This document shows, piece after piece, positions 1-64,000 of a stretch of DNA of 64,000 nt. Below the pieces are notes generated by a model. That model ran no database searches. It saw only the letters and a list, made by a program, of their open reading frames with translations, and was not told the origin of the DNA. The position numbers and the translations under genes are program-made. Each line of letters opens with the position of its first letter. Position 1 is the stretch's first letter. The stretch is from an uncultured Prevotellaceae bacterium (GTDB lineage: Bacteria > Bacteroidota > Bacteroidia > Bacteroidales > Muribaculaceae). The stretch spans positions 1 through 64,000 of the forward strand of contig CAMJJG010000007.1 in the NCBI GenBank assembly GCA_946406035.1, written 5' to 3'.

Positions 1-1379
1 AGCAAGCCAGAAAGCGGCATGACAGATTTCCTCTTATCGCTAGCCTCATTTGTCTGTACCCTAATCGCGTCGTACAATTCTTGAATAGCAGACAGCCTTT
101 TGCCTACTAACTCTGAGACGGAGTTATTGCAAGTGCTGATCTGCTGCTGCTCAAGTCTGGCCAAAGTGAGTTCCAACTCATGTTGGATGAGGGCGTTTTC
201 TTTTTTTATCGCTGTGTTACGGTTCTTAATCCGTATGACGATGAGCGATATGATGAAGATGGCCACAACGGCCAGTATGATTGAGAAGGAAAGCCAGGTA
301 TTATTCCAGTTAAGGGTTTTGTTCCGAGATACGGCTTGTTGTCGGGCAAAATCGGTTTCAGATGAGGTCAACTTTTCCTCTTGGGTATTAGTCAATACGT
401 TTATGGCGATTTTCTTGGTGTTGGCAAGATCTCTGCTGTATAACTGTGGGTTCCCCTCTGCTCTGTGGATTTCGGCTGTAGCATTATAGTATGCGAGGCT
501 GTCAACGTCATCGGCTGGGGGCGGTGAGATGTCAAGAATGTGTCTGGCTGAATCGGTTTGGCCCATCTTAGCGTAAGACCAGGCGGCATAATAATAGAAT
601 TGAGTCTCATCACAATACTGGACTCCATTGTTGATGATGTCAATCGACAATTCCTTGGCAAGATTATAATCGCCTTGAAATAGAACAACGCCAGCCAACG
701 TTGATTTGGGAGAATATTGTAATGACGGATTATATTGCTGGGCTAATGCAATGGCTTGGCTAAGGTATTCTATAGCCGAGTCAGGATAGAGGTCACCGCA
801 GATGGCTCCAAGTTTCTTTAATGTGGAGATAACGAAACTAGTATCTTGCAAAAGACCGAAATAATGTTTGGCTTCATGTAACCTGATGATTGCTGAACTG
901 TCTTGAGAAATCTGCGTTATATAGAGATCCGCGATCCTCATTTTGGCGTATCCCAGGTTGAAGTAGTCGTCGGGGGCGGCGGTGGCCTCGGCGTGCTTGT
1001 AGTAGAGCATGGCGCTGTCGGGGTGTCCCAGCTCGTCCATGACGGCGCCCTTGTAGATGAATGCCCGGGTGAGCTTCTCGCGCTCGCCGCTGTGGGCGCG
1101 GTAGTAGGCTAGGGCCCGGTTGATGTCGCTGTCGCTGGTGGCGGTGACATAGCAGCGGTAGCGGGCCTGGGTGAGCAGCAGGTCGCGGTAGGCGCGGTCG
1201 GCCGGGGCGGGCAGGGTGCCGATGGCCTGGACAAGGGCCAGGGCGCTGTCGGGGGCGTCGTGCATGAGGCTGTCGATGGCCACCAGCCGCGCGTCATAGC
1301 GCGGCGCGCGCCCGCAGCCCGTGGCGGCAGTCACGAGCACCGCCATCGTCGCCACTATGCTCCACAACAAGTACTTCAT
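1..1379 (-). CDS. TPR lipoprotein with transmembrane segment and coiled coil; LuxR-like regulator family (3' end outside window)
   Basis: Reading from an ATG at 1379, the frame stays open to the window edge, so the C-terminus is missing. It begins with a hydrophobic leader ending in a lipobox-like VTAATGC (Cys about residue 22). TPR-like helices follow (motifs such as DSAMLYYKHAEA and DSAIEYLSQAIA). Then comes one membrane span (ILAVVAIFIISLIVI) and a charged coiled-coil stretch. The N-terminal region is clearly paralogous to the protein at 11586-13301 (GCGRAPRYDARL against GCTRAPHYNDRL). That paralog ends in a LuxR-like HTH, so the missing part here probably holds the same domain. By inference this is a membrane-tethered regulator with a periplasmic TPR sensor and a cytoplasmic C-terminus. 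The first 450 bases of the gene are much more GC-rich than the rest. A TACCTTTG -7 box sits only four bases before the ATG. Confidence 0.8.
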   Translation of the reverse strand, partial: MKYLLWSIVATMAVLVTAATGCGRAPRYDARLVAIDSLMHDAPDSALALVQAIGTLPAPADRAYRDLLLTQARYRCYVTATSDSDINRALAYYRAHSGEREKLTRAFIYKGAVMDELGHPDSAMLYYKHAEATAAPDDYFNLGYAKMRIADLYITQISQDSSAIIRLHEAKHYFGLLQDTSFVISTLKKLGAICGDLYPDSAIEYLSQAIALAQQYNPSLQYSPKSTLAGVVLFQGDYNLAKELSIDIINNGVQYCDETQFYYYAAWSYAKMGQTDSARHILDISPPPADDVDSLAYYNATAEIHRAEGNPQLYSRDLANTKKIAINVLTNTQEEKLTSSETDFARQQAVSRNKTLNWNNTWLSFSIILAVVAIFIISLIVIRIKNRNTAIKKENALIQHELELTLARLEQQQISTCNNSVSELVGKRLSAIQELYDAIRVQTNEASDKRKSVMPLSGL

Positions 1380-1383
1380 GCCG

Positions 1384-1391
1384 CAAAGGTA
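1384..1391 (-). promoter_or_regulatory. -7 box (TACCTTTG) abutting the start codon
   Basis: On the minus strand the box reads TACCTTTG and is followed by CGGC and then the ATG of the TPR lipoprotein gene. In Bacteroidetes promoters transcription starts a few bases after this box, so the mRNA would start at or next to the ATG. Confidence 0.55.
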
Positions 1392-1510
1392 CACAAAAAT
1401 CGTGTCAATGACATAGCGGCCAGCCCAAAACCCAGCGGGACTGATGAGAAAATGACCTGATGCTGTCGCTATTGGCCCTCTGCGAGGCCCGCTCTGTGTG
1501 TTCGCCGCCC

Positions 1511-1549
1511 CCCTAGGCCACACTGACCTTCGGCCAGTGCGCCCTAGGG
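1511..1549. repeat. Imperfect inverted repeat (hairpin)
   Basis: CCCTAGG and CCTAGGG flank an inner CACTGACC-TTC-GGCCAGTG stem. It lies just before the 67-bp tandem repeat in a gene-free stretch and has no T-run, so it is not an obvious terminator. It may belong to the same intergenic element. Confidence 0.5.
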
Positions 1550-1580
1550 CTATGGATATTCAAGGCCGCTGGCCTTGTGC

Positions 1581-1740
1581 AGGCCTCTGGCCTGCTCGGA
1601 CTCGCTTGCGGCCCCTCGGCGTGTCACAATATGGAAAACACGAGTCAAGGCCTCTGACCTGCTTGGACTCGCTTGCGGCCCCATGGCGTGTCACAATGTG
1701 GAAAACACGAGTCAAGGCCGCTGGCCTGCTTGGACTTTTC
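1581..1740. repeat. 67-bp tandem intergenic repeat, two full copies and a partial third
   Basis: Units start at 1581, 1648 and 1715, an exact 67-bp period. Each begins AGGCC(T/G)CTG and contains CTTGCGGCCC, GGCGTGTCACAAT and GGAAAACACGAGTCA. Copies 1 and 2 differ at only a few positions, and copy 3 breaks off after about 25 bases. A diverged single copy lies at 22715-22776, so this is a dispersed intergenic repeat family and not a local stutter. No open frame in it looks protein-coding. Confidence 0.8.
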
Positions 1741-1794
1741 TTGGACGCCCGATATTTGAAAACTTTTAGGGCTAACTGTTGTATCGTTTCCCGC

Positions 1795-1844
1795 CAAAAA
1801 AGAAAAAACGGGCGGCCTCTCATGTGGTGGTGAGGGGCCGCCCG
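1795..1844 (-). terminator. Rho-independent terminator after the yebC-like gene
   Basis: On the minus strand CGGGCGGCCCCTCA pairs with TGAGAGGCCGCCCG (one G-T pair) across a short loop. The run TTTTTTCTTTTTT follows. It lies 33 bases past the stop codon. Confidence 0.85.
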
Positions 1845-1876
1845 TGTGGTGCGGTTGCGGGTGAGAGGTGGGTTGG

Positions 1877-2599
1877 TTACTCCTCGCCCTCGGCCATGGT
1901 GGTGAAGACGTTCTGGACGTCGTCGTCCTCCTCGAGTGCCTCGATGAGTGCCTCGACGTCGGCACGCTCGGCGTCGGTGACGTCCTTGTAGTCGGCGGGC
2001 TCATATACAAACTCGCTGCTCTTGATCTCGAAGCCGTTGTCCTCGAGATACTTCATGATGTCACCATTGGCGGCAAAATCTCCAGAGACGAGCATTTCTT
2101 CCTCGTCGATGGCAAATTCCTCGGCTCCGCAGTCGATGAGTTCGAGCTCGAGTTCATCGGGATCGACGTCGGCCTTGGGGGCGACATGGAAGTAGCACTT
2201 GTGGCTGAACATGAACGAGACGCTGCCCGAGTTGCCGAGCGATCCCCCCTTCTTGTTGAAGTAGTTGCGCAGGTTGGCGACAGTGCGTGTTGTGTTGTCG
2301 GTAGCGGTCTCGACGAGGATGGCGATGCCGTGAGGTCCAAATCCCTCATAGATGACCTCCTTGTAGTCGCCGGCGTCCTTCTCGCTAGCACGCTTGATGG
2401 CGCGCTCGATGTTCTCCTTGGGCATGTTGGCGGCCTTGGCGTTAGCGATGAGTGCGCGCAGGCGGGAGTTGCCTTCGGCGTCGGGTCCACCGGCCTTGAC
2501 GGCGATGGTGATTTCCTTGCCGATGCGAGTAAAGGTGCGGGACATGCTGCCCCAGCGTTTCATTTTTCTTGCTTTGCGGTATTCAAAAGCTCTTCCCAT
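1877..2599 (-). CDS. YebC/PmpR (TACO1) family protein
   Basis: A 240-residue protein of the usual family length. It opens with the hallmark Lys/Arg-rich segment of the family (GRAFEYRKARKMKRWGSMS and RIGKEITIAVK). The conserved NMPKENIERAIKRA follows, and then YEGFGPHGIAILVE. The C-terminus is acidic. Members have been described as DNA-binding regulators and, more recently, as translation factors that relieve ribosome stalling; the sequence does not separate the two. It starts 59 bases after pheT on the same strand and ends in a strong terminator, so it is probably the last gene of a pheT transcript. The C-terminal Glu/Asp richness is normal for the family. Confidence 0.92.
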   Translation of the reverse strand: MGRAFEYRKARKMKRWGSMSRTFTRIGKEITIAVKAGGPDAEGNSRLRALIANAKAANMPKENIERAIKRASEKDAGDYKEVIYEGFGPHGIAILVETATDNTTRTVANLRNYFNKKGGSLGNSGSVSFMFSHKCYFHVAPKADVDPDELELELIDCGAEEFAIDEEEMLVSGDFAANGDIMKYLEDNGFEIKSSEFVYEPADYKDVTDAERADVEALIEALEEDDDVQNVFTTMAEGEE

Positions 2600-2658
2600 G
2601 ATTTGGTTCTTTTTATGTTGGTTTTTAATCTTGTTTTTATTCTGTAGCTGTAGGTGGG

Positions 2659-5124
2659 TTACCTGAGTTTGGCGCCGAGCTGTGTCTCGAGATTCTTGAT
2701 GATCTTGCTCATGATGGCGTCGATCTGCTTGTCGTTGAGCGTCTTGTCGTTGTCTTGCAGAATCATGCTGATGGCATAGGACTTCTTGCCGGCCTCGAGC
2801 TTGTTGGACTCATAGACGTCGAACAGGGTCATCGACTTCAACAGCTTCTTCTCGGTGCCCTCGACCACGCGACGGATATCGTCATAGGTCACCGTGCGGT
2901 CGACCAGCAGTGCGAGATCGCGGCGCAGTGGAAGCGTCTTGGGCAGGTCGGAGTACTTGATGTCCTTTTTCATCGCGAGCTTGCAGGCGAGGTTCCAGTT
3001 GATCTGTGCGTAATAGACAGGCTGGTCCACGTCAAATCGCTTGGCCAGAGCCTCGTCGACGACTCCCATGACGGCAATGGTCTTGCCGCCGCGGTTGCTG
3101 TATCGCAGGGCTGGGTTAACGGTCTCGTCCTCGCACTGCTCGAGCACGAGGTCGTTGAGGTTGATGCCCATGCCCGTGAGCACGTTCTCGAGGTCGGCCT
3201 TGAGGTCATAGACGTTGAGTGCCCTCACCTTGTCGGCCCATGACTCGTCGTGGTTGTTGCCGGTGATCCACATGGCCATCTGGGTGCTCTCGCTGTAGGG
3301 CGCGAGGGCTTTTTCCTGCTGGCTGATGCTGCTATCGTGGCGATAGACGTTGCCGAACTCATAGAGTCGCAGGTTGGGGTTCTTGTGGTTGATGTTGCGC
3401 GCGATGCTCTCCAGGCCGCCGAACAGCAGCGTCTGTCGCATGACGTTGAGGTCGCCGCTGAGGGGGTTCATGATTTTCACGCACAGGTCGGCAGGATAGG
3501 TCGTGAGGCCCTCGTAATAGGCTCTGACGGTGAGCGAGTTGTTCATGATCTCGTGGTAGCCGACGCTGGTGAGCTGGTTGCTGACGGTCTCCTGCATGTC
3601 GTCGCGGAAGTCGACGTCGGTCTTGTTGGAGAGGCTGCTGTGCACCTCGCTGGTGAACTCGATGTTGTTGTAGCCGTAGACGCGGAGGATGTCCTCGACC
3701 ACGTCACAGGGGCGCCGCACGTCCACGCGATAGGTGGGCACGATGAGTTGCATCTTGTCGTCGTCCTGGGCAGTGATTTCCATCTCGAGGCTCTTGACGA
3801 TGTCGCGAATGACGTCGTGGGGGATGTCCTTGCCGATGAGGCCGGTGACATAGTCAAACCGCAACTCGACGGGGAAGCCGGGGAAGTCCTGGGACTTGAC
3901 GTCAACGATCTCGCCGCAGATTTGGCCACCGGCGACTTCCTTGACGAGCATGGCGGCGAGCTTGAGGTTGTAGATGACCTCGTTGGGGTCGATGCCGCGC
4001 TCAAAGCGGAAGGAAGCATCGGTGTTGAGGCCGAAGCGTCGTGCCGTCTTGCGAATCCAGGTGGGGTGGAAATAGGCCGACTCGAGGAAGACGTCGGTGG
4101 TGCCCTCGGTCACGCCCGAGTCCAGCCCGCCAAAGACGCCGCCGATGCACATGGGCTCCTCGCCGTTGCAGATCATCAGGTCGCGCTCGGTGAGGGTGCG
4201 CTCCACGCCGTCGAGGGTGACAAACTTGGTGCCGGCGGGTGCTGTCCTGACGACGATGCGGTCACCCTTGACCTTGGCCAGGTCAAAGCAGTGCATGGGC
4301 TGTCCGGTGCCCAGCAGGATGTAGTTGGTGATATCGACGATATTGTTGATGGGGCGTTGTCCCACGGCCAGCAGCAGGTCGCGCAGCCACTTGGGGCTCT
4401 CCTGCACCTTGACGCCGCGCACGGTGAGTCCGGCATAGCGAGGGCAAGCCTCGGTGTTCTCGACGGTGACGGGGATGCCGCCCTCGTTGCGGTCGATGGC
4501 AAACGCGTCGACGCTGGGCTTGTGCAGGTTGCCGTCGATGCCATGGCGCTTCATCCAGGCCGCCAGGTCGCGTGCCACGCCATAGTGTGATGCGCCATCG
4601 ATGCGGTTGGGCGTGAGGTCCACCTCGATGAGGTAGTCGTCCTCGATGCCGTAGTACTGTGCGGCAGGGGTGCCGACCACGGCGTCGTCGGGCAGCACGA
4701 TGATGCCATCGTGGCTCGTGCCGATGCCAATCTCGTCCTCGGCACAGATCATGCCCAGCGATTCCTCGCCTCGCATCTTGCTGCGCTTGATGGTAAACTC
4801 CTTGTCGCCGTCATAGAGCTTGGTGCCCAGTGTGGCGACGATAACCTTTTGCCCGGCAGCCACATTGGGTGCTCCGCACACGATCTGTACGGGCTCATTG
4901 CCATCGCCCAGATCGACGGTGGTAATGTGCAGGTGGTCGCTGTTGGGGTGGTCGATGCATGTAACCACCTGTCCCACAACGAGTCCACGCAAACCACCCT
5001 TGATGGTTTCTACTTGCTCAACAGCGCCCACTTCCAAACCCAGCGAGGTCAGTGCCTCGGCCACCTTGTCGGGTGTGAGGTCGGTGTCGATGTAGCGTTT
5101 GAGCCATTTATAGGAAATATTCAT
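2659..5124 (-). CDS. pheT: Phenylalanine-tRNA ligase beta subunit
   Basis: An 821-residue protein, the usual length for bacterial PheT. An N-terminal tRNA-binding OB-fold (about 40-155, IVCGAPNVAAGQKV) is followed by the B3/B4 editing domain (about 220-390). Next come the B5 domain (about 410-480), the catalytic-like core (about 490-705) and the C-terminal FDX-ACB anticodon-binding domain (about 727-820, LPLRRDLALLVD). With PheS, encoded elsewhere, it charges tRNA-Phe; the beta subunit binds tRNA and hydrolyses mischarged Tyr-tRNA-Phe. The start is supported by a promoter at 5161-5191, giving a leader of about 30 bases. The yebC-like gene follows 59 bases downstream. Confidence 0.97.
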   Translation of the reverse strand: MNISYKWLKRYIDTDLTPDKVAEALTSLGLEVGAVEQVETIKGGLRGLVVGQVVTCIDHPNSDHLHITTVDLGDGNEPVQIVCGAPNVAAGQKVIVATLGTKLYDGDKEFTIKRSKMRGEESLGMICAEDEIGIGTSHDGIIVLPDDAVVGTPAAQYYGIEDDYLIEVDLTPNRIDGASHYGVARDLAAWMKRHGIDGNLHKPSVDAFAIDRNEGGIPVTVENTEACPRYAGLTVRGVKVQESPKWLRDLLLAVGQRPINNIVDITNYILLGTGQPMHCFDLAKVKGDRIVVRTAPAGTKFVTLDGVERTLTERDLMICNGEEPMCIGGVFGGLDSGVTEGTTDVFLESAYFHPTWIRKTARRFGLNTDASFRFERGIDPNEVIYNLKLAAMLVKEVAGGQICGEIVDVKSQDFPGFPVELRFDYVTGLIGKDIPHDVIRDIVKSLEMEITAQDDDKMQLIVPTYRVDVRRPCDVVEDILRVYGYNNIEFTSEVHSSLSNKTDVDFRDDMQETVSNQLTSVGYHEIMNNSLTVRAYYEGLTTYPADLCVKIMNPLSGDLNVMRQTLLFGGLESIARNINHKNPNLRLYEFGNVYRHDSSISQQEKALAPYSESTQMAMWITGNNHDESWADKVRALNVYDLKADLENVLTGMGINLNDLVLEQCEDETVNPALRYSNRGGKTIAVMGVVDEALAKRFDVDQPVYYAQINWNLACKLAMKKDIKYSDLPKTLPLRRDLALLVDRTVTYDDIRRVVEGTEKKLLKSMTLFDVYESNKLEAGKKSYAISMILQDNDKTLNDKQIDAIMSKIIKNLETQLGAKLR

Positions 5125-5160
5125 AGTCTTGAATGTATTTTATAACCGCTTAAAAACGTG

Positions 5161-5191
5161 CAAAGTTACAAAAATTTTCCCTAATCACCAA
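5161..5191 (-). promoter_or_regulatory. Bacteroidetes-type promoter of pheT
   Basis: On the minus strand a -33 TTGG lies 19 bases before a -7 TAACTTTG. The predicted start site is about 30 bases before the pheT ATG. Confidence 0.65.
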
Positions 5192-5220
5192 TCTGTAGCA
5201 ATAAATTGAAATAAAAGTGA

Positions 5221-5250
5221 GTGGCTGGACGCGTCGCGCGTGAGCCACCC
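5221..5250 (-). terminator. Hairpin, possible terminator of the two-component operon
   Basis: On the minus strand GTGGCT and AGCCAC flank an inner ACGCG-CGA-CGCGT stem, followed by TCACTTTTATTT. The T-run is short and the hairpin is about 200 bases past the regulator's stop, so the assignment is tentative. Confidence 0.45.
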
Positions 5251-5448
5251 GATTAAAGCTATGAGAAAAATATAAACAATATTGTTGAATAACAGGATGA
5301 GTCAAGCATGGGCCCTCTACCGTGATGGGCCGCCCCTGGCTCGCGTGGGAAACCATGCTGATTGTGTTGGGGGGTGGCATGATTTCTCGAGGGGTTGCGC
5401 TGGGCGCGGCCAGGTGAGGGATGATGCCCCATGCCCTACTACTACAGG

Positions 5449-6192
5449 TTACTTGGTGAGAATCTTCTTGTTGACATAGGCCATGAAGGCGTCCTTGTAG
5501 TTGTCGCCGATGGGCATCGAGGCGTCTCCCTCGAGGATGACGTGGTTCTTCTTGACCTCGACAATCTTGGACAGGTTGATGATGAACGAGCGGTGGATGC
5601 GCATGAACATGGCCGAGGGCAGGTGCTCCTCGATTTTCTTCATGCTCAGGAGCACGATCACGGGCTTGTCCTTGTCGTCACAGGAGATGCGCAGGTACTC
5701 GCTCATGGCCTCGATGTAGCGGATGTGGTCGATGTCGATGCGCACAATCTTGTAATCGCTCTTGACAAAGATGGTGCCGTCGTCGTCGATCTGTGTGGTG
5801 ACGTCGGCTGCTGCCTGTTGCCTGATCTCGTAGATGTCCTTCACCTTTTGGGCGGCGGCTTCAAACTCGTCGAAGCCGTAGGGCTTGAGCAGGTAGCCGA
5901 CGGTGTTGGCCTTGTATCCCTCGATGGCATACTCGCTGTAGGCCGTTGTGAATACCATGATGGGTCCCTTGCTGTGCTCCTGGTTGAGCGACTTGGCAAA
6001 GTCTATGCCACTGAGGTTGGGCATGTTGATGTCGAGGAAGATGGCGTCGATGTCATTGTCGTTGACCACTTGCTGGGCCTCGATGGCGCTGTTGCACTGG
6101 GCGACAAGCTCGAGGTAGGGTATTTTCTTGATGTAGGTGACTAGTTTCTTGAGCGCCAGTGGCTCATCGTCGATTGCAATACATTTAATCAT
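5449..6192 (-). CDS. LytTR-family response regulator
   Basis: A 247-residue protein with an N-terminal receiver domain (about 3-115). Acidic pocket D8-D9, phospho-acceptor D54 in IFLDINMP and the conserved Lys in YLLKPYGF are all present. A LytTR DNA-binding domain follows (about 145-240; YIEAMSEYLRI, MRIHRSFIINL). It begins 40 bases after the sensor kinase gene on the same strand, so the two form a LytS/LytR-type pair. Its targets cannot be read from the window. Bacteroidetes pairs of this class are known for diverse regulation, so a cell-wall role should not be assumed from the family name. Confidence 0.93.
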   Translation of the reverse strand: MIKCIAIDDEPLALKKLVTYIKKIPYLELVAQCNSAIEAQQVVNDNDIDAIFLDINMPNLSGIDFAKSLNQEHSKGPIMVFTTAYSEYAIEGYKANTVGYLLKPYGFDEFEAAAQKVKDIYEIRQQAAADVTTQIDDDGTIFVKSDYKIVRIDIDHIRYIEAMSEYLRISCDDKDKPVIVLLSMKKIEEHLPSAMFMRIHRSFIINLSKIVEVKKNHVILEGDASMPIGDNYKDAFMAYVNKKILTK

Positions 6193-6232
6193 AGCTTTTT
6201 CTTGTTTTTATTTTTAATAGTGAGTGGGGTTG

Positions 6233-7384
6233 TTATTGTTGTTGTGAGGGGTGAGAGGCGGCGTGGTGCTTGTCGGCGCGTTTAAAGTCGCTGGCCGACA
6301 TCGCCGGCAGGGTGAGCAGTACGTCATAGGTCTCGTCCTTGTCGTCAATATTCAGTGAATAGTTGTTGCCGTAGATGAGTTCCAGGCGCTTGGTGACATT
6401 GGCCAGTCCCACGCCGCCATACTCGTGCTTGACGTTGTTCTTGGTATTGCGGCAATGGAACAGCAGCTGCCCGTTTTTCTGCTCAATGTCGATGTTGATG
6501 GTCGATGGCTTGTCATAGGCCACACCGTGCTTGAACGCATTCTCGACAAAGGGGATGAACAGCAGCGGCGCGAGCACCACGTCGTCGTTGCTGGCATCGG
6601 GCACATCGACCTTGACGTTGACCATGTCGGTATATCGCAGCTTCATCAGGTTGAGGTACTTCTTGAGGAAGGTGATGGCGTTGTTGAGCGTCACATATTG
6701 TCTGTCGCTCTCATAGAGCAGGTACCGCATCATCTTGGACATGTCGATGATGCTGTCCTTGGCCTGCTCGGGGTCAATGTCGACAAGGGCATGGATGTTG
6801 TTGAGGGTGTTCATGATGAAGTGGGGGTTGATCTGGTAGCGCAGGTAGTCCAGTTCCTGCTCAAGGCTCTGCTCCTTGAGCTTGGCCAGTCGTTTCTTCT
6901 CCTCCTCGTTCATGAAGTAGGACTTGACGCCCAGGTTGGCCCCGATCATCATCACGGCAATGATGAACACCGACACGTCGTGCTTGTCGACGGGCGGTCG
7001 TCGGAGATATCTAGGCGGCTGTGGTGGTGGCAATGCCATCTTGCTCGCCTGGCTCACGTCGGGAGGCCCCTTGGGCACGTCACTGGGCTTGTGAGCGCAA
7101 TGCCCGGCCTGGAACAAGGCGATGACAGCGATGCATCCCAGGATGTAGGTTTTTACCTTCCTGTGCTTGGTAATGATGGGGGCAAGCACATAGTTGTGAA
7201 TCAAAAACAAGATGAGAAAAGAGAGCAAGGTGCACCAGGAGTCGACCAAGCTTTGTTCAATCCAGTTGGTGTGGTGTGCGTCGTAGTTGAAGAGCAGGTC
7301 TACAACTGGCGCGATAAACAGTATCGTCCATACAACCGTGTAGATGATACTCTCTTGCTTGGTTTGTCGGTTTAGAAATCTCAT
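6233..7384 (-). CDS. Sensor histidine kinase, LytS-like (His_kinase family)
   Basis: A 383-residue membrane kinase. Four hydrophobic segments (about 12-32, 50-72, 80-97, 136-157) anchor it, with a proline-rich loop between the third and fourth (about 100-133, PPPQPPRYLRRPP). A short coiled coil leads to the His-kinase motif YQINPHFIMNTLNNIHAL, with phospho-acceptor H188. The ATPase part shows the N-box ENAFKHGV and the G-box GGVGLANVTKRL. It lies directly upstream of its response regulator. A TACCTTTG -7 box at 7433-7440 supports the chosen start. The signal it senses is unknown. Confidence 0.93.
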   Translation of the reverse strand: MRFLNRQTKQESIIYTVVWTILFIAPVVDLLFNYDAHHTNWIEQSLVDSWCTLLSFLILFLIHNYVLAPIITKHRKVKTYILGCIAVIALFQAGHCAHKPSDVPKGPPDVSQASKMALPPPQPPRYLRRPPVDKHDVSVFIIAVMMIGANLGVKSYFMNEEEKKRLAKLKEQSLEQELDYLRYQINPHFIMNTLNNIHALVDIDPEQAKDSIIDMSKMMRYLLYESDRQYVTLNNAITFLKKYLNLMKLRYTDMVNVKVDVPDASNDDVVLAPLLFIPFVENAFKHGVAYDKPSTINIDIEQKNGQLLFHCRNTKNNVKHEYGGVGLANVTKRLELIYGNNYSLNIDDKDETYDVLLTLPAMSASDFKRADKHHAASHPSQQQ

Positions 7385-7432
7385 GGTCTCTAAATGGTAT
7401 ATTGCACTCTAATTATCATCATTTGTCACAAA

Positions 7433-7440
7433 CAAAGGTA
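7433..7440 (-). promoter_or_regulatory. -7 box (TACCTTTG) of the sensor kinase operon
   Basis: TACCTTTG on the minus strand, about 48 bases before the kinase ATG. No clear -33 box. Confidence 0.45.
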
Positions 7441-7533
7441 ATAAGAAATAGATAATACTACAAAATTATTTCAGTGGTTATAGAGAAAGATTCAATGAAT
7501 GGTTGCCTATTCCCGATGGAGTCGCTAAACAGT

Positions 7534-7564
7534 AAGGGGCCTCGATGCTGTGATGAGGCCCCTT
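7534..7564 (-). terminator. Terminator hairpin after the tonB-like gene
   Basis: Perfect 10-bp stem, AAGGGGCCTC at 7534-7543 and GAGGCCCCTT at 7555-7564, with an 11-base loop. It lies 30 bases past the stop of the tonB-like gene. The following T-run is weak. Confidence 0.7.
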
Positions 7565-7593
7565 GAAGGTGTAGGTTGGGATGGGTTGTGCCG

Positions 7594-8484
7594 TCAATGC
7601 CAGATGTAGGTCACGGTGCCGATGCCCTCGGTCATGGTGTTCTTGGGCACCGAGAAACTGGACTTGAGGGCCGCCTGTTCACAGGCTCGCCTTACCTCGG
7701 GATGGGATGCGAGATCACCTGTCGCGCTGATGGCGGTTGCCTTGGTGACTTGTCCTCGAGGATTGACGGTGACTCGCACGGTGACACGTCCCGACCATTT
7801 GCTGTTGGGCACGGGTTTGGCCCAGTAATCGAGCGTGTAACCCACCAGTCCGCTGATGCCGGGCTTGCCGGCCAGCACGCCCTGGCTGGAGTTGCCGGCG
7901 GTCGATCCTTGTTGTCCGCCGCCCTTGCCGCTACCGCTGCCAAAGGCGTTTTTCACCCTGTTGTCGGTGGCATTGCTCCTGGTGTTCTTGGGCTCGCTGG
8001 TGTTCTTGGATTTGGTCTCTTGAGCCTCGGCGTTCTTGTTCTTGGCCTTGGGCTTGTCAACGACCTTGTCGTTTTGCTTGGTTGGACCCGATTTTTGGGG
8101 TTCAACCTCCTTGGGCTGCTCTTTCACCTTGTGTGGCGATTCGGTCTTCTGGGTAATCAGTGGCGGCGTCTTTTGGTTGGCCTCGCCGGCGTCTTCCAGG
8201 TCCTCGGCATCGATGTCGGGGTTGTCGCCCTGTTCGGGAGAGGCGCTCTGGTCGGCCGACTGCTGATCCATGAGGTCGTTGTCGACGTTGTGCATGGTGT
8301 TGCCCAGCATGACATATTCACCGCCAAACAAGATGGAGTCCTGGGCGAGCTGGGTCAAGTCGGGCGTGTTGGGCACATGCTCGTAGCGCAACGTGAACTT
8401 GAGCAGCAAGGCCAGTGTGCCCACCGTGATGAGTAGGGTGAGCAGCAGGGCCCAAAGGCTATTTTTGCGGCGATCGTCTTCCAT
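7594..8484 (-). CDS. TonB-like energy transducer
   Basis: A 296-residue protein. A short cytoplasmic N-terminus and one membrane anchor (about 11-30) lead into a long periplasmic linker rich in Pro, Lys, Glu and Asn. The C-terminal domain, about 75 residues, is TonB-like (WSGRVTVRVTVNPRGQVTKA, ACEQAALKS, final TVTYIW). It would carry proton-motive energy from ExbB/ExbD to outer-membrane transporters such as the SusC protein at 45588. It follows exbD by 19 bases and closes the pdxJ-exbB-exbD-tonB cluster, ending in a terminator. Its assignment as the general TonB of the cell, as opposed to a dedicated paralog, is an inference. Confidence 0.85.
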   Translation of the reverse strand: MEDDRRKNSLWALLLTLLITVGTLALLLKFTLRYEHVPNTPDLTQLAQDSILFGGEYVMLGNTMHNVDNDLMDQQSADQSASPEQGDNPDIDAEDLEDAGEANQKTPPLITQKTESPHKVKEQPKEVEPQKSGPTKQNDKVVDKPKAKNKNAEAQETKSKNTSEPKNTRSNATDNRVKNAFGSGSGKGGGQQGSTAGNSSQGVLAGKPGISGLVGYTLDYWAKPVPNSKWSGRVTVRVTVNPRGQVTKATAISATGDLASHPEVRRACEQAALKSSFSVPKNTMTEGIGTVTYIWH

Positions 8485-8503
8485 TATGCTCTAAAAAAAC
8501 GCG

Positions 8504-8992
8504 TTAGGGGTTGGTGGGAATTGCGATGTCCTGGGTGGCGTCGTCGCCAGTGGCGATGGGGCCAAACGTTGCCTCGCTGGGCTTGGTGGCCAGTACGATC
8601 TTGACGCCCTGCTTGGAGCCCTTGTCCAGGATTTCCACGATCTTGCCATAATTCACTTCCTCGTCGGCATAGACGGCGACAAACTCGTTGGGGTTGCCAG
8701 CCTTGAGGGCCTGCATGAATCCTTCGAGCTGCTCGGGGGCGATGGGCAGCAGGTCGCTCTCGCCCATGTCGCTGGTCTGGGTAGCATACATGTTGAGGTA
8801 TTTGTCCACATAGATGCGTGTCGAGGGCTTGATGGCCGTCTGCTCGCTGCTCTGTGGCAGGTTCACCTCAAGTGCCGATGGGAAAACAAACGTTGATGTG
8901 ACCATGAAGAAGATGAGCAGCAGGAAGATGACGTCGGTCATCGAAGCCATGCTGAACATCGACAGGGTCTGATGCTGTCTCTTGAGTGACAT
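8504..8992 (-). CDS. exbD: ExbD/TolR family proton channel subunit
   Basis: A 162-residue protein with one N-terminal transmembrane helix (about 19-38). It carries the conserved Asp of the proton pathway, D20 in SMTDVIFLLLIF. A periplasmic domain of about 110 residues follows (VYADEEVNYGKIVEILD). With ExbB it forms the motor that energises TonB. It lies between exbB (21 bases upstream) and the tonB-like gene (19 bases downstream). TolR is the alternative name, but the adjacent TonB-like protein favours ExbD. Confidence 0.9.
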   Translation of the reverse strand: MSLKRQHQTLSMFSMASMTDVIFLLLIFFMVTSTFVFPSALEVNLPQSSEQTAIKPSTRIYVDKYLNMYATQTSDMGESDLLPIAPEQLEGFMQALKAGNPNEFVAVYADEEVNYGKIVEILDKGSKQGVKIVLATKPSEATFGPIATGDDATQDIAIPTNP

Positions 8993-9013
8993 AGGGACTT
9001 GCTGATGATATTG

Positions 9014-9805
9014 TTACTTGGCCGGCTCGTTGAGCAGGTCCATGAATTCCATTGTCTTGCCCTCGAGCTTGTTCATCACTTTGTTAACGCGCGAGGTGAG
9101 GTAGTTGTAGGCAAACAGGGCGATGATGCCAACAATCAGACCGGCGACGGTCGTCACCAATGCCTGGTAAATGCCGCTGGCCAGAATGGTCACATTGCTG
9201 TTGTTACCGGCGCTTGCCAGCTGGAAGAAAGCCTGTACCATACCGGTGACGGTGCCCAAGAAACCAATCATGGGAGCGCCGGCGGCGGTGGTGGCGAGCC
9301 AGTTGAATCCCTTCTCGAGCTTGGCGACCTCCATGTTGCCCACGTTCTCAATGGCGACAAGCACGTCGTTCATGGGGCGGCCGATGCGGGTGACGCCTTT
9401 CTCAATCATGCGGGAGTAGGGGGTATTGGTGTCCTGGCACAACTTGAGTGCCTGGTCCACCTCGCCGCGGTGGATGTACTCTTTGATGCGGTCCATGAAG
9501 GTGTTGTCCTGGCGGTTGGCGCGGTTGATGGCAAACAGGCGTTCAAAGAAGATGTAGATGCTCACGACGGCCAGCAGTGCCAGCGGAATCATGAGCCATC
9601 CGCCAGCCATTGTCAGGTCCCATACCGAGAGTTCCTTGACGACGGGCTCGGCAGCAACGGGAGCGGTAGCGGCGGCGATGGCGGCCGCACTGTCGGTGAC
9701 GACTTGGGCAGCACTGTCGATGACCTGTTGAATGGTGTCGGCTGCCTGCTGAATCATGGTGTCGGCCGGCGACACTTGAGCGAGAATCATGTTAAGGATT
9801 GACAT
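9014..9805 (-). CDS. exbB: ExbB/TolQ/MotA family proton channel
   Basis: A 263-residue protein. An Ala/Val-rich N-terminal periplasmic extension (about 1-60) precedes TM1 (about 67-88). A cytoplasmic loop follows, then TM2 and TM3 with the family signature (GFLGTVTGMVQAF and ALVTTVAGLIVGI). It forms the ExbB pentamer around ExbD. The N-terminal extension rich in Ala, Thr and Val is longer than in E. coli ExbB. It starts 56 bases after pdxJ, an order shared by many Bacteroidales. Confidence 0.93.
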   Translation of the reverse strand: MSILNMILAQVSPADTMIQQAADTIQQVIDSAAQVVTDSAAAIAAATAPVAAEPVVKELSVWDLTMAGGWLMIPLALLAVVSIYIFFERLFAINRANRQDNTFMDRIKEYIHRGEVDQALKLCQDTNTPYSRMIEKGVTRIGRPMNDVLVAIENVGNMEVAKLEKGFNWLATTAAGAPMIGFLGTVTGMVQAFFQLASAGNNSNVTILASGIYQALVTTVAGLIVGIIALFAYNYLTSRVNKVMNKLEGKTMEFMDLLNEPAK

Positions 9806-9861
9806 ATCAATTCGTTATTTCTTTATTTGGTTATTATCTTATTAACGCAGAAATCGGCATT

Positions 9862-10575
9862 TTATTTCAAGCATTCCTTGTAAGCATGAATGGTTGCTTC
9901 CAGACCCAGGTATAGGGCGTCTGCAATGAGCGCATGGCCGATGGAGACCTCCATCAGGTGCGGCACGTGCTGCTGGAAGAACTTGAGGTTGTGCAGGTTC
10001 AGGTCATGGCCGGCGTTGAGTCCCATGCCCACGCTGTGGGCCACACGGGCCGCGGCGGCAAAGGGCGCGACGGCGAGCTCGGGATTGTCGTCGAACTGCT
10101 CGGCAAATGGGCCGGTGTAGAGCTCGATGCGGTCGGCGCCGGTGCGGGCAGCGGCACGAATGTTGTCCTCGTCGGTTCCCACAAAGATGCTGGTGCGGAT
10201 GCCGGCTTCCTTGAGGCGGTCGACAATGCCCGTGAGAAAGTCCATGTTGGGCTCGATTTCCCATCCAGCCGATGAGGTGAGGACATTAGGGGCGTCGGGG
10301 ACGAGTGTCGCTTGGGTGGGCCGGACACTCAGGACCAGATCCATAAACTCGGGGCTGGGGTAGCCCTCGATATTAAACTCGGTGCGCACCAAGGGGCGCA
10401 GGGCATACACATCGCTGCGGCGGATGTGGCGCTCGTCGGGGCGGGGATGGACGGTAATGCCGTTGGCGCCGAAGCGCTCACAATCCATCGCTACTTGTTG
10501 CACATTAGGGATGTTGCCGCCTCGCGCATTGCGCAGGGTGGCTATCTTGTTGACGTTTACACTCAGGTTTATCAT
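9862..10575 (-). CDS. pdxJ: Pyridoxine 5'-phosphate synthase
   Basis: A 237-residue TIM-barrel protein of normal length. It makes pyridoxine 5'-phosphate from 1-deoxyxylulose 5-phosphate and 3-amino-2-oxopropyl phosphate, the last ring-forming step of de novo vitamin B6 synthesis. Family motifs are visible: [16 protein letters not shown] at the start, [18 protein letters not shown] and the C-terminal [12 protein letters not shown]. It heads the transcript that continues into exbB, exbD and tonB; this pairing is a conserved order and not evidence of a shared pathway. A TACTTTTG -7 box about 45 bases upstream supports the start. Confidence 0.97.
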
Positions 10576-10618
10576 AGATTCAAAGTTCGATAATGGGCGC
10601 GCTGTGCGCTACAAGTTG

Positions 10619-10626
10619 CAAAAGTA
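10619..10626 (-). promoter_or_regulatory. -7 box (TACTTTTG) of the pdxJ-exbBD-tonB operon
   Basis: TACTTTTG on the minus strand with a predicted leader of about 38 bases. No good -33 match. Confidence 0.45.
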
Positions 10627-10746
10627 GCGATTATTTTTCACATAGGTGTGATAAGGAATGTGAATTTTGCCAAAAAAACCATTACGGCAGGCCCCGCTGG
10701 GCCCCTCGTCACTGGGCCCCTGGGTTGTAGTCAACGCGTGCCCCCC

Positions 10747-10783
10747 AAAAAAAGACAACTACCCGCCATGGATAAGTGGCGGG
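10747..10783 (-). terminator. Terminator after the small secreted protein gene
   Basis: On the minus strand CCCGCC pairs with GGCGGG (10778-10783 and 10762-10767), followed shortly by TTTTTTT. It lies about 140 bases past the stop codon. Confidence 0.65.
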
Positions 10784-10922
10784 CAGCTATCTGGATGATG
10801 CTGTGTGTTTCTCAATAAACTTAAGGATTACTAATTATTTAAAATCTAAACATTTTCCTTATATTTGCGATTATTAATTGTGTTTGGTCAATTGGTGATA
10901 ATGGACGTCTAATAAATGTAAA

Positions 10923-11363
10923 TCACCAAGTGTCCCATGTCATGTTGATGATGGATCCGGGCCTAATCTTGCCGACCATGTGGCCTGTATAATAGATGTC
11001 CCCACCATCAAAGACGTATGTAAACGTTGTACCGTTCTCGTCGGTTAGGATGATGTCATAAGCCACTCCCGCAATCAACATCGATGCTTCTATCACATCG
11101 TTGTCGCCACTGATTGCCGCATAATAGACAATCTCGTTGGTCATGGCGTTGTTGATCATCACATTATAGAAGTCTGACAAGCCATTCCCGTTGACTAAGA
11201 TTAATCGGTACATTGAATAGTAGGTCAAGGTAGGGCTAGACAAACTTTTGGTTTCTATTCTATCACGTCCAGTTGACTGGTGGGTGATGTCTGGTCGGTC
11301 CTGAGCCATGGAAACCAGGCTGCAGATGAAGGCCAGTATTATGATAAAAAACGCACGTTTCAT
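10923..11363 (-). CDS. Small secreted protein, DUF3244-like
   Basis: A 146-residue protein with a clear signal peptide (MKRAFFIIILAFICSLVSMA, cleavage before QD). The rest is predicted beta strands, including YNVMINNAMTNEIVYYA, an aGVAYDIIL-type strand and GTTFTYVFDGG. This spacing of short strands resembles the small secreted DUF3244 proteins of Bacteroides, but I cannot confirm the family by eye. It stands alone upstream of its own terminator and downstream of the TPR lipoprotein gene on the same strand. Function unknown. Base composition is more AT-rich than its neighbours. Confidence 0.65.
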   Translation of the reverse strand: MKRAFFIIILAFICSLVSMAQDRPDITHQSTGRDRIETKSLSSPTLTYYSMYRLILVNGNGLSDFYNVMINNAMTNEIVYYAAISGDNDVIEASMLIAGVAYDIILTDENGTTFTYVFDGGDIYYTGHMVGKIRPGSIINMTWDTW

Positions 11364-11585
11364 TGTTCAATAAATAATTAGTATGTTTAGACTTTATAAT
11401 TGTGTAAAAAATGAAGTATCCATAAAACTTCACGATGCAAAATTACATCCATTTTCTGAATTAGCCAAATTTTTTCGTAATACAGCGTTGTTTTATTTCC
11501 CTGATATTCAATGTGTTGAAAAAAACTTTCTAATACATTTTTTTTGAGGGCGATTTCTCGCGGCCTTGGTGCCGCTGTGTGGGTG

Positions 11586-13301
11586 CTATTCGGAATTCTT
11601 CTCGGGATTGAATCGCTTGATGTAGTCGTTGAGCGACTCGTTGATGCCCATTTTTTTGGCCAATCGTTGCTTGATCACGCTGACGCTTGTCGCGTTGGAG
11701 TATCCCATGATGATGGCCGTCTGGATGTAGGAGAATCCAAGGCTTGTCAGTGCCAGTAGCAGCAGGTCGCGGTCGTCGAGTTGCGGGAAGTTTTGCTGGG
11801 TGCTTGTCATGATGTTGTTGTGCTCCATGTCGATGTAGTCATAGAGCTTGACCCAGTTGCTCTTGTTGCTGTCCTGGAACTTGACAATGCGCTTCATGTT
11901 CTCGGCGATGCGGTTGTTGGGCTCGTGATAGCATGCCTCGATCATCTCGCGCATCATGCCCATGTGTGACGAGATAAAGCTCTTGAGCCGTTCATCCTGG
12001 ATCTTCATCTCGCTGATGTTGCCTTGAAGGCCCATCAGGTCATTCAACTGGTTCTGGGACTGGTCCTTAAGCTCGGCTACGAGCCTGTCGTAGCGGTGGC
12101 TGCGGTGATACATCAACAGCGCCAGCAAGAGCAGCAATGCGATAACCGCAGCCACGACCGATGCCGTGATGAGGTTGCTCTTGTGGCGGTTGCGCTCAAT
12201 CATGTTATTATAGTCCCGGTCAAAGTCGATCTCGGCATTCATGATGTTGACAATGTCGGGGTCGTTGAGCGCGGCAAATGTCATGCGGTCACACAAGTGG
12301 CTGATTTTCCAGAAGTTGAGAGAGTCTCCGCGTGCGAGGGCGACATGACTTTTGGCTTCGAGATAATTGCTTGTCTCGACAATGGCCTGGTTGACGCTCT
12401 CGGCCTGCTTGAGGAATAGAGAGGCAGAGTCTGGCATGCCCAACTTGGCATACACGCATGCCGATGTGGTGTATATCTTGTAGTCCAGTTCGTCCTGCTT
12501 GATGGACTTGATGCGAGCCAGCAGTTCATAGGCCTTTTTGTACCACTGTTTGTTCTCATTTCCTCTCATGAAATAAGCATACGCCAGGTCGTGCAGGCAG
12601 CCGATAAGAGAGGACGTGTCTTGCTCCAATATTGCTATGTCGATGGCTTGGGTGAGGAATTTCTCGGCATCATTGGTGTTTTTTGACCGATACATGGCGC
12701 CCAGCTCTTTCATGCATATCATCTGGTAGGAAGAGTCGTCTGCGTTGCGGAAGCAAATTAAGGCGTTTTCCAGTTTCTCGATGTCCCTGCCGTCAAGAGC
12801 GCTGTGGTTGGAATACAGCTTGCCCATGCGCAGGTTGGCATATCCTTGATTGAAGTCATCCTTGTTCTTGATGGCGTTGACCTCGGCGCGCTTGTAGTAA
12901 ATCATTGCCGAGTCGGCGCGAAAGGCGGTGTCACTCGCGCTGAGCACGTCGATGACCGCGCCCTTATACAAGTAGGATTTGGTGAGGTTCTCGTGCTCCT
13001 GGCTGTGGCACTCATAGTAGTTGATGGCCTGGTTGATGGTGTCGTCGCTTGTTATCGGCCTGTAGCACTTGTAGTTGGCCTCGGTGCTGAGCAGGGCGTA
13101 ATAGGCTTTGTCGCCCTCGCTCACGAGCTCGTCTGGGGAGATGGAGTCGAGCAGTGAGAGCGCGCTGTCGCGCATGTTGGCATGCAACATGCGATCGGCT
13201 TCGATGAGGCGGTCATTATAGTGCGGCGCACGCGTGCAGCCGGCGAAAACAAACGCCAGAGCTGTGAAAATAATACAAATATGAACGAGAAATCTCATCA
13301 T
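11586..13301 (-). CDS. TPR lipoprotein regulator with transmembrane span and C-terminal LuxR-like HTH
   Basis: A 571-residue protein. The leader ends in lipobox FVFAGC (Cys 22). TPR-type helices fill about 30-350 (DSALSLLDSI, DSAMIYYKRAE, DAEKFLTQAIDIA). One strong membrane span follows (VVAAVIALLLLLALLMY), then a coiled coil and a C-terminal helix-turn-helix of LuxR type (LDDRDLLLLALTSLGFSYI, IMGYSNATSVSVIKQRLAKK). The topology implies a periplasmic sensor and a cytoplasmic DNA-binding end, with an acylated N-terminus as well. I chose the ATG at 13301 over an in-frame TTG at 13310 because the TTG overlaps a TATCTTTG -7 box. It is a paralog of the gene at the left edge. Ligand and targets are unknown. 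Confidence 0.85.
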   Translation of the reverse strand: MMRFLVHICIIFTALAFVFAGCTRAPHYNDRLIEADRMLHANMRDSALSLLDSISPDELVSEGDKAYYALLSTEANYKCYRPITSDDTINQAINYYECHSQEHENLTKSYLYKGAVIDVLSASDTAFRADSAMIYYKRAEVNAIKNKDDFNQGYANLRMGKLYSNHSALDGRDIEKLENALICFRNADDSSYQMICMKELGAMYRSKNTNDAEKFLTQAIDIAILEQDTSSLIGCLHDLAYAYFMRGNENKQWYKKAYELLARIKSIKQDELDYKIYTTSACVYAKLGMPDSASLFLKQAESVNQAIVETSNYLEAKSHVALARGDSLNFWKISHLCDRMTFAALNDPDIVNIMNAEIDFDRDYNNMIERNRHKSNLITASVVAAVIALLLLLALLMYHRSHRYDRLVAELKDQSQNQLNDLMGLQGNISEMKIQDERLKSFISSHMGMMREMIEACYHEPNNRIAENMKRIVKFQDSNKSNWVKLYDYIDMEHNNIMTSTQQNFPQLDDRDLLLLALTSLGFSYIQTAIIMGYSNATSVSVIKQRLAKKMGINESLNDYIKRFNPEKNSE

Positions 13302-13307
13302 CTGTCG

Positions 13308-13315
13308 CAAAGATA
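13308..13315 (-). promoter_or_regulatory. -7 box (TATCTTTG) abutting the start codon
   Basis: TATCTTTG is followed by CGACAG and the ATG at 13301. This is the same near-leaderless arrangement as in the paralog at 1379. Confidence 0.55.
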
Positions 13316-13463
13316 CACAATTTTTCTCATCAAGCGTCTTTTTTCTTGTTTTTTATTGGTAAGATAAATCAATTTAAACAATATTATATGAGCTTAAGAT
13401 GGATGAATACACCGATAATATGTGATAAAATCGATGTTATTGTGCATCGGTTGCGTCAGGACG

Positions 13464-13916
13464 TCACTCCTTGAGGCGGCTGTCGATGATGATGGTCACG
13501 GGGCCGTCGTTGACCAGTGCCACCTGCATCTCGGCGCCAAAGACCCCCTTCAATGTGGGCTTGCCCAGCAAGCGGGCCACCTCGTCACAGTAGGCCTCGT
13601 ACAGGGGCACGGCCAGGTCGTGGCCCGCGGCATGGATGTAGCTGGGGCGGTTGCCCTTCTTGGTCGAGGCGTTGAGGGTGAACTGGCTCACGGCCAGCAC
13701 CTCGCCGCCAGCGTCGATGATGCTGCGGTTCATGACGCCCTGCTCGTCGTCAAAGATGCGCAGGTTCACTGTCTTCTGCGCCAGCCAGCGCATGTCGTCG
13801 ATGGTGTCGCCCTCACGGACGCCCACCAGCACCATCAGCCCGTGGCCGATGGTGCTGTGCAATTGTCCATTGATAGTGACCGAGGCCTCGGTCACCCGTT
13901 GTATCACGATTCTCAT
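13464..13916 (-). CDS. dtd: D-aminoacyl-tRNA deacylase
   Basis: A 150-residue protein of normal length. It shows both signatures of the Dtd family: SQFTLNAST around the catalytic Thr, and NDGPVTI near the C-terminus (the family has N-x-GPVT). It hydrolyses D-aminoacyl-tRNAs and Gly-tRNA-Ala, preventing D-amino acid incorporation. It begins 19 bases after the ABC permease gene on the same strand and probably shares its transcript; no functional link is implied. Confidence 0.97.
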   Translation of the reverse strand: MRIVIQRVTEASVTINGQLHSTIGHGLMVLVGVREGDTIDDMRWLAQKTVNLRIFDDEQGVMNRSIIDAGGEVLAVSQFTLNASTKKGNRPSYIHAAGHDLAVPLYEAYCDEVARLLGKPTLKGVFGAEMQVALVNDGPVTIIIDSRLKE

Positions 13917-13935
13917 AGAACTTCTAACTTCTAAT

Positions 13936-15237
13936 TCATTTCATCCACTTGAACAGGTCGGCAAACGAGGCTTTCTTGCCATAATGGAGGATACCACGGC
14001 GATAGATGCGTGCAGCAATCCATGTGATGGCCAGTGCCGTGCCAAACAGCAAGCCCAGGCTCAACAGTAATTGCCAGATGGGCACACCGAAGGGCAGCCT
14101 GATCATCATCACCACAGGCGAGGTGAACGGGATGATCGAGCACCACACGGCCATGGGCCCCGAGGGATTCTCCATGCAGGCCATGCCGGCATAGAAGGCG
14201 ATGATCATGATCAAGATCACGGGCGTGGTGAACTGAGACGAATCACTCGGTTGATCGACGGCCGATCCCAGCCCGGCAAACAGCGAACTGTACAGCAGAT
14301 AACCACCGATGAAGTAGAGGATGAAATTGAGCACGATGGGCACGTAGTTGATCGACATCACCTGCTGCATGATGGCTTGCATGGCTCCCAGGTCCTGGAC
14401 TTTGGCAATGGCCTCGGGCGACGGTGCCGGGGCGCTGGTCAATCCCATAGCACCACCAGCCACCGTGCCCACGATGGCGAGCAGGATGATCCAGATGGCC
14501 ATCTGGGTGAGGCCCACAAGACCCACGCCGATGATTTTGCCAAGCATGAGCTGGAAGGGTCGGCAGCTGCTCACGACGACCTCGACGATGCGGTTGGTCT
14601 TCTCCTCGATGACGCTGTTCATGATCATCGCGCCATACATGAGCACAAACATGTAGGTGATCAGGGACAGCATCAGTCCCAGGCCCATTGCGGCCTCGGT
14701 CGATGATGCCTGCTCGTCTCCGGCCTCACTCCACTTGATGGTGCGCACGTCCACGTTGACATGGGCTTTCTCTATCATCTGCTGGATGTCGGGGATGCCC
14801 ATGGCCGTCAGATGGGCGGCCTCGATGGTGTCGGTGAGAGCGCCGCGCAGGGTCGATACCAGGGCGGGGGTGATGGTTCCCTCGCTGTAGATGTTGACCA
14901 CGCCGGTGCTGTCCACGTCGCGGGGGATGATGACCACGGCATCGATGCTGCCGTTGGACTTGTCATAGAACTCGCGAGCGTCGGTCACCGTGTCGCCGCG
15001 CAGGGCGACAAAGCTGTACATGTCGTCGCTGTGCAACGCCGCAGCATAGCGGCCGGTCTCGTCGATGACGGCAATCTGCTGGGTGTCGCTGCCCTTGTCG
15101 TTGAGGTAGGCCAGCAGGACGGGGACGGCACAGATGAGGATAAACAGCAGGGGCATGCCCAGCGTCATGAAGATGAATGACTTGCGCCCGACAATCGACA
15201 TGTATTCACGGGCGATAATGAGGCGTAGCTTGTTCAT
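13936..15237 (-). CDS. ABC-2 type transporter permease, NatB-like
   Basis: A 433-residue membrane protein. The first span (about 22-45) is followed by a large extracytoplasmic domain (about 45-195) and at least five further spans towards the C-terminus. This is the layout of NatB-type sodium or drug exporters (ABC2_membrane_3). Its start codon overlaps the stop of the ATPase gene by four bases (ATGA), so translation is coupled. The substrate cannot be read from the sequence. The motif VIEEKTNRIVEVVVSS before the second span is typical of the family. Confidence 0.9.
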   Translation of the reverse strand: MNKLRLIIAREYMSIVGRKSFIFMTLGMPLLFILICAVPVLLAYLNDKGSDTQQIAVIDETGRYAAALHSDDMYSFVALRGDTVTDAREFYDKSNGSIDAVVIIPRDVDSTGVVNIYSEGTITPALVSTLRGALTDTIEAAHLTAMGIPDIQQMIEKAHVNVDVRTIKWSEAGDEQASSTEAAMGLGLMLSLITYMFVLMYGAMIMNSVIEEKTNRIVEVVVSSCRPFQLMLGKIIGVGLVGLTQMAIWIILLAIVGTVAGGAMGLTSAPAPSPEAIAKVQDLGAMQAIMQQVMSINYVPIVLNFILYFIGGYLLYSSLFAGLGSAVDQPSDSSQFTTPVILIMIIAFYAGMACMENPSGPMAVWCSIIPFTSPVVMMIRLPFGVPIWQLLLSLGLLFGTALAITWIAARIYRRGILHYGKKASFADLFKWMK

Positions 15238-16157
15238 TGTTGCTGTGGAGTGGTATTTTTAGTGGAATTAACGGTCTCGATGAATATCTCGTTCATGCTG
15301 GGCAGCACCTCGGTGAAACCCGTGAGCGAGTAGTGCTCGTTGAGCCAGGCGATGGCGTCTCGCACCTCCACGCCGCTGGCTAGCTTGATCATGGTGTCAT
15401 GGCTCCTCAGGGGGTCTGTGGGTAGCAATGTGAACAGCGCGTCGTTAGGCTCGATGGTGTCGGGTGTCTGAACGGCGATGATGTTCTTCTTGTGCTGCTG
15501 CTTCACCTCATCGACGCTGCCGGTGAGCACCACTTGGGCATGGTTGAGCAGGGTGATCTGCTGGCACACCTCCTCGACCGACGCCATGTTGTGGGTCGAG
15601 AACAGGATGGTGCTGCCCTGGTCGCGCAGGGCCAGGATCTCGACCTTCAACTGCTCGGCATTCACGGGGTCAAAGCCCGAGAACGGCTCGTCGAAAATCA
15701 ACAGCGGGGGACGGTGGATGACGGTGCAGATGAACTGCACCTTCTGCTGCATGCCCTTGGACAGGTTCTCGACCTTCTTGTTTTCCCACTGCTTGAGGTC
15801 AAAGCGGTCGAGCCACCAGTGCATCGAGGCCACGGCGTCGGGCTTGGTCATGCCCTTGAGACGCCCCAGATAGACGATGTGGTCGCCCACCTTCATTTTC
15901 TTGTACAGGCCGCGCTCCTCGGGCAGGTAGCCGATGTGTGAGATGTCGTCGTCGGTCATCTTTTTGCCACCCAGCGTGACGGTGCCCTCGTCGGCGGCGA
16001 GGATGCGGTTGATGATGCGTATCAGGGTGCTCTTGCCGGCGCCATTGGGTCCCAGCAGGCCATAGACACAGCCCTGTTCGACCTGCATGGAAACGCCTGC
16101 TAGGGCCGTGTGCCCCTCGTAACGCTTCACCACGTTGTTGATTTCGAGATAAGCCAT
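15234..16157 (-). CDS. ABC transporter ATP-binding protein, NatA-like
   Basis: A 307-residue ATPase. Walker A GPNGAGKST (about 36-44), the Q-loop region GYLPEERGLY, signature LSKGMQQK and Walker B LLIFDEPFSGFDP are all intact. The His switch is in LFSTHNM. A C-terminal extension of about 80 residues, beyond the nucleotide-binding fold, is usual in this subgroup. It is translationally coupled to the permease downstream. The pair plausibly exports ions or small toxic compounds, by analogy with NatAB only. Confidence 0.93.
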   Translation of the reverse strand: MAYLEINNVVKRYEGHTALAGVSMQVEQGCVYGLLGPNGAGKSTLIRIINRILAADEGTVTLGGKKMTDDDISHIGYLPEERGLYKKMKVGDHIVYLGRLKGMTKPDAVASMHWWLDRFDLKQWENKKVENLSKGMQQKVQFICTVIHRPPLLIFDEPFSGFDPVNAEQLKVEILALRDQGSTILFSTHNMASVEEVCQQITLLNHAQVVLTGSVDEVKQQHKKNIIAVQTPDTIEPNDALFTLLPTDPLRSHDTMIKLASGVEVRDAIAWLNEHYSLTGFTEVLPSMNEIFIETVNSTKNTTPQQQ

Positions 16158-16229
16158 GATTGTAATGTTAATTATAATTAGTTATTTCGGGACATGCAGC
16201 AGCTTGGTGATTGCATGAGGAATTTGTTG

Positions 16230-17105
16230 TCACTCACTCTCCTGTTTCTTGTCGCCGAATGAGAACAAACGCATGATTCGGTCAACGATGCCGTCGCCGG
16301 GGCCAGGTATTGATTTGTGACGGGAGAAGGTAAAGTCAGTTTCTCCCTTAATCAGATCGGCGGTAACCCACACTTTCCCATCGTCGTAGTTGTAATCATA
16401 GAAAGTGTGTCCTTTTATATGTGCCGTATTCCAGTTGGGTGATTTCTCCAGGGCTTGGTAGAACTCCTCGCTGGGAATCGTATCAAATTGATAATAGATG
16501 TCCTCATCGAGTCGTTTTATCTCGGTCAGCGGTGGAAATTCCACGCCCAGCACTTTGGATAGCGTGTCGCGGTCAACAACGACACTGTAGTCGGCACGAT
16601 TGTTCCTGAACACGACTTCAAAACCCTTCCATGAGTCTGACTGCCTGCACATCATTTCAATTTCGACGCAGATGTTGTCGCCCAGGATTTCGGGCCGCTT
16701 TTGTCCAGCGGTCAATGTGGTGTCCAGGTCAAAGAAGAGCCTCATGTTGTTTTCTTTACCTAAATCGAATGTGTGCCACCGGTTGTATTGATAACGATTG
16801 ACCTGATCCACGATTTTCTGGACCTGGTCGGGAGTCACTTCCTCAAGGAACTTGCAGCACACGACGAATTGTTTGTCACCATACACAAAGTCGGTCTTGT
16901 TGTAATACTCCTCGATGGTGTAGTCGGGCAGGATGGGCATGTTGAGCAACCTGTCGAGTTCGGCCTTGTCCTTGAAGGGCAGCACCGTGGTGTCATCAAT
17001 CTTGTGCTTCTCGGGACCGCACGAGGTGGTGAAAAGCAATGCTCCGGCCACTAACAACAGACCTATGGCCGTCATGATTTTGTGTTGTAGTACAAGTTGT
17101 TTCAT
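16230..17105 (-). CDS. Lipoprotein of unknown function
   Basis: A 291-residue protein with an N-terminal hydrophobic leader ending in the lipobox LLFTTSCG (Cys about 29), so it should be a lipid-anchored envelope protein. The mature part is mixed alpha/beta with many Tyr and Asp residues (FVYGDKQFVVCC, YYQFDTIPSEEFYQAL) and a Lys/Glu-rich tail. I recognise no family. It stands between the NatAB-like operon and the M16 protease gene, all on the minus strand, with a terminator separating it from the protease. Confidence 0.7.
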   Translation of the reverse strand: MKQLVLQHKIMTAIGLLLVAGALLFTTSCGPEKHKIDDTTVLPFKDKAELDRLLNMPILPDYTIEEYYNKTDFVYGDKQFVVCCKFLEEVTPDQVQKIVDQVNRYQYNRWHTFDLGKENNMRLFFDLDTTLTAGQKRPEILGDNICVEIEMMCRQSDSWKGFEVVFRNNRADYSVVVDRDTLSKVLGVEFPPLTEIKRLDEDIYYQFDTIPSEEFYQALEKSPNWNTAHIKGHTFYDYNYDDGKVWVTADLIKGETDFTFSRHKSIPGPGDGIVDRIMRLFSFGDKKQESE

Positions 17106-17148
17106 AATGCTCGTTTTTTGGGGGTTGGAGATAATGTGAGTTAAAAAT

Positions 17149-17184
17149 CAGGTTTCTAAGGTGGACGGCCACCCTAGAAACCTG
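17149..17184 (-). terminator. Strong terminator after the M16 protease gene
   Basis: CAGGTTTCTA pairs with TAGAAACCTG, and an inner GGTGG pairs with CCACC. On the minus strand the run TTTTT follows. It begins 12 bases past the stop codon. Confidence 0.88.
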
Positions 17185-17196
17185 ATTGATTGAAGT

Positions 17197-20028
17197 TTAC
17201 TTCTCGGGAGCCATGACGATCTCAATCTTGTTGCCGGCGCTGTAGAGCTGGCGGGCAAACTCGGCGATCGACTCGGGGGTCTGAGCCTTGACGATCTGCT
17301 CATAGCCCGTAACGCCATCATATCCATGCATCAGGTATTCCTGGATAACCCCTCTCCAGAACCAGTTTTCCTTGCTGCTGGTGGTATAGTCCTTGAGCAT
17401 CTGCTCGGCAGCCTCGGTCAGGGCGGTGGCATCGATGGTGGTGCAGGCGTTCTTCATCTCCTCGTTCATGATGTTCAGGGCCAACTCCTCAAATTCGGGA
17501 TTGACGGGACATACAGCGAGAACCATCGTCTGCGGCTGGTCACCGGCCATGCCGGTCTGGCCGACAGCGTCGGTCGAGTAGGCGGCACCGGCATCCTCGC
17601 GGATCTTTTGCAGATAGATGCGGCTCAAGCACTGGGCAAGCATCTCGGTCTTGACCTCATTCTCCAGGGTGTGAGGCAGGTCGTTGTTGTGCCAGATGAC
17701 GATTTCATACTCCTTGGGAGACTCCATCTTGCGGGTGAAGTGGTTGATGACTTGACCCTTAGGCATCTGCATGTCATTGACCCAGTTGGTCTTCTTGCCC
17801 TTCTTGGCGGGCAGGCTGGCGATGTACTGCTCGATGAGCGGGCGGATGGTAGCCTCGTCAATCGCGCCGACAAAGGTGAAGGTATAGTTGGCGGCATTGG
17901 CGGTGCGCTCCTTGGCAATCTCGAGGATGCGGTCCAGGCTCACTTGCTTGAGGTCCTCGACATTGAAGGGCTTGTGGCGCCAGCTGCGGTTGCTGATGAC
18001 GTATTGCATCGTGTCGCTCAGTGCCATCTCGGGCATGAGGTCCTTGTTCTTGAGCTGGGTCTCCATCAGGCTCATGGTCTGGTTGAACTTCTTCTCGTCC
18101 TTGTTGAGGGCGGTGAAGTTGAGGTAGATGAGCTGGAACATGGTCTCCAGATCCTTAACAGTGCTGTTGCCCCGCAGCTCGTCGGTCATGTCGCCGATGG
18201 TGAGGTAAACGCTCGTCTGCTTGCCAGCGAGAGCCTTCTGCAAGTCGGAGTTGGAGAAGTTGCCCACACCAGTGAAGCTGCTCAGTGCGCTCAGCATCTG
18301 CATGTTGGCCCAGTCCTTCTCGCCGTAGAGCGACTGTCCGCCGCGCTGGAAGGCGCTCATGCTGATCTCGTCCTGCTTGAAGTCGGTCTTCTTGATGATG
18401 ACGCGAGCGCCGTTGCTCAGCTCCAGTTCCTTGTAACCCAGGGTGGTGTTCTCGTTCTCTTTGACGATTTTGCCCTTCTTGGGCATCTTGGTCATGAGGG
18501 GCTCGTTCTTGGTGTTGTCAACATAAGCCTCGATGGGTGCGGCGATGGCGGCGTCATAGGCGGCCTTGAGGCCCTCGACGGTGGGATAAACGGCACCTTC
18601 CTTCTCCTGGTTGAAGTTGGTGATGACCAGATTCTTGCCATCGGTGGTGATGAGTTCGGGCAGCACCATATTGATCATCTCGACCTGGATCTGGGGAGCA
18701 ATCATGCCCATGATCTGGTAGAGTTGCTCAATCGAGGGGATGGGATCGCCATCCAGGTAATGGCTGCAGTACTGGCGGCCATAGTTCTCGTTGGAGATCT
18801 TGTCGCGATTGTTGTAGCGTTTCTCCAGGCGGCTCATGTACTCGTCGCTGGCGCGCTGGAACTCGGTGGCCGTGAAGCCATGCTTGGCGGCGCGCAGGGC
18901 CTCGATGATCACGGCCTGGGTTGCAGCCTCGGTCATGCCCTCCTTGGGCGTGACATCGATGGTAAAGGCATCCTTGGTGTTGGCCAGGATGTAGTCGGCG
19001 TCATAGCAGTAGGCCAGGTTGAAGGGGCAGCTGGGCTCCTGGGCCTGGTCGTTCAGTCGCTGGTTGAGCATGCTCACGATCATGTCCTTGATGTAGTCGA
19101 TCAACAGGTAGTCGATGTTCTTCTTCTCGTCGGGGGTCTCGGTCTCGTGCTTGAACATCACGCTCACCTCGCTATACTGCTGCTCCTTGTCCTTGTCAAC
19201 GACGATGATGGGCTGCTCGTTGTCGGGCACGGGCTCGGGGGTCACCTGGGCGGCATTGGGATCCAGGGTGTAACCCTTGTACATCTCCTTGATCTGGGCC
19301 TCGATGTGGTCCACATCCACGTCACCCACGATTACCAGGGCCTGGTTGTCGGGGCGGTACCACTTGTGGTAATAGTCGCGCAGGTCCTTGTAGGGGAAGT
19401 TGTCGACGACGCTCATCAGACCGATGGGCAGGCGCTTGCCGAATTTGGAGTCGGGGAACAGCGTCTCGAGTTGACGCTCGAGCATGCGCATCTGTGCGCT
19501 CTGGCCCAGTCGCCACTCCTCGTGGATGACGCCGCGCTCCTTGTCGATCTCCTCGTCGGTGAGCAGCAGGCCGTTGCTCCAGTCCTTGAGGATGAGCAGA
19601 CAGGAGTCGATAGCGCTCTGGCGGGTGCTGGGCACGTCGTTGATGTTATAGACGGTCTCGGCAATGCTGGTGTAGGCATTCAGGTCGCCGCCAAAGTTCA
19701 CACCCAGCGAACGGGTGTAGTCGATGATGCCCTTGCCCTCGCCGTTGAAGTGCTCACTGCCGTTGAAGGCCATGTGCTCCAGGAAGTGGGCCAGACCACG
19801 CTGGCTCTCCTCCTCCTGGATGGAGCCCACGCGCTGGGCGATGTAGAAGTTCACACGGTGCTCGGGATAGTCGTTGTGGCGGATGTAGTAGGTCAATCCG
19901 CAGTCCAACTTGCCGATGCGCACGGCGTCGTCCACAGGGATGGGCGGCATCTCCTGGGCCGTCATCACGTTGGTGCTGAAAAGCATGAGCATCAGCAGCA
20001 ACACGCTAAATAATTTCTTTTCTTTCAT
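17197..20028 (-). CDS. Secreted M16 family zinc metallopeptidase (double-domain)
   Basis: A 943-residue protein with a signal peptide (cleavage near TAQ, about residue 25). The N-terminal M16 domain carries the inverted zinc motif HFLEH (H81, E84, H85). A downstream Glu in RGVIHEEWRLG is the likely third ligand. A second, non-catalytic M16C domain and a C-terminal half complete the clamshell seen in pitrilysin-like enzymes. It probably degrades peptides in the periplasm. It is monocistronic: a -7 box lies at 20104-20111 and a strong terminator follows. Natural substrate unknown. Confidence 0.93.
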   Translation of the reverse strand: MKEKKLFSVLLLMLMLFSTNVMTAQEMPPIPVDDAVRIGKLDCGLTYYIRHNDYPEHRVNFYIAQRVGSIQEEESQRGLAHFLEHMAFNGSEHFNGEGKGIIDYTRSLGVNFGGDLNAYTSIAETVYNINDVPSTRQSAIDSCLLILKDWSNGLLLTDEEIDKERGVIHEEWRLGQSAQMRMLERQLETLFPDSKFGKRLPIGLMSVVDNFPYKDLRDYYHKWYRPDNQALVIVGDVDVDHIEAQIKEMYKGYTLDPNAAQVTPEPVPDNEQPIIVVDKDKEQQYSEVSVMFKHETETPDEKKNIDYLLIDYIKDMIVSMLNQRLNDQAQEPSCPFNLAYCYDADYILANTKDAFTIDVTPKEGMTEAATQAVIIEALRAAKHGFTATEFQRASDEYMSRLEKRYNNRDKISNENYGRQYCSHYLDGDPIPSIEQLYQIMGMIAPQIQVEMINMVLPELITTDGKNLVITNFNQEKEGAVYPTVEGLKAAYDAAIAAPIEAYVDNTKNEPLMTKMPKKGKIVKENENTTLGYKELELSNGARVIIKKTDFKQDEISMSAFQRGGQSLYGEKDWANMQMLSALSSFTGVGNFSNSDLQKALAGKQTSVYLTIGDMTDELRGNSTVKDLETMFQLIYLNFTALNKDEKKFNQTMSLMETQLKNKDLMPEMALSDTMQYVISNRSWRHKPFNVEDLKQVSLDRILEIAKERTANAANYTFTFVGAIDEATIRPLIEQYIASLPAKKGKKTNWVNDMQMPKGQVINHFTRKMESPKEYEIVIWHNNDLPHTLENEVKTEMLAQCLSRIYLQKIREDAGAAYSTDAVGQTGMAGDQPQTMVLAVCPVNPEFEELALNIMNEEMKNACTTIDATALTEAAEQMLKDYTTSSKENWFWRGVIQEYLMHGYDGVTGYEQIVKAQTPESIAEFARQLYSAGNKIEIVMAPEK

Positions 20029-20103
20029 AGTCTTTAAAGTTTTAAAAAATGTATAGAATCTTTTATGTATTGCTTAGACGCAATCTCATCCTTTATAACT
20101 ACG

Positions 20104-20111
20104 CAAAAATA
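20104..20111 (-). promoter_or_regulatory. -7 box (TATTTTTG) of the M16 protease gene
   Basis: TATTTTTG on the minus strand with a predicted leader of about 70 bases. No clear -33 box. Confidence 0.4.
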
Positions 20112-20138
20112 CAACAATTATTTAAATATTATCGATGA

Positions 20139-20234
20139 TTACGCCATTATGTGGGGCAGGATGATTGAAGTGATGAAGCTGACAATGGCTATGACGGTCA
20201 TTGTTGCTGTGGCGATAAATGCTTGCTGTTCCAT
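20139..20234 (-). CDS. Candidate 31-residue hydrophobic small protein
   Basis: An ATG at 20234 opens a frame of 31 codons ending in TAA at 20139. It reads MEQQAFIATATM, then TVIAIVSFITSIIL, then PHIMA: a short polar start, one membrane-length hydrophobic segment and a short tail. It lies between the GntR gene and the M16 protease promoter, downstream of an inverted repeat. There is no strong ribosome-binding site, but these are weak in this phylum. The frame could be chance. Confidence 0.35.
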   Translation of the reverse strand: MEQQAFIATATMTVIAIVSFITSIILPHIMA

Positions 20235-20252
20235 AATCTTATCGTTTTTTTG

Positions 20253-20335
20253 CCTACGAATTAATCGAATTGATCGAATTGGCATCCGCGCTCATTGGTT
20301 AAATAAGAATCCGTTTCATTCGGTTAATTCGTAGG
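20253..20335. repeat. 83-bp element with 18-bp terminal inverted arms
   Basis: CCTACGAATTAATCGAAT at 20253-20270 pairs with ATTCGGTTAATTCGTAGG at 20318-20335, with a single mismatch. It lies eight bases past the stop of the GntR gene. The minus-strand side lacks a T-run, so it does not look like a classical terminator. It may be a small non-autonomous repeat or a REP-like element. Confidence 0.6.
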
Positions 20336-20342
20336 CTGTTAA

Positions 20343-20705
20343 TTACTTATTGAGGTAATCGCTGTAGAGTTGCTGGAGCTCCTCGGGGGTGATTCCCACG
20401 GCCTTGAGTTGGCCCAGGAAGTAGTCCATCTCGCCTTGCATGAGCTGCTCGCGCCGGCGGGCAACGATGGTCTCGCGGGCGTCGGGACTGACGAAGTAGC
20501 CCAGGCCGCGCTTGGTGTAGATGATGCCCTGCTGCTGCAGGTGGTCGTAGGTGCGAGCCACGGTGTTGGCATTGACCTCGATCTCGGCTGCAAGCTCGCG
20601 CACGCTGGGCACTTTTCCGTCGGGAGTCAGCGTTCCGGCGAGGATCTGGTCGCCGATGCGGTCTGCAATCTGCAGGTAAATCGCTTTATTATCCTTGAAG
20701 TTCAT
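20343..20705 (-). CDS. GntR-family transcriptional regulator, YtrA subfamily
   Basis: A 120-residue protein: a GntR winged helix (about 8-75; IYLQIADRIGDQIL, VPSVRELAAEIEVNANTVA) plus a short two-helix tail. It lacks the large effector domain of FadR or HutC types, which is diagnostic of the YtrA subfamily. Such regulators usually repress their own ABC transporter operon. It is the last gene after the ATPase and permease. A matching palindrome overlaps the operon start at 22478-22501. The inducer is unknown; related proteins respond to cell-envelope stress. Confidence 0.92.
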   Translation of the reverse strand: MNFKDNKAIYLQIADRIGDQILAGTLTPDGKVPSVRELAAEIEVNANTVARTYDHLQQQGIIYTKRGLGYFVSPDARETIVARRREQLMQGEMDYFLGQLKAVGITPEELQQLYSDYLNK

Positions 20706-20730
20706 AATTCTATTCTATTGTGATGATGGT

Positions 20731-21600
20731 TTACTTCCACCACTTGAGTGAAACAACGTCTTTGTGCTTGAACAGGTACCAGGCAAGAGCCCAGAACACG
20801 ATGGCCTGCACACTGGCCCAAATGGTCATGCTCGTAGAGAAGGTGCCTCCTGTCATAAAGTCAAAGAACCAACGGGCAAAAGCCTCCATGTCGCCAACGC
20901 AGAGCACAACGGGCACGGCAATCAGGAACACGACAAACTGAACGGCATAAAGTGCTGCAAACGTCTTGAGTGCCGACAGGCGGGGCCACAACACGCTGCC
21001 CATCAGGAACAGTCCCATGTTGGCAATCAAGCCAATCCACATCACCAGCGACATGTAGCTGGTAATGTTGGCTGCGTCGGCTATTTCATCATAGCCTCTT
21101 ACCGTTTCAGCAATGCTGTTCAGGAAATTCATGGGGCCGGGGACATAGAAGGAGTCACTCCTGAACCACCACAGGGCGGCAATGCGCGTCAGGTCAGCCA
21201 GCTGGGCACAGATAAAGAAGGCAACCGTCATTGCCACCGCGTAGATGAGCACGCTAGCCAGGAACTTCTCGAGCGTCGATGACGGCGAGGTGAGATAGTG
21301 GGTGCGACCAGGTTTCGTCTTCAGGTCCTTGAAGGCCAGCGAGGCGACGATGCACACTACTAGCGAGGCAATGCTGCCTACAATGATCTGAGGGATGTGA
21401 TAGACCTCGGGATCAGTGAAGAAATCCTTCTGAGGTGTAATCAGGTTGCCCAGGATCATGATCAAGGTCAACAGTCCATAGATGCCGATGATGCTGAATA
21501 GCAGCATGCGCTTGTTCTCGACAACTTCCTTGCGCACGGTGGCCGTGAAACGGCTCCAGTCGAATATTTGATTTACAGAGGTGTTCATAGCGGTGTTCAT
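20731..21600 (-). CDS. ABC transporter membrane subunit
   Basis: A 289-residue protein with about six hydrophobic spans (LLFSIIGIYGLLTLIMI, then IIVGSIASLVVCIVASLAF, through the C-terminal IWASVQAIVFWALAWYLF). No substrate-binding motif is visible. It overlaps the ATPase gene by four bases (ATGA) and precedes the GntR gene by 25 bases, so it is the permease of a YtrA-type three-gene unit. Sequence conservation is low in this group and the substrate is unknown. Confidence 0.85.
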   Translation of the reverse strand: MNTAMNTSVNQIFDWSRFTATVRKEVVENKRMLLFSIIGIYGLLTLIMILGNLITPQKDFFTDPEVYHIPQIIVGSIASLVVCIVASLAFKDLKTKPGRTHYLTSPSSTLEKFLASVLIYAVAMTVAFFICAQLADLTRIAALWWFRSDSFYVPGPMNFLNSIAETVRGYDEIADAANITSYMSLVMWIGLIANMGLFLMGSVLWPRLSALKTFAALYAVQFVVFLIAVPVVLCVGDMEAFARWFFDFMTGGTFSTSMTIWASVQAIVFWALAWYLFKHKDVVSLKWWK

Positions 21601-22439
21601 TTAGAGGTGGTGAATAATTGGTTGATAGCAGCGGGGTTCTGGAGCGTGGCGTTGAACAGCATCTCCAGGTCCACCTTGGTCTCCTCGCCATCCTGGGCGC
21701 GGACAGCACCAAGCGGGCCGAAGGGACTCTGAAGCACAAAGATGGGCTGGTCGCCCTCGCGCAGCGGCCTGAAGGCGATGCGACTTGTCACGTCGGCCAT
21801 GCCGGTGTTGAGCAGCACGCGGTTCTGGTCGATGATGACCACATGGTCCAGGATGTCGCTGATGTCGCGCACCTGGTGGGTCGAGATGAGCATCAGCTTG
21901 TCGTCACTCATGCCTGTGGTGACGAGTTTGCGGAACTGGCTCTTGCTGGGGATGTCCAGGCCGTTGGTGGGCTCGTCCATAATCAGGACGCGGGTGTTGG
22001 TGGCAAGGGCAAAGGCCATTAACACTTTCTTTTTTTGGCCCATCGACAGGGAGTGCAGTTGCACATCCATCATGCCACCCATATCAAAGATGTCTAGATA
22101 GCGCTGCATGTCGTCGGCACTGTAGCGTGGGTAGAACGGCGCGTTGATGCTCACATAGCGCTTGAGGGTGAGCTGGGGCAGTTCAAACTCCTCGGGCAGC
22201 AGGAATATTTCGCTCATCGTCTGGGGCAGGCGGTGGCGCACGTTCACGCCATCGAGCAGAGACTCGCCCTCACGTGGCGTCAGCAAGCCCGTCATCAGGT
22301 AGATGAGTGTGGACTTGCCGGCGCCATTCTTGCCTAGCAGGCCGTACACGTTGCCGGCCTCGAGGTTCAACGAGAAGTCGCTGAACAGGTCGCCAGCCTT
22401 CTTGTTGTAACCAAAACTGATGTGATTGATTTGTAACAT
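21597..22439 (-). CDS. ABC transporter ATP-binding protein
   Basis: A 280-residue ATPase with Walker A GKNGAGKST, signature LSMGQKKK, Walker B VLIMDEPTNGLD and switch His in LISTHQV. The family is that of YtrB-like exporters. It is the first gene of the ATPase-permease-GntR operon. The promoter at 22503-22535 and the operator at 22478-22501 lie just upstream. A C-terminal extension of about 70 residues follows the nucleotide-binding fold. Confidence 0.92.
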   Translation of the reverse strand: MLQINHISFGYNKKAGDLFSDFSLNLEAGNVYGLLGKNGAGKSTLIYLMTGLLTPREGESLLDGVNVRHRLPQTMSEIFLLPEEFELPQLTLKRYVSINAPFYPRYSADDMQRYLDIFDMGGMMDVQLHSLSMGQKKKVLMAFALATNTRVLIMDEPTNGLDIPSKSQFRKLVTTGMSDDKLMLISTHQVRDISDILDHVVIIDQNRVLLNTGMADVTSRIAFRPLREGDQPIFVLQSPFGPLGAVRAQDGEETKVDLEMLFNATLQNPAAINQLFTTSK

Positions 22440-22477
22440 AATAGTAAGTATTTTTAAAGGTGAATAATTGCTTATCT

Positions 22478-22501
22478 AGTGTACTACTCAACTAGTACAC
22501 T
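22478..22501. promoter_or_regulatory. Palindromic operator for the YtrA-type GntR regulator
   Basis: Perfect 9-bp inverted repeat AGTGTACTA-N6-TAGTACACT. On the minus strand it starts one base after the -7 box of the ABC operon, so it covers the transcription start. The sequence type (GTACTA, spacer, TAGTAC) fits known YtrA-subfamily operators, and the operon encodes such a regulator. Autoregulation is therefore very likely. Confidence 0.8.
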
Positions 22502-22502
22502 G

Positions 22503-22535
22503 CAAAGGTATAACAAAGAGTTTATATTGACCAAA
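22503..22535 (-). promoter_or_regulatory. Promoter of the ABC-GntR operon
   Basis: -33 TTTG (22532-22535), spacer of 21 bases, -7 TACCTTTG (22503-22510), immediately followed by the operator. Confidence 0.65.
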
Positions 22536-22714
22536 TGTTTTAACATATTTTAAGAATTTTTCTTTGGATTAGTCCCATTCGGTGGAATTGTCCAGCCGAA
22601 AGCTCGTGCCAGGGCGCTAGGATTGATGATGGGCAATAATAAGGCCGTTGGCGCGAAGCCTGCGTGGCTAATGCGAATTAGTTTTAAATGATTATTGTCC
22701 AGGAATAGAATAGC

Positions 22715-22776
22715 AGGCCTTGGACCTGCTCAGACCCACTTGAAGCTCACGGCGTGTCGCAATGCTGGAGAACAAT
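22715..22776. repeat. Diverged single copy of the 67-bp intergenic repeat
   Basis: It shares AGGCC, CCTGCTC, CTTG, CGGCGTGTC and CAAT in the same order and spacing as the units at 1581-1714, at roughly 70 percent identity by eye. It shows that the repeat is dispersed in the genome. Confidence 0.55.
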
Positions 22777-22828
22777 ATAAACGCTGATTTAGCTAATGAA
22801 GAGCGAAATTGGCGGTAATGACAAGCAA

Positions 22829-22855
22829 CGCCACCGGGACTAGTTCCCGATGGCG
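22829..22855 (-). terminator. Hairpin after the dockerin-like small protein gene
   Basis: CGCCACCGGGA and TCCCGATGGCG form an 11-bp stem with one mismatch and a 5-base loop, 36 bases past the stop. The T-run is poor, so termination is likely but not certain. Confidence 0.55.
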
Positions 22856-22890
22856 CCACTCAATTGATGGTATGAATGTTGAAATCTTGT

Positions 22891-23322
22891 TTACGGGTTG
22901 CCGCTCAACAGCAAGTCGATGAGCGCCGTTACGTCGGCAATGTTGACCCCCGAGTCTCCATTGACGTTGGCTGCATCAAGGTTGACGCTCGAGGCATCGC
23001 CGGCCAGCAGGTAGTCGATGAGCGCTGTCACGTCGGCAATGTTCACGTTGCCGTCATTGTTCACGTCACCCAGCTTATAGGAGCTGGAGCTGCCCGCCTC
23101 GTTGCTGAAGTACATGTCCTGCACATCGGCCAGGGCGATGGTCGTTGTGCCCTCGTTGTTGGTCACGGTGATGTTGTTGGCGTCATAGGTCACCTTGATG
23201 CCCTCTACCGAGCAGGTCACAGTAGTTCCGTTGGCCTTGGTAAATTTCAGGTAGCTATAGGTCTCGGCGCTGGAGCAGATAGCCACCAGGGCGATAAGCA
23301 TCGTTATAATCGTCTTCTTCAT
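22891..23322 (-). CDS. Secreted small protein with C-terminal dockerin-like module
   Basis: A 143-residue protein. A signal peptide (cleavage near SSA-ET, residue 19) precedes a small beta-rich domain (about 20-75, VTYDANNITVTNNEGT). The C-terminus holds two calcium-loop repeats typical of type I dockerins, GDVNNDGNVNIADVTALI (about 85-102) and ANVNGDSGVNIADVTALI (about 118-135). In the second repeat loop position 1 is Asn. Dockerins bind cohesins in cellulosomes; no cohesin is seen in this window, and in Bacteroidetes these modules may serve other protein contacts. It follows the Cthe_2159-like gene by 51 bases and should be co-transcribed with it. Confidence 0.82.
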   Translation of the reverse strand: MKKTIITMLIALVAICSSAETYSYLKFTKANGTTVTCSVEGIKVTYDANNITVTNNEGTTTIALADVQDMYFSNEAGSSSSYKLGDVNNDGNVNIADVTALIDYLLAGDASSVNLDAANVNGDSGVNIADVTALIDLLLSGNP

Positions 23323-23373
23323 AATCTTGAACTCTTAAATTGATGTTTCATAATGCGAATAACTACTTGAGGA

Positions 23374-25824
23374 TTACCAACCGGGACCCCAGCCTCCACC
23401 GCCAGAATAGGATGAAAGTGAAACTTGTGAGCCGCCGGTTGCATTGGTAGCGCCCTTGCCGGTCCAGAAGGTGGTGCCGCTGGCCGTCACGCCACTGTAG
23501 AGTTTAGGTGTGGAGGGAGCAGTAACGACAATGGTCTTGCTGGAAGAGCCGCCGCCGGGACCCCAGCCACCGCCGCCACCGCCTTGGTTGGAGAACGTCG
23601 GGGCGTAGGCTGCAAAGGCAACGTTGTTGCCGCTATAGAGTGCATACCAAGTGTTGGCACTTGCAGTACCCTGATAGCAGGTCTGGCTGAGTGATGCACC
23701 GCTCTCGATGGCACCCATGTCGCCGCCGATAGCCATCAGGTTGGCACCGCTCTGGATGTAGACCGTGTAGCCACCCTCGCTATTGGCGTCGAGGCCTTCC
23801 TCGCTACCGCAGCAGAAGACGTAGCCGCCGTTCAGGTACATGTTGCCGTTAGAGTCGATGGCATCGTTGCCGGTTGCCACAGCATAGACGTATCCGCCGC
23901 TGATGTACATGTGTGAGGCGCTGTTCAGAGCGTCATCATAGCTGGTGACATCGATGTAGCCGCCCTTGATATACATGTTTGCCTTGGACTCGATGCCCTC
24001 GGCGCCCTCGCCACCGGTAGTGGTCACGGTGATGACGCCGCCATTGATGGTGAGGTTGCCCTCGGCACGGATGCCCTTGGGCGATGATGAGCCGTCGCTG
24101 CTGGTGTCGCCCGGTTCACCCCAGGGATCCCAGCCGCCGCCGCCAGGACCCTGGCCGCCGCCGCTGCTTTCTCCGAACTTGGCACCCGATGTCTTGACAG
24201 TGATGTTGCCGTCGTTGATGGTGAGCGTGCCATTGAAGTTCATGCCCTTGCCGCCGGCACCTGTTGCCGTGAGGTTGAACGTGCCGCCGTCGATCACGGC
24301 ATTGGCCTTGCCCTTGATGCAGGCAGCTGCGCTGGCACTGTTGTCGGAATAGGTCTCGCCACCGCCGCTCACGGTGCCCGTGATGGTACCGCCCGTGACG
24401 TGGAGGTCGCCAGTGGGCTTGATGGCCTTGCTGGCAGTCCCGGTGACGGTAAAGTTGATGGTGCCGCCGGTGATCTCCATGTCGCCGTCGGTCTTGATAC
24501 CGTGGTCATAGGTATTGAGTGTCAACGTGCCGCCGCTGATCAGAGCGGTGCCCTCGCTGTGGATGCCCTCGGCCTCGTCCTTGACGGTGGTGCACTTGAA
24601 GTTTGCACCATTGAGGATGAAGGCATAGTCGGCCTTGGCGCACTTGACGTTGGTCGTGTCGGTCGTTCCATAGGCCCAGGGCTCGCCCGTGCAGTTGATG
24701 TCGATAGTGCCGGCGGTGGCCGTGAGCGTGCTGTCGCACTTCATGCCGCGGGTGCCGTTGCCAGTCATCTTGATGTTGACCACTGCAGCGTCACCGTTGA
24801 TGGTGATGTTGCGGTCGCTGCTCAGGCCCGTAGCTTCCTTGATCTTGAGGTCGGTGTCATCCCAGGTAGCCGTGCCGCTGTGGTTGAGCGTGATGTTGCC
24901 GCCGGTGATGTCGATGCTGCCCTCGGCCTTGATGCACTTGGTGGCGTCGGCGCTACCGTTGACGGTGAGCGTGCCGCCCTGTATCAGGACGTGGCCGTCG
25001 AGCGTCGGGTCGGCAGTGTCCTCGGCATCGACCTGGATGCCGTCGTCACCGCAGCTCTGGATGTTGACGGTGCCACCGTTCATCTGGAAGTACTGGGAGA
25101 CGTTGATGGCGTCGGCCACGGCACCGGTAATGGTGATGGTGCCGACGGTCTTCTTGACCTCCATGTACTCGTTGCATGCCAGGGCATGCTTCTTGTTACC
25201 CGTGATGGTGAGCGAGCCGCCCTTAGCAAACTCGGCATGGCCCTTGACCAGGAAGGCCGCCTTCTTGGTGTTGGCGCTGCCGTCGGCCAGCATGTTGGTC
25301 GTGCCATCGGCCAGCTGCACGGCGATGCGCTTGCTGTTCTGGATGTTGATGGCCGCGCTGTCGGGGTTAACCAGATTGACGCCGTTGAGCACGAGCGTCA
25401 TCTTGTAGGAGCCCGCATGGTAGAAGCAGCCACTGCTGCTGGTTCCCTGTAGGGTGTAAGTGTACTCGGTGGCCACATTGGCGTCCTGCATGACGGCGAC
25501 GCGAGCGCCGGTCACTTGGGCGGTGATGTGGTTAGCGATGTTACCGGCCACATACACGTCGGCCACTGTGTTGTTGTACTTGACGAGGACATTGTCGTCG
25601 GCAAACGTCTCGCTGGCGACGGTAACGCTGTCCACATCGGCTAGGGTAAAGCCCTTCTCCAATACTGTGAGCAGACTTGATGACGAATACGGCATCGTGC
25701 CCACCGATTCGGTGTTGTAGGCCCAGTGCACATGCCCGGTGTGGATCCACATCGTTTGCTGTGCATAGCCCAATAAGCTTGCCATGGCGAGCATGGCTGC
25801 AAGAAGAAATCGCTTTCTCATCAT
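23374..25824 (-). CDS. Secreted Cthe_2159-like carbohydrate-binding protein with Gly/Trp-rich linkers
   Basis: An 816-residue protein with a signal peptide (cleavage after GYA, about 21). Most of it is a series of short strands of type ITGGTITLN, GTLTINDGNITV and MYISGGYVYA. This right-handed beta-helix pattern fits the Cthe_2159 (DUF4353) family, whose founder binds acidic polysaccharide. Three Gly/Trp-rich segments interrupt or end it: GGGQGPGGGGWDPWG, GGGGGGWGPGGG and the terminal SGGGGWGPGW. No catalytic motif is seen. It is followed by the dockerin-like gene. A TAGATTTG -7 box lies at 25877-25884. Confidence 0.8.
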   Translation of the reverse strand: MMRKRFLLAAMLAMASLLGYAQQTMWIHTGHVHWAYNTESVGTMPYSSSSLLTVLEKGFTLADVDSVTVASETFADDNVLVKYNNTVADVYVAGNIANHITAQVTGARVAVMQDANVATEYTYTLQGTSSSGCFYHAGSYKMTLVLNGVNLVNPDSAAINIQNSKRIAVQLADGTTNMLADGSANTKKAAFLVKGHAEFAKGGSLTITGNKKHALACNEYMEVKKTVGTITITGAVADAINVSQYFQMNGGTVNIQSCGDDGIQVDAEDTADPTLDGHVLIQGGTLTVNGSADATKCIKAEGSIDITGGNITLNHSGTATWDDTDLKIKEATGLSSDRNITINGDAAVVNIKMTGNGTRGMKCDSTLTATAGTIDINCTGEPWAYGTTDTTNVKCAKADYAFILNGANFKCTTVKDEAEGIHSEGTALISGGTLTLNTYDHGIKTDGDMEITGGTINFTVTGTASKAIKPTGDLHVTGGTITGTVSGGGETYSDNSASAAACIKGKANAVIDGGTFNLTATGAGGKGMNFNGTLTINDGNITVKTSGAKFGESSGGGQGPGGGGWDPWGEPGDTSSDGSSSPKGIRAEGNLTINGGVITVTTTGGEGAEGIESKANMYIKGGYIDVTSYDDALNSASHMYISGGYVYAVATGNDAIDSNGNMYLNGGYVFCCGSEEGLDANSEGGYTVYIQSGANLMAIGGDMGAIESGASLSQTCYQGTASANTWYALYSGNNVAFAAYAPTFSNQGGGGGGWGPGGGSSSKTIVVTAPSTPKLYSGVTASGTTFWTGKGATNATGGSQVSLSSYSGGGGWGPGW

Positions 25825-25876
25825 AATGTGAAACTTTAGGTGTATTTTGATTGAATTAAAACATGATTTATTGTCG

Positions 25877-25884
25877 CAAATCTA
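25877..25884 (-). promoter_or_regulatory. -7 box (TAGATTTG) of the Cthe_2159-like operon
   Basis: TAGATTTG on the minus strand, preceded at 19 bases by TTGT as a weak -33. Leader about 50 bases. Confidence 0.5.
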
Positions 25885-26020
25885 TGCAACATTATGATGA
25901 AATACAAGTTGGGGCCGCATGTTTTCAACTAAACCGCAAATAAATTATGCCAATCTCAAAATAATTGTAAGCAAACTGATGGGCGTGCTCGATGGCTCGA
26001 GATGATGGCTGAATCTGGCG

Positions 26021-26040
26021 CTGAAAACCGTAGTTTTCAG
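26021..26040. repeat. Small hairpin
   Basis: CTGAAAAC-CGTA-GTTTTCAG, an 8-bp perfect stem with a 4-base loop in the divergent intergenic region. Role unknown. Confidence 0.4.
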
Positions 26041-26103
26041 GAGATTGAGGCTCAGTAGGGGTGACTTGTCTAATTTTTGTGACAATGAATTGCTTAGTTT
26101 TAC

Positions 26104-26111
26104 TATTTTTG
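26104..26111 (+). promoter_or_regulatory. -7 box (TATTTTTG) of the repeat-protein gene
   Basis: TATTTTTG on the plus strand, with a TTTTTG about 24 bases upstream as a loose -33. Leader about 60 bases. Confidence 0.5.
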
Positions 26112-26177
26112 CAGAGTTATCAAAAATTGAAAGAATCTGTTAAGAGTAAGCATTATCAATTTTAATTTTTAAGGACA

Positions 26178-29100
26178 ATGAGAAAGATTGTACAACTTGT
26201 AGCCGTGTTGATGGCTATTTCCTACAGCTCAGTCGCTATTGCTGCCGTTGACCCTCTCGACGTGATGGAGATTACGCCAGCCGAGGGCAACGTGACTAGC
26301 CTGCAGAGTTTTACCATTACTTTTGGCGACTTGGCTGTTGTTGTCAATGAGGACGCCATCCCCACACTGGTCAAGGGAGGGGGAGACGTGCTGGATGGCG
26401 GCATGATGGCCGACGATGAAGGCACTACCGTGTTTGTAGACTTTGAAGAACGTTGCACCCAGCCGGGACAATATGTGCTGAACATCCCCGAGGGGGCAAT
26501 CACAGTCGAGGGGCAGCCTCTTGAGTCGATGAGTTTCCACTACACCATCCAGGGTGGCAGTGACACGTTCTATGACCAGATCACGATCAATCCAGCCGAG
26601 GGCGAGGTTGAGAGCCTGCAGAACTTCACGATTACGTTCCCGGCCTATGTGGGCGAGATCGAGTATGGTAGCCAGGCCACGTTAACCAATGTCAACACGG
26701 GCGCCGTCTATCATGCCGAGATGATTGACGTGGGCTATAACGTGCTGGTCAATTTTGCTGAGGAGGTCACCGAGCCGGGTGCCTACACGCTGGATATACC
26801 TGCTGGCTCCATCGTTATCTACACGCTCGACAGCCCGATGCTGCCGTTGCGTTTCAACTACACCATCAAGGATCAGGAGAACTCGTTCTATGACCAGATC
26901 ACAATTGATCCCGTCGAGGGCAAGGTCGAGAGCCTGCAGAACTTCACGATCACGTTCCCGGCCTATGTGGGCGAGATCGAGTATGGCAGCCGTGCCACAT
27001 TGACCAACAACTCGACGGGTGCCGTCTATCGTGCCGAGATGATTGACGTGGGCTATAATGTGCTGGTGAACTTTGACCAGCAAGTGACCGAGGCCGGTGA
27101 CTACACGCTGACGATTCCAGCAGGAGCCGTCGTGATCTACACGCTCGGCGAGCAGGTCCAGGAACTCAAATTCCACTACACCATCGAGGGCGGTGAGCCT
27201 TCCTTCTATGACCAGATTGCGATTGATCCCGCCGAGGGCAGGGTCGAGAGCCTGCAGAACTTCACGATCACGTTCCCGGCCTATGTGGGCGAGATCGAGT
27301 ATGGCAGCCGTGCCACATTGACCAACAACTCGACGGGTGCCGTCTATCGTGCCGAGATGATTGACGTGGGATACAATGTGCTGGTGAACTTTGACCAGCA
27401 GGTCACCGAGGCCGGTGACTACACGTTGACGATTCCCGCAGGAGCCGTTGTGATCTACACGCTCGGCGAGCAGGTGCGGGAACTCAATTTCCACTACACC
27501 ATCGAGGGCGGACAGACTCCTGTAGCCACGATCAATCCCGCCGAGGGCGATGTCTATATGCTCCAGAACTTCACTATTGCTTATGGCTCAATGGTCGAGG
27601 TCGATAGTGACGCACAGCCCAAACTTGTCAACGATGAGACGGGCGTGGTCTATGGGTGCGCCTTGATGGAAGTGGGCGGCAATGCGCTCATCTACATGAT
27701 GGAACCGCTCAGTGAGCTGGGAAATTACACCCTCACGGTGCCAGCCGGTTGCATTACCGTGATGGCAACGGGTTATAGCAATCCCGAGATGACCTTCCAT
27801 TATACGATCGTCGAGAAGGACACCTTTGTGCCCACGGTGATTGAAGAGCAGCCCGACGGAGAGCTACGGCTGTATCAGCGCACGGGTGGCGTTATCCGTG
27901 AGGTCGAGAAGGATAATGTTGCCGAGGATGAGTGGCCCTATGAGATCATTAGTGAGCAACAGGACGGCTCAGTAAGTATCGTGTTTGCCGATGATAAAAA
28001 GGTATACATCCAGCGCCCTGTTTCGTGGTCCTACTACAACGGCTGGGTAGAGGGAACCCTGAGTGAGGATGGCAAGACCATCACCGTACCCATGGGACAG
28101 TATGTGGCCTACACCTTCTCCATGGAGATGGGCGTGCAGGTGGCTGTGTTTACCTATGATGAGGATCTGGGCACCTACACCTATGATGAGTCGGTAACCG
28201 AGCTGACCTACACCATCAACGATGACGGCTCCATTAGCTTGAATGGCACATCGCCCCAGATGATTCTGGGTACGATGAACCGCGCCTTTGGCGAGAACTT
28301 CCAGTACCTTGACTACGAGTGGTTGCAAGCTGGCGACTATCAATCGGTTTATGTGCCTGCTACCGAGCAACCCGTGACGCCCCCCGTTGGCCTCGAGACC
28401 GAGACCTATTACCTCAGCACGGCCAACTTTGACGGCATGGAGTGGGAACCCTATAGCGCTACGGTGCAGATGGGCTTTGATGGCGATGTCGCTTGGCTGC
28501 AAGGTATATCCAAGTTTATCCCCGAGGCTTGGATCAAGGGCACAGTCGATGGCAACACCATCACGTTTGCCAATGGGCAGTTGCTGGGCTCCTATGAGGC
28601 TTTGCTCTACTTCAAGGCTGCCGAGATGGATCCCCGCACAGGGACTACGACCCAGAAGGACCTGGTGCTGACCTTTGATGGCGTTGACACCTACACGACC
28701 ACCGACTATGTCTTTATCACGACCTCCAGGGTCGACCTCAACTACGTGAACTACTACCAGGGCCTCACCGTGAGCAAGCATCGAGACATGCTCGTCGAGG
28801 TTCCCGATGGCCTCGAGACCGAGGAGTATTATTTCTCGTTTACTACCCAGTTCAATGGTGTGGAAGTTGATGGCCAGACCATAGTCAACGTGGGCTTCTG
28901 GGAAGATGAGGTCTATATCCAGGGCTTGTGGGAACTGTTGCCCGAGGCTTGGGTCAAGGGACACCTTGTCGATGGTAAACTTGTTATCGACCTGCCGCAG
29001 TATCTGGGCGATTATGAGGATGAATATGAGATGACCTATCCCATCTATCTCATCGCCTTTGACGCGTGGTCAGGCTTGGTGCAGCCACAGATGACCCTTG

Positions 29101-29375
29101 ACTATGATGCCGAGACGCGTGTGTTCGACAACTGTAACTCGCCCTTCGGCATGGGCATCAACAAGACAGGCTACCTGAATGTACAGGACTTCTTCAATGT
29201 GGTATTCACTCCCGTGAACCCTGGGTCGGGTGTAGATGCAGTGCTGATTGATGGCTCCAAGGATGTTGAGTACTATGACTTGCAGGGACGCAAGATTGAC
29301 GACATCAATGCCGCCCACGGCTTGATCATCATCAAGAATGCCGACGGCACTGCAACCAAGACCTACAGGAAGTAA
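26178..29375 (+). CDS. Large secreted protein with five 106-residue repeats and a secretion-type C-terminal tail
   Basis: A 1065-residue protein with a signal peptide (cleavage after SVAIA, about 23). Five repeats of about 106 residues span about 25-550; each has a form of INPAEG-x-VESLQNFTITF, a central strand pair and IPAGAVVIYTL...FHYTI. Repeats 3 and 4 are nearly identical in protein and DNA (318-bp unit). Two further related modules of about 140 residues follow (ETYYLSTANFDGM and EEYYFSFTTQFNGV). The tail contains VEYYDLQGRKID and GLIIIKNADGTATK, a C-terminal pattern associated with type IX-like sorting in Bacteroidetes. No enzyme motif is visible; an adhesin or surface-layer role is inference only. 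Confidence 0.8.
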   Translation: MRKIVQLVAVLMAISYSSVAIAAVDPLDVMEITPAEGNVTSLQSFTITFGDLAVVVNEDAIPTLVKGGGDVLDGGMMADDEGTTVFVDFEERCTQPGQYVLNIPEGAITVEGQPLESMSFHYTIQGGSDTFYDQITINPAEGEVESLQNFTITFPAYVGEIEYGSQATLTNVNTGAVYHAEMIDVGYNVLVNFAEEVTEPGAYTLDIPAGSIVIYTLDSPMLPLRFNYTIKDQENSFYDQITIDPVEGKVESLQNFTITFPAYVGEIEYGSRATLTNNSTGAVYRAEMIDVGYNVLVNFDQQVTEAGDYTLTIPAGAVVIYTLGEQVQELKFHYTIEGGEPSFYDQIAIDPAEGRVESLQNFTITFPAYVGEIEYGSRATLTNNSTGAVYRAEMIDVGYNVLVNFDQQVTEAGDYTLTIPAGAVVIYTLGEQVRELNFHYTIEGGQTPVATINPAEGDVYMLQNFTIAYGSMVEVDSDAQPKLVNDETGVVYGCALMEVGGNALIYMMEPLSELGNYTLTVPAGCITVMATGYSNPEMTFHYTIVEKDTFVPTVIEEQPDGELRLYQRTGGVIREVEKDNVAEDEWPYEIISEQQDGSVSIVFADDKKVYIQRPVSWSYYNGWVEGTLSEDGKTITVPMGQYVAYTFSMEMGVQVAVFTYDEDLGTYTYDESVTELTYTINDDGSISLNGTSPQMILGTMNRAFGENFQYLDYEWLQAGDYQSVYVPATEQPVTPPVGLETETYYLSTANFDGMEWEPYSATVQMGFDGDVAWLQGISKFIPEAWIKGTVDGNTITFANGQLLGSYEALLYFKAAEMDPRTGTTTQKDLVLTFDGVDTYTTTDYVFITTSRVDLNYVNYYQGLTVSKHRDMLVEVPDGLETEEYYFSFTTQFNGVEVDGQTIVNVGFWEDEVYIQGLWELLPEAWVKGHLVDGKLVIDLPQYLGDYEDEYEMTYPIYLIAFDAWSGLVQPQMTLDYDAETRVFDNCNSPFGMGINKTGYLNVQDFFNVVFTPVNPGSGVDAVLIDGSKDVEYYDLQGRKIDDINAAHGLIIIKNADGTATKTYRK
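26886..27521 (+). repeat. Near-identical tandem 318-bp coding repeats (units 3 and 4)
   Basis: Units starting at 26886 and 27204 are almost identical over their length, while units 2 and 5 are more diverged. This indicates recent duplication or gene conversion inside the gene. Confidence 0.8.
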
Positions 29376-29399
29376 AAAGAATTCTTTTTGATTCCCATG

Positions 29400-29435
29400 A
29401 AATCGCTCTAACCGCTGCCGGTTAGAGCGATTTTG
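29400..29435 (+). terminator. Terminator after the repeat-protein gene
   Basis: AATCGCTCTAACCG at 29401-29414 pairs perfectly with CGGTTAGAGCGATT at 29419-29432 across a 4-base loop, followed by TT. It lies 25 bases past the stop. Confidence 0.85.
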
Positions 29436-29481
29436 TGCTAAAAAACAGCTGGACGATGCCGTTTTTCCACAGATTTATGGT

Positions 29482-29489
29482 TACTTTTG
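29482..29489 (+). promoter_or_regulatory. -7 box (TACTTTTG) of the GH89 gene
   Basis: TACTTTTG, about 30 bases before the ATG at 29519. It decides the start, because an in-frame ATG at 29456 lies upstream of it. Confidence 0.5.
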
Positions 29490-29518
29490 TGTGTTTGAAC
29501 GATAAAACTCTTGAAACT

Positions 29519-31696
29519 ATGATTAAACGGTTGACGGTATTGGCTGCAGTAATGCTGGTGGCTATTGCAGCGGTGGCAGCGGTGGATAATGACGTGTTAC
29601 AGGCTCGCGCGCTTGCCCGGCGCCTGTCGATGGCATTGAGCGACAAGGTGGAGTTCAAGAAAATCGGCACCGATGGCCACAAGGATGTTTTTACGCTCGA
29701 GAGCCGCGGTGGCAAGGTGATCATCGGCGGCAATAACGCGGGCTCGATGGCCGTGGGGCTGAATCGTTACCTGAACCGTTATTGTCGCGTGACAGTGTCG
29801 TGGTACAGCGGCGTTACCGACCTGCCAGGCGTGTTGCCCGATGTGCCAGCGCCCGAGCGGGTGACGGCACGGGTGCCGCAGCGGTTTTTCCTCAACTACT
29901 GCACTTGGGGCTACACGATGCCCTTTTGGGGATGGAACCAATGGGAGCGCTTCATCGACTGGATGGCCCTTAACGGCGTGAATCTGCCACTGGCGATTAC
30001 AGGGCAGGAGGCCGTGTGGTATAACGTGTGGACCAGGCTGGGCATGAGTGACGAGCAGGTGAGGGCCTACTTTACCGGCCCCGCTTACCTGCCGTGGCAT
30101 CGCATGGCCAACATCGACGGCTGGTGCGGCCCGTTGCCCATGGAGTGGCTCACGCAGCAGACCGCCTTGCAGCAGCGCATCGTGAAGCGCGAGCGGGCAT
30201 TGAGCATGCGGCCCGTGCTGCCGGCCTTTGCCGGTCACGTGCCAGGAGCGCTGCGTGACCTGTTCCCCGATGCCGACATCCAGGCCCTGGGCTCATGGGC
30301 CGGCTTTGACGAGCGATACCGCACCTATTTTCTCAACAGCGAGGACCCGCTATATGGCCGCATCCAGCGCATGTTTCTCGAGGAGCAGACGCGGCTGTTC
30401 GGCACCGACCATATCTACGGTATCGACCCGTTCAATGAGGTGGACCCGCCCAGCTTTGAGCCCGAGTACCTCAACCGGGTGTCACGGCACATCTATGAGA
30501 GCCTCACTGCTGTTGACCCCGATGCCGAGTGGCTGCAGATGGCCTGGTTCCTCTACTACCAGCGCAAGGATTACACCCGCGAGCGCACCCGCGCCATGCT
30601 CACGGGTGTGCCTCAAGGCAAGATGACGATGCTCGACTACTACTGCGAGTACAAGGAGATGTGGCGCGAGCACGATGGCTTCTACGGGCAGCCGTTCATC
30701 TGGTGCTACCTGGGCAACTTCGGGGGCAATACCAATGTGCAGGGGCGTGTCAAGGAGGCTGGCGAGCGCATCGAGCGCGCCCTGAGCGAGTGTGGCGACA
30801 ACCTGGTGGGCATCGGCTCCACGCTCGAGGGACTGGACGTGCAGCAGTTCCCCTATGAGTACATCCTGGAGAAGGCTTGGGATTACAGCAAGACCGACGA
30901 GCAGGTCGTCAATGAGCTGGCCGACCGCCATGCGGGCCGTGAGAGCCATGCCGCACGCCAGGCCTGGAAACTGCTGTACGACAGCGTGCTCGACATCACG
31001 CCAGGCAACTTCGCCGCTCCACTGGTGTGCTCCTATCCCGAGTTGGACAAGGCCGCCCGCCTCGGCAAGTACAATGCGCGTCAGTTGCTGGCTGTGTGGG
31101 ATCTGTTGCTCGAGCAGGATAGTGTCACGACCGATGCCATGACGATTGACCTCATCTGGGTGGGGCGCCAGTTACTGGGCGACCTGTTCCGCCACGTCAA
31201 GGCGCGCCTGGACAGTGCTTATAGCCAGAGCGACACACGAGCGCTCGAAAGGTATCAAGCAATCATGCAGGACCTCATGATTGACCTGGACCAATTAAAC
31301 AATCATCACCCCCATGCCTCGCTTCACACCTGGCTCCAGCAAGCCCGTGACCTGGGCTCGACCCCCGAGGTCAAGGACTACTACGAGATGAATGCGCGCC
31401 GACTGATCACCACTTGGGGTGGGCACCTCAACGACTATGCCTGCCGCAACTGGAGTGGCTTGATCAATGCTTATTATCACGTGAAATGGATGTTTTACAT
31501 CCAAGAGATGAAGGCCGCCCTGTACTGGCGTCGCCCCTTTAATGAGCAGGACATGAAGGCGCAGATCGACACCTTCGAGCAGGAGTGGGTCGACATCATG
31601 AGGGATTACACTAAGCTGGAGCCTTCCAGCCTGGATGTACTTGCTCACTCACGCGAGCTGCGAGACAAGTACCGCAGCCTGCTACAAGCTCTCTAG
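29519..31696 (+). CDS. Alpha-N-acetylglucosaminidase, GH89 (NAGLU-like)
   Basis: A 725-residue protein. The ATG at 29519 is chosen because it opens a proper signal peptide (MIKRLTVLAAVMLVAIAAVA) and follows a -7 box. The mature protein shows the three NAGLU parts: an N-terminal alpha/beta domain, the (beta/alpha)8 core and the C-terminal helical domain. Hallmarks are NYCTWGYTMPFWGWNQWERF, GVNLPLAITGQEAVWY, and YGIDPFNEVDPP with a catalytic Glu. GH89 enzymes remove terminal alpha-linked GlcNAc, for example from gastric-type mucin O-glycans or heparan sulfate. Export to the periplasm or surface is implied. Its last 15 bases overlap the 3' end of mfd on the other strand. Confidence 0.93.
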   Translation: MIKRLTVLAAVMLVAIAAVAAVDNDVLQARALARRLSMALSDKVEFKKIGTDGHKDVFTLESRGGKVIIGGNNAGSMAVGLNRYLNRYCRVTVSWYSGVTDLPGVLPDVPAPERVTARVPQRFFLNYCTWGYTMPFWGWNQWERFIDWMALNGVNLPLAITGQEAVWYNVWTRLGMSDEQVRAYFTGPAYLPWHRMANIDGWCGPLPMEWLTQQTALQQRIVKRERALSMRPVLPAFAGHVPGALRDLFPDADIQALGSWAGFDERYRTYFLNSEDPLYGRIQRMFLEEQTRLFGTDHIYGIDPFNEVDPPSFEPEYLNRVSRHIYESLTAVDPDAEWLQMAWFLYYQRKDYTRERTRAMLTGVPQGKMTMLDYYCEYKEMWREHDGFYGQPFIWCYLGNFGGNTNVQGRVKEAGERIERALSECGDNLVGIGSTLEGLDVQQFPYEYILEKAWDYSKTDEQVVNELADRHAGRESHAARQAWKLLYDSVLDITPGNFAAPLVCSYPELDKAARLGKYNARQLLAVWDLLLEQDSVTTDAMTIDLIWVGRQLLGDLFRHVKARLDSAYSQSDTRALERYQAIMQDLMIDLDQLNNHHPHASLHTWLQQARDLGSTPEVKDYYEMNARRLITTWGGHLNDYACRNWSGLINAYYHVKWMFYIQEMKAALYWRRPFNEQDMKAQIDTFEQEWVDIMRDYTKLEPSSLDVLAHSRELRDKYRSLLQAL

Positions 31697-34600
31697 ATGG
31701 GAGATGGTGCGCAGGATGGAAAGAGCGGAACTCACGCTGGTAATGTTGCTGATGATGATGCTGCGGCGGCCGTTCTTCTGGCTCAATGTGCAACGCCTGG
31801 GATTCTGCTGCACGTAGTTGAGCAGCCGTCCAAAGGCGGGTGACTGGTAATAGGCGATGTTTTCCTCTCCCACCAGAAACAGGTGCATACGCGACTGGCG
31901 GATGACCAGTTTCTCGATGCCCAGGCGGCGCGCCGTGCGGCGCAACGGCACGATGCGTATCAACTCGGCAGCCATCTCTGGAATCTTGCCGAAACGGTCC
32001 ACCATCCTATTCTCGAAGGCCTCGACCTGATCATCGGTCTCCATGTTGTCCAATTCACGATACAGGGTGATGCGCTCGTTCTCTTGCGGTACATAGCTGG
32101 CAGGAAACATCAGTTCCAGGTCGGTGTCCACGACACAATCGGTGACAAAGTCTGACGCCTGATCCTGCAAGTCATCTTGCTGGCCACTTGTGGTGGCGAA
32201 GGTGGACGCGAACTCCTCGGTGCGCAGCTCGGTGACGGCCTCCTTGAGCACCCGCTGGTAGGTCTCATAGCCCAGGTCGGCGATAAAACCACTCTGTTCG
32301 GCGCCCAGCAGATTGCCGGCGCCGCGGATGTCCAGGTCCTGCATGGCGATCTGTATGCCCGATCCCAGGTCGCTGAAGCTCTCGATGGCCTGCAGGCGGC
32401 GCCGGGCGTCGGTGGCCAATGGTTTGCCCGGAGGCACAAGCAGGTAGCAGAAGGCCTTGCGGCTGCTGCGCCCCACGCGCCCCCTGAGCTGATGCAGGTC
32501 GCTCAGGCCGTAACGGTCGGCGTTGTTGATGATGATGGTGTTGACGTTGGGCATGTCGATGCCGTTCTCGATGATGGTGGTCGATAGCAGCACGTCATAG
32601 TCGTGGTTACCAAAGTCGATGATCACCTGTTCCAGCCGTTCGGGCGGCATCTGGCCGTGACCCACAATCACACGGGCGTCAGGCACCACGCGGTGTATCA
32701 TGTTCTCGAGCTGCTCGAGTTGCTCGATGCGGTGGTTGACAAAGAAGACCTGTCCGTTGCGAGAGAGCTCAAAGTTGATGGCTTCGGCCACAATATCGTC
32801 GTTGAGTGTGCCCACAGTCGTCAGGATAGGGTAGCGGTTGGCAGGCGGGGTGGTCAGAGTGCTCAGGTCGCGGGCGCCCATGAGCGAGAACTGCAACGTG
32901 CGGGGGATGGGCGTGGCGCTCATCGTGAGGGTGTCCACGTTGAGCTTCATCTGCTTGAGCTTATCCTTGACGGCGACGCCAAACTTCTGCTCCTCGTCGA
33001 CGACGAGCAGTCCCAGGTCGTGAAACTGGACGGTCTTGCCGATGAGCTTGTGGGTGCCGATGAGGATGTCGATCTTGCCCTCCTTGAGGTCGGCTAGCAA
33101 CTGCTTGACCTCCTTGGGCTTGCGGGCGCGGCTCAGGTAGTCCACCCTGACGGGGAAGTCATGCAGGCGCTCCTTGAAGGTGCGGTAATGCTGGAAGGCC
33201 AGCACCGTGGTGGGCACTAGTACGGCGGTCTGCTTGCCGTCGGTGGCGGCCTTGAAGGCAGCGCGCACAGCAATCTCGGTCTTGCCGAATCCCACGTCGC
33301 CGCAGATGAGACGGTCCATGGGCTTGTCGCTCTCCATGTCGGCCTTGACGGCCTGGGTCGCCGTGAGCTGGTCGGGCGTGTCCTCATAGATAAATGAAGC
33401 CTCGAGTTCCTGTTGCAGATAGCCGTCGGGGGTATAGGCAAATCCCTTCTGCTCGCGGCGGACGGCATAGAGCCGGATGAGCTCGCGGGCAATGTCCTTG
33501 AGGCGGCTCTTGGTGCGCGACTTCATCTTGGCCCACGTGTTGGAGCCCAGACGGTTCAGGCGTGGGGCCTCGCCCTCCTTGCTGCGGTATTTCGAGAGCT
33601 TGTGCAGCGAGTGGATCGACACATAAGCCTCGTCGCCGTTCAGGTAGGTCAATTTAATCATCTCCTGGGGCGTACCGTTCATCGAGGTGCGTATCAGCCC
33701 GCCGAACTTGCCCACACCCAGGTCCTCGTGGACGATGTAGTCGCCCTTCTCGATCTGCTGGAGCTCCTTGAGGGATAAGGCCAGCTTGCCCGAACGGGCC
33801 CTGTCGCTCTTGAGGTTATACTTGTGGAATCGGTCAAAGATCTGGTGGTCGGTGAACACGCACAGCTTCAAGTCGTCGTCGACAAAACCCTCGTGGACGG
33901 TGCGCAGCACGGGCTCGAAGGTGATGTGGTCGCCCCGGTCCTCAAAGATGTTGTGCAACCTCTCGATCTGCTTAGCACTGTCACTCAGAATAAGGATCTT
34001 GTATCCCTGGGCGATGAATTGAGTGAACGACTGGGCGATGAGATCAAAATTCTTGTGGTAAATGCCCTGGGGCTTGCAGTGGAGTGACAAGTGCTTCAGC
34101 CCGCGCTCGGGAGCTGCCTCGCCGTTGACGATGGCGATGCGGCGCAGTTGCTCCAGGCGATGGATGAACAGGTCGGCATCCACAACCTTGCTGGTGGCCT
34201 GGGTGTCGCCCTCGTCGGCGATGATGGCGCTCACCGACATCCCCTCCTGGGCAATCTCGCGGATGCGCGTCTTGAGCCACTGCTCGCTGCGGCACAGCAC
34301 GATGGTGTCGTCGCCGATGTAATCGAGCAGCGACACGTTGTCCTGCTTGTCGCCGCCGGTCGTCATGCCGTTGTTGAGGATGCTCACATGCTCCAGGCGC
34401 TCCTCGCTGAGCTGGGTCTCGACGTTGAAGGTGCGTATCGAGTCGATGTCATCGCCCCAGAAGTCGATGCGGTAAGGCAACTCGTTACTGTAGGAGAAAA
34501 CATCGAGAATCGAGCCGCGCACGCTGTACTGGCCCGGCTCATAGACATAGTCGGTGGCCACAAAACCCAGTTCGCGCAATCGAGCGGCGGTCTCGCCCAG

Positions 34601-35050
34601 GTCGGCCGTGCCACCGGCATGCAGTTGCACGGTGCTTGCCTGTACATCCTCGCGACGGCGCACGCGCTCGGCCAGCGCCTCGGGGTAGGTGACAACCCAT
34701 TGCACGTCGGGGTCTTCATACCAGCGGTTGAGCACCTCGGTGCGCAGGATCTCGTTGGGCGCGTCAACCTGGCCGTACTTGATGTCGCGCTTGTAGCCCG
34801 AGGGAAAAATCAGTACCCGCTTGTCGCTCGAGATCTGGCACAAGTCATTATACATGTAGCCCGCCTCGTCCAGGTCGTTGACCACGATCAGGTAGGGACA
34901 CGACTGTCGTGGCAGTCCAGCCAGCAGCATTGCCGCGCTAGACCCTGCCAGCCCGTCAATCACCGCATTGCCGCTACCAGCCAGCAGTTTCTTGACTGCA
35001 GCCAGCCGCACCTTACTATTAAATAATGTGCACAGTTCCCTTATTTCCAT
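31682..35050 (-). CDS. mfd: Transcription-repair coupling factor
   Basis: An 1122-residue protein of normal length. The N-terminal UvrB-like and UvrA-binding part is followed by the CarD-like RNA-polymerase-interacting domain (about 440-520; KGDYIVHEDLGVGKFGG). A RecG-type helicase core has Walker A GDVGFGKTE, the DEEQ box VVDEEQKFGV and SATPIPRTLQ. The C-terminal TRCF domain closes it. Mfd removes RNA polymerase stalled at lesions and recruits UvrA. It starts nine bases after the S41 protease gene, so the two are probably co-transcribed. The 3' end overlaps the convergent GH89 gene by 15 bases. Confidence 0.97.
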   Translation of the reverse strand: MEIRELCTLFNSKVRLAAVKKLLAGSGNAVIDGLAGSSAAMLLAGLPRQSCPYLIVVNDLDEAGYMYNDLCQISSDKRVLIFPSGYKRDIKYGQVDAPNEILRTEVLNRWYEDPDVQWVVTYPEALAERVRRREDVQASTVQLHAGGTADLGETAARLRELGFVATDYVYEPGQYSVRGSILDVFSYSNELPYRIDFWGDDIDSIRTFNVETQLSEERLEHVSILNNGMTTGGDKQDNVSLLDYIGDDTIVLCRSEQWLKTRIREIAQEGMSVSAIIADEGDTQATSKVVDADLFIHRLEQLRRIAIVNGEAAPERGLKHLSLHCKPQGIYHKNFDLIAQSFTQFIAQGYKILILSDSAKQIERLHNIFEDRGDHITFEPVLRTVHEGFVDDDLKLCVFTDHQIFDRFHKYNLKSDRARSGKLALSLKELQQIEKGDYIVHEDLGVGKFGGLIRTSMNGTPQEMIKLTYLNGDEAYVSIHSLHKLSKYRSKEGEAPRLNRLGSNTWAKMKSRTKSRLKDIARELIRLYAVRREQKGFAYTPDGYLQQELEASFIYEDTPDQLTATQAVKADMESDKPMDRLICGDVGFGKTEIAVRAAFKAATDGKQTAVLVPTTVLAFQHYRTFKERLHDFPVRVDYLSRARKPKEVKQLLADLKEGKIDILIGTHKLIGKTVQFHDLGLLVVDEEQKFGVAVKDKLKQMKLNVDTLTMSATPIPRTLQFSLMGARDLSTLTTPPANRYPILTTVGTLNDDIVAEAINFELSRNGQVFFVNHRIEQLEQLENMIHRVVPDARVIVGHGQMPPERLEQVIIDFGNHDYDVLLSTTIIENGIDMPNVNTIIINNADRYGLSDLHQLRGRVGRSSRKAFCYLLVPPGKPLATDARRRLQAIESFSDLGSGIQIAMQDLDIRGAGNLLGAEQSGFIADLGYETYQRVLKEAVTELRTEEFASTFATTSGQQDDLQDQASDFVTDCVVDTDLELMFPASYVPQENERITLYRELDNMETDDQVEAFENRMVDRFGKIPEMAAELIRIVPLRRTARRLGIEKLVIRQSRMHLFLVGEENIAYYQSPAFGRLLNYVQQNPRRCTLSQKNGRRSIIISNITSVSSALSILRTISHLESL

Positions 35051-35059
35051 TGTGGCGTG

Positions 35060-36781
35060 TTACTTCTTCTTTTTTTTCTTGGCGGGTTTGGCCTTGATCT
35101 TGAGCAGGCGGGCATACTCGCCGGCCTTGTCAAACATCTCCTTGGCCTTGTCGAGGTACTCGTCGTCCTTGAGCGAGTTCTCGACCTGTCCGCCCTGATA
35201 GTAGAGGCGGTCCATGATCTCTTGGGAAAGGAGATAGGAGATGTCGCGGCGGTGCAGATCCAGGTCATGGTCCAGATCATGCTTGAGCAGCGCCTCGAGT
35301 CGGTCGAACTGTGCCTGGGTCGAGTCGTTCATGTAGCCCTCGGCAGTAGCTGTCTTGCGCAGGGTGGCCAGCTGTTGCTCGCACACCTTGTCATACTCAA
35401 ACTTGTCGGGGTTGATAAATGCCTTGAACTCATTGAAGATGCTGTCGGTCACCTGGAACTCGGCCGGGCCGGCAATCTCGTCCCTGTGCTGTGCGACATA
35501 TCGCGTGGCAAAGTCAAAGTCCCAGTGGTCGCGCATGATGTTATAGACGATGCGCTTCAGTTCGCGCGGCTCGATCTTGATGTCGGGCATGATGCCTCCA
35601 CCCTCGAGCACCTCGCGGCCGTGGGCGGTGTGGAACACGCGGGCCGTGCTGTCGGTGGTGGTTTTCTTGAAGGAGCCGTCGGCATTGCGGTTGCCATAGT
35701 CCACCTCCTGGATGAGGCGTCCGCTGGGGATGTAGTACTTGGCAATGGTGACCTTGAGCATGCCGTCATAGGGCAGGTTGCGGGTCGATTGCACCAGTCC
35801 CTTGCCAAACGAGCGTGTGCCGATGATGACGGCGCGGTCCAGGTCCTGCAAGGCACCGGCGGTAATTTCGCTCGCACTGGCCGATCCGCCATCGATGAGT
35901 ACGGCCAGGGGAATATCGGTGTCGACGGGATCGACCGTGGTCTTGTAGGTGCGCTCGCTGGACTTGTCACGGCCACGCATCTGCAACACCTGAGTCCCCT
36001 TGGGGACAAACAGGCCCACAATCTGGATGGCTCCCTCGACGATGCCGCCACCGTTGCTGCGCAGGTCGAGCACGATGTTCTCGACGCGCGGATCCTTCTT
36101 GAGCTCAATGAGCGCATCGCGCACCTGCTGGGCCGACTTCTCGTTGTAGGTTGTCAAGCCGATGTAGCCAATATTGCCGCGAGTGATGCCATAATAGGGC
36201 ACGGGGTTGACGCTGATGGTCTCGCGCTTGAACGAGAAGGTCTTGACGCTGTCCTCATCGTATGGTCGCACGACGGTCACCGTCAGGTTGGTGTTGGCTT
36301 GGCCCTTGAGGCGCTTGCTCACCTGGTCGCTGGCCCATCCGGCCGTGCTGTCGCCGTCAATCATGATAATGCGGTCTCCCGAGCGCAGCCCGGCACGTGC
36401 CGCAGGGCTGTCCTTGTAGGGTCCGCTGATGTACACGCCCTTTTTACCGTCGATGGTGCGTTCCATCAGGTAGCTGCCGATGCCGCCATACTCGCCGGTG
36501 CTGATAGTCATGAACTCGTCGGTCTCCTTGGCAGGAATATACTCGGTGTAGGGGTCGATGTCGTCGAGCATCGCGTTGATGGCGTTCTCGATGGCCTTTT
36601 GGGCATCGATGGTGTCGACATAGAATGTGTTCAACTCCTTGTACAGCGAGTTGAAGATGTCCAGATTGCGCGCCACGGCGGTGTCATCGTTCACAGCCTT
36701 GTCATTGTCGGCTAGCGCCACTGGGGCGGCGGCACACAGGGCGACGCATCCCCAAGCGAGATATTTCAGCATCCTTTTCAT
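35060..36781 (-). CDS. S41 family C-terminal processing peptidase
   Basis: A 573-residue protein with a signal peptide (cleavage near ALA, about 24). A PDZ domain (AGLRSGDRIIMIDGDS) precedes the S41 catalytic core, with Ser in GGSASASEITAG and Lys in SFGKGLVQS. A C-terminal helical region ends in a run of lysines (AKPAKKKKKK). Ctp proteases cleave C-termini of envelope proteins in the periplasm. It is the first gene of a two-gene transcript with mfd and is divergent from the tRNA-Asn genes. The poly-Lys tail is unusual and comes from an A-rich stretch just before the stop. Confidence 0.93.
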   Translation of the reverse strand: MKRMLKYLAWGCVALCAAAPVALADNDKAVNDDTAVARNLDIFNSLYKELNTFYVDTIDAQKAIENAINAMLDDIDPYTEYIPAKETDEFMTISTGEYGGIGSYLMERTIDGKKGVYISGPYKDSPAARAGLRSGDRIIMIDGDSTAGWASDQVSKRLKGQANTNLTVTVVRPYDEDSVKTFSFKRETISVNPVPYYGITRGNIGYIGLTTYNEKSAQQVRDALIELKKDPRVENIVLDLRSNGGGIVEGAIQIVGLFVPKGTQVLQMRGRDKSSERTYKTTVDPVDTDIPLAVLIDGGSASASEITAGALQDLDRAVIIGTRSFGKGLVQSTRNLPYDGMLKVTIAKYYIPSGRLIQEVDYGNRNADGSFKKTTTDSTARVFHTAHGREVLEGGGIMPDIKIEPRELKRIVYNIMRDHWDFDFATRYVAQHRDEIAGPAEFQVTDSIFNEFKAFINPDKFEYDKVCEQQLATLRKTATAEGYMNDSTQAQFDRLEALLKHDLDHDLDLHRRDISYLLSQEIMDRLYYQGGQVENSLKDDEYLDKAKEMFDKAGEYARLLKIKAKPAKKKKKK

Positions 36782-36969
36782 TATTTATAATGTGTTTGTG
36801 GCTGCGAAAATACTACTTATCCCCGAATTTTGCCCGATATAGGGGCCTAAAAATCCCTAAATAGCAGAAAAAAATCAAGTTTTTTCATTTTTTTATTGCA
36901 CAGTTCAATTATTGGCACTATCTTTGCACCGCATTTTTCGGCAGGGTAGCCGACAAGGTGTAACGGAAT
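36782..36969. other. Divergent intergenic region between the S41 gene and the tRNAs
   Basis: Contains the tRNA promoter at 36896-36926 and, on the minus strand near 36809-36816, a TATTTTCG that may be a degenerate -7 box for the S41 gene. Confidence 0.4.
36896..36926 (+). promoter_or_regulatory. Promoter of the tRNA-Asn pair
   Basis: -33 TTG (36896-36898) and -7 TATCTTTG (36919-36926) at standard spacing, ending 43 bases before the first tRNA. Confidence 0.75.
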
Positions 36970-37043
36970 GCTTCTTTAGCTCAGTTGGTTAGAGCATCTG
37001 ACTGTTAATCAGGGGGTCCTTGGTTCAAGTCCAAGAAGAAGCG
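36970..37043 (+). tRNA. tRNA-Asn (GTT)
   Basis: A 74-base cloverleaf. Acceptor GCTTCTT pairs with AAGAAGC. The D-arm is GCTC-AGTTGGTTA-GAGC. The anticodon loop is CTGTTAA with anticodon GTT. The T-arm is CTTGG-TTCAAGT-CCAAG. CCA is not encoded. It is identical to the second copy 31 bases downstream. Confidence 0.96.
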
Positions 37044-37074
37044 CAACATAATAGATAGATATTTAGAGAGGAAT

Positions 37075-37148
37075 GCTTCTTTAGCTCAGTTGGTTAGAGC
37101 ATCTGACTGTTAATCAGGGGGTCCTTGGTTCAAGTCCAAGAAGAAGCG
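37075..37148 (+). tRNA. tRNA-Asn (GTT), second copy
   Basis: Identical in sequence to the first copy, including the preceding GGAAT. This indicates tandem duplication. The two share one promoter and one terminator. Confidence 0.96.
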
Positions 37149-37155
37149 CCAGGAG

Positions 37156-37185
37156 CGAGACTGCGAGAGCAGCCTCGTTTTTGGT
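37156..37185 (+). terminator. Terminator of the tRNA-Asn pair
   Basis: CGAGACTGC-GAGA-GCAGCCTCG stem with one mismatch, then TTTTTGGTTTTT. It starts eight bases after the second tRNA. Confidence 0.8.
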
Positions 37186-37204
37186 TTTTAATACCCTTGA
37201 TTGG

Positions 37205-37234
37205 TTGCGGTTCGGGAAAAATGGTTTATCTTTG
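37205..37234 (+). promoter_or_regulatory. Promoter of the AGCS symporter gene
   Basis: -33 TTGC, 18-base spacer, -7 TATCTTTG (37227-37234). It decides the start in favour of the ATG at 37268, since an earlier in-frame candidate at 37181 lies upstream of this promoter. Confidence 0.65.
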
Positions 37235-37267
37235 CCCCAAACATTCACTTTATACTTATTTGTGATA

Positions 37268-38635
37268 ATGGAAAACATGCTCAATGCTTTGGGTGACTGG
37301 ATTGTGACGGTCAGTGACGCGGTTTGCGGCTATCCTGAGTTTTTTCTGCTCATCGGTGGCGGTTTGTTTCTTTTCCTGTATTCGGGGGCGGTGTCCATTA
37401 GGCGTCTGCCATGGGCCATGCGCGCCCTGCGAGACAAGCAGGCCAGCGACAGCGGCAAGCAGTCGGGACAGATTAGTTCGGTTCAGGCCCTGTTAAGCGC
37501 CATCGCAGCCACCGTCGGGATGGGCAACATTGCCGGTGTGGCCATCGCGTTGTCTATCGGTGGCCCGGGCACGGTCTTCTGGATGTGGGTGAGTGCCCTG
37601 GTGGGTATGAGTACCAAGTTCTTTGAGGGAACCTTGTCAATCATGTACAAGGGGCATGACAGTGCCGGCGAGGTGCAGGGCGGTCCCATGTATATCATCA
37701 CCCAGGGTCTGGGCAAGAAGTGGAAACCCCTGGCCGTGGCATTCTCGGTCTTTGGACTGGTGGGGACGCTGTGCTTCATGCAGGCCAACCAGCTCGTGGA
37801 GTCGGTGACCACCGTGTTCACTACGCCGATGGGCATTGAAAACACGCTGACGCTGCGTTTCATCATGGGACTGGTGATGGTCGCCATCGTGGGCGGCGTG
37901 ATCCTGGGCGGCATCAAGCGCATAGCCATGTTTGCCTCGCGCATCGTGCCCGTGATGGTCGTGCTCTACCTGGTAATGGTGCTCGTGATCATGGCGATGC
38001 ACTTTAGAGACATTCCCGGCGTGTTCGGCCAGATTTTTGAGGGAGCCTTTGATATGCGTGCGGGATTCGGCGCATTTGCCTACGTGGCCCTCACGGGTGC
38101 CCGTCGCGCCGCCTTTGTCAACGAGGCTGGCGTGGGTACTGCCTCGATGATGCATGGTGCCAGCAAGAACACCGATCCCATCCGCGAGGGACTGATCGCC
38201 ATGCTTGGCCCTGCCATCGACTCGGGTCTGGTGTGCACCTTGACGTCCATTCCCATCATCATCGCCGGCAACTATGTCGGCTTGACCGACCCCAAGGGCC
38301 TCTATGTTGCCTTGGGTGCATGGGGACAGCTGTTGCCTGGCATCGGCCACATGCTGCTCATGGTTATCGTCTTCTTCTTTGCCTTCTCGACGATGTTTTC
38401 CTATAGCTACTATGGGCAGAAGTGCACCAACTATCTGTTTGGCGCACACAACGTCAAGTGGTACAACTACTACTACCTGGCGATGATTGTTGTTGCAGCG
38501 ATGATTCCGCTCAAGGTCATGGTCAGCATCATGGACTTGGCTTTTGCCTTGATGGCGCTGTGCACCATGTTCACCATCATTGCCCTGTCGCCTCGCGTCA
38601 AGCGGCTGATGAAATCCTATTTCGTGAAGCGCTAG
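37268..38635 (+). CDS. Sodium:alanine (glycine) symporter, AGCS family
   Basis: A 455-residue inner-membrane protein starting MENMLNALGDW. It has about 11 hydrophobic spans and the AGCS motifs GMGNIAGVAIALSIGGPG (family pattern GxGNIxGVAxAxxxGGPGAxFW) and the later FVNEAGVGTASMMHGAS. These carriers import alanine or glycine with sodium. It is monocistronic. Its TAG stop shares bases with the stop of ribH on the other strand (overlap 38632-38635). Substrate choice between Ala, Gly and D-Ala cannot be read. Confidence 0.95.
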   Translation: MENMLNALGDWIVTVSDAVCGYPEFFLLIGGGLFLFLYSGAVSIRRLPWAMRALRDKQASDSGKQSGQISSVQALLSAIAATVGMGNIAGVAIALSIGGPGTVFWMWVSALVGMSTKFFEGTLSIMYKGHDSAGEVQGGPMYIITQGLGKKWKPLAVAFSVFGLVGTLCFMQANQLVESVTTVFTTPMGIENTLTLRFIMGLVMVAIVGGVILGGIKRIAMFASRIVPVMVVLYLVMVLVIMAMHFRDIPGVFGQIFEGAFDMRAGFGAFAYVALTGARRAAFVNEAGVGTASMMHGASKNTDPIREGLIAMLGPAIDSGLVCTLTSIPIIIAGNYVGLTDPKGLYVALGAWGQLLPGIGHMLLMVIVFFFAFSTMFSYSYYGQKCTNYLFGAHNVKWYNYYYLAMIVVAAMIPLKVMVSIMDLAFALMALCTMFTIIALSPRVKRLMKSYFVKR

Positions 38636-39123
38636 TGGGCGAAGTGCTGGGCAAAGTGGGCCATCTTGATGGCGGCTTCGGCAGCCTCGGTACCCTTGTT
38701 GCATAGTGCTCCGCCGGCGCGGTCGAGCGCCTGCTGCTCGTCGTCACAGGTGAGCACACAGAAGATGATGGGCACGTCCTGGGTGGCGTTGAGGTAAGCG
38801 CATCCCTGGGTGGCGTTGTCGCACACATAGTCAAAGTGGGGCGTGCCGCCACGGATGACGCAACCAATCATGATCACGGCATCATAGCGGCCAGTTCGGG
38901 CCATCTGGGCGGCAGCATAGGTCAACTCGACAGTCCCTGGCACTCGGGCGACAGTGATGTCCTCGTAGCCCTCTCGGGCGAACAGATCGAGCGCTCCTTG
39001 TAACAGGGCTCCGGTGATTTTCTCGTTCCACTCGGCACAAGCGATGCCCACCGTCAGACCATCGACATGGGGCAGGGTGTGCAGGGCATTAGCGCCCTGG
39101 AGTTTATTCAATTCACTTGACAT
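38632..39123 (-). CDS. ribH: 6,7-dimethyl-8-ribityllumazine synthase
   Basis: A 163-residue protein of usual length. Motifs are GIACAEWNEKITGALLQGA, VPGTVELTYAAAQMA, GCVIRGGTPHFDYVC (with the conserved His) and QDVPIIFCVLT. It condenses the pyrimidinedione intermediate with 3,4-dihydroxy-2-butanone 4-phosphate in the penultimate step of riboflavin synthesis. It follows the TPR-GDPD gene by 38 bases and may be read from the same transcript. Its end overlaps the convergent AGCS gene by four bases. Confidence 0.97.
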   Translation of the reverse strand: MSSELNKLQGANALHTLPHVDGLTVGIACAEWNEKITGALLQGALDLFAREGYEDITVARVPGTVELTYAAAQMARTGRYDAVIMIGCVIRGGTPHFDYVCDNATQGCAYLNATQDVPIIFCVLTCDDEQQALDRAGGALCNKGTEAAEAAIKMAHFAQHFAH

Positions 39124-39161
39124 TCTCTTTTCTTGAATAGGGCCGTTAAAGCCGTTAGCTG

Positions 39162-39968
39162 TTATAAATCCTTGGGGAAGCGTGCGTTGGTGGTGATGTA
39201 ATCGACACCGGCAGCCTTGACGCGGTCAAAGTCCTCGACCCTATCGACCGTCCATGTGTTGACCTTGAGGCCAGCGGCGTGCATGCGGTCAACGGCAGCC
39301 TTGGTAACAATGGTGTGGACGACGTCCAGATCCATCTTGCGCTCGATGCACCAGTCCACCCACTCGTCGATGGTGCCGTCGCTGTCACCAGCGAGCACCT
39401 GCACCGTGATGTCGGGGTAATGGCGATGGATGAAGTCCACCACGCCAGGCATGAACGAGATGATGACCACGCGGTCGCTGCACCCCTTCTGGTCAATGAG
39501 GTTGATCAGGGCGGGGATACCGTCAAACACGGGTTCGTTCTCGGCCTTGGTGTTGCTGTGGATGCTGGTGCACACCTTGATCTCGACGACGGGCACGACA
39601 TTGAGCTCGTTGCAGATGTCAAGGAACTCGCCCAGCGTGCACGGCGTGCCGGCATAGGTGATGCCGTGGCGCTTGCTCGTCAGGCGGGTCGAGAGGACGT
39701 CCTGGGTCGACATGTCGGCAATCTTGGTCTCGGGGCCTCCCAGTCGCTTGTAGTTGTCGTCGTGGCTGACGACAAAGGTGCCGTCGGCAGTCACGCGGAT
39801 GTCACATTCCAGTCCCCATGCACCGGCGTTGGCGCCGTTGATAAAGGCTGCGCGGGTGTTCTCGACGCCCCATTGCGAGCCACGGTGGCCGACGATGAGC
39901 TGTGCCTGCATACCCAGTGTGCCCACAATGATGAGGGCGGCGGTGAAAATACTCTTGAGCAGTGTCAT
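39162..39968 (-). other. Likely separate GDPD gene inside the composite frame
   Basis: The alternative coding unit starts at the ATG at 39968: 268 residues, signal peptide, then a GDPD domain ending PKDL. It would hydrolyse glycerophosphodiesters in the periplasm to glycerol 3-phosphate and an alcohol. The length and first residues fit secreted GDPD proteins better than the fused version. Confidence 0.6.
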
Positions 39969-40940
39969 GATGTTCACGTTTTTGTTCTTGTTGTTAAGTA
40001 GGTCTTGAATTTCGGTGATTTCGGCACTGGCATCCAGGCGCTGAGCCAGTGGCAATAATGAGCGCAATAGCTGTTCGGCGGCGGCGCGGCGGTTGATGAG
40101 GCGCATCAGCGCCTTGGCCAGTCCGATAGACAGGTGCAGGTCGCGCTCGCCCATGCGTTCACCGAGCTTTTTCTGGTAGCGCAGTGCCTTGGTGTAATAT
40201 TTCACGGCATTGCGGCTGTTACCCATCTCGAGCATGATGTCGCCTTCCTTGCCTAGGGTGTCGACCAGATTGGACAGGGCGGTGCGCGTGGCGTTGGCGT
40301 CGCCAGAGTCTAGCTCGCTCATGTATAACTCGCTGGCGCTCTGGTAATGGGCCAGCACGTTCATCTGTTTGGTCTTGGACTTGATGACTTCGGTCGAAGC
40401 CTCGACAGCCATGAGCAGCATGGCCGAGAACCGGGCCTCGTTGCGTTTGGAGAGGCGCTCGAGCAGCTGTTGTGCCTTGGTGAGCTCCTTGGCAGCGCGG
40501 CTGTTGTCTCCCATGTCGTGATGGGCGAGCGCGAGGTTGAACAGCAGGGCGGCAACGATGGCGTTGAAGTCCTCGTTTTTCTTCCCCATGTGCCCCGACA
40601 GCACCAGTAGCGCGTTCTCGGCAGCGCCGAGCGACAGCGATGGGTTGCCCCCGTCGATGAGCAGTGCCATGCGTGCGAGCCACAGCCATGCGGCATGGAG
40701 CTCGGGCAACGACTGCATGCGCTCGTCGTCATAGATGAATTCCTCGATGACTTGCTCGGCCTCGAGGTCACGCTTGTTGGTGATAAGGTAGTCGATGTAG
40801 CACATCTTCATCTCGGTGACGATGGCGTCATCCAGGCCTTTGCTCGAGGGCATGGACTCGCCGACGGCCATTTGCGCTCGGGCAATGGTCATGTCGTTGT
40901 TGAGACGCGGCATCGCGACAGAGATGGACAGGGAGTTCAT
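39162..40940 (-). CDS. TPR protein fused in frame to a secreted-type glycerophosphodiester phosphodiesterase (possible merged genes)
   Basis: One open frame of 592 residues. Residues 1-324 are soluble TPR-like helices without signal peptide (AAKELTKAQQLLERL, AVKYYTKALRYQ). Residue 325 is a Met that opens a perfect signal peptide (MTLLKSIFTAALIIVGTLGM, then QAQ). A GDPD domain follows, with HRG in IVGHRGSQWGVENTR, ECDIRV and VVSHDDN. A signal peptide in mid-protein makes a true fusion doubtful. The 30 bases before that Met look like an ordinary leader, and a TAA lies one base out of frame at 39994-39996. Two genes merged by a one-base deletion, or an internal start at 39968, are likely. The operon also holds the PfkB and SIS genes. 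Confidence 0.75.
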   Translation of the reverse strand: MNSLSISVAMPRLNNDMTIARAQMAVGESMPSSKGLDDAIVTEMKMCYIDYLITNKRDLEAEQVIEEFIYDDERMQSLPELHAAWLWLARMALLIDGGNPSLSLGAAENALLVLSGHMGKKNEDFNAIVAALLFNLALAHHDMGDNSRAAKELTKAQQLLERLSKRNEARFSAMLLMAVEASTEVIKSKTKQMNVLAHYQSASELYMSELDSGDANATRTALSNLVDTLGKEGDIMLEMGNSRNAVKYYTKALRYQKKLGERMGERDLHLSIGLAKALMRLINRRAAAEQLLRSLLPLAQRLDASAEITEIQDLLNNKNKNVNIMTLLKSIFTAALIIVGTLGMQAQLIVGHRGSQWGVENTRAAFINGANAGAWGLECDIRVTADGTFVVSHDDNYKRLGGPETKIADMSTQDVLSTRLTSKRHGITYAGTPCTLGEFLDICNELNVVPVVEIKVCTSIHSNTKAENEPVFDGIPALINLIDQKGCSDRVVIISFMPGVVDFIHRHYPDITVQVLAGDSDGTIDEWVDWCIERKMDLDVVHTIVTKAAVDRMHAAGLKVNTWTVDRVEDFDRVKAAGVDYITTNARFPKDL

Positions 40941-40964
40941 TTATATCGATTTATAGTATAGATG

Positions 40965-41906
40965 TTATGTGTTGGTGGCAATCTCGTGGGCAAATCTTAC
41001 TGCCAGCGAGGGATCCATGCAGTTGTCGGCGTTGGCGCAGCACGAGGCTATGGCCTGGGCTCCAGTGACGATGTCGACCCACGTTGCACGCGGCAACTGG
41101 TGGACGTCGGCATGGGTGACGCCGTTCTTGAGTAATCCGTGGATGACGCCAGCGGTAAAACCGGCTTGCCAGCCGAGCATGTGGCGCGTGGGCGCTCCGA
41201 TGGCGGGGTGGGGCATGGCCTTGCCACCCTTGTCAAAGCGCGTGACCGACAAGTCGGGATGGATGTGCAGGTAATTGTCGCAGTAGAACTCGACGTGATC
41301 ACAGTAGGCCTGCTGGGCCGTCTCGCCGGGATACACATCGCGCAGGTCGCGCTCGTGGGCAATCACGAGGTCGCTCACCTCGAGGTTCTCGAGGATGGCA
41401 GGCATGACGTGGGCAATGTGGAAGTTGATGCCATGCTGGAAACCAGGCAGGTAGATGATGATGGCCTTGCGCTCGACGGCATAGTTGACCAACTCGAACA
41501 GGGCCGAGCGCTGGGGCTCGGTGATGGCATACAGCGAGCCGAACAGCAGGATGTCGTCCTCGTCGATGCGTGGCCACACGACGTCAAAGCGCTCTTGGGG
41601 ATAGACGCCATAGTTGACGATTGTGTCCTGGCCATTGTCGCTGGTGAAAATGGCCGACAGCGGCGTGGATCCGTCGGTATAACGGTCAATGGACTTGACA
41701 TCGACGTTGTGACGGGTGAGGTAATCGATGATGATGTCGCCCACGCGGTCGTTGCAGCACTCGCTTACCATGCTCACGTGAAGTCCCATGGTGCCCAGGA
41801 TGGCGGCGGCGTTGGCGATGCGGCCTCCCATGAAGGCTCTAACGGGTTGATTGCCGCTGTAGAGGGTGTCGAGCACCGATTGGCCGATGGCTATGATTTT
41901 TCTCAT
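40965..41906 (-). CDS. PfkB-family protein lacking the GAGD catalytic motif
   Basis: A 313-residue protein with the PfkB fold: N-terminal FMGGRIANAAAILGTMG (substrate-binding signature) and strand-helix pairs through the middle. Where active kinases have D-T-T-G-A-G-D-x-F, this protein reads RHMLGWQAGFTAG, so the catalytic Asp position holds Ala and the anion-hole glycines are altered. It may be a pseudo-kinase, a regulator or a kinase with shifted chemistry. It lies between the SIS isomerase gene (18 bases upstream) and the TPR-GDPD gene (24 bases downstream). The reading frame is intact, so selection probably still acts on it. Confidence 0.82.
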   Translation of the reverse strand: MRKIIAIGQSVLDTLYSGNQPVRAFMGGRIANAAAILGTMGLHVSMVSECCNDRVGDIIIDYLTRHNVDVKSIDRYTDGSTPLSAIFTSDNGQDTIVNYGVYPQERFDVVWPRIDEDDILLFGSLYAITEPQRSALFELVNYAVERKAIIIYLPGFQHGINFHIAHVMPAILENLEVSDLVIAHERDLRDVYPGETAQQAYCDHVEFYCDNYLHIHPDLSVTRFDKGGKAMPHPAIGAPTRHMLGWQAGFTAGVIHGLLKNGVTHADVHQLPRATWVDIVTGAQAIASCCANADNCMDPSLAVRFAHEIATNT

Positions 41907-41924
41907 GACTTGATAACTGTGGAA

Positions 41925-42533
41925 TTAATACTTGGTGCCCTTGGCGATGCTGCCCAGGTAGCCGCCATGGTGGCGCAGGGCGTATTCCTCGCGCGTGAAC
42001 CCTGTGGCACGCATTGTGTTGACCACCAGCACGTCGCCAATGACGGTCATGACCGTGGTCGAGGTGGTGGGCGTCAGCCCCAGGGGGCAGACCTCCCGGG
42101 TGTCGCCGGTCCACAGGCAGATGTCGGCCAAGTGGGCCAACTCGCTGTCCTTGTTGCCCGTGATGACCACAATCTTGAGTTGGGGATACAGGTTGTGTGC
42201 CAGTGACACGAGGGCACAGATTTCGTTGGTGCGGCCCGAGTTGGACAGCAACAGCAGCACGTCGTGGGGTTGTATCACGCCCAAATCGCCGTGCTGGGCC
42301 TCGCTGGGATGCAGGAAGATGGCCGGGATGCCCGTCGACGAGAAGGTGGTGGCGATGTTGTCGGCAATCTGGCCACACTTGCCCATGCCCGAGGTGACGA
42401 GCTTGCCTCCCTCGTGCTTGACCTGCTCAACGATGAGGTTCACAGCCTCCTCATAGGCATCGGTTACTGGTATGTTAAGGACGGCCTTGCTCTCGGCCTC
42501 CAGGATTTCTCTCATTGATTGTTTTATGTCCAT
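41925..42533 (-). CDS. SIS-domain sugar-phosphate isomerase, KpsF/GutQ-like without CBS domains
   Basis: A 202-residue protein starting MDIKQSMREIL. The ATG at 42533 is chosen because an upstream in-frame TTG falls inside the -7 box at 42561-42568. It matches the SIS half of arabinose-5-phosphate isomerases: SGMGKCGQIADNIATTFSST, PAIFLHPSEAQHGDLG and LLLLSNSGRTNE. The CBS pair that completes KdsD-type proteins is absent, so it ends at about 200 residues. The Cys in GKCGQ replaces the Ser-x-His seen in KdsD, so substrate specificity is uncertain. First gene of the SIS-PfkB-TPR/GDPD operon. Confidence 0.88.
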   Translation of the reverse strand: MDIKQSMREILEAESKAVLNIPVTDAYEEAVNLIVEQVKHEGGKLVTSGMGKCGQIADNIATTFSSTGIPAIFLHPSEAQHGDLGVIQPHDVLLLLSNSGRTNEICALVSLAHNLYPQLKIVVITGNKDSELAHLADICLWTGDTREVCPLGLTPTTSTTVMTVIGDVLVVNTMRATGFTREEYALRHHGGYLGSIAKGTKY

Positions 42534-42560
42534 AAGTTGTCGTGATTGTTTTTGAACGTG

Positions 42561-42568
42561 CAAAGGTA
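42561..42568 (-). promoter_or_regulatory. -7 box (TACCTTTG) of the SIS-PfkB operon
   Basis: TACCTTTG on the minus strand, 27 bases before the ATG at 42533. No clear -33. Confidence 0.55.
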
Positions 42569-42652
42569 GTAAATAGTTTCTAGTTTCCCTCTTCTGCCAA
42601 TTACTTTTTTGGCCATTTGTTGTAGCTTTTGACCATAGGCATGTGCTAATTT

Positions 42653-42682
42653 TTGTTTAAAAGATTAAAATTGCTATATTTG
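42653..42682 (+). promoter_or_regulatory. Promoter of the interrupted DUF3667-like gene
   Basis: -33 TTTG (42653-42656), 18-base spacer, -7 TATATTTG (42675-42682). It is one of the best promoter matches in the window, yet it drives a gene with an early stop. Confidence 0.7.
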
Positions 42683-42726
42683 CGGTCATTACAACAATAA
42701 TTGACTGATATGGACAGCTGAAAAGC

Positions 42727-43287
42727 ATGCGTGAGCGCTTCAAGCAATGGTAGGAGAGCCCCTATGATTACAAGGTCGATAATGAGCATGTGCAGCACTG
42801 CAACAACTGCGGCAACGATTTCACGGGCAACTTCTGTCCCGTGTGCTCGCAAAAGGCGGGCATGGGCCGCATCGGCTGGCACAGTGTGCGCCAGGGTGTG
42901 ATGGACATCTGGGGGCTGGGGACGCGGTCGCTGCTGTACTCGCTGTGGCAGCTGCTGTTGCGGCCGGGACACATCATCGGTGACTATATCGACGGCAAGT
43001 ATCTGTTCGGCTACAGCCTGTGGGGCACGCTGTGGCGCAGCGGTTTTATCATGAGCACGGTTTTCTGCACCATGCTGTCGGGTGTCTACCTACTGTTTGA
43101 TATTGATATACAAGGACTCATAGAATCCAATGGCCTGCGTCCGACGGCTCAGCAGGCGACAATGTTCAAGTACATTTTGTCAGGCGTTTTCCTGGCGCTG
43201 GCGTTGATGTCGTTTGTCGGTGGCTTTGTGATAAACCACCTAGCCACGGTAAAACGGCGCCGACAGCTCAAGCAGGCGGCACGGTAG
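42727..43287 (+). pseudogene. DUF3667-like zinc-ribbon membrane protein with an in-frame TAG at codon 9
   Basis: From the ATG at 42727 the frame reads MRERFKQW, then TAG (42751-42753), then ESPYDYKVDNEHVQHCNNCG and on without further stops to 43287. After the stop come a zinc ribbon (CNNCG and CPVCSQKAG) and the DUF3667-type helix region (WHSVRQGVMDIWGLGTRSL). Two membrane spans follow (FIMSTVFCTMLSGVYLLF and LSGVFLALALMSFVGGFVI). The TAG could be CAG changed by one base. A GTG at 42790 could rescue a 165-residue form starting just before the zinc ribbon. The product is also shorter than usual DUF3667 proteins. The intact promoter suggests recent inactivation, suppression or restart. Confidence 0.7.
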
Positions 43288-43310
43288 GGGTTGCGATTTT
43301 CCTTGAGCGG

Positions 43311-43754
43311 TCACTCGTGGCCCTCGTAGGCCACGATAGCATCGCGCCACACCTGCGGCAACGGGGCCGGCTGGTTGGTGTCGGGGTCGAGGTTGACCAT
43401 GACGGTGGCGCAGGTGGCCTTGAGCTCACGGGTGTCACGGTTGACCAGATGCTGCAGCAGCGTCAGGCTCTTGTTGCCCAGGTGGGCACACTGGGTGAGC
43501 ACCTCGACGGGCTCCTGGAATACGGTGGGCACCAGGAAGGAGCAGTTCACGTTGGCGATAACAATCGACGGGCGGCACCAGTTGATGTCGGCATTGACCT
43601 CCAGTCCGGCGAAGTATTCGGTCTTTGCCAGGTCAAAGAACTGGAAATACACCGAGTTGTTGACATGGCCCAGGGCGTCGATGTCGTTGAAGCGCAGTTG
43701 CACTTGTGTCTTGCGCTTGAAGGGATATTGTGCTTGGATAGCGTGGGTGTTCAT
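43311..43754 (-). CDS. Acyl-CoA thioesterase, 4HBT hotdog family
   Basis: A 147-residue hotdog-fold protein with the signature FNDIDALGHVNNSVYFQFFD, where the Asp and the HVNN segment form the active site of YbgC-like enzymes. It should hydrolyse an acyl-CoA thioester; the chain length cannot be read. It follows the dciA-like gene by 10 bases as the last gene of a recF-dciA-thioesterase run. It is convergent with the interrupted DUF3667-like gene, whose end lies 23 bases away. Confidence 0.9.
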   Translation of the reverse strand: MNTHAIQAQYPFKRKTQVQLRFNDIDALGHVNNSVYFQFFDLAKTEYFAGLEVNADINWCRPSIVIANVNCSFLVPTVFQEPVEVLTQCAHLGNKSLTLLQHLVNRDTRELKATCATVMVNLDPDTNQPAPLPQVWRDAIVAYEGHE

Positions 43755-43764
43755 TGTGACGTGG

Positions 43765-44055
43765 TTACTTAAAAATGATTTCGTGGATGATTTCGCGGCC
43801 CAGTGCCTCGTTGATGCGCTGGATGATGCTGGCGCGGTTGAGCATGAGCTCGTTGGCTAGAGATGCCGACGACAGGTGCACGGTCATCACGCCGTCCTTG
43901 ACATAGCGCCTGATGGTGTAGCGGTTGATACCGTTGCCCACAATCTCGGGCCACAAGGCGCTGGCCCGGTGCTCGTCGAGGGCGACGTCAAGGTGCTCGC
44001 GTTGCAGCACGTCGCTGATGATCTGGCCGATGTTGCGGGCTTCGGTGCGCTTCAT
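43765..44055 (-). CDS. DUF721 (DciA-like) protein
   Basis: A 96-residue protein starting MKRTEARNIGQIISDVL. This start is chosen because its ATG overlaps the recF stop as ATGA, a normal coupled start; a longer frame upstream would run inside recF. It has the DUF721 core: ALWPEIVGNGINRYTIRR, then MTVHLSSASLANELMLNRASI. DciA proteins help load the replicative helicase, and the small DUF721 form next to recF is common in Bacteroidetes. Helicase loading here is inferred from the family. Confidence 0.9.
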   Translation of the reverse strand: MKRTEARNIGQIISDVLQREHLDVALDEHRASALWPEIVGNGINRYTIRRYVKDGVMTVHLSSASLANELMLNRASIIQRINEALGREIIHEIIFK

Positions 44056-45164
44056 GACGGCTCTCCTCCCTTGATGACGGTGACGTTCCCATTCTCGACG
44101 TGCATCAGGCAATGGCCGCCGCCATGGCGGGCAACGATCTCATCGAGGTGGGTGCGGTTGGTGTCGGTGATGAAAATCTGGCCAAATCGGTCACTCGAGA
44201 CGACGTCAACGATGCGTTCGACGCGGCAGGCGTCCAGCTTGTCAAAGATGTCGTCCAGCAGCAGGATGGGCACTGTGGGATTGTTGGCCTTGATGAAGTC
44301 GAACTGTGCCAGCCTCAAGGCGATGGTGTAGGTCTTGCATTGGCCCTGGCTGCCCGTGCGCCGCATGGGGTGTCCATCGAGCAGGAGCTCAATGTCGTCG
44401 CGGTGAATGCCGCGTGTGGTGTAGCCCAGGATGAGGTCGCGCTCGCGGGTCGCGTTCAAGTGGTCGAGCATTGTGCCCTCGTCCAGGTGGCTCTTGTAAT
44501 GCAGGCTGACGGCCTCTCCATCGCCCGCCACGGCATTGTAGTAGTGCATGAAGGTGGGCAGGAACTGCTCCAGCCATTGTTGCCGGCGACCGTGTATCAG
44601 TGCCGCGTGCTGGTCCATGGCCTGCTCCACCGTCTCATAGAGCAGCGGGTCGCGCATCTCTCGCTTGATCATGGCGTTGCGCTGCTCGATGGCCTTGCTG
44701 TATCGGATGAGCGCATCGAGGTACTCGCTGTCGTTTTGAGAGATGATCAGGTCCATGAATCGGCGCCGCTCCTCGCCGCTGCCGCGCACCAGGTCCCAGT
44801 CCATGGGCGATACCATGACCACGGGTAGCAGGCCGATGTGCTGGCTCAATCGCTGGTACTCCTTGCCATCGCGGCGAACGACCTTGCGCTTGCCGCGCTG
44901 CAGGGCGACGCTCACCTCGAGCGGTGTCTCGCAGCGCGTGTAACTGCCCTGGAGCATCATGTAAGGCTCGCCGTGACGTATCACCGCGCTGTTGTCGCCA
45001 GTCGAGGCATAGCTGCGGCACATGCTCAGGTAGTAGATGGCATCGAGCACGTTGGTCTTGCCCTGCCCGTTGTTGCCAATCAGGCAATTCAGCTTGGGCG
45101 AGAACGCCAGGCGCGCCTCGGCAATATTCTTGTAATTGAGTATGGTGGCAGAGTTCAATGTCAT
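44052..45164 (-). CDS. recF: DNA replication and repair protein RecF
   Basis: A 370-residue SMC-like ATPase of normal length. Walker A is GNNGQGKTN, the signature region TGSQGQCKTYTIALRL and Walker B PILLLDDIFDKLD. It loads RecA at gaps together with RecO and RecR. It opens the recF-dciA-thioesterase run. Its ATG lies four bases after a TACCTTTG -7 box, so the mRNA may be leaderless. The N-terminus MTLNSATILNYKNIAEA matches the usual RecF start, so the start is not misplaced. Confidence 0.97.
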   Translation of the reverse strand: MTLNSATILNYKNIAEARLAFSPKLNCLIGNNGQGKTNVLDAIYYLSMCRSYASTGDNSAVIRHGEPYMMLQGSYTRCETPLEVSVALQRGKRKVVRRDGKEYQRLSQHIGLLPVVMVSPMDWDLVRGSGEERRRFMDLIISQNDSEYLDALIRYSKAIEQRNAMIKREMRDPLLYETVEQAMDQHAALIHGRRQQWLEQFLPTFMHYYNAVAGDGEAVSLHYKSHLDEGTMLDHLNATRERDLILGYTTRGIHRDDIELLLDGHPMRRTGSQGQCKTYTIALRLAQFDFIKANNPTVPILLLDDIFDKLDACRVERIVDVVSSDRFGQIFITDTNRTHLDEIVARHGGGHCLMHVENGNVTVIKGGEPS

Positions 45165-45168
45165 GGTG

Positions 45169-45176
45169 CAAAGGTA
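45169..45176 (-). promoter_or_regulatory. -7 box (TACCTTTG) abutting the recF start codon
   Basis: TACCTTTG, then CACC, then ATG. Confidence 0.55.
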
Positions 45177-45587
45177 GTGATTTTTCCCCGTTCAAGAGCA
45201 TGGAGTTTTTCATATTTTATCAACAGGGGGCGGCTGTCCAGCTGCTGCTGCGCGATAGCGGTGAATGAATGAGACTTGAAATCGATAATGGTTGAATTGT
45301 AAAAAAAATTAAAAAATTGTTCACGATTAGTAAAAATATTGTAAATTTTCGGCAAAAAGGTGGCTTTTGGTTGAAAAACCAATCAAAAATGTTGTGTATG
45401 TTAATAATTGTTTGCAAATTTGCCATTTGAAAGTCTATATTCTCTAGAAGAGCGTGAATAATATTGGGTAAAATCAATAAACTGACTTTTCAATAATAAA
45501 AACCGAGAATAATCGACAAGAGAAACTAGATGAAAATAAATAATGAATCATTCATTAACTTCTAAATCAATTAAAAAGTAAGTGCGT
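45177..45587. other. AT-rich divergent region between recF and susC
   Basis: About 400 bases, markedly AT-rich. On the plus strand a TTTG near 45413 followed after about 21 bases by TATATTCT is a weak promoter candidate for susC, which would have a leader of about 130 bases. No coding frame is convincing. Confidence 0.45.
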
Positions 45588-48500
45588 ATGAAAAAACAAT
45601 TAGCACTGTTGGCCGCGCTGGCAATTGCTGGTGGAGTGCCCGTAGGGATGACCACGAGTCAGCCCACGACGGGTTTCACCGCTATGGCGCAGTCCAACCG
45701 AGTTACGGGCGTCATACGTGACGCACAAGGTGAGCCCCTCATCGGTGCGACCGTTAAGGTCAAGGGTACCAACCGTGGTACCGCCACCGATGTCGATGGC
45801 AAGTATTCAATCGTCGCCAACCGTGGTGACGTGCTCGTTGTGTCCTACATCGGCAGTAAGCCCATGGAAGTTACCGTGGGCAGCGGCACGATGGACATCG
45901 ACATGCAGGCCAATGACCAGGTCCTGGACGAGGTGGTTGTTACCGCCCTCGGTATCCGCAAGGACAAGAAGTCGCTGGGTTATGCCGTCGATGACCTTAA
46001 GGCCGAGGAACTGATGCGCAACAAGAGCGCCAACGCGATCAACTCCCTGTCGGGTAAGATCGCCGGTGTGAACATCACCCAGTCGTCGGGTGCCGCCGGT
46101 TCGGGCGCCCAGATCATCCTGCGTGGTGGTACGTCGGTTGCCGAGAACCGCGACAGCCAGCCGCTGTTTGTTGTGGATGGTGTCATCTATGACAACTCGG
46201 CAGGTATCGTGGGTAACTCCGCATTTGACGGTATGATGAACAGCGCCACCACTTCTTCCAATCGCGTGATGGATATCAACCCCGAGGATATCGAGAGCAT
46301 GTCCATCCTGAAGGGCCCGGCCGCATCGGCACTGTACGGTAGCCGTGCTGCCAACGGTGTTGTCATGATCACCACCAAGAAGGGTAAAGAGGGTCACACC
46401 GAGATCAGTTTCTCGGGTAAGATGATCGCCTCGATGGTCAAGGACCTGCCCAAGACCCAGAACCAGTATGTGCGTGGTTACATGACTGACATGTACAACG
46501 ACGCTGGCCAGTGGACCGGTCTCGAGATCAAGGACGACAGCTACAACTCATGGGGTCCCAAGCAGAATGTCCCCTTCTATGACAACTTGAAGAACTTCTT
46601 CGAGACGGGCATCATCTGGGACACCAACCTGAGCGTGAGCGGCGGTACCAAGAACAACAACTTCTTCCTGAGCGGTTCATTCTACGATCAGGACGGTATC
46701 GTTCCCACCACGGGCTACACCAAGACGACCTTCCGCTTCAACGGTGAGCAGAAGGTGGGCCGCTTCACCTTCGGCGCCAACGCTGCCTACAGCGATGCCC
46801 GCACGGTGAAGACGCTGACCGGTGCCGCCCTGTACGGCTCCAGCGGTACTGGTGCCCTCTATGCTGCCTACAACTGGGCTCCCAGCGATGACATGCGCCA
46901 CTACCTCAACGAGGACGGCACGCGCTATCGCATGTTCGGCGACCAGCTCCAGCCCTGGGACGAGCGTGACAACCCCTACTGGATTGTCAACAAGAACAAG
47001 ATGACCGATGACACCGAGCGTTTCACCGGCAACTTCAACGTGAAGTGGGATCTGTTTGACTGGTGGTGGCTGAGTTACCGCATGGGCGTTGACTCCTATA
47101 CCACCCAGAGCCACAACGAGATCGCTCCTGGTGGCGCCATCAAGCAGATCTGGCAGCGTGGTATGCTGAGCGACAACATGTACAAGTATCGCTACCTGAG
47201 CAACAACTTGATGTCGAACTGGAACAAGCAGTTCGGTGACTTCAACATCAACTTGATGTTGGGTGGATCGACCGACTACACCAAGACCCGTCGCGACTAT
47301 GAGTCGGCCTGGAACTTTGGAGTAGCCAACTTCTTCAGTTACGAGAATGCCAGCGATGCCGACAAGAAGTTCTCGCATGGCAGCAGCAAGAAGCGCATGG
47401 TTTCGGCCTTCGGTGAGTTCCGCATCGACTGGCGCAACGCCATCTTCCTGACCGTTACCGGCCGTAACGACTGGGATTCGACCCTGCCCAAGGACAACTG
47501 GAGTTACTTCTATCCCAGCGTGAGCGGCGCCATCGCCTTCACCGAACTCTTCCGCGAGAGCCTGCCCGACTGGTTCTCCTTCGGTAAGATCCGCGCCAGT
47601 TGGGCCGAGGTAGGTAAGGGTACCAACCCCTACGTTACCAACACCTATCTGTGGCCTGTGGGCACCTATCTGGAGGGTATGGTCGGCCTGGGTAACACCT
47701 GGACCCGCGGTAACCCCTACCTGAAGCCTGAGCGCACCCGCTCGACCGAGGTCGGCCTGGAGTTGCGTTTCATCCAGAACCGCTTGAAATTTGATATCGC
47801 TTACTATACCAACAACTCGTTTGACCTGATTCTGCAACCCCGTGGCCCGCAGTCGACCGGTTACATCTTCTGCTCGGTTAACTCTGGTGACGTTTACAAC
47901 AAGGGTCTCGAGATCAGCCTGAGCGGTACCCCCATCCAGCATGAGAACTTCATCTGGGAAACCGGTATCAACGTCTATGGCAACCGTGGCACCGTGGGTG
48001 ACCTGGTTAACGGTATCGACGTTATGTACCTGACCGACGTGCAGTATGGCGGCGCCAAGGCTGCAAGTTACAACCATGGCAACTTCATGGGTATCGACGG
48101 TACCAAGTGGAACCGCACCAGCGAGGGTAAACTTATCCTTGACAAGAACGGCTTCCCCACCACCGACAGCAAGGCCTATGAGGTCGGCGACCGTGAGGCC
48201 AAGTGGCAGGGCGGTTGGAACAACACGTTCACCTTCTTCAAGAACTGGACCTTCAACATGTTGTGGGAGTTCCGTTATGGTGGCGACGTGTTCAACGGCA
48301 CCAAGTATGCCATGTCGATGAGCGGTGTGAGCCAACTCAGCGCCGACTGGCGCAACGAGACCCTCACCATCGAGGGTGTGCGTGACACCGGCACCAAGGA
48401 CGCCAACGGCGATCCCGTCTATGAGCCTGTTAGCAACACCTGGAAGGCCGATCAGAACTACATGTTCAACGGCAACGAGACCAGTGGTTACAACATCATC

Positions 48501-49358
48501 AAGAACTACTACACGGGCGCTTACAACTACGAGACCCGCAACTGGATCACCAACGTCAAGAGCCTGCGCCTGCGCACGATCTCGCTGACCTATGATGTTC
48601 CCCGCAGCCTGCTTGCCAAGACCAAGTATATCAAGCGTGCCGCTATCACCGCATCGGCTAACAACCTGCTGCTGTTCACCAACTATGATGGTGATCCCGA
48701 GGTTGCCGCTTCGGGTGCCGGTATCGGTGGTTCGTCCTCGGTCGGCTTTGACTACTGTGGCGTTCCCGCTACCCGCCAGTATGCACTGGGTATCAACCTG
48801 ACCTTCGGTACCGACGATGTCGCTCCTGCCCGCGTCAACAACGTCGAGCTCGAGAACCTGAATGGTCAGATCAACGACCTGCGCAACCAGCTTGCCAATG
48901 CACAGAACGCTAGCAACGCTCGCATTGCTCAGCTGCAGGGAGACCTCGACGCCGCTAACCGCGCCCTGGCCAACTGCCGCAACGACCTGAACGCTGCCAA
49001 GAATGCTGCCGCCAAGGTGGTTGACAACAGCAAGCAGTACATGAACGTGCTCGTTCACTTCCCCGTGAACAAGACCGCCGTTAGCACCGATCAGCGTCCC
49101 AACGTTGAGCGTGTTGCCGCTTACCTGAAGAGCCATCCCGAGGCTACCTGCACCATCAAGGGTTATGCTTCGCCCGAGGGCAACCAGGAGAATAACATCA
49201 AGCTCGCTAACGGCCGTGCCGCAAGCGTGAAGGACATGCTCGTCAAGAAGTATGGTATCGCCGCCAACCGCATCAACGCTGCTGGCCAGGGTATCAGCAA
49301 CATGTTTGACGAACTGAGCTGGAACCGCGTTTCCATCTGCGAGATAATCGTGAAATAA
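45588..49358 (+). CDS. SusC/RagA TonB-dependent transporter with C-terminal coiled coil and OmpA-like domain
   Basis: A 1256-residue protein from the ATG at 45588 (an in-frame GTG six bases earlier is less likely). Signal peptide; carboxypeptidase-D-like domain (about 37-110, TGVIRDAQGEPLIGATVKVK); TonB-dependent plug (DEVVVTALGIRKDKKSLGYA, LRGGTSVAENRDSQPLFVVD, SILKGPAASALYGSRAANGV); and a barrel to about 1075. Then, beyond the normal end, a coiled coil (about 1083-1150, LNGQINDLRNQLANAQ) and an OmpA-like domain (about 1152-1256, GYASPEGNQ, NGRAASVKDMLVKKYGI, AAGQG). OmpA domains bind peptidoglycan, so the transporter may be tethered to the wall. Codons are strongly biased to GGT, CGT, AAC and AAG, suggesting very high expression. 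SusD follows by 47 bases. Confidence 0.93.
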   Translation: MKKQLALLAALAIAGGVPVGMTTSQPTTGFTAMAQSNRVTGVIRDAQGEPLIGATVKVKGTNRGTATDVDGKYSIVANRGDVLVVSYIGSKPMEVTVGSGTMDIDMQANDQVLDEVVVTALGIRKDKKSLGYAVDDLKAEELMRNKSANAINSLSGKIAGVNITQSSGAAGSGAQIILRGGTSVAENRDSQPLFVVDGVIYDNSAGIVGNSAFDGMMNSATTSSNRVMDINPEDIESMSILKGPAASALYGSRAANGVVMITTKKGKEGHTEISFSGKMIASMVKDLPKTQNQYVRGYMTDMYNDAGQWTGLEIKDDSYNSWGPKQNVPFYDNLKNFFETGIIWDTNLSVSGGTKNNNFFLSGSFYDQDGIVPTTGYTKTTFRFNGEQKVGRFTFGANAAYSDARTVKTLTGAALYGSSGTGALYAAYNWAPSDDMRHYLNEDGTRYRMFGDQLQPWDERDNPYWIVNKNKMTDDTERFTGNFNVKWDLFDWWWLSYRMGVDSYTTQSHNEIAPGGAIKQIWQRGMLSDNMYKYRYLSNNLMSNWNKQFGDFNINLMLGGSTDYTKTRRDYESAWNFGVANFFSYENASDADKKFSHGSSKKRMVSAFGEFRIDWRNAIFLTVTGRNDWDSTLPKDNWSYFYPSVSGAIAFTELFRESLPDWFSFGKIRASWAEVGKGTNPYVTNTYLWPVGTYLEGMVGLGNTWTRGNPYLKPERTRSTEVGLELRFIQNRLKFDIAYYTNNSFDLILQPRGPQSTGYIFCSVNSGDVYNKGLEISLSGTPIQHENFIWETGINVYGNRGTVGDLVNGIDVMYLTDVQYGGAKAASYNHGNFMGIDGTKWNRTSEGKLILDKNGFPTTDSKAYEVGDREAKWQGGWNNTFTFFKNWTFNMLWEFRYGGDVFNGTKYAMSMSGVSQLSADWRNETLTIEGVRDTGTKDANGDPVYEPVSNTWKADQNYMFNGNETSGYNIIKNYYTGAYNYETRNWITNVKSLRLRTISLTYDVPRSLLAKTKYIKRAAITASANNLLLFTNYDGDPEVAASGAGIGGSSSVGFDYCGVPATRQYALGINLTFGTDDVAPARVNNVELENLNGQINDLRNQLANAQNASNARIAQLQGDLDAANRALANCRNDLNAAKNAAAKVVDNSKQYMNVLVHFPVNKTAVSTDQRPNVERVAAYLKSHPEATCTIKGYASPEGNQENNIKLANGRAASVKDMLVKKYGIAANRINAAGQGISNMFDELSWNRVSICEIIVK

Positions 49359-49405
49359 TGAGAAACTAGCGACTAGAATCTAGAAACTAAAAAACAGATA
49401 TAATT

Positions 49406-51289
49406 ATGAAATCATTGAAATCAATTATACTGTGCGGCTTGGGTGTTGCGATGCTGTCGCTCACCTCTTGCAACGACTGGCTCGACGTGAACGTTGACCC
49501 CGATAGCCCTTCGGCCGAGTCCACGACCTATGACCAGCGTCTGGCCCACATTCAGTTCTATACCAACAGTGGCCTGCAGTTTGGTGCATGGCGCACCACG
49601 ATGGCCATGGGTGACTGGACCCGCAGCGCCAGCAACGGCGGTACCTATATGCAGGCATCCTACTGGCATCCTGTTGATGGCCAGGTAACTACCGTTTATC
49701 AGTGGTGGTTCGTCGGCGCTTATGCCAACGTGCCCGACATGATCGCCAAGGCCGAGGCTGTCGAGAACTGGCAGTTTGCCGGTGCCGGCTATCTGATCAA
49801 GGCCTATGGCTTTATGGCCATGACCGACCTCTATGGCGAGATGCCTTATACCCAGGCTGCCGCCGAGCCCGCTACTCCCGAGTATGACACGGGCAAGACC
49901 ATCTATCTGGGTTGCTTGGAGACCATCGACAAGGCCATTGAGTGCCTCGAGAAGGGTCAGAGTCAGGATCCCAGCCTGCCCACGCTGGCAGCCGGTGACT
50001 GGTGGAACAAAGGTGACCTGAACAAGTGGATCAAACTGGCCTACATGTTGAAGGCCCGCTGGATCAACAAGTTGAACAAGAAGGGTGCCGGTAGTTACAA
50101 GGACGGCAAGTATGACGCCGACGAAATCCTGCGCTGCCTTGACAAGGCCATGCAGAGCAATGCCGACAACACCATCGTCAACCATACCGACGACAACGGT
50201 GCAACCCACGATAACCTCGGTTGGGATGAGCCCGTTGACTACTCGCCCCTGTTCTCGGTTAGCGGTATGAACTCCGGTTACATGGCCACCAAGATGCTCT
50301 ACGACAACCTGACCAACTTTGCTGGTAAGGGCGTTGAGGATCCCCGTGCTGACCACATCCTGCCGTGGGCTTACAGCCCCAACAGGAGTGAGAATGGTAT
50401 AGATGCTGCTGGCGTGAAGTGGAATGGTCACTGGCGCCGCACGCTCGGCGTTGACATGTCCAGTGAGATCAACAGCCAGGGTGGCCCCCTGCGCGCTATG
50501 TTCAACACCGAGACCAACAGTTGGTACATTAACAGTGCCAATGAGGCTCGTCTGGGTGATACCGTCTATATCGAGGGTACCAGCGACTGTAAGGGTTACT
50601 TTGCTAATCCCAGCATCCTGTACTGCCGCGCCGGTAGCGGTAAGTTTGAGTCGGCTGAGTCGGGTACGTTCTACACCCGCGTAAGTTCGCCCACCTACAT
50701 CGGTACCTATGCCGAGTGCTGCTTCATCCGCGCCGAGGTGCTCTTCAAGAAGGGCGACAAGGCTGGTGCTTATGATGCCTACAAGAAGGGTGTCAAGGCT
50801 AGTTGCGAGTTGATGAACGAGAAACTGAGGGCATGGATTGCCGAGGATGCTAGTCTCGCCGACTGCCCGTCGTTCACCCCGATGACTGCCGAGGCTATCG
50901 ACAACTATGTGAATAACGGCATCGGCACTCAGGGTGAGTTGACCCTGGGTCACATCATGACTCAGAAGCGTATCGCCCTCATGTTCTCCTATGAGATCTG
51001 GAACGATATGCGCCGCTATGACTTCGATCCCAACATCTTCTTCGGTTGGTCGATTCCCGCTTACCACTACAAGGTGGCTGCCGCTATGCTGGCCATCCCC
51101 GAGGGCAAGCAGTATCGCCGCTGGCGCCAGTGCTCGCACGAGTACAACTACAACAGCAAGAACCTGCAGGCCATCGGTGCACAGGTTCCCGGCGCCCGCA
51201 TGACCGACGGCGAGGGCAAGGAAGTGATGTGGAACCGTCAGGACGACGCCTGGACCATCCCCGTATGGTGGGACAGCGACCAGGAGTAA
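49406..51289 (+). CDS. SusD/RagB-family surface lipoprotein (SusD-like)
   Basis: A 627-residue lipoprotein (leader ending LSLTSCNDW, Cys about 22). The TPR-rich SusD fold is seen in YQWWFVGAYANVPDMIAKAE, YLIKAYGFMAMTDLYGEMPY, LNKWIKLAYMLKARWINK and LTLGHIMTQKRIALMFSYEI. The MTDLYGEMPYTQA and QKRIALMF patterns resemble the SusD-like_2 subgroup. It would cap the SusC barrel and capture substrate at the cell surface. The codon bias matches susC, so the pair is probably abundant. No glycoside hydrolase adjoins the pair, so the substrate (glycan or peptide) is open. A terminator follows. Confidence 0.92.
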   Translation: MKSLKSIILCGLGVAMLSLTSCNDWLDVNVDPDSPSAESTTYDQRLAHIQFYTNSGLQFGAWRTTMAMGDWTRSASNGGTYMQASYWHPVDGQVTTVYQWWFVGAYANVPDMIAKAEAVENWQFAGAGYLIKAYGFMAMTDLYGEMPYTQAAAEPATPEYDTGKTIYLGCLETIDKAIECLEKGQSQDPSLPTLAAGDWWNKGDLNKWIKLAYMLKARWINKLNKKGAGSYKDGKYDADEILRCLDKAMQSNADNTIVNHTDDNGATHDNLGWDEPVDYSPLFSVSGMNSGYMATKMLYDNLTNFAGKGVEDPRADHILPWAYSPNRSENGIDAAGVKWNGHWRRTLGVDMSSEINSQGGPLRAMFNTETNSWYINSANEARLGDTVYIEGTSDCKGYFANPSILYCRAGSGKFESAESGTFYTRVSSPTYIGTYAECCFIRAEVLFKKGDKAGAYDAYKKGVKASCELMNEKLRAWIAEDASLADCPSFTPMTAEAIDNYVNNGIGTQGELTLGHIMTQKRIALMFSYEIWNDMRRYDFDPNIFFGWSIPAYHYKVAAAMLAIPEGKQYRRWRQCSHEYNYNSKNLQAIGAQVPGARMTDGEGKEVMWNRQDDAWTIPVWWDSDQE

Positions 51290-51320
51290 TCCCCGCATCT
51301 TGATTCATCAATAAAAACGA

Positions 51321-51355
51321 CCGCCGAGGCAATATGAGCCCCGGCGGCGTTTTTT
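51321..51355 (+). terminator. Terminator of susCD
   Basis: CCGCCGAGGC at 51321-51330 pairs with GCCCCGGCGG at 51338-51347 (one mismatch), followed by CGTTTTTT. Its T-run overlaps the -33 box of the next promoter. Confidence 0.85.
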
Positions 51356-51381
51356 GATTCCGATAAGTTTCAGTATCTTTG
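51353..51381 (+). promoter_or_regulatory. Promoter of pgeF
   Basis: -33 TTTG (51353-51356), 17-base spacer, -7 TATCTTTG (51374-51381). It supports the ATG at 51399 over an in-frame candidate at 51354. Confidence 0.65.
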
Positions 51382-51398
51382 CCCCAAAAAGTAAAGGT

Positions 51399-52187
51399 AT
51401 GATGCTAGAGAGATTGGATTTTGTGAAGCCGTTGGCTGGCGTTGAGGCATTCTCGACCCTGCGCGGCGAGGTGGATGGTCGCAATGCCTATTCGGCGCTA
51501 AACTTGTGTGACTATGTGGGTGATGATGCCTTGCGGGTGCTGGACGCGCGCATCATGCTGGCAATGCAGCTGGGTATCGACCTGGATGACCTGGTGATGC
51601 CTCGGCAAACCCACTCTTGCCGTGTGGCCGTCATCGACGAGGGCTTCCGCTCGATGGACATTGACAAGCAAGAAGCGGCCCTCGAGGGCGTCGATGCGCT
51701 GGTCACGCAGTTGAGTGGCGTGGTCATCGGGGTAAATACGGCCGACTGTGTGCCCATCGTGCTGGCCGACGAGGCGTCGGGCATCATTGCGGTGGCTCAT
51801 GCTGGCTGGCGGGGAACCGTGGGCCGCATCGCCGGAGCCGTAGTCGAGGAAATGTGCCGCCAGGGCGCTAGAGCCGACCGCATCATGGCTGCAATGGGTC
51901 CCAGCATCTGCCAGGACTGTTTTGAGGTGGGTGATGAGGTGGTGGCGGCCTTTGAGACGTCCCGATTTGACCTGGAAACCATCGTCAGCCGCAATGATGT
52001 TACGGGCAAAGCCCACATCGACCTGCGTGCCGCCAATCGTGCCGTGCTTGCCTCGGCCGGACTGCTGGCCGATAATATTGCCGTGTCGCGGCATTGCTCA
52101 CGATGTGAGCACGACCGCTTCTTCTCGGCTCGCCGCTTGGGCACCAAGAGCGGCCGGACCTTCACGGGAATTTACAGGACGCTATAA
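51399..52187 (+). CDS. pgeF: Peptidoglycan editing factor PgeF (YfiH/laccase-domain family)
   Basis: A 262-residue protein starting MMLERLDFVKPLAG. The catalytic metal ligands of the family are visible: His in PRQTHSCRV, Cys in VNTADCVPIV and His in AVAHAGWRGT. PgeF corrects misincorporated residues in peptidoglycan precursors; older annotation as polyphenol oxidase or laccase reflects weak side activities, and purine nucleoside activity has also been reported. It is monocistronic between the susCD terminator and a bidirectional hairpin. Confidence 0.93.
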   Translation: MMLERLDFVKPLAGVEAFSTLRGEVDGRNAYSALNLCDYVGDDALRVLDARIMLAMQLGIDLDDLVMPRQTHSCRVAVIDEGFRSMDIDKQEAALEGVDALVTQLSGVVIGVNTADCVPIVLADEASGIIAVAHAGWRGTVGRIAGAVVEEMCRQGARADRIMAAMGPSICQDCFEVGDEVVAAFETSRFDLETIVSRNDVTGKAHIDLRAANRAVLASAGLLADNIAVSRHCSRCEHDRFFSARRLGTKSGRTFTGIYRTL

Positions 52188-52196
52188 GAGGTGCTG

Positions 52197-52243
52197 AAAA
52201 AAACTAGCGATGCCCGCTCGCCATGAGGCCAGTGGGCATCGCT
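52197..52243 (-). terminator. Terminator between pgeF and the zinc peptidase
   Basis: Perfect 10-bp stem AGCGATGCCC / GGGCATCGCT (52206-52215, 52234-52243). On the minus strand it is followed by TAGTTTTTTT. It terminates the minus-strand gene and may also stop pgeF transcripts. Confidence 0.82.
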
Positions 52244-52261
52244 GTTGATAGGTCGTGAGGT

Positions 52262-53137
52262 TTACAGGGTGGCGTCGCTCTCCTGGAAGGTGGTGGCGCG
52301 GCGCACGTCGCCGGTCTGGTAACCGAGCTTGAACCACTTCATGCGCTGTGCACTGGTGCCGTGGGTGAAGCTCTCGGGGACAACGGTGCCTTGAGCACGC
52401 CGCTGCAGGTAGTCGTCGCCAATCTTCTGGGCGCAGTCGATGGCCTCCTGCAGGTCCCTGTCGCTGATGGAGCCAAAGAGGCGGCTCTCGTAGTGTGCCC
52501 ACACGCCGGCATAGAAGTCGGCCATGAGCTCCAGGCGCACGCTGTACTTGTTGGCGGTGGTCTGGTTGGTGGCCTGCATGCGCTGGTGTGCCTGATCGAG
52601 GGTACCCATCAGGTACTCGATGTGGTGACCCACCTCGTGGGCGATGACGTAGGCCTTGGCCAAACTCGAGTTGTCGCCCTGCACACCCAACTGCTCATCC
52701 ATCGTCTGGAAGAATGACAGGTCCAGATACACGTTCTGGTCACCCGAGCAATAGAACGGGCCCATAGCGGCGCTGCCCTGCCCACAGGCGGTGCTGGTGC
52801 TGCCGGTGTAGAGTACCAGGGTGGGAGGAGGATACTCGCCGATGCCATACTGCTGGAAAATCTGTGACCAGATGTCCTCGGTACTGGCAATTACCTGCTT
52901 GGAAAAAGTGGCAAGCTCCTGCTCCTCGGGCGAGAATTCTTGCTCCTGTCCTGCTCCGTTCTGAACACCGATGCTGCCGGCATTCTGCAGCACGTCGCCG
53001 ATGTTGCCACCCATCAGCAGTGTGATTAATCCAGCGATGATCAGTCCGCCCAGTCCACCCAGTCCAACCTTGGTACCAGTGCCCATGCCGCGGCGATCTT
53101 CAACGTTGGTGCTTTCGCGTCTTCCTTCAAGTCTCAT
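52262..53137 (-). CDS. Neutral zinc metallopeptidase, YpfJ family
   Basis: A 291-residue protein. A short basic N-terminus and one membrane span (GLGGLGGLIIAGLITLLMG) are followed by a zinc peptidase domain with AHEVGHHIEYLMG (HExxH motif) and the further family markers SACGQGSAAMGPFYC, DQNVYLDLSFF and ELMADFYAGVWAHY. It is anchored in the inner membrane with the catalytic part outside. Substrates are unknown. A TATATTTG -7 box lies at 53186-53193, and the gene has its own terminator. Confidence 0.92.
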   Translation of the reverse strand: MRLEGRRESTNVEDRRGMGTGTKVGLGGLGGLIIAGLITLLMGGNIGDVLQNAGSIGVQNGAGQEQEFSPEEQELATFSKQVIASTEDIWSQIFQQYGIGEYPPPTLVLYTGSTSTACGQGSAAMGPFYCSGDQNVYLDLSFFQTMDEQLGVQGDNSSLAKAYVIAHEVGHHIEYLMGTLDQAHQRMQATNQTTANKYSVRLELMADFYAGVWAHYESRLFGSISDRDLQEAIDCAQKIGDDYLQRRAQGTVVPESFTHGTSAQRMKWFKLGYQTGDVRRATTFQESDATL

Positions 53138-53185
53138 AGTGATAAAGCTATTATTAAGTTGTTAGTATTCTTGCTTCAAAGTGTG

Positions 53186-53193
53186 CAAATATA
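53186..53193 (-). promoter_or_regulatory. -7 box (TATATTTG) of the zinc peptidase gene
   Basis: TATATTTG on the minus strand, leader about 45 bases, no clear -33. Confidence 0.45.
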
Positions 53194-53297
53194 GGAATTT
53201 TTTTAATATCTCGCCCTATTCTACTGTTTTTTTTCATTCTAGGGTTTTGTTTTGGTGATGATTTGGCAGCCCGTCCCGCATCCTGTGGGGCAGATTG

Positions 53298-54332
53298 TCA
53301 CTCGGCACTTGCAGGGTCTCTCTTCTTGCCCGTCTGGTTGAGCAATCGGTTGTGGAGGAAACTCACAATCACCGTGATGACAAAATAGGCTGACGTTAGC
53401 GCAAGCGTGTGACTGGCAACGTCGGTGACATTATAGAAGATGATTCTCACGAAAGGATGGATGACAAAAATGCTGGCCGAGATGGTGCCGAGAAAGGAAA
53501 ATGCCCTCCACGAGAATAATTGAAAAATGCTGGCGAACAGGAGAATGGTGAACACCTCGGTGAACGGACTCAATGCCTTGCTAATCATGCTGATGGATAA
53601 GAAAATGAACGAGACAATGCAGACGATGACTAGGACCCTCTTGCTAGGCGCCAGACGTGTTCTGGCCGCAATCATGCCCAAAAGGAATGGAACTGCCCAA
53701 CCAATGAAGTTGTGCCTGGTCCACGTCATGAATTCATTATGGGCAATGACAAACAAGACTAGATAGTGGATGCCAATGAAAATGCACGTTAGCACCCACA
53801 GGCTCTTGACGCTGAGCTTGCGCAGGACCAGGAACAGGAGATAGAACTGCATGATGGCCCCGAAAAACCAGTACACTCCCGGGTTGATGACAAATCCACT
53901 GTTGCCATAGTCAAGAGGATTGATGGTTAAGGTGATCTGTGCAATAATGGACCTTAGCCAGTAATCCTCGTTGAACAGGAGTGATGAAACGACAACATAG
54001 GTCAAATACACAGGTATCAATAGTTTCCATAGCTTGACGGCATGGCTCCAGATGTAGCTGCCGGTGTTGACGGGCTGGTTGTCATACTTGCGGCACAGTC
54101 CATACCCGCTCAGGAACATGAACAAAGCGACGCCTATCCAACCCGCAAAAGAGAAGATATACCAGATTGATGATTCTGTGAAAAGATTTGCCAGAAAAGC
54201 GTCGGTGGCGCCCTGTGAGTAGAACATCTCATTGCAGTCGATGTGCAACGGGTGATCCACAAAGTTGTGAATCATGATCATGAGGATGGCACATCCCTTG
54301 ATGTTGCGGCACTGTTCTCGTGTAAGTTCCAT
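53298..54332 (-). CDS. Membrane acyltransferase (acyltransferase 3 family)
   Basis: A 344-residue integral membrane protein with about ten hydrophobic spans. The conserved His of the family is in LMIMIHNFVDH near the N-terminus, followed by GWIGVALFMFLSGYGLCRKY. Such enzymes O-acetylate or acylate surface sugars, lipids or peptidoglycan. It starts nine bases after the phosphoethanolamine-transferase-like gene, so both probably modify the same envelope glycolipid or polysaccharide (inference). Confidence 0.9.
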   Translation of the reverse strand: MELTREQCRNIKGCAILMIMIHNFVDHPLHIDCNEMFYSQGATDAFLANLFTESSIWYIFSFAGWIGVALFMFLSGYGLCRKYDNQPVNTGSYIWSHAVKLWKLLIPVYLTYVVVSSLLFNEDYWLRSIIAQITLTINPLDYGNSGFVINPGVYWFFGAIMQFYLLFLVLRKLSVKSLWVLTCIFIGIHYLVLFVIAHNEFMTWTRHNFIGWAVPFLLGMIAARTRLAPSKRVLVIVCIVSFIFLSISMISKALSPFTEVFTILLFASIFQLFSWRAFSFLGTISASIFVIHPFVRIIFYNVTDVASHTLALTSAYFVITVIVSFLHNRLLNQTGKKRDPASAE

Positions 54333-54341
54333 TGCTGTCAG

Positions 54342-55973
54342 CTAGTGGCGTGTGGTTAAAACTGAGTGTGCTTGCACATCTTGCCCGTTGATGCCGCGGG
54401 CGCCAATCAGGTCCAGGATCGTGTAGGGCAAGTCCTCGCTGTTCCACGGACTGCCGTTGCCGTGCCCGTCGATGATTGATTGGGCTGTCGCTGGGTGCCG
54501 CTGCATGAAGGCGGGAGTCATGTAGATCATGAAAGGAATCTCGACGCCACACTTGTAGCTCACCGGGTCGTTTTCCCTGCCATGCATGTAGTAGTCGGGG
54601 GCGCTGCGAAACATGTCTTGCCCGTGGTCGGGCATGTAGATGACGACCGCGTCACGGTCACGATACAGCTCGATTAGCTCATACACGATTTCGTCGTTGT
54701 AGAGAATCGAGTTGTCGTAGCTGGCAAGAATGTCGCGCTGGGATTCGAGGTGATTGGGGTAGTCACGGGCCGTGTATCGGGCATACTGCTGTGGATATCG
54801 CATGCTGTAGTCAAAGTGGGAGCCCATCATGTGGTAGACCACAAAATGGTGATTAGTGCTCGACAAGGTGTCGACAAACGGAGCAGACGCCTCGACCAGC
54901 AGCTCATCCAGGGTCAGGTTGTTGCCCAGGTTGCTGCCGGGCCGCTGTAAAAACCAGGTTTGGTCGCACGCCTTGGCAAAAACGCGTGCCGAGCCGTTGA
55001 TGAGCCCCCCGCGTGCCTGGGTGCTGAACCAGTAGCAGCCGTAGCCGCATTGCTGCATCATCTCGATGATCGATGGGTACTCATACCAGTGCTTGGCCGT
55101 GCTGGCCGCATCAGCGTGGCTATAGGTGCTCATCATGTAGCGGAAGGCTAGGGATGTGGATGCCGCCGCGGCGTCGATGCTGTCATAGGTGAACAACAGG
55201 CTGCTGTCCCTCAAAGCGCCCAGCTTGGGGTTGGTCAACTTGTCGTAACCATACAGGGAACTATGGAAGCGGGCAAACGACTCGCCGATAATCAATACCA
55301 CGTCGCCAGGCATCTCATTCTGGTCCAGGCCAGTGATGGATGGGTGGCTGTAGTATTGCTTGAGGTTATAGGGGGAGTCATAGGCCTTGACAAACTCCTT
55401 AAACCTGTGAGTGGTTCCGTATTTACAGATGCTCCACTTGTTGACGGCCACCAGCAGGCACATCGGCACCAAGACCAGGGCGATGAGTGAGCCTTTGGGC
55501 CCCAGATTCATGTTGCGTCGGCGTGAGGCACGCCAGGCAAAGGCCAGAATAAGGAAAAGGGCGCCCAAAATGATGACCATCCACCAGGGCAGCATTGTCG
55601 TCATGAATTCCTTGATTTCGTTGGGGTTTGTCTCGAGAAGCAACAGGGCGTAATCCTTGTCGAAGGTGTCGTCAAGGTAAAAAATGCAGTAGAAGTTGAT
55701 GATGAACGAGATGCCGGTAATCAACAACAGCAGCGATTGGAGAATTGTCTTGAGTTTTTGTGGCTTTATCCACGAGACCAGCAGCGTGACGGCATAAGCC
55801 AGGCAGAACCCACTGGCGGCCATGTAGAGCGTGTTGGTGTAATTGTGCAGGCCTATTTGCCTGAATATGTCGGTCCCCGCCGTGAAGATGAAAAAAACCA
55901 CCAGGAACAGGAAATGTTCCCGGAACGGCTTGAGCAGCGACCGTGTGATAGAATGCAGCAAGTTGGTAGCCAT
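54342..55973 (-). CDS. Sulfatase-fold membrane transferase, phosphoethanolamine-transferase-like
   Basis: A 543-residue protein starting MATNLLHSITRSLLK. This ATG is chosen because a -7 box lies at 56000-56007, inside the longer frame. Four or five membrane spans (to about 190) precede an alkaline-phosphatase-fold domain: VVLIIGESFARFHSSLYGY (metal-binding Glu), AAAASTSLAFRYMMS (probable nucleophile Thr), HHFVVYHMMGSHFDY and YMPDHGQDMF (metal-binding Asp-His). This is the layout of EptA/CptA-type lipid A or core phosphoethanolamine transferases. A sulfatase or LTA-synthase-like role is possible. It is coupled to the acyltransferase downstream. Confidence 0.88.
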   Translation of the reverse strand: MATNLLHSITRSLLKPFREHFLFLVVFFIFTAGTDIFRQIGLHNYTNTLYMAASGFCLAYAVTLLVSWIKPQKLKTILQSLLLLITGISFIINFYCIFYLDDTFDKDYALLLLETNPNEIKEFMTTMLPWWMVIILGALFLILAFAWRASRRRNMNLGPKGSLIALVLVPMCLLVAVNKWSICKYGTTHRFKEFVKAYDSPYNLKQYYSHPSITGLDQNEMPGDVVLIIGESFARFHSSLYGYDKLTNPKLGALRDSSLLFTYDSIDAAAASTSLAFRYMMSTYSHADAASTAKHWYEYPSIIEMMQQCGYGCYWFSTQARGGLINGSARVFAKACDQTWFLQRPGSNLGNNLTLDELLVEASAPFVDTLSSTNHHFVVYHMMGSHFDYSMRYPQQYARYTARDYPNHLESQRDILASYDNSILYNDEIVYELIELYRDRDAVVIYMPDHGQDMFRSAPDYYMHGRENDPVSYKCGVEIPFMIYMTPAFMQRHPATAQSIIDGHGNGSPWNSEDLPYTILDLIGARGINGQDVQAHSVLTTRH

Positions 55974-55999
55974 AGGGAAGCGGTTAAATACAGTAGGGG

Positions 56000-56007
56000 C
56001 AAATTTA
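56000..56007 (-). promoter_or_regulatory. -7 box (TAAATTTG) of the transferase-acyltransferase operon
   Basis: TAAATTTG on the minus strand, about 27 bases before the ATG at 55973. It decides the start. Confidence 0.5.
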
Positions 56008-56124
56008 CAAATAATATTTGAAACAGATGCTCTCATGCCTATAGAATCTCCTCTATTGCAATCGTTTTCAGCAACAAGATGTAAAAAGATGGGGATAACT
56101 AGATAGGGATTGATGGTAAAATTG

Positions 56125-56132
56125 TACCTTTG
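56125..56132 (+). promoter_or_regulatory. -7 box (TACCTTTG) of the branching enzyme gene
   Basis: TACCTTTG on the plus strand, leader about 70 bases to the ATG at 56209. No strong -33. Confidence 0.5.
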
Positions 56133-56208
56133 CACATGAGCTAGGTTAGGCTGCTACGTGACAATGCTCCACCCTTGTGCTCATCACCAATCAAGATCTG
56201 TAGATAAT

Positions 56209-58275
56209 ATGAGAAAGAAAAAGAATCTTGCGATTATCAACGATGACCCGTGGCTGGAACCCTATAGCGACGCCATCAACGGTCGGCACCAGGACGCTGT
56301 CAACAAGATAGCTGAGCTCACGGGCGGTACGGGAAACCTGATAGAGTTTGCCAACGCCTATAACTATTATGGCCTGCACCGCACGGCCGACGGCGGGTGG
56401 GTGTTCCGCGAGTGGGCCCCCAACGCCACCGAGGTTTACCTGGTGGGACAGTTCAACGAGTGGCGGGAGTGCGCCCCCTACCGCTTGCACCGGCTCGAGG
56501 GTGGCAACTGGGAGATTGTGCTCCCCGAGCGCGCCATGCATCACGGCGATCTCTACAAGCTGCGTGTGCACTGGCCAGGTGGGGAAGGAGAACGCATCCC
56601 GGCCTATGCGACCCGTGTCGTCCAGGACGAGAAGACCTATATCTTCTCGGCCCAGGTGTGGTCCCCTGCCGAACCCTATGAGTTCAAGGTAAATGACTTT
56701 GTGCCTAATACCAAGCCGCTGCTCATCTATGAGTGCCACATCGGCATGGCCCAGAATCGTGAGGGGGTGGGGACCTACGATGAATTTCGCGAGCACGTGC
56801 TGCCTCGCATTGTTGCCGACGGCTACAACGCCATCCAGATCATGGCCATCCAGGAGCATCCCTATTACGGCTCGTTTGGTTACCATGTGTCGAGTTTCTA
56901 TGCGGCGTCGTCACGTTTTGGCACGCCCGAGGAGTTAAAGCGCCTCATCGATGAAGCCCATGCCGCTGGCATCGCCGTCATCATGGACATTGTCCACAGC
57001 CATGCCGTGAAGAACGAGGTCGAGGGTTTAGGCCGCTTTGATGGCACGGGCGACCTGTACTTCTATGGCGACGGCAAGCGTGAGCACCCCGCGTGGGACT
57101 CGCTGTGCTTTGACTATGGCAAGAACGCGGTTCTCAACTTCCTGCTCTCTAACTGCAAGTATTGGCTCGAGGAGTACAAGTTCGACGGTTTCCGCTTCGA
57201 TGGCGTGACCTCGATGCTGTACTATAGCCATGGGCTGGGACAGGCCTTCGGCAGCTATGACGACTACTACAACGGCGGCGAGGACACTAACGCCATCACC
57301 TACCTCACGCTGGCCAACGTGCTTATCCATGAGGTCAATCCCCACGCTATCACCATCGCCGAGGAGATGAGCGGCATGCCGGGCCTGGCACGCACGTTCA
57401 AGGACGGCGGCATCGGCTTTGACTACCGCATGGCGATGGGTATCCCCGACTACTGGATCAAGACCATCAAGGAACGCAAGGACGAGGACTGGAAGCCCAC
57501 GTCAATATTCTGGGAGCTGACCAACCGCCGTCAGGACGAGAAAACCGTCTCCTATGCCGAGAGCCATGACCAGGCTCTGGTGGGAGACAAGACGATTATC
57601 TTTCGCCTGATTGATAAAGAAATGTACTGGCACATGATGACCGATGACCACGACGCTACGGTCGATCGTGGCATGGCGCTGCACAAGATGATACGCCTCG
57701 TGACAGCATCACTCATCAATGGCGCTTATCTCAACTTCATGGGTAACGAGTGGGGACATCCCGAGTGGATCGATTTCCCGCGTCAGGGCAACGGCTGGAG
57801 TTACAAGTATGCACGCCGCCAGTGGGACCTCGTGGACCGCGAGGACTTGAAATACCGGTTTCTCAACAACTGGGACAACGACATGATACACCTCATCGGC
57901 AGTGTGCGGAACTTCCAGAAATTGCCTGTGCGCAAGCTCTGGGACAAAGACGATGACCAGGTGCTGGCCTACATGCGCGGCGATCTCATGTTTGTGTTCA
58001 ACTTCAGTCCTAACCGCTCTCATGTCGATTACCCCATGCTGGCACCCGAGGGCGAGTACCAGGGCGTGTTTGACAGCGATGATGCCCGCTATGGCGGTTA
58101 TGGCAACATCGACAGTAGCGTGGCGCACTTCACCGAGCATGACGGCCTGTATGCCGACGCCCACCTGGGCTGGCTCAAGCTCTACTTGCCTGCCCGTAGT
58201 GCCCAGGTGCTGCGTCTCAAGGCCCCCAAGCGCCGTCCCGTCGCCAAGAAAACCGTGGCCCGCAAGAAGAAGTAA
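56209..58275 (+). CDS. 1,4-alpha-glucan branching enzyme, eukaryote-like GH13_8 type
   Basis: A 688-residue protein starting MRKKKNLAIINDDPW (an in-frame GTG at 56158 is less likely). A CBM48-like domain (about 45-150, WVFREWAPNATEVYLVGQFN) precedes the GH13 barrel. The nucleophile Asp is in FDGFRFDGVTSMLYY, the acid/base Glu in TIAEEMSGMPG, and the third Asp in YAESHDQALVG; GNEWGHPEWIDFPR follows. The overall pattern resembles eukaryotic GBE1 and not E. coli GlgB. It forms alpha-1,6 branches in storage glycogen. It ends in a Lys/Arg-rich tail (RRPVAKKTVARKKK). No other glycogen gene adjoins it. Confidence 0.94.
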   Translation: MRKKKNLAIINDDPWLEPYSDAINGRHQDAVNKIAELTGGTGNLIEFANAYNYYGLHRTADGGWVFREWAPNATEVYLVGQFNEWRECAPYRLHRLEGGNWEIVLPERAMHHGDLYKLRVHWPGGEGERIPAYATRVVQDEKTYIFSAQVWSPAEPYEFKVNDFVPNTKPLLIYECHIGMAQNREGVGTYDEFREHVLPRIVADGYNAIQIMAIQEHPYYGSFGYHVSSFYAASSRFGTPEELKRLIDEAHAAGIAVIMDIVHSHAVKNEVEGLGRFDGTGDLYFYGDGKREHPAWDSLCFDYGKNAVLNFLLSNCKYWLEEYKFDGFRFDGVTSMLYYSHGLGQAFGSYDDYYNGGEDTNAITYLTLANVLIHEVNPHAITIAEEMSGMPGLARTFKDGGIGFDYRMAMGIPDYWIKTIKERKDEDWKPTSIFWELTNRRQDEKTVSYAESHDQALVGDKTIIFRLIDKEMYWHMMTDDHDATVDRGMALHKMIRLVTASLINGAYLNFMGNEWGHPEWIDFPRQGNGWSYKYARRQWDLVDREDLKYRFLNNWDNDMIHLIGSVRNFQKLPVRKLWDKDDDQVLAYMRGDLMFVFNFSPNRSHVDYPMLAPEGEYQGVFDSDDARYGGYGNIDSSVAHFTEHDGLYADAHLGWLKLYLPARSAQVLRLKAPKRRPVAKKTVARKKK

Positions 58276-58301
58276 CACGGTGTTTTGTTAGTAAAAAAAG
58301 T

Positions 58302-58336
58302 AGTGCTGATTTTTGGTAGAGACAGAAATCAGCACT
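58302..58336. repeat. Hairpin overlapping a promoter
   Basis: AGTGCTGATTT and AAATCAGCACT form a perfect 11-bp stem. The -33 TTTG of the next promoter overlaps the end of the 5' arm and the loop. The 3' arm fills the spacer. Confidence 0.65.
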
Positions 58337-58343
58337 AACTTTG
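58312..58343 (+). promoter_or_regulatory. Promoter of the dockerin-SusD gene
   Basis: -33 TTTG (58312-58315), 20-base spacer, -7 TAACTTTG (58336-58343). The predicted leader to the ATG at 58501 is about 150 bases, the longest well-supported one here, with GC-rich potential hairpins (ACCCTTTCGGGG). Confidence 0.7.
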
Positions 58344-58500
58344 TGGTGATTATAAAACTAGCAATAACCCTTTCGGGGAGCGTTTTGCCCGGGTTGTGTT
58401 ATGCTGCCCTGTAGTGTGGCGAAATCAGTTCACGCTCCTCAAGTTTGACTATTAACGGCCATCGTGTGTGGACTGCACTGGCCCCTAACTGAGAGCTAAC

Positions 58501-61278
58501 ATGAAAAAATCTAACGACTTTCTGAAAACATTGATTCTGCTCATCGCCATGGCTTGTGCGACTGGCACAATTTGGGCTCAAGGGCTTACTGCAATGGCAA
58601 CACTTGACGAGCAGGCGGCAGCACCTGTGCCCAGGTCAAGTCAGCAACGGATGAGCTTGCGCGTGGGTGACGTCAATGGCGATGGCAATGTTGCCATCAA
58701 CGATGTGACTGAATTAATCGATGCGCTGTTGAATGGCTCCTCGGTGCCCAATGGCGATGTCAACCAGGACGGTTTGTTGAACATCAGCGACGTGACTGTG
58801 TTAATCGACATGCTGTTGAACGGTACCGCCCCCTATGGCTTGACCGATGCAATGAACCAGCTTAATGAGATCTACCGCTCGATGCGCACTGCCGGATGGA
58901 GCACCATTGGCAATACTCACCAGTGCTTTGGCATCATGGCCTATAACCTGACTGCCGAGGTGATGGGCGATGACATGATTATGGGGGCATCCGGTTCGGG
59001 GTGGTTCTTTTATGATGCTAGTTACAATGTCAAATCGTACTACACGAGGACTTCATGGCGCAGTTATGACCTGTGGAACGCCTACTACACCTGGATTGCC
59101 AACGCCAACTATCTGCTGGAGACCACCAAGTTGATGACAGGCAGCGAGGCCAATTATGTGAAGGGTCAAGCCTATGCCATCCGTGCCTACAGCTACTTCA
59201 TGCTCGCCCAGTGGTTTGCCCGCACCTATAAGGGGCACGAGAGTGAGCCGTGTGTTCCGCTGTTCAACAAGACGACCTTCGGCGGCTCGACGGGTGGCTC
59301 TCGCGCTACCGTGGCCCAGGTCTATGCCCAGATAGATGCCGACTTGGCTCAGGCTGTGAGTCTGCTCAACGGCACAACCCAGCAAGTGCCTGACCACATC
59401 GGCTATGCGGTGGCCCTGGGTCTGCAGGCGCGCGTGGCACTTGTCAAGGAAGACTGGACTGCGGCCTATGAAGCCGCAAATCAAGCCATCAGTGCCAGTG
59501 GCAAGGCCATTCAGGATGTGTCGGTATTCTCGGGCTTGAACGATGCCAATGCCGGCAATGTGATGTGGGGTGCTGTCATCCCCGATGAAGAATCGGGCCA
59601 GTATGCATCGTTTTTTGCACACATGGACGTTTCGGATGGCTCTAATACGACCTATGCTATGGGCGCGCCCAAGCAGATTTCCCAATGGCTCTATAATAAG
59701 ATGAGCGCAACCGACGCGCGCCGCGCTTGGTGGGATCCCAGCAGCACTTATAGCACCGGAGGCTATGTTTCCCAGAAGTTCAGAATGAGGGAGGGCACCT
59801 TTGGAGCTGGCGATTACATCTACATGCGTGTCGAGGAGATGTACCTCATCGCTGCCGAGGCCGCATGCCGCCAGAACCAGACCGACATAGCCAGAGCTAA
59901 CCTGAACACGCTGATGCAGAAGCGTGACCCCAACTACAGCTGCACCAAGACTGGATCGGCTCTGGGTGCCCTCACCACCGACGAGACGGGCTCGCTGCTC
60001 GAGGAAATCCTCATCCAGCGGCGCTTGGAGTTGTGGGGAGAGGATGGGCGCATCATGACCATACGCCGCCTGCATCAAGGCTTCGGGCGTGCAGCTGAAT
60101 ACGGTTGGCCGTTATCGCTGCAGTTGTCAAGTAAGGCGTTGTATAACCCCGAGAGTTATGCATGGGTATTGACGCTTCCCAGTGCGGAGTTTACGGACAA
60201 TCCCAATATGAATCTAGAATTCCTGCCCGTGGGTGACCAGAATCCGCTGGGAGATGTTACCGGCACCGGTCAGAATCTCTCGTTCGATGCGGCATCATCA
60301 AGCATAACGACGGCCCGAACAAGTTTGACGTATAAAGTTCCTGTAAGTCGTCAATCTGCAGTGGGTGAGTATGCTACCACCGTCAATGTGAATGCTGGTG
60401 ACAAGTCAACCACAGTAACTGTGACATTCCCCGATGGTGTGACGAACACCAATGTAGCTATCAATTTGGATGACTTGTTGTTGGGACAGACTTATAGCGG
60501 CACTGTGTCGTTGAGCGCATATGACGAGGCTTGCCATACTGGTGGCAGCCACATCAGTTCCCACACCTACACCATCCACTGCCAGAATGGCGATCCTGTT
60601 GGCCAAAACATCACGTTTGAGACACCGTCGGCCACCTACTCGGCCAGCAGTCCCTATCTGGGAGTCCCTGTGGTTCTGACGCGTGCTAAAACCGACGATG
60701 AGTACACTGCGACCATCAGCATTAGTGACGTCCAGGGCAATGTTGAACTCACCGACGCGCAAGTGTTTTTTGCAGTAGGGGCTAATCGTGCTACCACTTA
60801 TCTCTATTTCAATGATATGGAGGTTGACCAGTCCTATAGTTGTGTTTTGACCCTCTCGCCAGCCGATGCGGCAACCGGTGGGGAATTCACCTCAATGCAG
60901 ATTACCGTTAATCGCGAGAACTGGGTCACCCTGGGAACCGCTTACTATACGACAGGGCTGTTTAGCGATGAGCAAATCGCAACTACTGTTCAGCAGGTGC
61001 AGGGAAGCAATACCTACAAGTTGCTGAAACCATTCAGCAATGAATATGATATTATCTTTACTATCGATGGTAGCAACAAGGTGTATATCCAGTCACAACC
61101 TGTCTACAACGATGTTGGTAATTATGGTATTATCTCGATGGTGGGTTATGCCAACGCCGATGATAGCGGCTATGCGGGAACCTATGACCCGAGTACCAAG
61201 ACCGCCAATCTGACCATCAGGTACTATTGCGATGCCGGTTATTTCCCTGTCTTTAACGACGTGCTCGTGATGCCTTGA
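58501..61278 (+). CDS. Orphan SusD-like protein with N-terminal dockerin-like module and C-terminal beta domains
   Basis: A 925-residue protein. The signal peptide fits cleavage near IWA-QG (about 26) and has no good lipobox, unlike normal SusD. Residues 54-108 hold two calcium-loop repeats, GDVNGDGNVAINDVTELI and GDVNQDGLLNISDVTVLI (dockerin type I-like). A SusD/RagB fold follows (about 112-575; YYTWIANANYLLETTK, AIRAYSYFMLAQWFAR, LEEILIQRRLELWGEDG). The C-terminal 340 residues are predicted beta-sandwich repeats (AGDKSTTVTVTFPDG) ending in a lipocalin-like or jelly-roll segment. No SusC gene is adjacent. The protein is probably secreted or surface-held by other means. Confidence 0.85.
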   Translation: MKKSNDFLKTLILLIAMACATGTIWAQGLTAMATLDEQAAAPVPRSSQQRMSLRVGDVNGDGNVAINDVTELIDALLNGSSVPNGDVNQDGLLNISDVTVLIDMLLNGTAPYGLTDAMNQLNEIYRSMRTAGWSTIGNTHQCFGIMAYNLTAEVMGDDMIMGASGSGWFFYDASYNVKSYYTRTSWRSYDLWNAYYTWIANANYLLETTKLMTGSEANYVKGQAYAIRAYSYFMLAQWFARTYKGHESEPCVPLFNKTTFGGSTGGSRATVAQVYAQIDADLAQAVSLLNGTTQQVPDHIGYAVALGLQARVALVKEDWTAAYEAANQAISASGKAIQDVSVFSGLNDANAGNVMWGAVIPDEESGQYASFFAHMDVSDGSNTTYAMGAPKQISQWLYNKMSATDARRAWWDPSSTYSTGGYVSQKFRMREGTFGAGDYIYMRVEEMYLIAAEAACRQNQTDIARANLNTLMQKRDPNYSCTKTGSALGALTTDETGSLLEEILIQRRLELWGEDGRIMTIRRLHQGFGRAAEYGWPLSLQLSSKALYNPESYAWVLTLPSAEFTDNPNMNLEFLPVGDQNPLGDVTGTGQNLSFDAASSSITTARTSLTYKVPVSRQSAVGEYATTVNVNAGDKSTTVTVTFPDGVTNTNVAINLDDLLLGQTYSGTVSLSAYDEACHTGGSHISSHTYTIHCQNGDPVGQNITFETPSATYSASSPYLGVPVVLTRAKTDDEYTATISISDVQGNVELTDAQVFFAVGANRATTYLYFNDMEVDQSYSCVLTLSPADAATGGEFTSMQITVNRENWVTLGTAYYTTGLFSDEQIATTVQQVQGSNTYKLLKPFSNEYDIIFTIDGSNKVYIQSQPVYNDVGNYGIISMVGYANADDSGYAGTYDPSTKTANLTIRYYCDAGYFPVFNDVLVMP

Positions 61279-61314
61279 GCATGAGGGAAGGCTCGTTGCC
61301 GTTGGGCAATAAAA

Positions 61315-61347
61315 CGAGTGGCTGTGTCATTGTGACGCAGCCACTCG
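61315..61347 (-). terminator. Convergent terminator
   Basis: CGAGTGGCTG (61315-61324) pairs perfectly with CAGCCACTCG (61338-61347), with an inner TCA-TTG-TGA. TTTT follows on the minus strand. It serves the PKD protein gene and probably also the dockerin-SusD gene. Confidence 0.8.
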
Positions 61348-61372
61348 CTAGTTGTGGATAGCTATGTGTGTG

Positions 61373-63205
61373 TTATCTGATGACCTTGGTGGCGCGGCTG
61401 GTGCCGTCGCTGTACCGGGTCACCACGATGTTCATGCCATCAAACGGGGTGCCACTCGACATACCAGCCAGGTTGTAATAGGTGTGACTGATCACCTGCT
61501 TGTCGGTCACGGGGTCGTCGATGCGGGTGTCGGGTGTTGTGATGAAACTGAGCATGGGAGCCACAGCGAGCGACAGGGGGTCGTCGATGTTCTGGTACCA
61601 GGTGCCGGTCTCGAGGTACTCGTAGTTCTCCTCGTCGAGGGCAAAGTGGTAGCCAGTGCATTTCTCGCCCTGTTCACGTCGACACAGCAGGATGGCGATG
61701 TCGTCGCCAGACTCGTTGGGGAAGGGACCCACTACGGCAAAGAACTCACTGCCGGCCGGGATGAAGACGGGCTCGTCAAATACAAACTCGGTGGCATTGA
61801 CCGTGCTCGGGTCGTATGCCAGGTCGCCAGCCTTGACACTAGTGGTGCCAAGGACCTTGCCGGGCATGCCATCATCACCGGCAGTCATGATTTTCATTTC
61901 GATATCGGCGTTGGTCGAGGCTGCGGTAACCTTGCCAAAATAGACGTTCACTTGCGAGATCTGTGCGTCGGTGAGGGGGGCGTCAAAGTGCTCGGCAAAC
62001 TCGCCAATGCCCAGCCAGTTGGTGCCGGCATAGTTGCCATACCAGCCCATCTCCATCATCGTCAGGTCGCCATTCTCCTCGGGAGCGATGTTCCAGATTT
62101 CCTGTTCGCCGCCGGCCTGGATAGCACTGCTCACATACTCATCGACACTCGATCCCACGTCGTTGGCCACTTCGAGCTTCAGGCCATAGGTGCCTTCCTG
62201 CAGATAGTTCACCGTGGGATTCTGCTCGGTGCTGGCCGTGACATCGGTGCCCTCAAATGTCCAATTCCATGAGGTGGGATTGCCGGTCGAGGCGTCCTTG
62301 AAGGTCAAGGGCACATTGGTGGGAACAAACATCATTACCCAGGGCGAGAGATAGGCGCCGTCGGGCAAACCGACGTGTGCGACAGGAGCCTCGGCATGGA
62401 CAATGACATAGGCGGTGCGAGACTTGGTGTCGGTAGCGGTGCCGTCGCCCACGGTGAGCGTCACGGCATAGGAGCCTGCATGGTTATATGTCACTACAGG
62501 ATTCTGCTCGGTGCTCGTCGCGGGCTCGCCGCCCTCAAATGTCCAGTTCCAATAGGTGACGTTGCCCGTCGAGGTGTCCCTGAAGTGTACACTCTCGCCC
62601 TCGTTGATGCTGATGGTGGCATCATCACCATCGTTGGCCTGCAGAATCTTGAATCCGTCGATGGCCTCGTCCTCGCCATAGTTGCCTTGATAAACAAACG
62701 AGAAGCGCACCTGCTGGCCGGCATACTCCCTAAGATCGACAGAGAATCGTTCCCAACTGGGACCGTCATAGCCAGCATCCTGGGCCCACATGAACTGGTC
62801 GATGAGCAACGTGGGCGTGTCATCGACGATGGCATAGAGTTTCCACGCGCCATACACCAGATAGATACCACTGGCATAGCAGTAGAACTCGAGCGTGCTG
62901 CCCGGCCTGATCTCGATGGCAGGCGAGGTGGCCACCTCGTTCTGGCCATCGCTGTAGTCCAGTACCATCGAGGCAGTGCTGCTCTGGTCGATAGTAGAGA
63001 ACGACTGGGAACGGTTACCCTGTTTCCACGTGCTGCTGCTGGTGGACTCATAGGTCCATGTCGCAAACTCATCGGGGGTGTCCCAACCCATCTGGTAATA
63101 GGGCACCGATGCCTCGTCGGCACCAAACGATGCCGTCAGGCCCTGTCCCCAAGCACTCAATGCTGCCGAAGCCGCTAGTAGTAAAGCAATAGTAGTCTTT
63201 TTCAT
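61373..63205 (-). CDS. Secreted PKD-repeat protein with secretion-type C-terminal tail
   Basis: A 610-residue protein with a signal peptide (cleavage near AWG-QG, about 20). An N-terminal jelly-roll-like domain (about 35-195; SPAIEIRPGSTLEFYCYASG, QQVRFSFVYQGNYGEDEAID) is followed by two PKD domains (about 205-290 and 300-380; VTYWNWTFEGG and PTSWNWTFEGT, each with the WxWxF core). A further beta domain follows. The last 45 residues (YYNLAGMSSGTPFDGMNIVV, then TKVIR) match the tail seen on the repeat protein at 26178-29375, suggesting the same export route. No catalytic motif is seen. Probably a surface binding protein. Confidence 0.82.
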   Translation of the reverse strand: MKKTTIALLLAASAALSAWGQGLTASFGADEASVPYYQMGWDTPDEFATWTYESTSSSTWKQGNRSQSFSTIDQSSTASMVLDYSDGQNEVATSPAIEIRPGSTLEFYCYASGIYLVYGAWKLYAIVDDTPTLLIDQFMWAQDAGYDGPSWERFSVDLREYAGQQVRFSFVYQGNYGEDEAIDGFKILQANDGDDATISINEGESVHFRDTSTGNVTYWNWTFEGGEPATSTEQNPVVTYNHAGSYAVTLTVGDGTATDTKSRTAYVIVHAEAPVAHVGLPDGAYLSPWVMMFVPTNVPLTFKDASTGNPTSWNWTFEGTDVTASTEQNPTVNYLQEGTYGLKLEVANDVGSSVDEYVSSAIQAGGEQEIWNIAPEENGDLTMMEMGWYGNYAGTNWLGIGEFAEHFDAPLTDAQISQVNVYFGKVTAASTNADIEMKIMTAGDDGMPGKVLGTTSVKAGDLAYDPSTVNATEFVFDEPVFIPAGSEFFAVVGPFPNESGDDIAILLCRREQGEKCTGYHFALDEENYEYLETGTWYQNIDDPLSLAVAPMLSFITTPDTRIDDPVTDKQVISHTYYNLAGMSSGTPFDGMNIVVTRYSDGTSRATKVIR

Positions 63206-63299
63206 AAGCTATAAAGAATTCGGTTAATAATGTTGTTGTCGTAATAGAGATAATTCCATTTTTACAAGGTGCTCACTGCCGCATCATCGCAGCGGCCGT

Positions 63300-64000
63300 T
63301 CACTGCTTGGGCGGGACGGGTTGCCACAGATAGAGCTTGTCGCTGGGGCGGATTTTCTCGCTCACGGCGATAGAGAAGTGCTCGCCCTTGACGGTTTTCT
63401 CAACGGGCTTGAGATCGACGCGTATTTCTTCAATTGTCAAGGGGATGGCACCCGTGGTGGGGCCGATGATCCAGGCCTCGTCGCCCACATGCAGTTCGCC
63501 GGCTTCCATGAGGAACTCGGCAACGCCCAGCTTGCTGTAGTAGCGAATGCCCTTGGCCACATATTTCTTGACACGGGTGGCGCTGGAGCCGTATTTTGAC
63601 GACCACTCGCCCAGGCGCTGCCCCATGTAGTAGCCGTCCCAGAAGCCGCGGTTGAAGACCTTGGCCAGCCTCGAGTTCCACTCGTCGATGCGCTCCTCGC
63701 TGTAGGTGCCGTCACAGATGGCCCGCAGTGCCTCGTCATAGCAGCCGACGACAGTGCGCACATACTCGGGCCCGCGGGCGCGACCCTCGATCTTGAACAC
63801 CGTCACGCCGGCATCGACCATCTTGTTGAGGAAGTGGATGGTCTTCAGGTCCTTGGGCGACATGATGTACTTGTTCTCGATGGCCAGCTCGTCGCCGTTC
63901 TCGCGGTCGGTGACAATGTAGCCGCGGCGGCATATCTGGCGGCATGCACCGCGGTTGGCGCTGGTGTTCTCCTGGTGCAGACTCATGTAGCACTTGCCGC
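63300..64000 (-). CDS. U32 family peptidase, partial (5' end outside window)
   Basis: The last 233 residues of a U32 protein. Near the window edge it reads GKCYMSLHQENTSANRGACR, then QICRRGY, which is the U32 signature with its conserved Cys residues. It continues with KDLKTIHFLNKMVDAGVTVFKIEGRARGPEY-type segments and ends in a small beta-barrel domain. U32 proteins include collagenase-like PrtC, but many members (RlhA, TrhP) act in RNA hydroxylation, so a protease role should not be assumed. The initiation codon is not visible. Confidence 0.9.
   Translation of the reverse strand, partial: GKCYMSLHQENTSANRGACRQICRRGYIVTDRENGDELAIENKYIMSPKDLKTIHFLNKMVDAGVTVFKIEGRARGPEYVRTVVGCYDEALRAICDGTYSEERIDEWNSRLAKVFNRGFWDGYYMGQRLGEWSSKYGSSATRVKKYVAKGIRYYSKLGVAEFLMEAGELHVGDEAWIIGPTTGAIPLTIEEIRVDLKPVEKTVKGEHFSIAVSEKIRPSDKLYLWQPVPPKQ

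Follow-up and report, generated by a model that had tools for sequence, protein, structure and literature searches.

OmpA domains are described as contacting peptidoglycan through three side chains, an Asp, an Asn and an Arg (PMC7192894, PMC12108004). PorE of P. gingivalis, which carries a C-terminal domain of this type, has been proposed as a Bacteroidetes tether between the outer membrane and the wall (PMC12204202, PMC7192894). The porins Por39/41 of Rhodospirillum rubrum are reported to be tied to peptidoglycan via the OmpA-like domain of PapS, and a change of the site Arg in PapS abolishes mDAP binding (PMC11369160). On the transporter side, the BT_2264 complex has been observed with a peptide, and the Ton box of Bt1763 is given as DEVVVTG (PMC7782687). 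Among the hits listed in a search of mostly open-access journal papers, no title or abstract opening described an OmpA domain on a SusC protein or on any TonB-dependent transporter; domain databases may contain the architecture unreported. The window analysed here, a stretch of 64,000 nucleotides from an uncultured Prevotellaceae bacterium, encodes a protein that is a complete SusC/RagA transporter followed by a helix and an OmpA domain.

Architecture of the fusion protein

The gene is a single open frame on the + strand that runs from the ATG at 45588 to the stop at 49358 and encodes 1256 aa without an internal stop or frameshift. Its features, and the partner gene downstream, are as follows.

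45588..49358, +, SusC-OmpA fusion gene, 1256 aa (ORF translation, Pfam and TIGR profiles)
45588..45695, +, probable signal peptide, residues 1-36 (judged by eye from the sequence)
45702..45941, +, CarbopepD_reg_2 N-terminal extension, residues 39-118 (Pfam profile)
45927..45947, +, probable Ton box DEVVVTA, residues 114-120 (sequence; compare Bt1763)
45966..46361, +, Plug domain, residues 127-258 (Pfam profile)
46362..48806, +, SusC beta-barrel, last residue Phe1073 (TIGR04056; tail-less orthologues end after the same codon)
48807..49355, +, 183-aa module added after the barrel, residues 1074-1256 (comparison with tail-less orthologues)
48840..49004, +, 55-residue helix, probable coiled coil, residues 1085-1139 (structure model and heptad count)
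49059..49301, +, OmpA domain PF00691, residues 1158-1238 (Pfam; the modelled fold reaches about residue 1255)
49170..49217, +, peptidoglycan-site positions Ser1195 (replacing Asp), Glu1197, Asn1203 and Arg1210 (alignment; site residues as published in PMC7192894 and PMC12108004)
49406..51289, +, SusD-type lipoprotein partner, PF12771/PF12741 (Pfam profile)

The TIGR04056 SusC/RagA profile is matched almost end to end (positions 2-981 of 981) by residues 38-1073 and scores 648 bits (cut-off 368). The SusC signature TIGR04057 lies at residues 234-264, and the TonB barrel match of Pfam covers residues 441-888. PF00691 is matched with 47.8 bits against a cut-off of 27.2. A sequence-only reading had proposed that SusC, helix and OmpA share one frame, and the ORF together with the Pfam and TIGR04056 matches bears this out; the extension, put there at about 175 residues, measures 183. 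The protein thus departs from a usual SusC, which ends at the last barrel strand, by the 183 residues beyond Phe1073. It also departs from OmpA proper, a small barrel with a C-terminal domain, because its barrel is that of SusC and only the C-terminal module is held in common.

As anticipated, structure prediction of the tail gives a helix (residues 1085-1139) and an OmpA fold, with a mean pLDDT of 79.6. The 107 matches in the PDB at E<=0.001 include 3td3 (E 6.8e-11), the stem-peptide complex 3td5 and 6top (PorE). A model of residues 114-1256 had a mean pLDDT of 34 and was set aside. The helix had been called heptad-rich, which is a fair description of an imperfect pattern: hydrophobic residues occupy 10 of 16 a/d positions in one of the two best registers and 10 of 15 in the other.

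Codon usage was compared among 57 ORFs of at least 200 aa from the window, bases 1-38000 of contig C2 and the OmpA locus. Ribosomal L14 was not found as a reference in this incomplete genome, so the rank by ENC was used. The fusion gene ranks 9 of 57 (ENC 33.7) and the genome's own OmpA ranks first (ENC 30.3), while the B-group copy of the fusion shows ordinary bias (rank 29). From codon bias, it is plausible that the fusion protein is abundant. The nearest solved barrel is BT_2264 (5fq6, E 7.5e-117); none of the five scanned neighbours is a substrate-naming enzyme gene. No relative of the RecF, YfiH-type or Zn-peptidase gene of the window turned up in the flanking sequence retrieved for 21 W loci, several of which are clipped by contig ends.

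Recurrence within the genus

Tailed SusC proteins occur in 38 of the 101 genomes of the genus; in 37 genomes the tailed frame is full-length, at 1209-1363 aa. The fusion had been described from one protein. It is real but not singular, as the window's genome has three tailed SusC proteins and tails are found in four SusC barrel groups (W, B, C and D). When one representative per group was compared, the barrels were 26-31% identical and the tails 65-82%. Among the 101 genomes, the tally of full-length frames, which covers groups W, B and C, gave tailed/tail-less numbers of 22/27, 18/11 and 28/40, respectively. All copies were tailed or all were tail-less in 48 of the 49 genomes having at least two of these groups; G002 is the mixed genome, and its W-like copy (54% identical) is without a tail. 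The host group consists of ruminant-gut bacteria in which several divergent importers are tailed and their close relatives in sister species are tail-less.

Tail-less orthologues from the same genus (up to 79% identical) terminate at the barrel-final Phe, as had been said of standard SusC proteins. Tailed orthologues continue from that Phe into a Gly, and the orthologous SusD starts next in both forms; a SusD relative adjoins the W-type SusC in all 21 loci checked. The tail is under purifying selection: across 12 W genes, the median dN/dS is 0.173 for the tail and 0.164 for the barrel. A single tail with a stop (G084) was seen among the matches listed.

Outside the genus, no SusC-OmpA fusion was present among the matches listed for the family, order and phylum samples. 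In the order sample, the only listed frames longer than 1000 aa outside the window's genome, from G274 (1299 aa) and G422 (2217 aa), were considered as fusions and rejected; they are VWA+OmpA and SprB+OmpA proteins.

Origin of the tail

In a tree of 66 rows the tails form one clade (support 99/96), which is sister to the OmpA C-termini of the tailed genomes plus G009 (100/98). A second tree of 105 rows agrees at 96 SH-aLRT. Most simply, the module was derived from the lineage's own OmpA. The OmpA of G009 groups with those of tailed genomes, yet no tail was matched in G009, nor, at the strict cut-offs applied, was a barrel of group W, B or C. Given that a single clade of tails, sister to the lineage's OmpA, sits on divergent barrels, several importers appear to have received copies of the lineage's own OmpA anchor.

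A single clade of tailed W barrels was rejected (p-AU 2.9e-118, 30 loci). With tailed and tail-less barrels interleaved but all tails in one clade, it seems that the lineage retains the tail as a trait of its envelope, not tied to any one transported nutrient. The interleaving could also reflect repeated gain and loss of the tail rather than barrel exchange. Tails have moved between loci, as W barrels L185 and L149 bear C-type tails in the trees. Homogenisation of tails within genomes is hinted at for W-D pairs only, whose tails are more alike within a genome (mean 0.871, 5 pairs) than otherwise (mean 0.827, 237 pairs); the other five of the six pair types lack this likeness.

The window's genome also encodes an ordinary OmpA of 423 aa (L002), whose helix and OmpA module is 63% identical to the window tail. 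Among the matches listed, an ordinary OmpA was present in 36 of the 38 tailed genomes and went unmatched in two (G045, G073), as in 6 of the 63 others. There is thus no clear replacement of a missing tether. Many tailed genomes also list OmpA-domain proteins of ~233 aa; the sole such match in the window's incomplete genome is a 216-aa OmpA-domain protein. The median number of PF00691 matches is 8 in tailed genomes and 5 in others. These numbers fit a fused tail that adds to existing tethers with no trade-off. The suggestion that one protein does the work of a transporter and an OmpA tether therefore stands as to the fusion of both parts, but the second part is additive.

Function of the tail

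What does the tail do? The favoured reading, to which we give a probability of about 0.74, is that a SusC importer has acquired the periplasmic half of its lineage's own OmpA and would tether the outer membrane to the wall. The SusC/SusD pair would fold and import through TonB as usual. The 55-residue rod, ~8 nm if straight, would reach into the periplasm and possibly pair with a second copy inside the SusC2D2 dimer. The OmpA domain would grip the DAP-containing stem peptide via Arg1210 and Asn1203, and the importer, and the outer membrane along with it, would thereby be pinned to the wall. Topology supports a periplasmic fused domain, as the wall-anchor proposal had it, and TonB-dependent uptake is predicted. 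A noncovalent outer membrane-peptidoglycan tether is the most likely role of the tail as judged from sequence, from which we also infer that it binds peptidoglycan.

The binding site itself is mixed. The window tail keeps the Asn and Arg of the DAP site, and both are unchanged in 39 of 39 tails. Asn1203 and Arg1210 lie at +8 and +15 from Ser1195, the spacing of Asp576, Asn584 and Arg591 in PorE, and Arg1210 corresponds to the mDAP-binding Arg of PapS. The classical Asp is absent, as had been noticed, and is replaced by Ser1195, which may mean that the domain binds weakly or not at all. The change from which a different binding chemistry had been proposed is not peculiar to the fusion: in all 31 genus OmpAs of the set, including the genome's own, the motif is GYAS-x-[ED]-G, with Ser at the Asp position and an acidic residue two positions on. 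The loss of Asp, shared with the parent OmpA, thus gives no sign of fusion-specific chemistry.

The lost Asp, the long predicted helix and the location of the tail on transporters would also suit a tail that mainly organises or regulates the transporter, with the helix pairing SusC copies or the domain under the plug tuning TonB coupling, and with wall binding minor. This is unlikely, because the same module terminates the plug-less ordinary OmpA of the same genome and the site Asn and Arg are invariant. It is quite improbable that the tail is a harmless module spread by inter-locus recombination and fixed by chance without a selected role; the swapped tails of L185 and L149 and the W-D likeness, with no effect in the other pair types, would agree with such spread, but the tail's dN/dS is as low as the barrel's and nearly all genomes are concordant across groups. 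An artificial join of separate barrel and OmpA genes, through a missed stop or frameshift near 48840 in a fragmented assembly (74.68% complete), can be dismissed, since the architecture recurs across the genus on four barrel groups with a conserved join and purifying selection.

A broader form of the tether reading is offered tentatively, at somewhat under even odds: several importers would have become structural tethers, the four-group anchor would be kept lineage-wide despite barrel replacement from tail-less relatives, and importers would be held during the TonB pull. If this broader reading is true, the same molecules carry transport and outer membrane-wall attachment. The case also shows a single module that was copied to multiple loci and has persisted across the lineage. 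The genus supplies matched natural pairs: in several barrel groups, tailed SusC proteins have tail-less counterparts to which they are as much as 79% identical. Such pairs allow a direct test of whether a wall-pinned importer still works and of how tethering affects mobility, vesicle sorting and envelope stiffness. They also bear on how a barrel end accepts an added domain without spoiling assembly.

Comparison with known systems

The fusion protein resembles SusC/RagA transporters such as BT_2264 in its plug, barrel, N-terminal extension and adjoining SusD partner; the BT_2264 match stops with the barrel, whereas the fusion protein has 183 further residues. It shares its helix and OmpA module with the genome's own OmpA, which starts with a region other than a SusC barrel, presumably the small barrel usual in that family. 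The tether logic is that of Lpp and Pal of E. coli, and the Lpp helix is similar in length to the tail helix, but neither of these proteins is a transporter. PorE is alike in its C-terminal OmpA-type domain, its proposed role and its fold (6top); unlike the fusion protein, it is described as a lipoprotein, not a barrel, and retains the Asp, Asn and Arg of the site (PMC7192894). PapS is described as a separate lipoprotein complexed with porins (PMC11369160), whereas here the anchor is fused to the transporter itself.

A SusC transporter fused to an OmpA module

The SusC-OmpA gene encodes a real domain fusion that is specific to one lineage. Its transporter part is a SusC, and an OmpA module makes up the tail. 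The gene and the features around it are as follows.

45588-49358 (+): SusC-OmpA gene
46677-49136 (-): antisense open frame of 819 aa overlapping the SusC gene
49406-51289: SusD-type gene (profile search), starting 47 bases past the stop of the SusC-OmpA gene
51354-52187 (+): YfiH-type gene (PF02578), starting 64 bases past the SusD gene

The sequence-only reading had described a SusC joined to a helix and an OmpA domain, and the profile evidence bears this out. ORF translation gives a single unbroken frame of 1256 aa, residues 38-1073 match TIGR04056 (SusC/RagA) over its whole length (648 bits against a cut-off of 368), and residues 1158-1238 match PF00691 (OmpA; 47.8 bits against a cut-off of 27.2). 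A Pfam profile search found CarbopepD_reg_2, Plug, and TonB-barrel domains within residues 38-1073. A structure model of residues 1061-1256, built with 39 tails, contains a helix (1085-1139) and an OmpA fold at a mean pLDDT of 79.6, with helix blocks near 95. Its top PDB match is 3td3, the A. baumannii OmpA-like domain (E 6.8e-11). When residues 114-1256 were modelled jointly, the mean pLDDT was 34.

The 819-aa antisense frame most likely arises as a side effect of strong codon bias. YfiH-type proteins have been associated with peptidoglycan editing. No relative of the YfiH-type gene was found in the flanking DNA retrieved for 21 further loci of the window's barrel group (W), so its proximity to the SusD gene is probably due to chance.

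Distribution of tailed genes

PF00691 has seven matches in the window's own genome, three of them in SusC frames of 1258, 1260, and 1301 aa. Seven SusC matches in this genome reach the profile end (position 979 or later); three are tailed, and the contigs of the remaining four lack any PF00691 match. The ordinary 423-aa OmpA of the genome (L002) terminates in the same helix and domain.

By their barrels, the fused genes sort into W, groups B and C (both on contig C2 in the window's genome), and a fourth group, D. Comparison of one representative per group over aligned residues showed barrels to be 26-31% identical versus 65-82% for tails, the barrel piece of B and D taking in the N-terminal part. 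Among solved structures, W matches BT_2264 best, and B and C match the SusC homologue 8aa4 best. Several tailed genomes carry fused genes of different groups within about 14-32 kb (G033:C37, G061:C26, G034:C28; loci L090, L091, L094, L098-L100), with W and C divergent and D close to W. The window's genome differs in that W lies alone beside recF, and B and C are both on C2.

Among the matches listed in a tail search of 101 genomes of the genus (down to an E of about 1.9e-46, so that single matches were seen only in part), 38 genomes had fused copies, 57 a single match, and 6 none. The single matches listed for untailed genomes sit in frames of 414-432 aa, and the sole fused frame listed for genome G043 is just 417 aa. 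In G045 and G073, fused SusC genes are present and the ordinary OmpA is unmatched among the matches listed, through either an assembly gap or a genuine loss. A tail match in another genome (G084:C68:14000-14482) has one internal TGA and is possibly decaying or mis-assembled. Relatives identified by name comprise 73 loci in Bacteroidales records, many of which come from ruminants according to their titles. By family label, the 73 loci divide into Prevotellaceae 35, Muribaculaceae 17, Porphyromonadaceae 4, and 17 with no family.

Tail queries were also run against family (297 genomes, 40 in the genus), order (393), and phylum (395) samples. Outside the genus, no frame of fused-transporter length appeared among the matches listed, two order-sample frames aside; these two long frames proved to be other proteins. 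The longest phylum-sample frame among the matches listed was 929 aa. The family matches listed extended to an E of about 4e-37, at most 8-10 candidates were scored per genome, and such searches are blind to a fusion whose OmpA domain differs greatly. No paper on a SusC-OmpA fusion was among the literature search results listed.

Tailed and tail-less orthologues

The fusion offers unusually clean natural controls. When the three barrels (W, B, and C, tail excluded) were used as queries across the genus, full-length frame sizes were bimodal in every search: 22 tailed (1209-1311 aa) and 27 tail-less (1063-1106 aa) for W, 18 (1210-1260 aa) and 11 (1048-1058 aa) for B, and 28 (1279-1363 aa) and 40 (1097-1167 aa) for C, excluding second copies and rows not spanning the barrel end to end (W 14/63, B 7/36, C 5/73). 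Two or more of these groups occur in 49 genomes, 48 of which were uniformly tailed or uniformly tail-less; the only mixed genome, G002, has a W-like copy that is 54% identical. Tail-less W proteins end at the barrel's terminal Phe, tailed ones read on from that codon, and an orthologous SusD start comes after both. For this junction, DNA was compared at 6 tailed and 5 tail-less loci (one further tailed locus was unmatched by pattern) and ends at 30 loci.

Origin of the tail

In a tree of 66 of 105 modules (random picks plus named rows, the long-branched L216 omitted), the 36 fused tails make up a single clade (99/96), whose sister group unites the G009 OmpA with 16 OmpAs from tailed genomes (100/98). 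The OmpAs from tail-less genomes lie outside, and a 105-row tree agrees (96 SH-aLRT). This topology suggests that the module came, most simply, from the lineage's own OmpA, once. Used as a rough marker, the N-terminal parts of OmpA give a tree in which 15 tailed genomes group with G009 (100/99). The OmpA of G009 (L012) thus places it among tailed genomes; genus tail and barrel searches matched no tail and no W, B, or C barrel there.

The 21 tailed W barrels are not a clade in a tree of the 30 of 63 W rows with fetched loci (at least 3 changes, p-AU 2.9e-118). Therefore, either tails were repeatedly gained and lost or barrels were exchanged across the tailed/tail-less border, and barrel exchange is favoured. 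Some tails have also moved: in module trees, the tails on the W-type barrels L185 and L149 are C-type, a sign of tail exchange between SusC loci. Selection on the two parts of W genes is equal, with a median dN/dS of 0.173 for the tail versus 0.164 for the barrel (66 pairs from 12 genes hand-chosen among tailed ones).

The putative peptidoglycan site and comparison with known systems

Both termini of SusC-family proteins are established to be periplasmic, so the tail would hang beneath the barrel in the periplasm. A tether role would be the best explanation of its function. High expression would fit the codon bias of W and C, but not that of B (ENC ranks among 57: OmpA 1, W 9, C 11, B 29).

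OmpA domains hold DAP by Asp, Asn, and Arg side chains, namely Asp576, Asn584, and Arg591 in PorE (PMC7192894); Asp271 and Arg286 lie at the DAP site in A. baumannii (PMC12108004), and PapS of R. rubrum no longer bound mDAP once the Arg was changed (PMC11369160). Further sources of the analysis were PMC12204202, PMC7782687, and PMC6112661. The window protein has Ser1195, Asn1203, and Arg1210 at the PorE spacing, all invariant across 39 tails, confirming the earlier remark that the classical Asp is absent. All 31 genus OmpAs of the set and 73 of 74 tails (the remaining row is off pattern) contain the motif GYAS-x-[ED]-G, in which the second residue past the Ser is acidic. The Asp loss was therefore inherited from OmpA. 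A second, divergent 423-aa OmpA-type protein of the window's genome (L007, G000:C43:10948-11313) has GWADNYTG and thus retains the Asp that is replaced by Ser in the main OmpA and in the SusC tails.

The novelty of the protein is the combination of SusC and OmpA module, both parts being of known kind. Compared with PorE, the tail has Ser1195 in place of Asp576, whereas the Asn and Arg are common to both.
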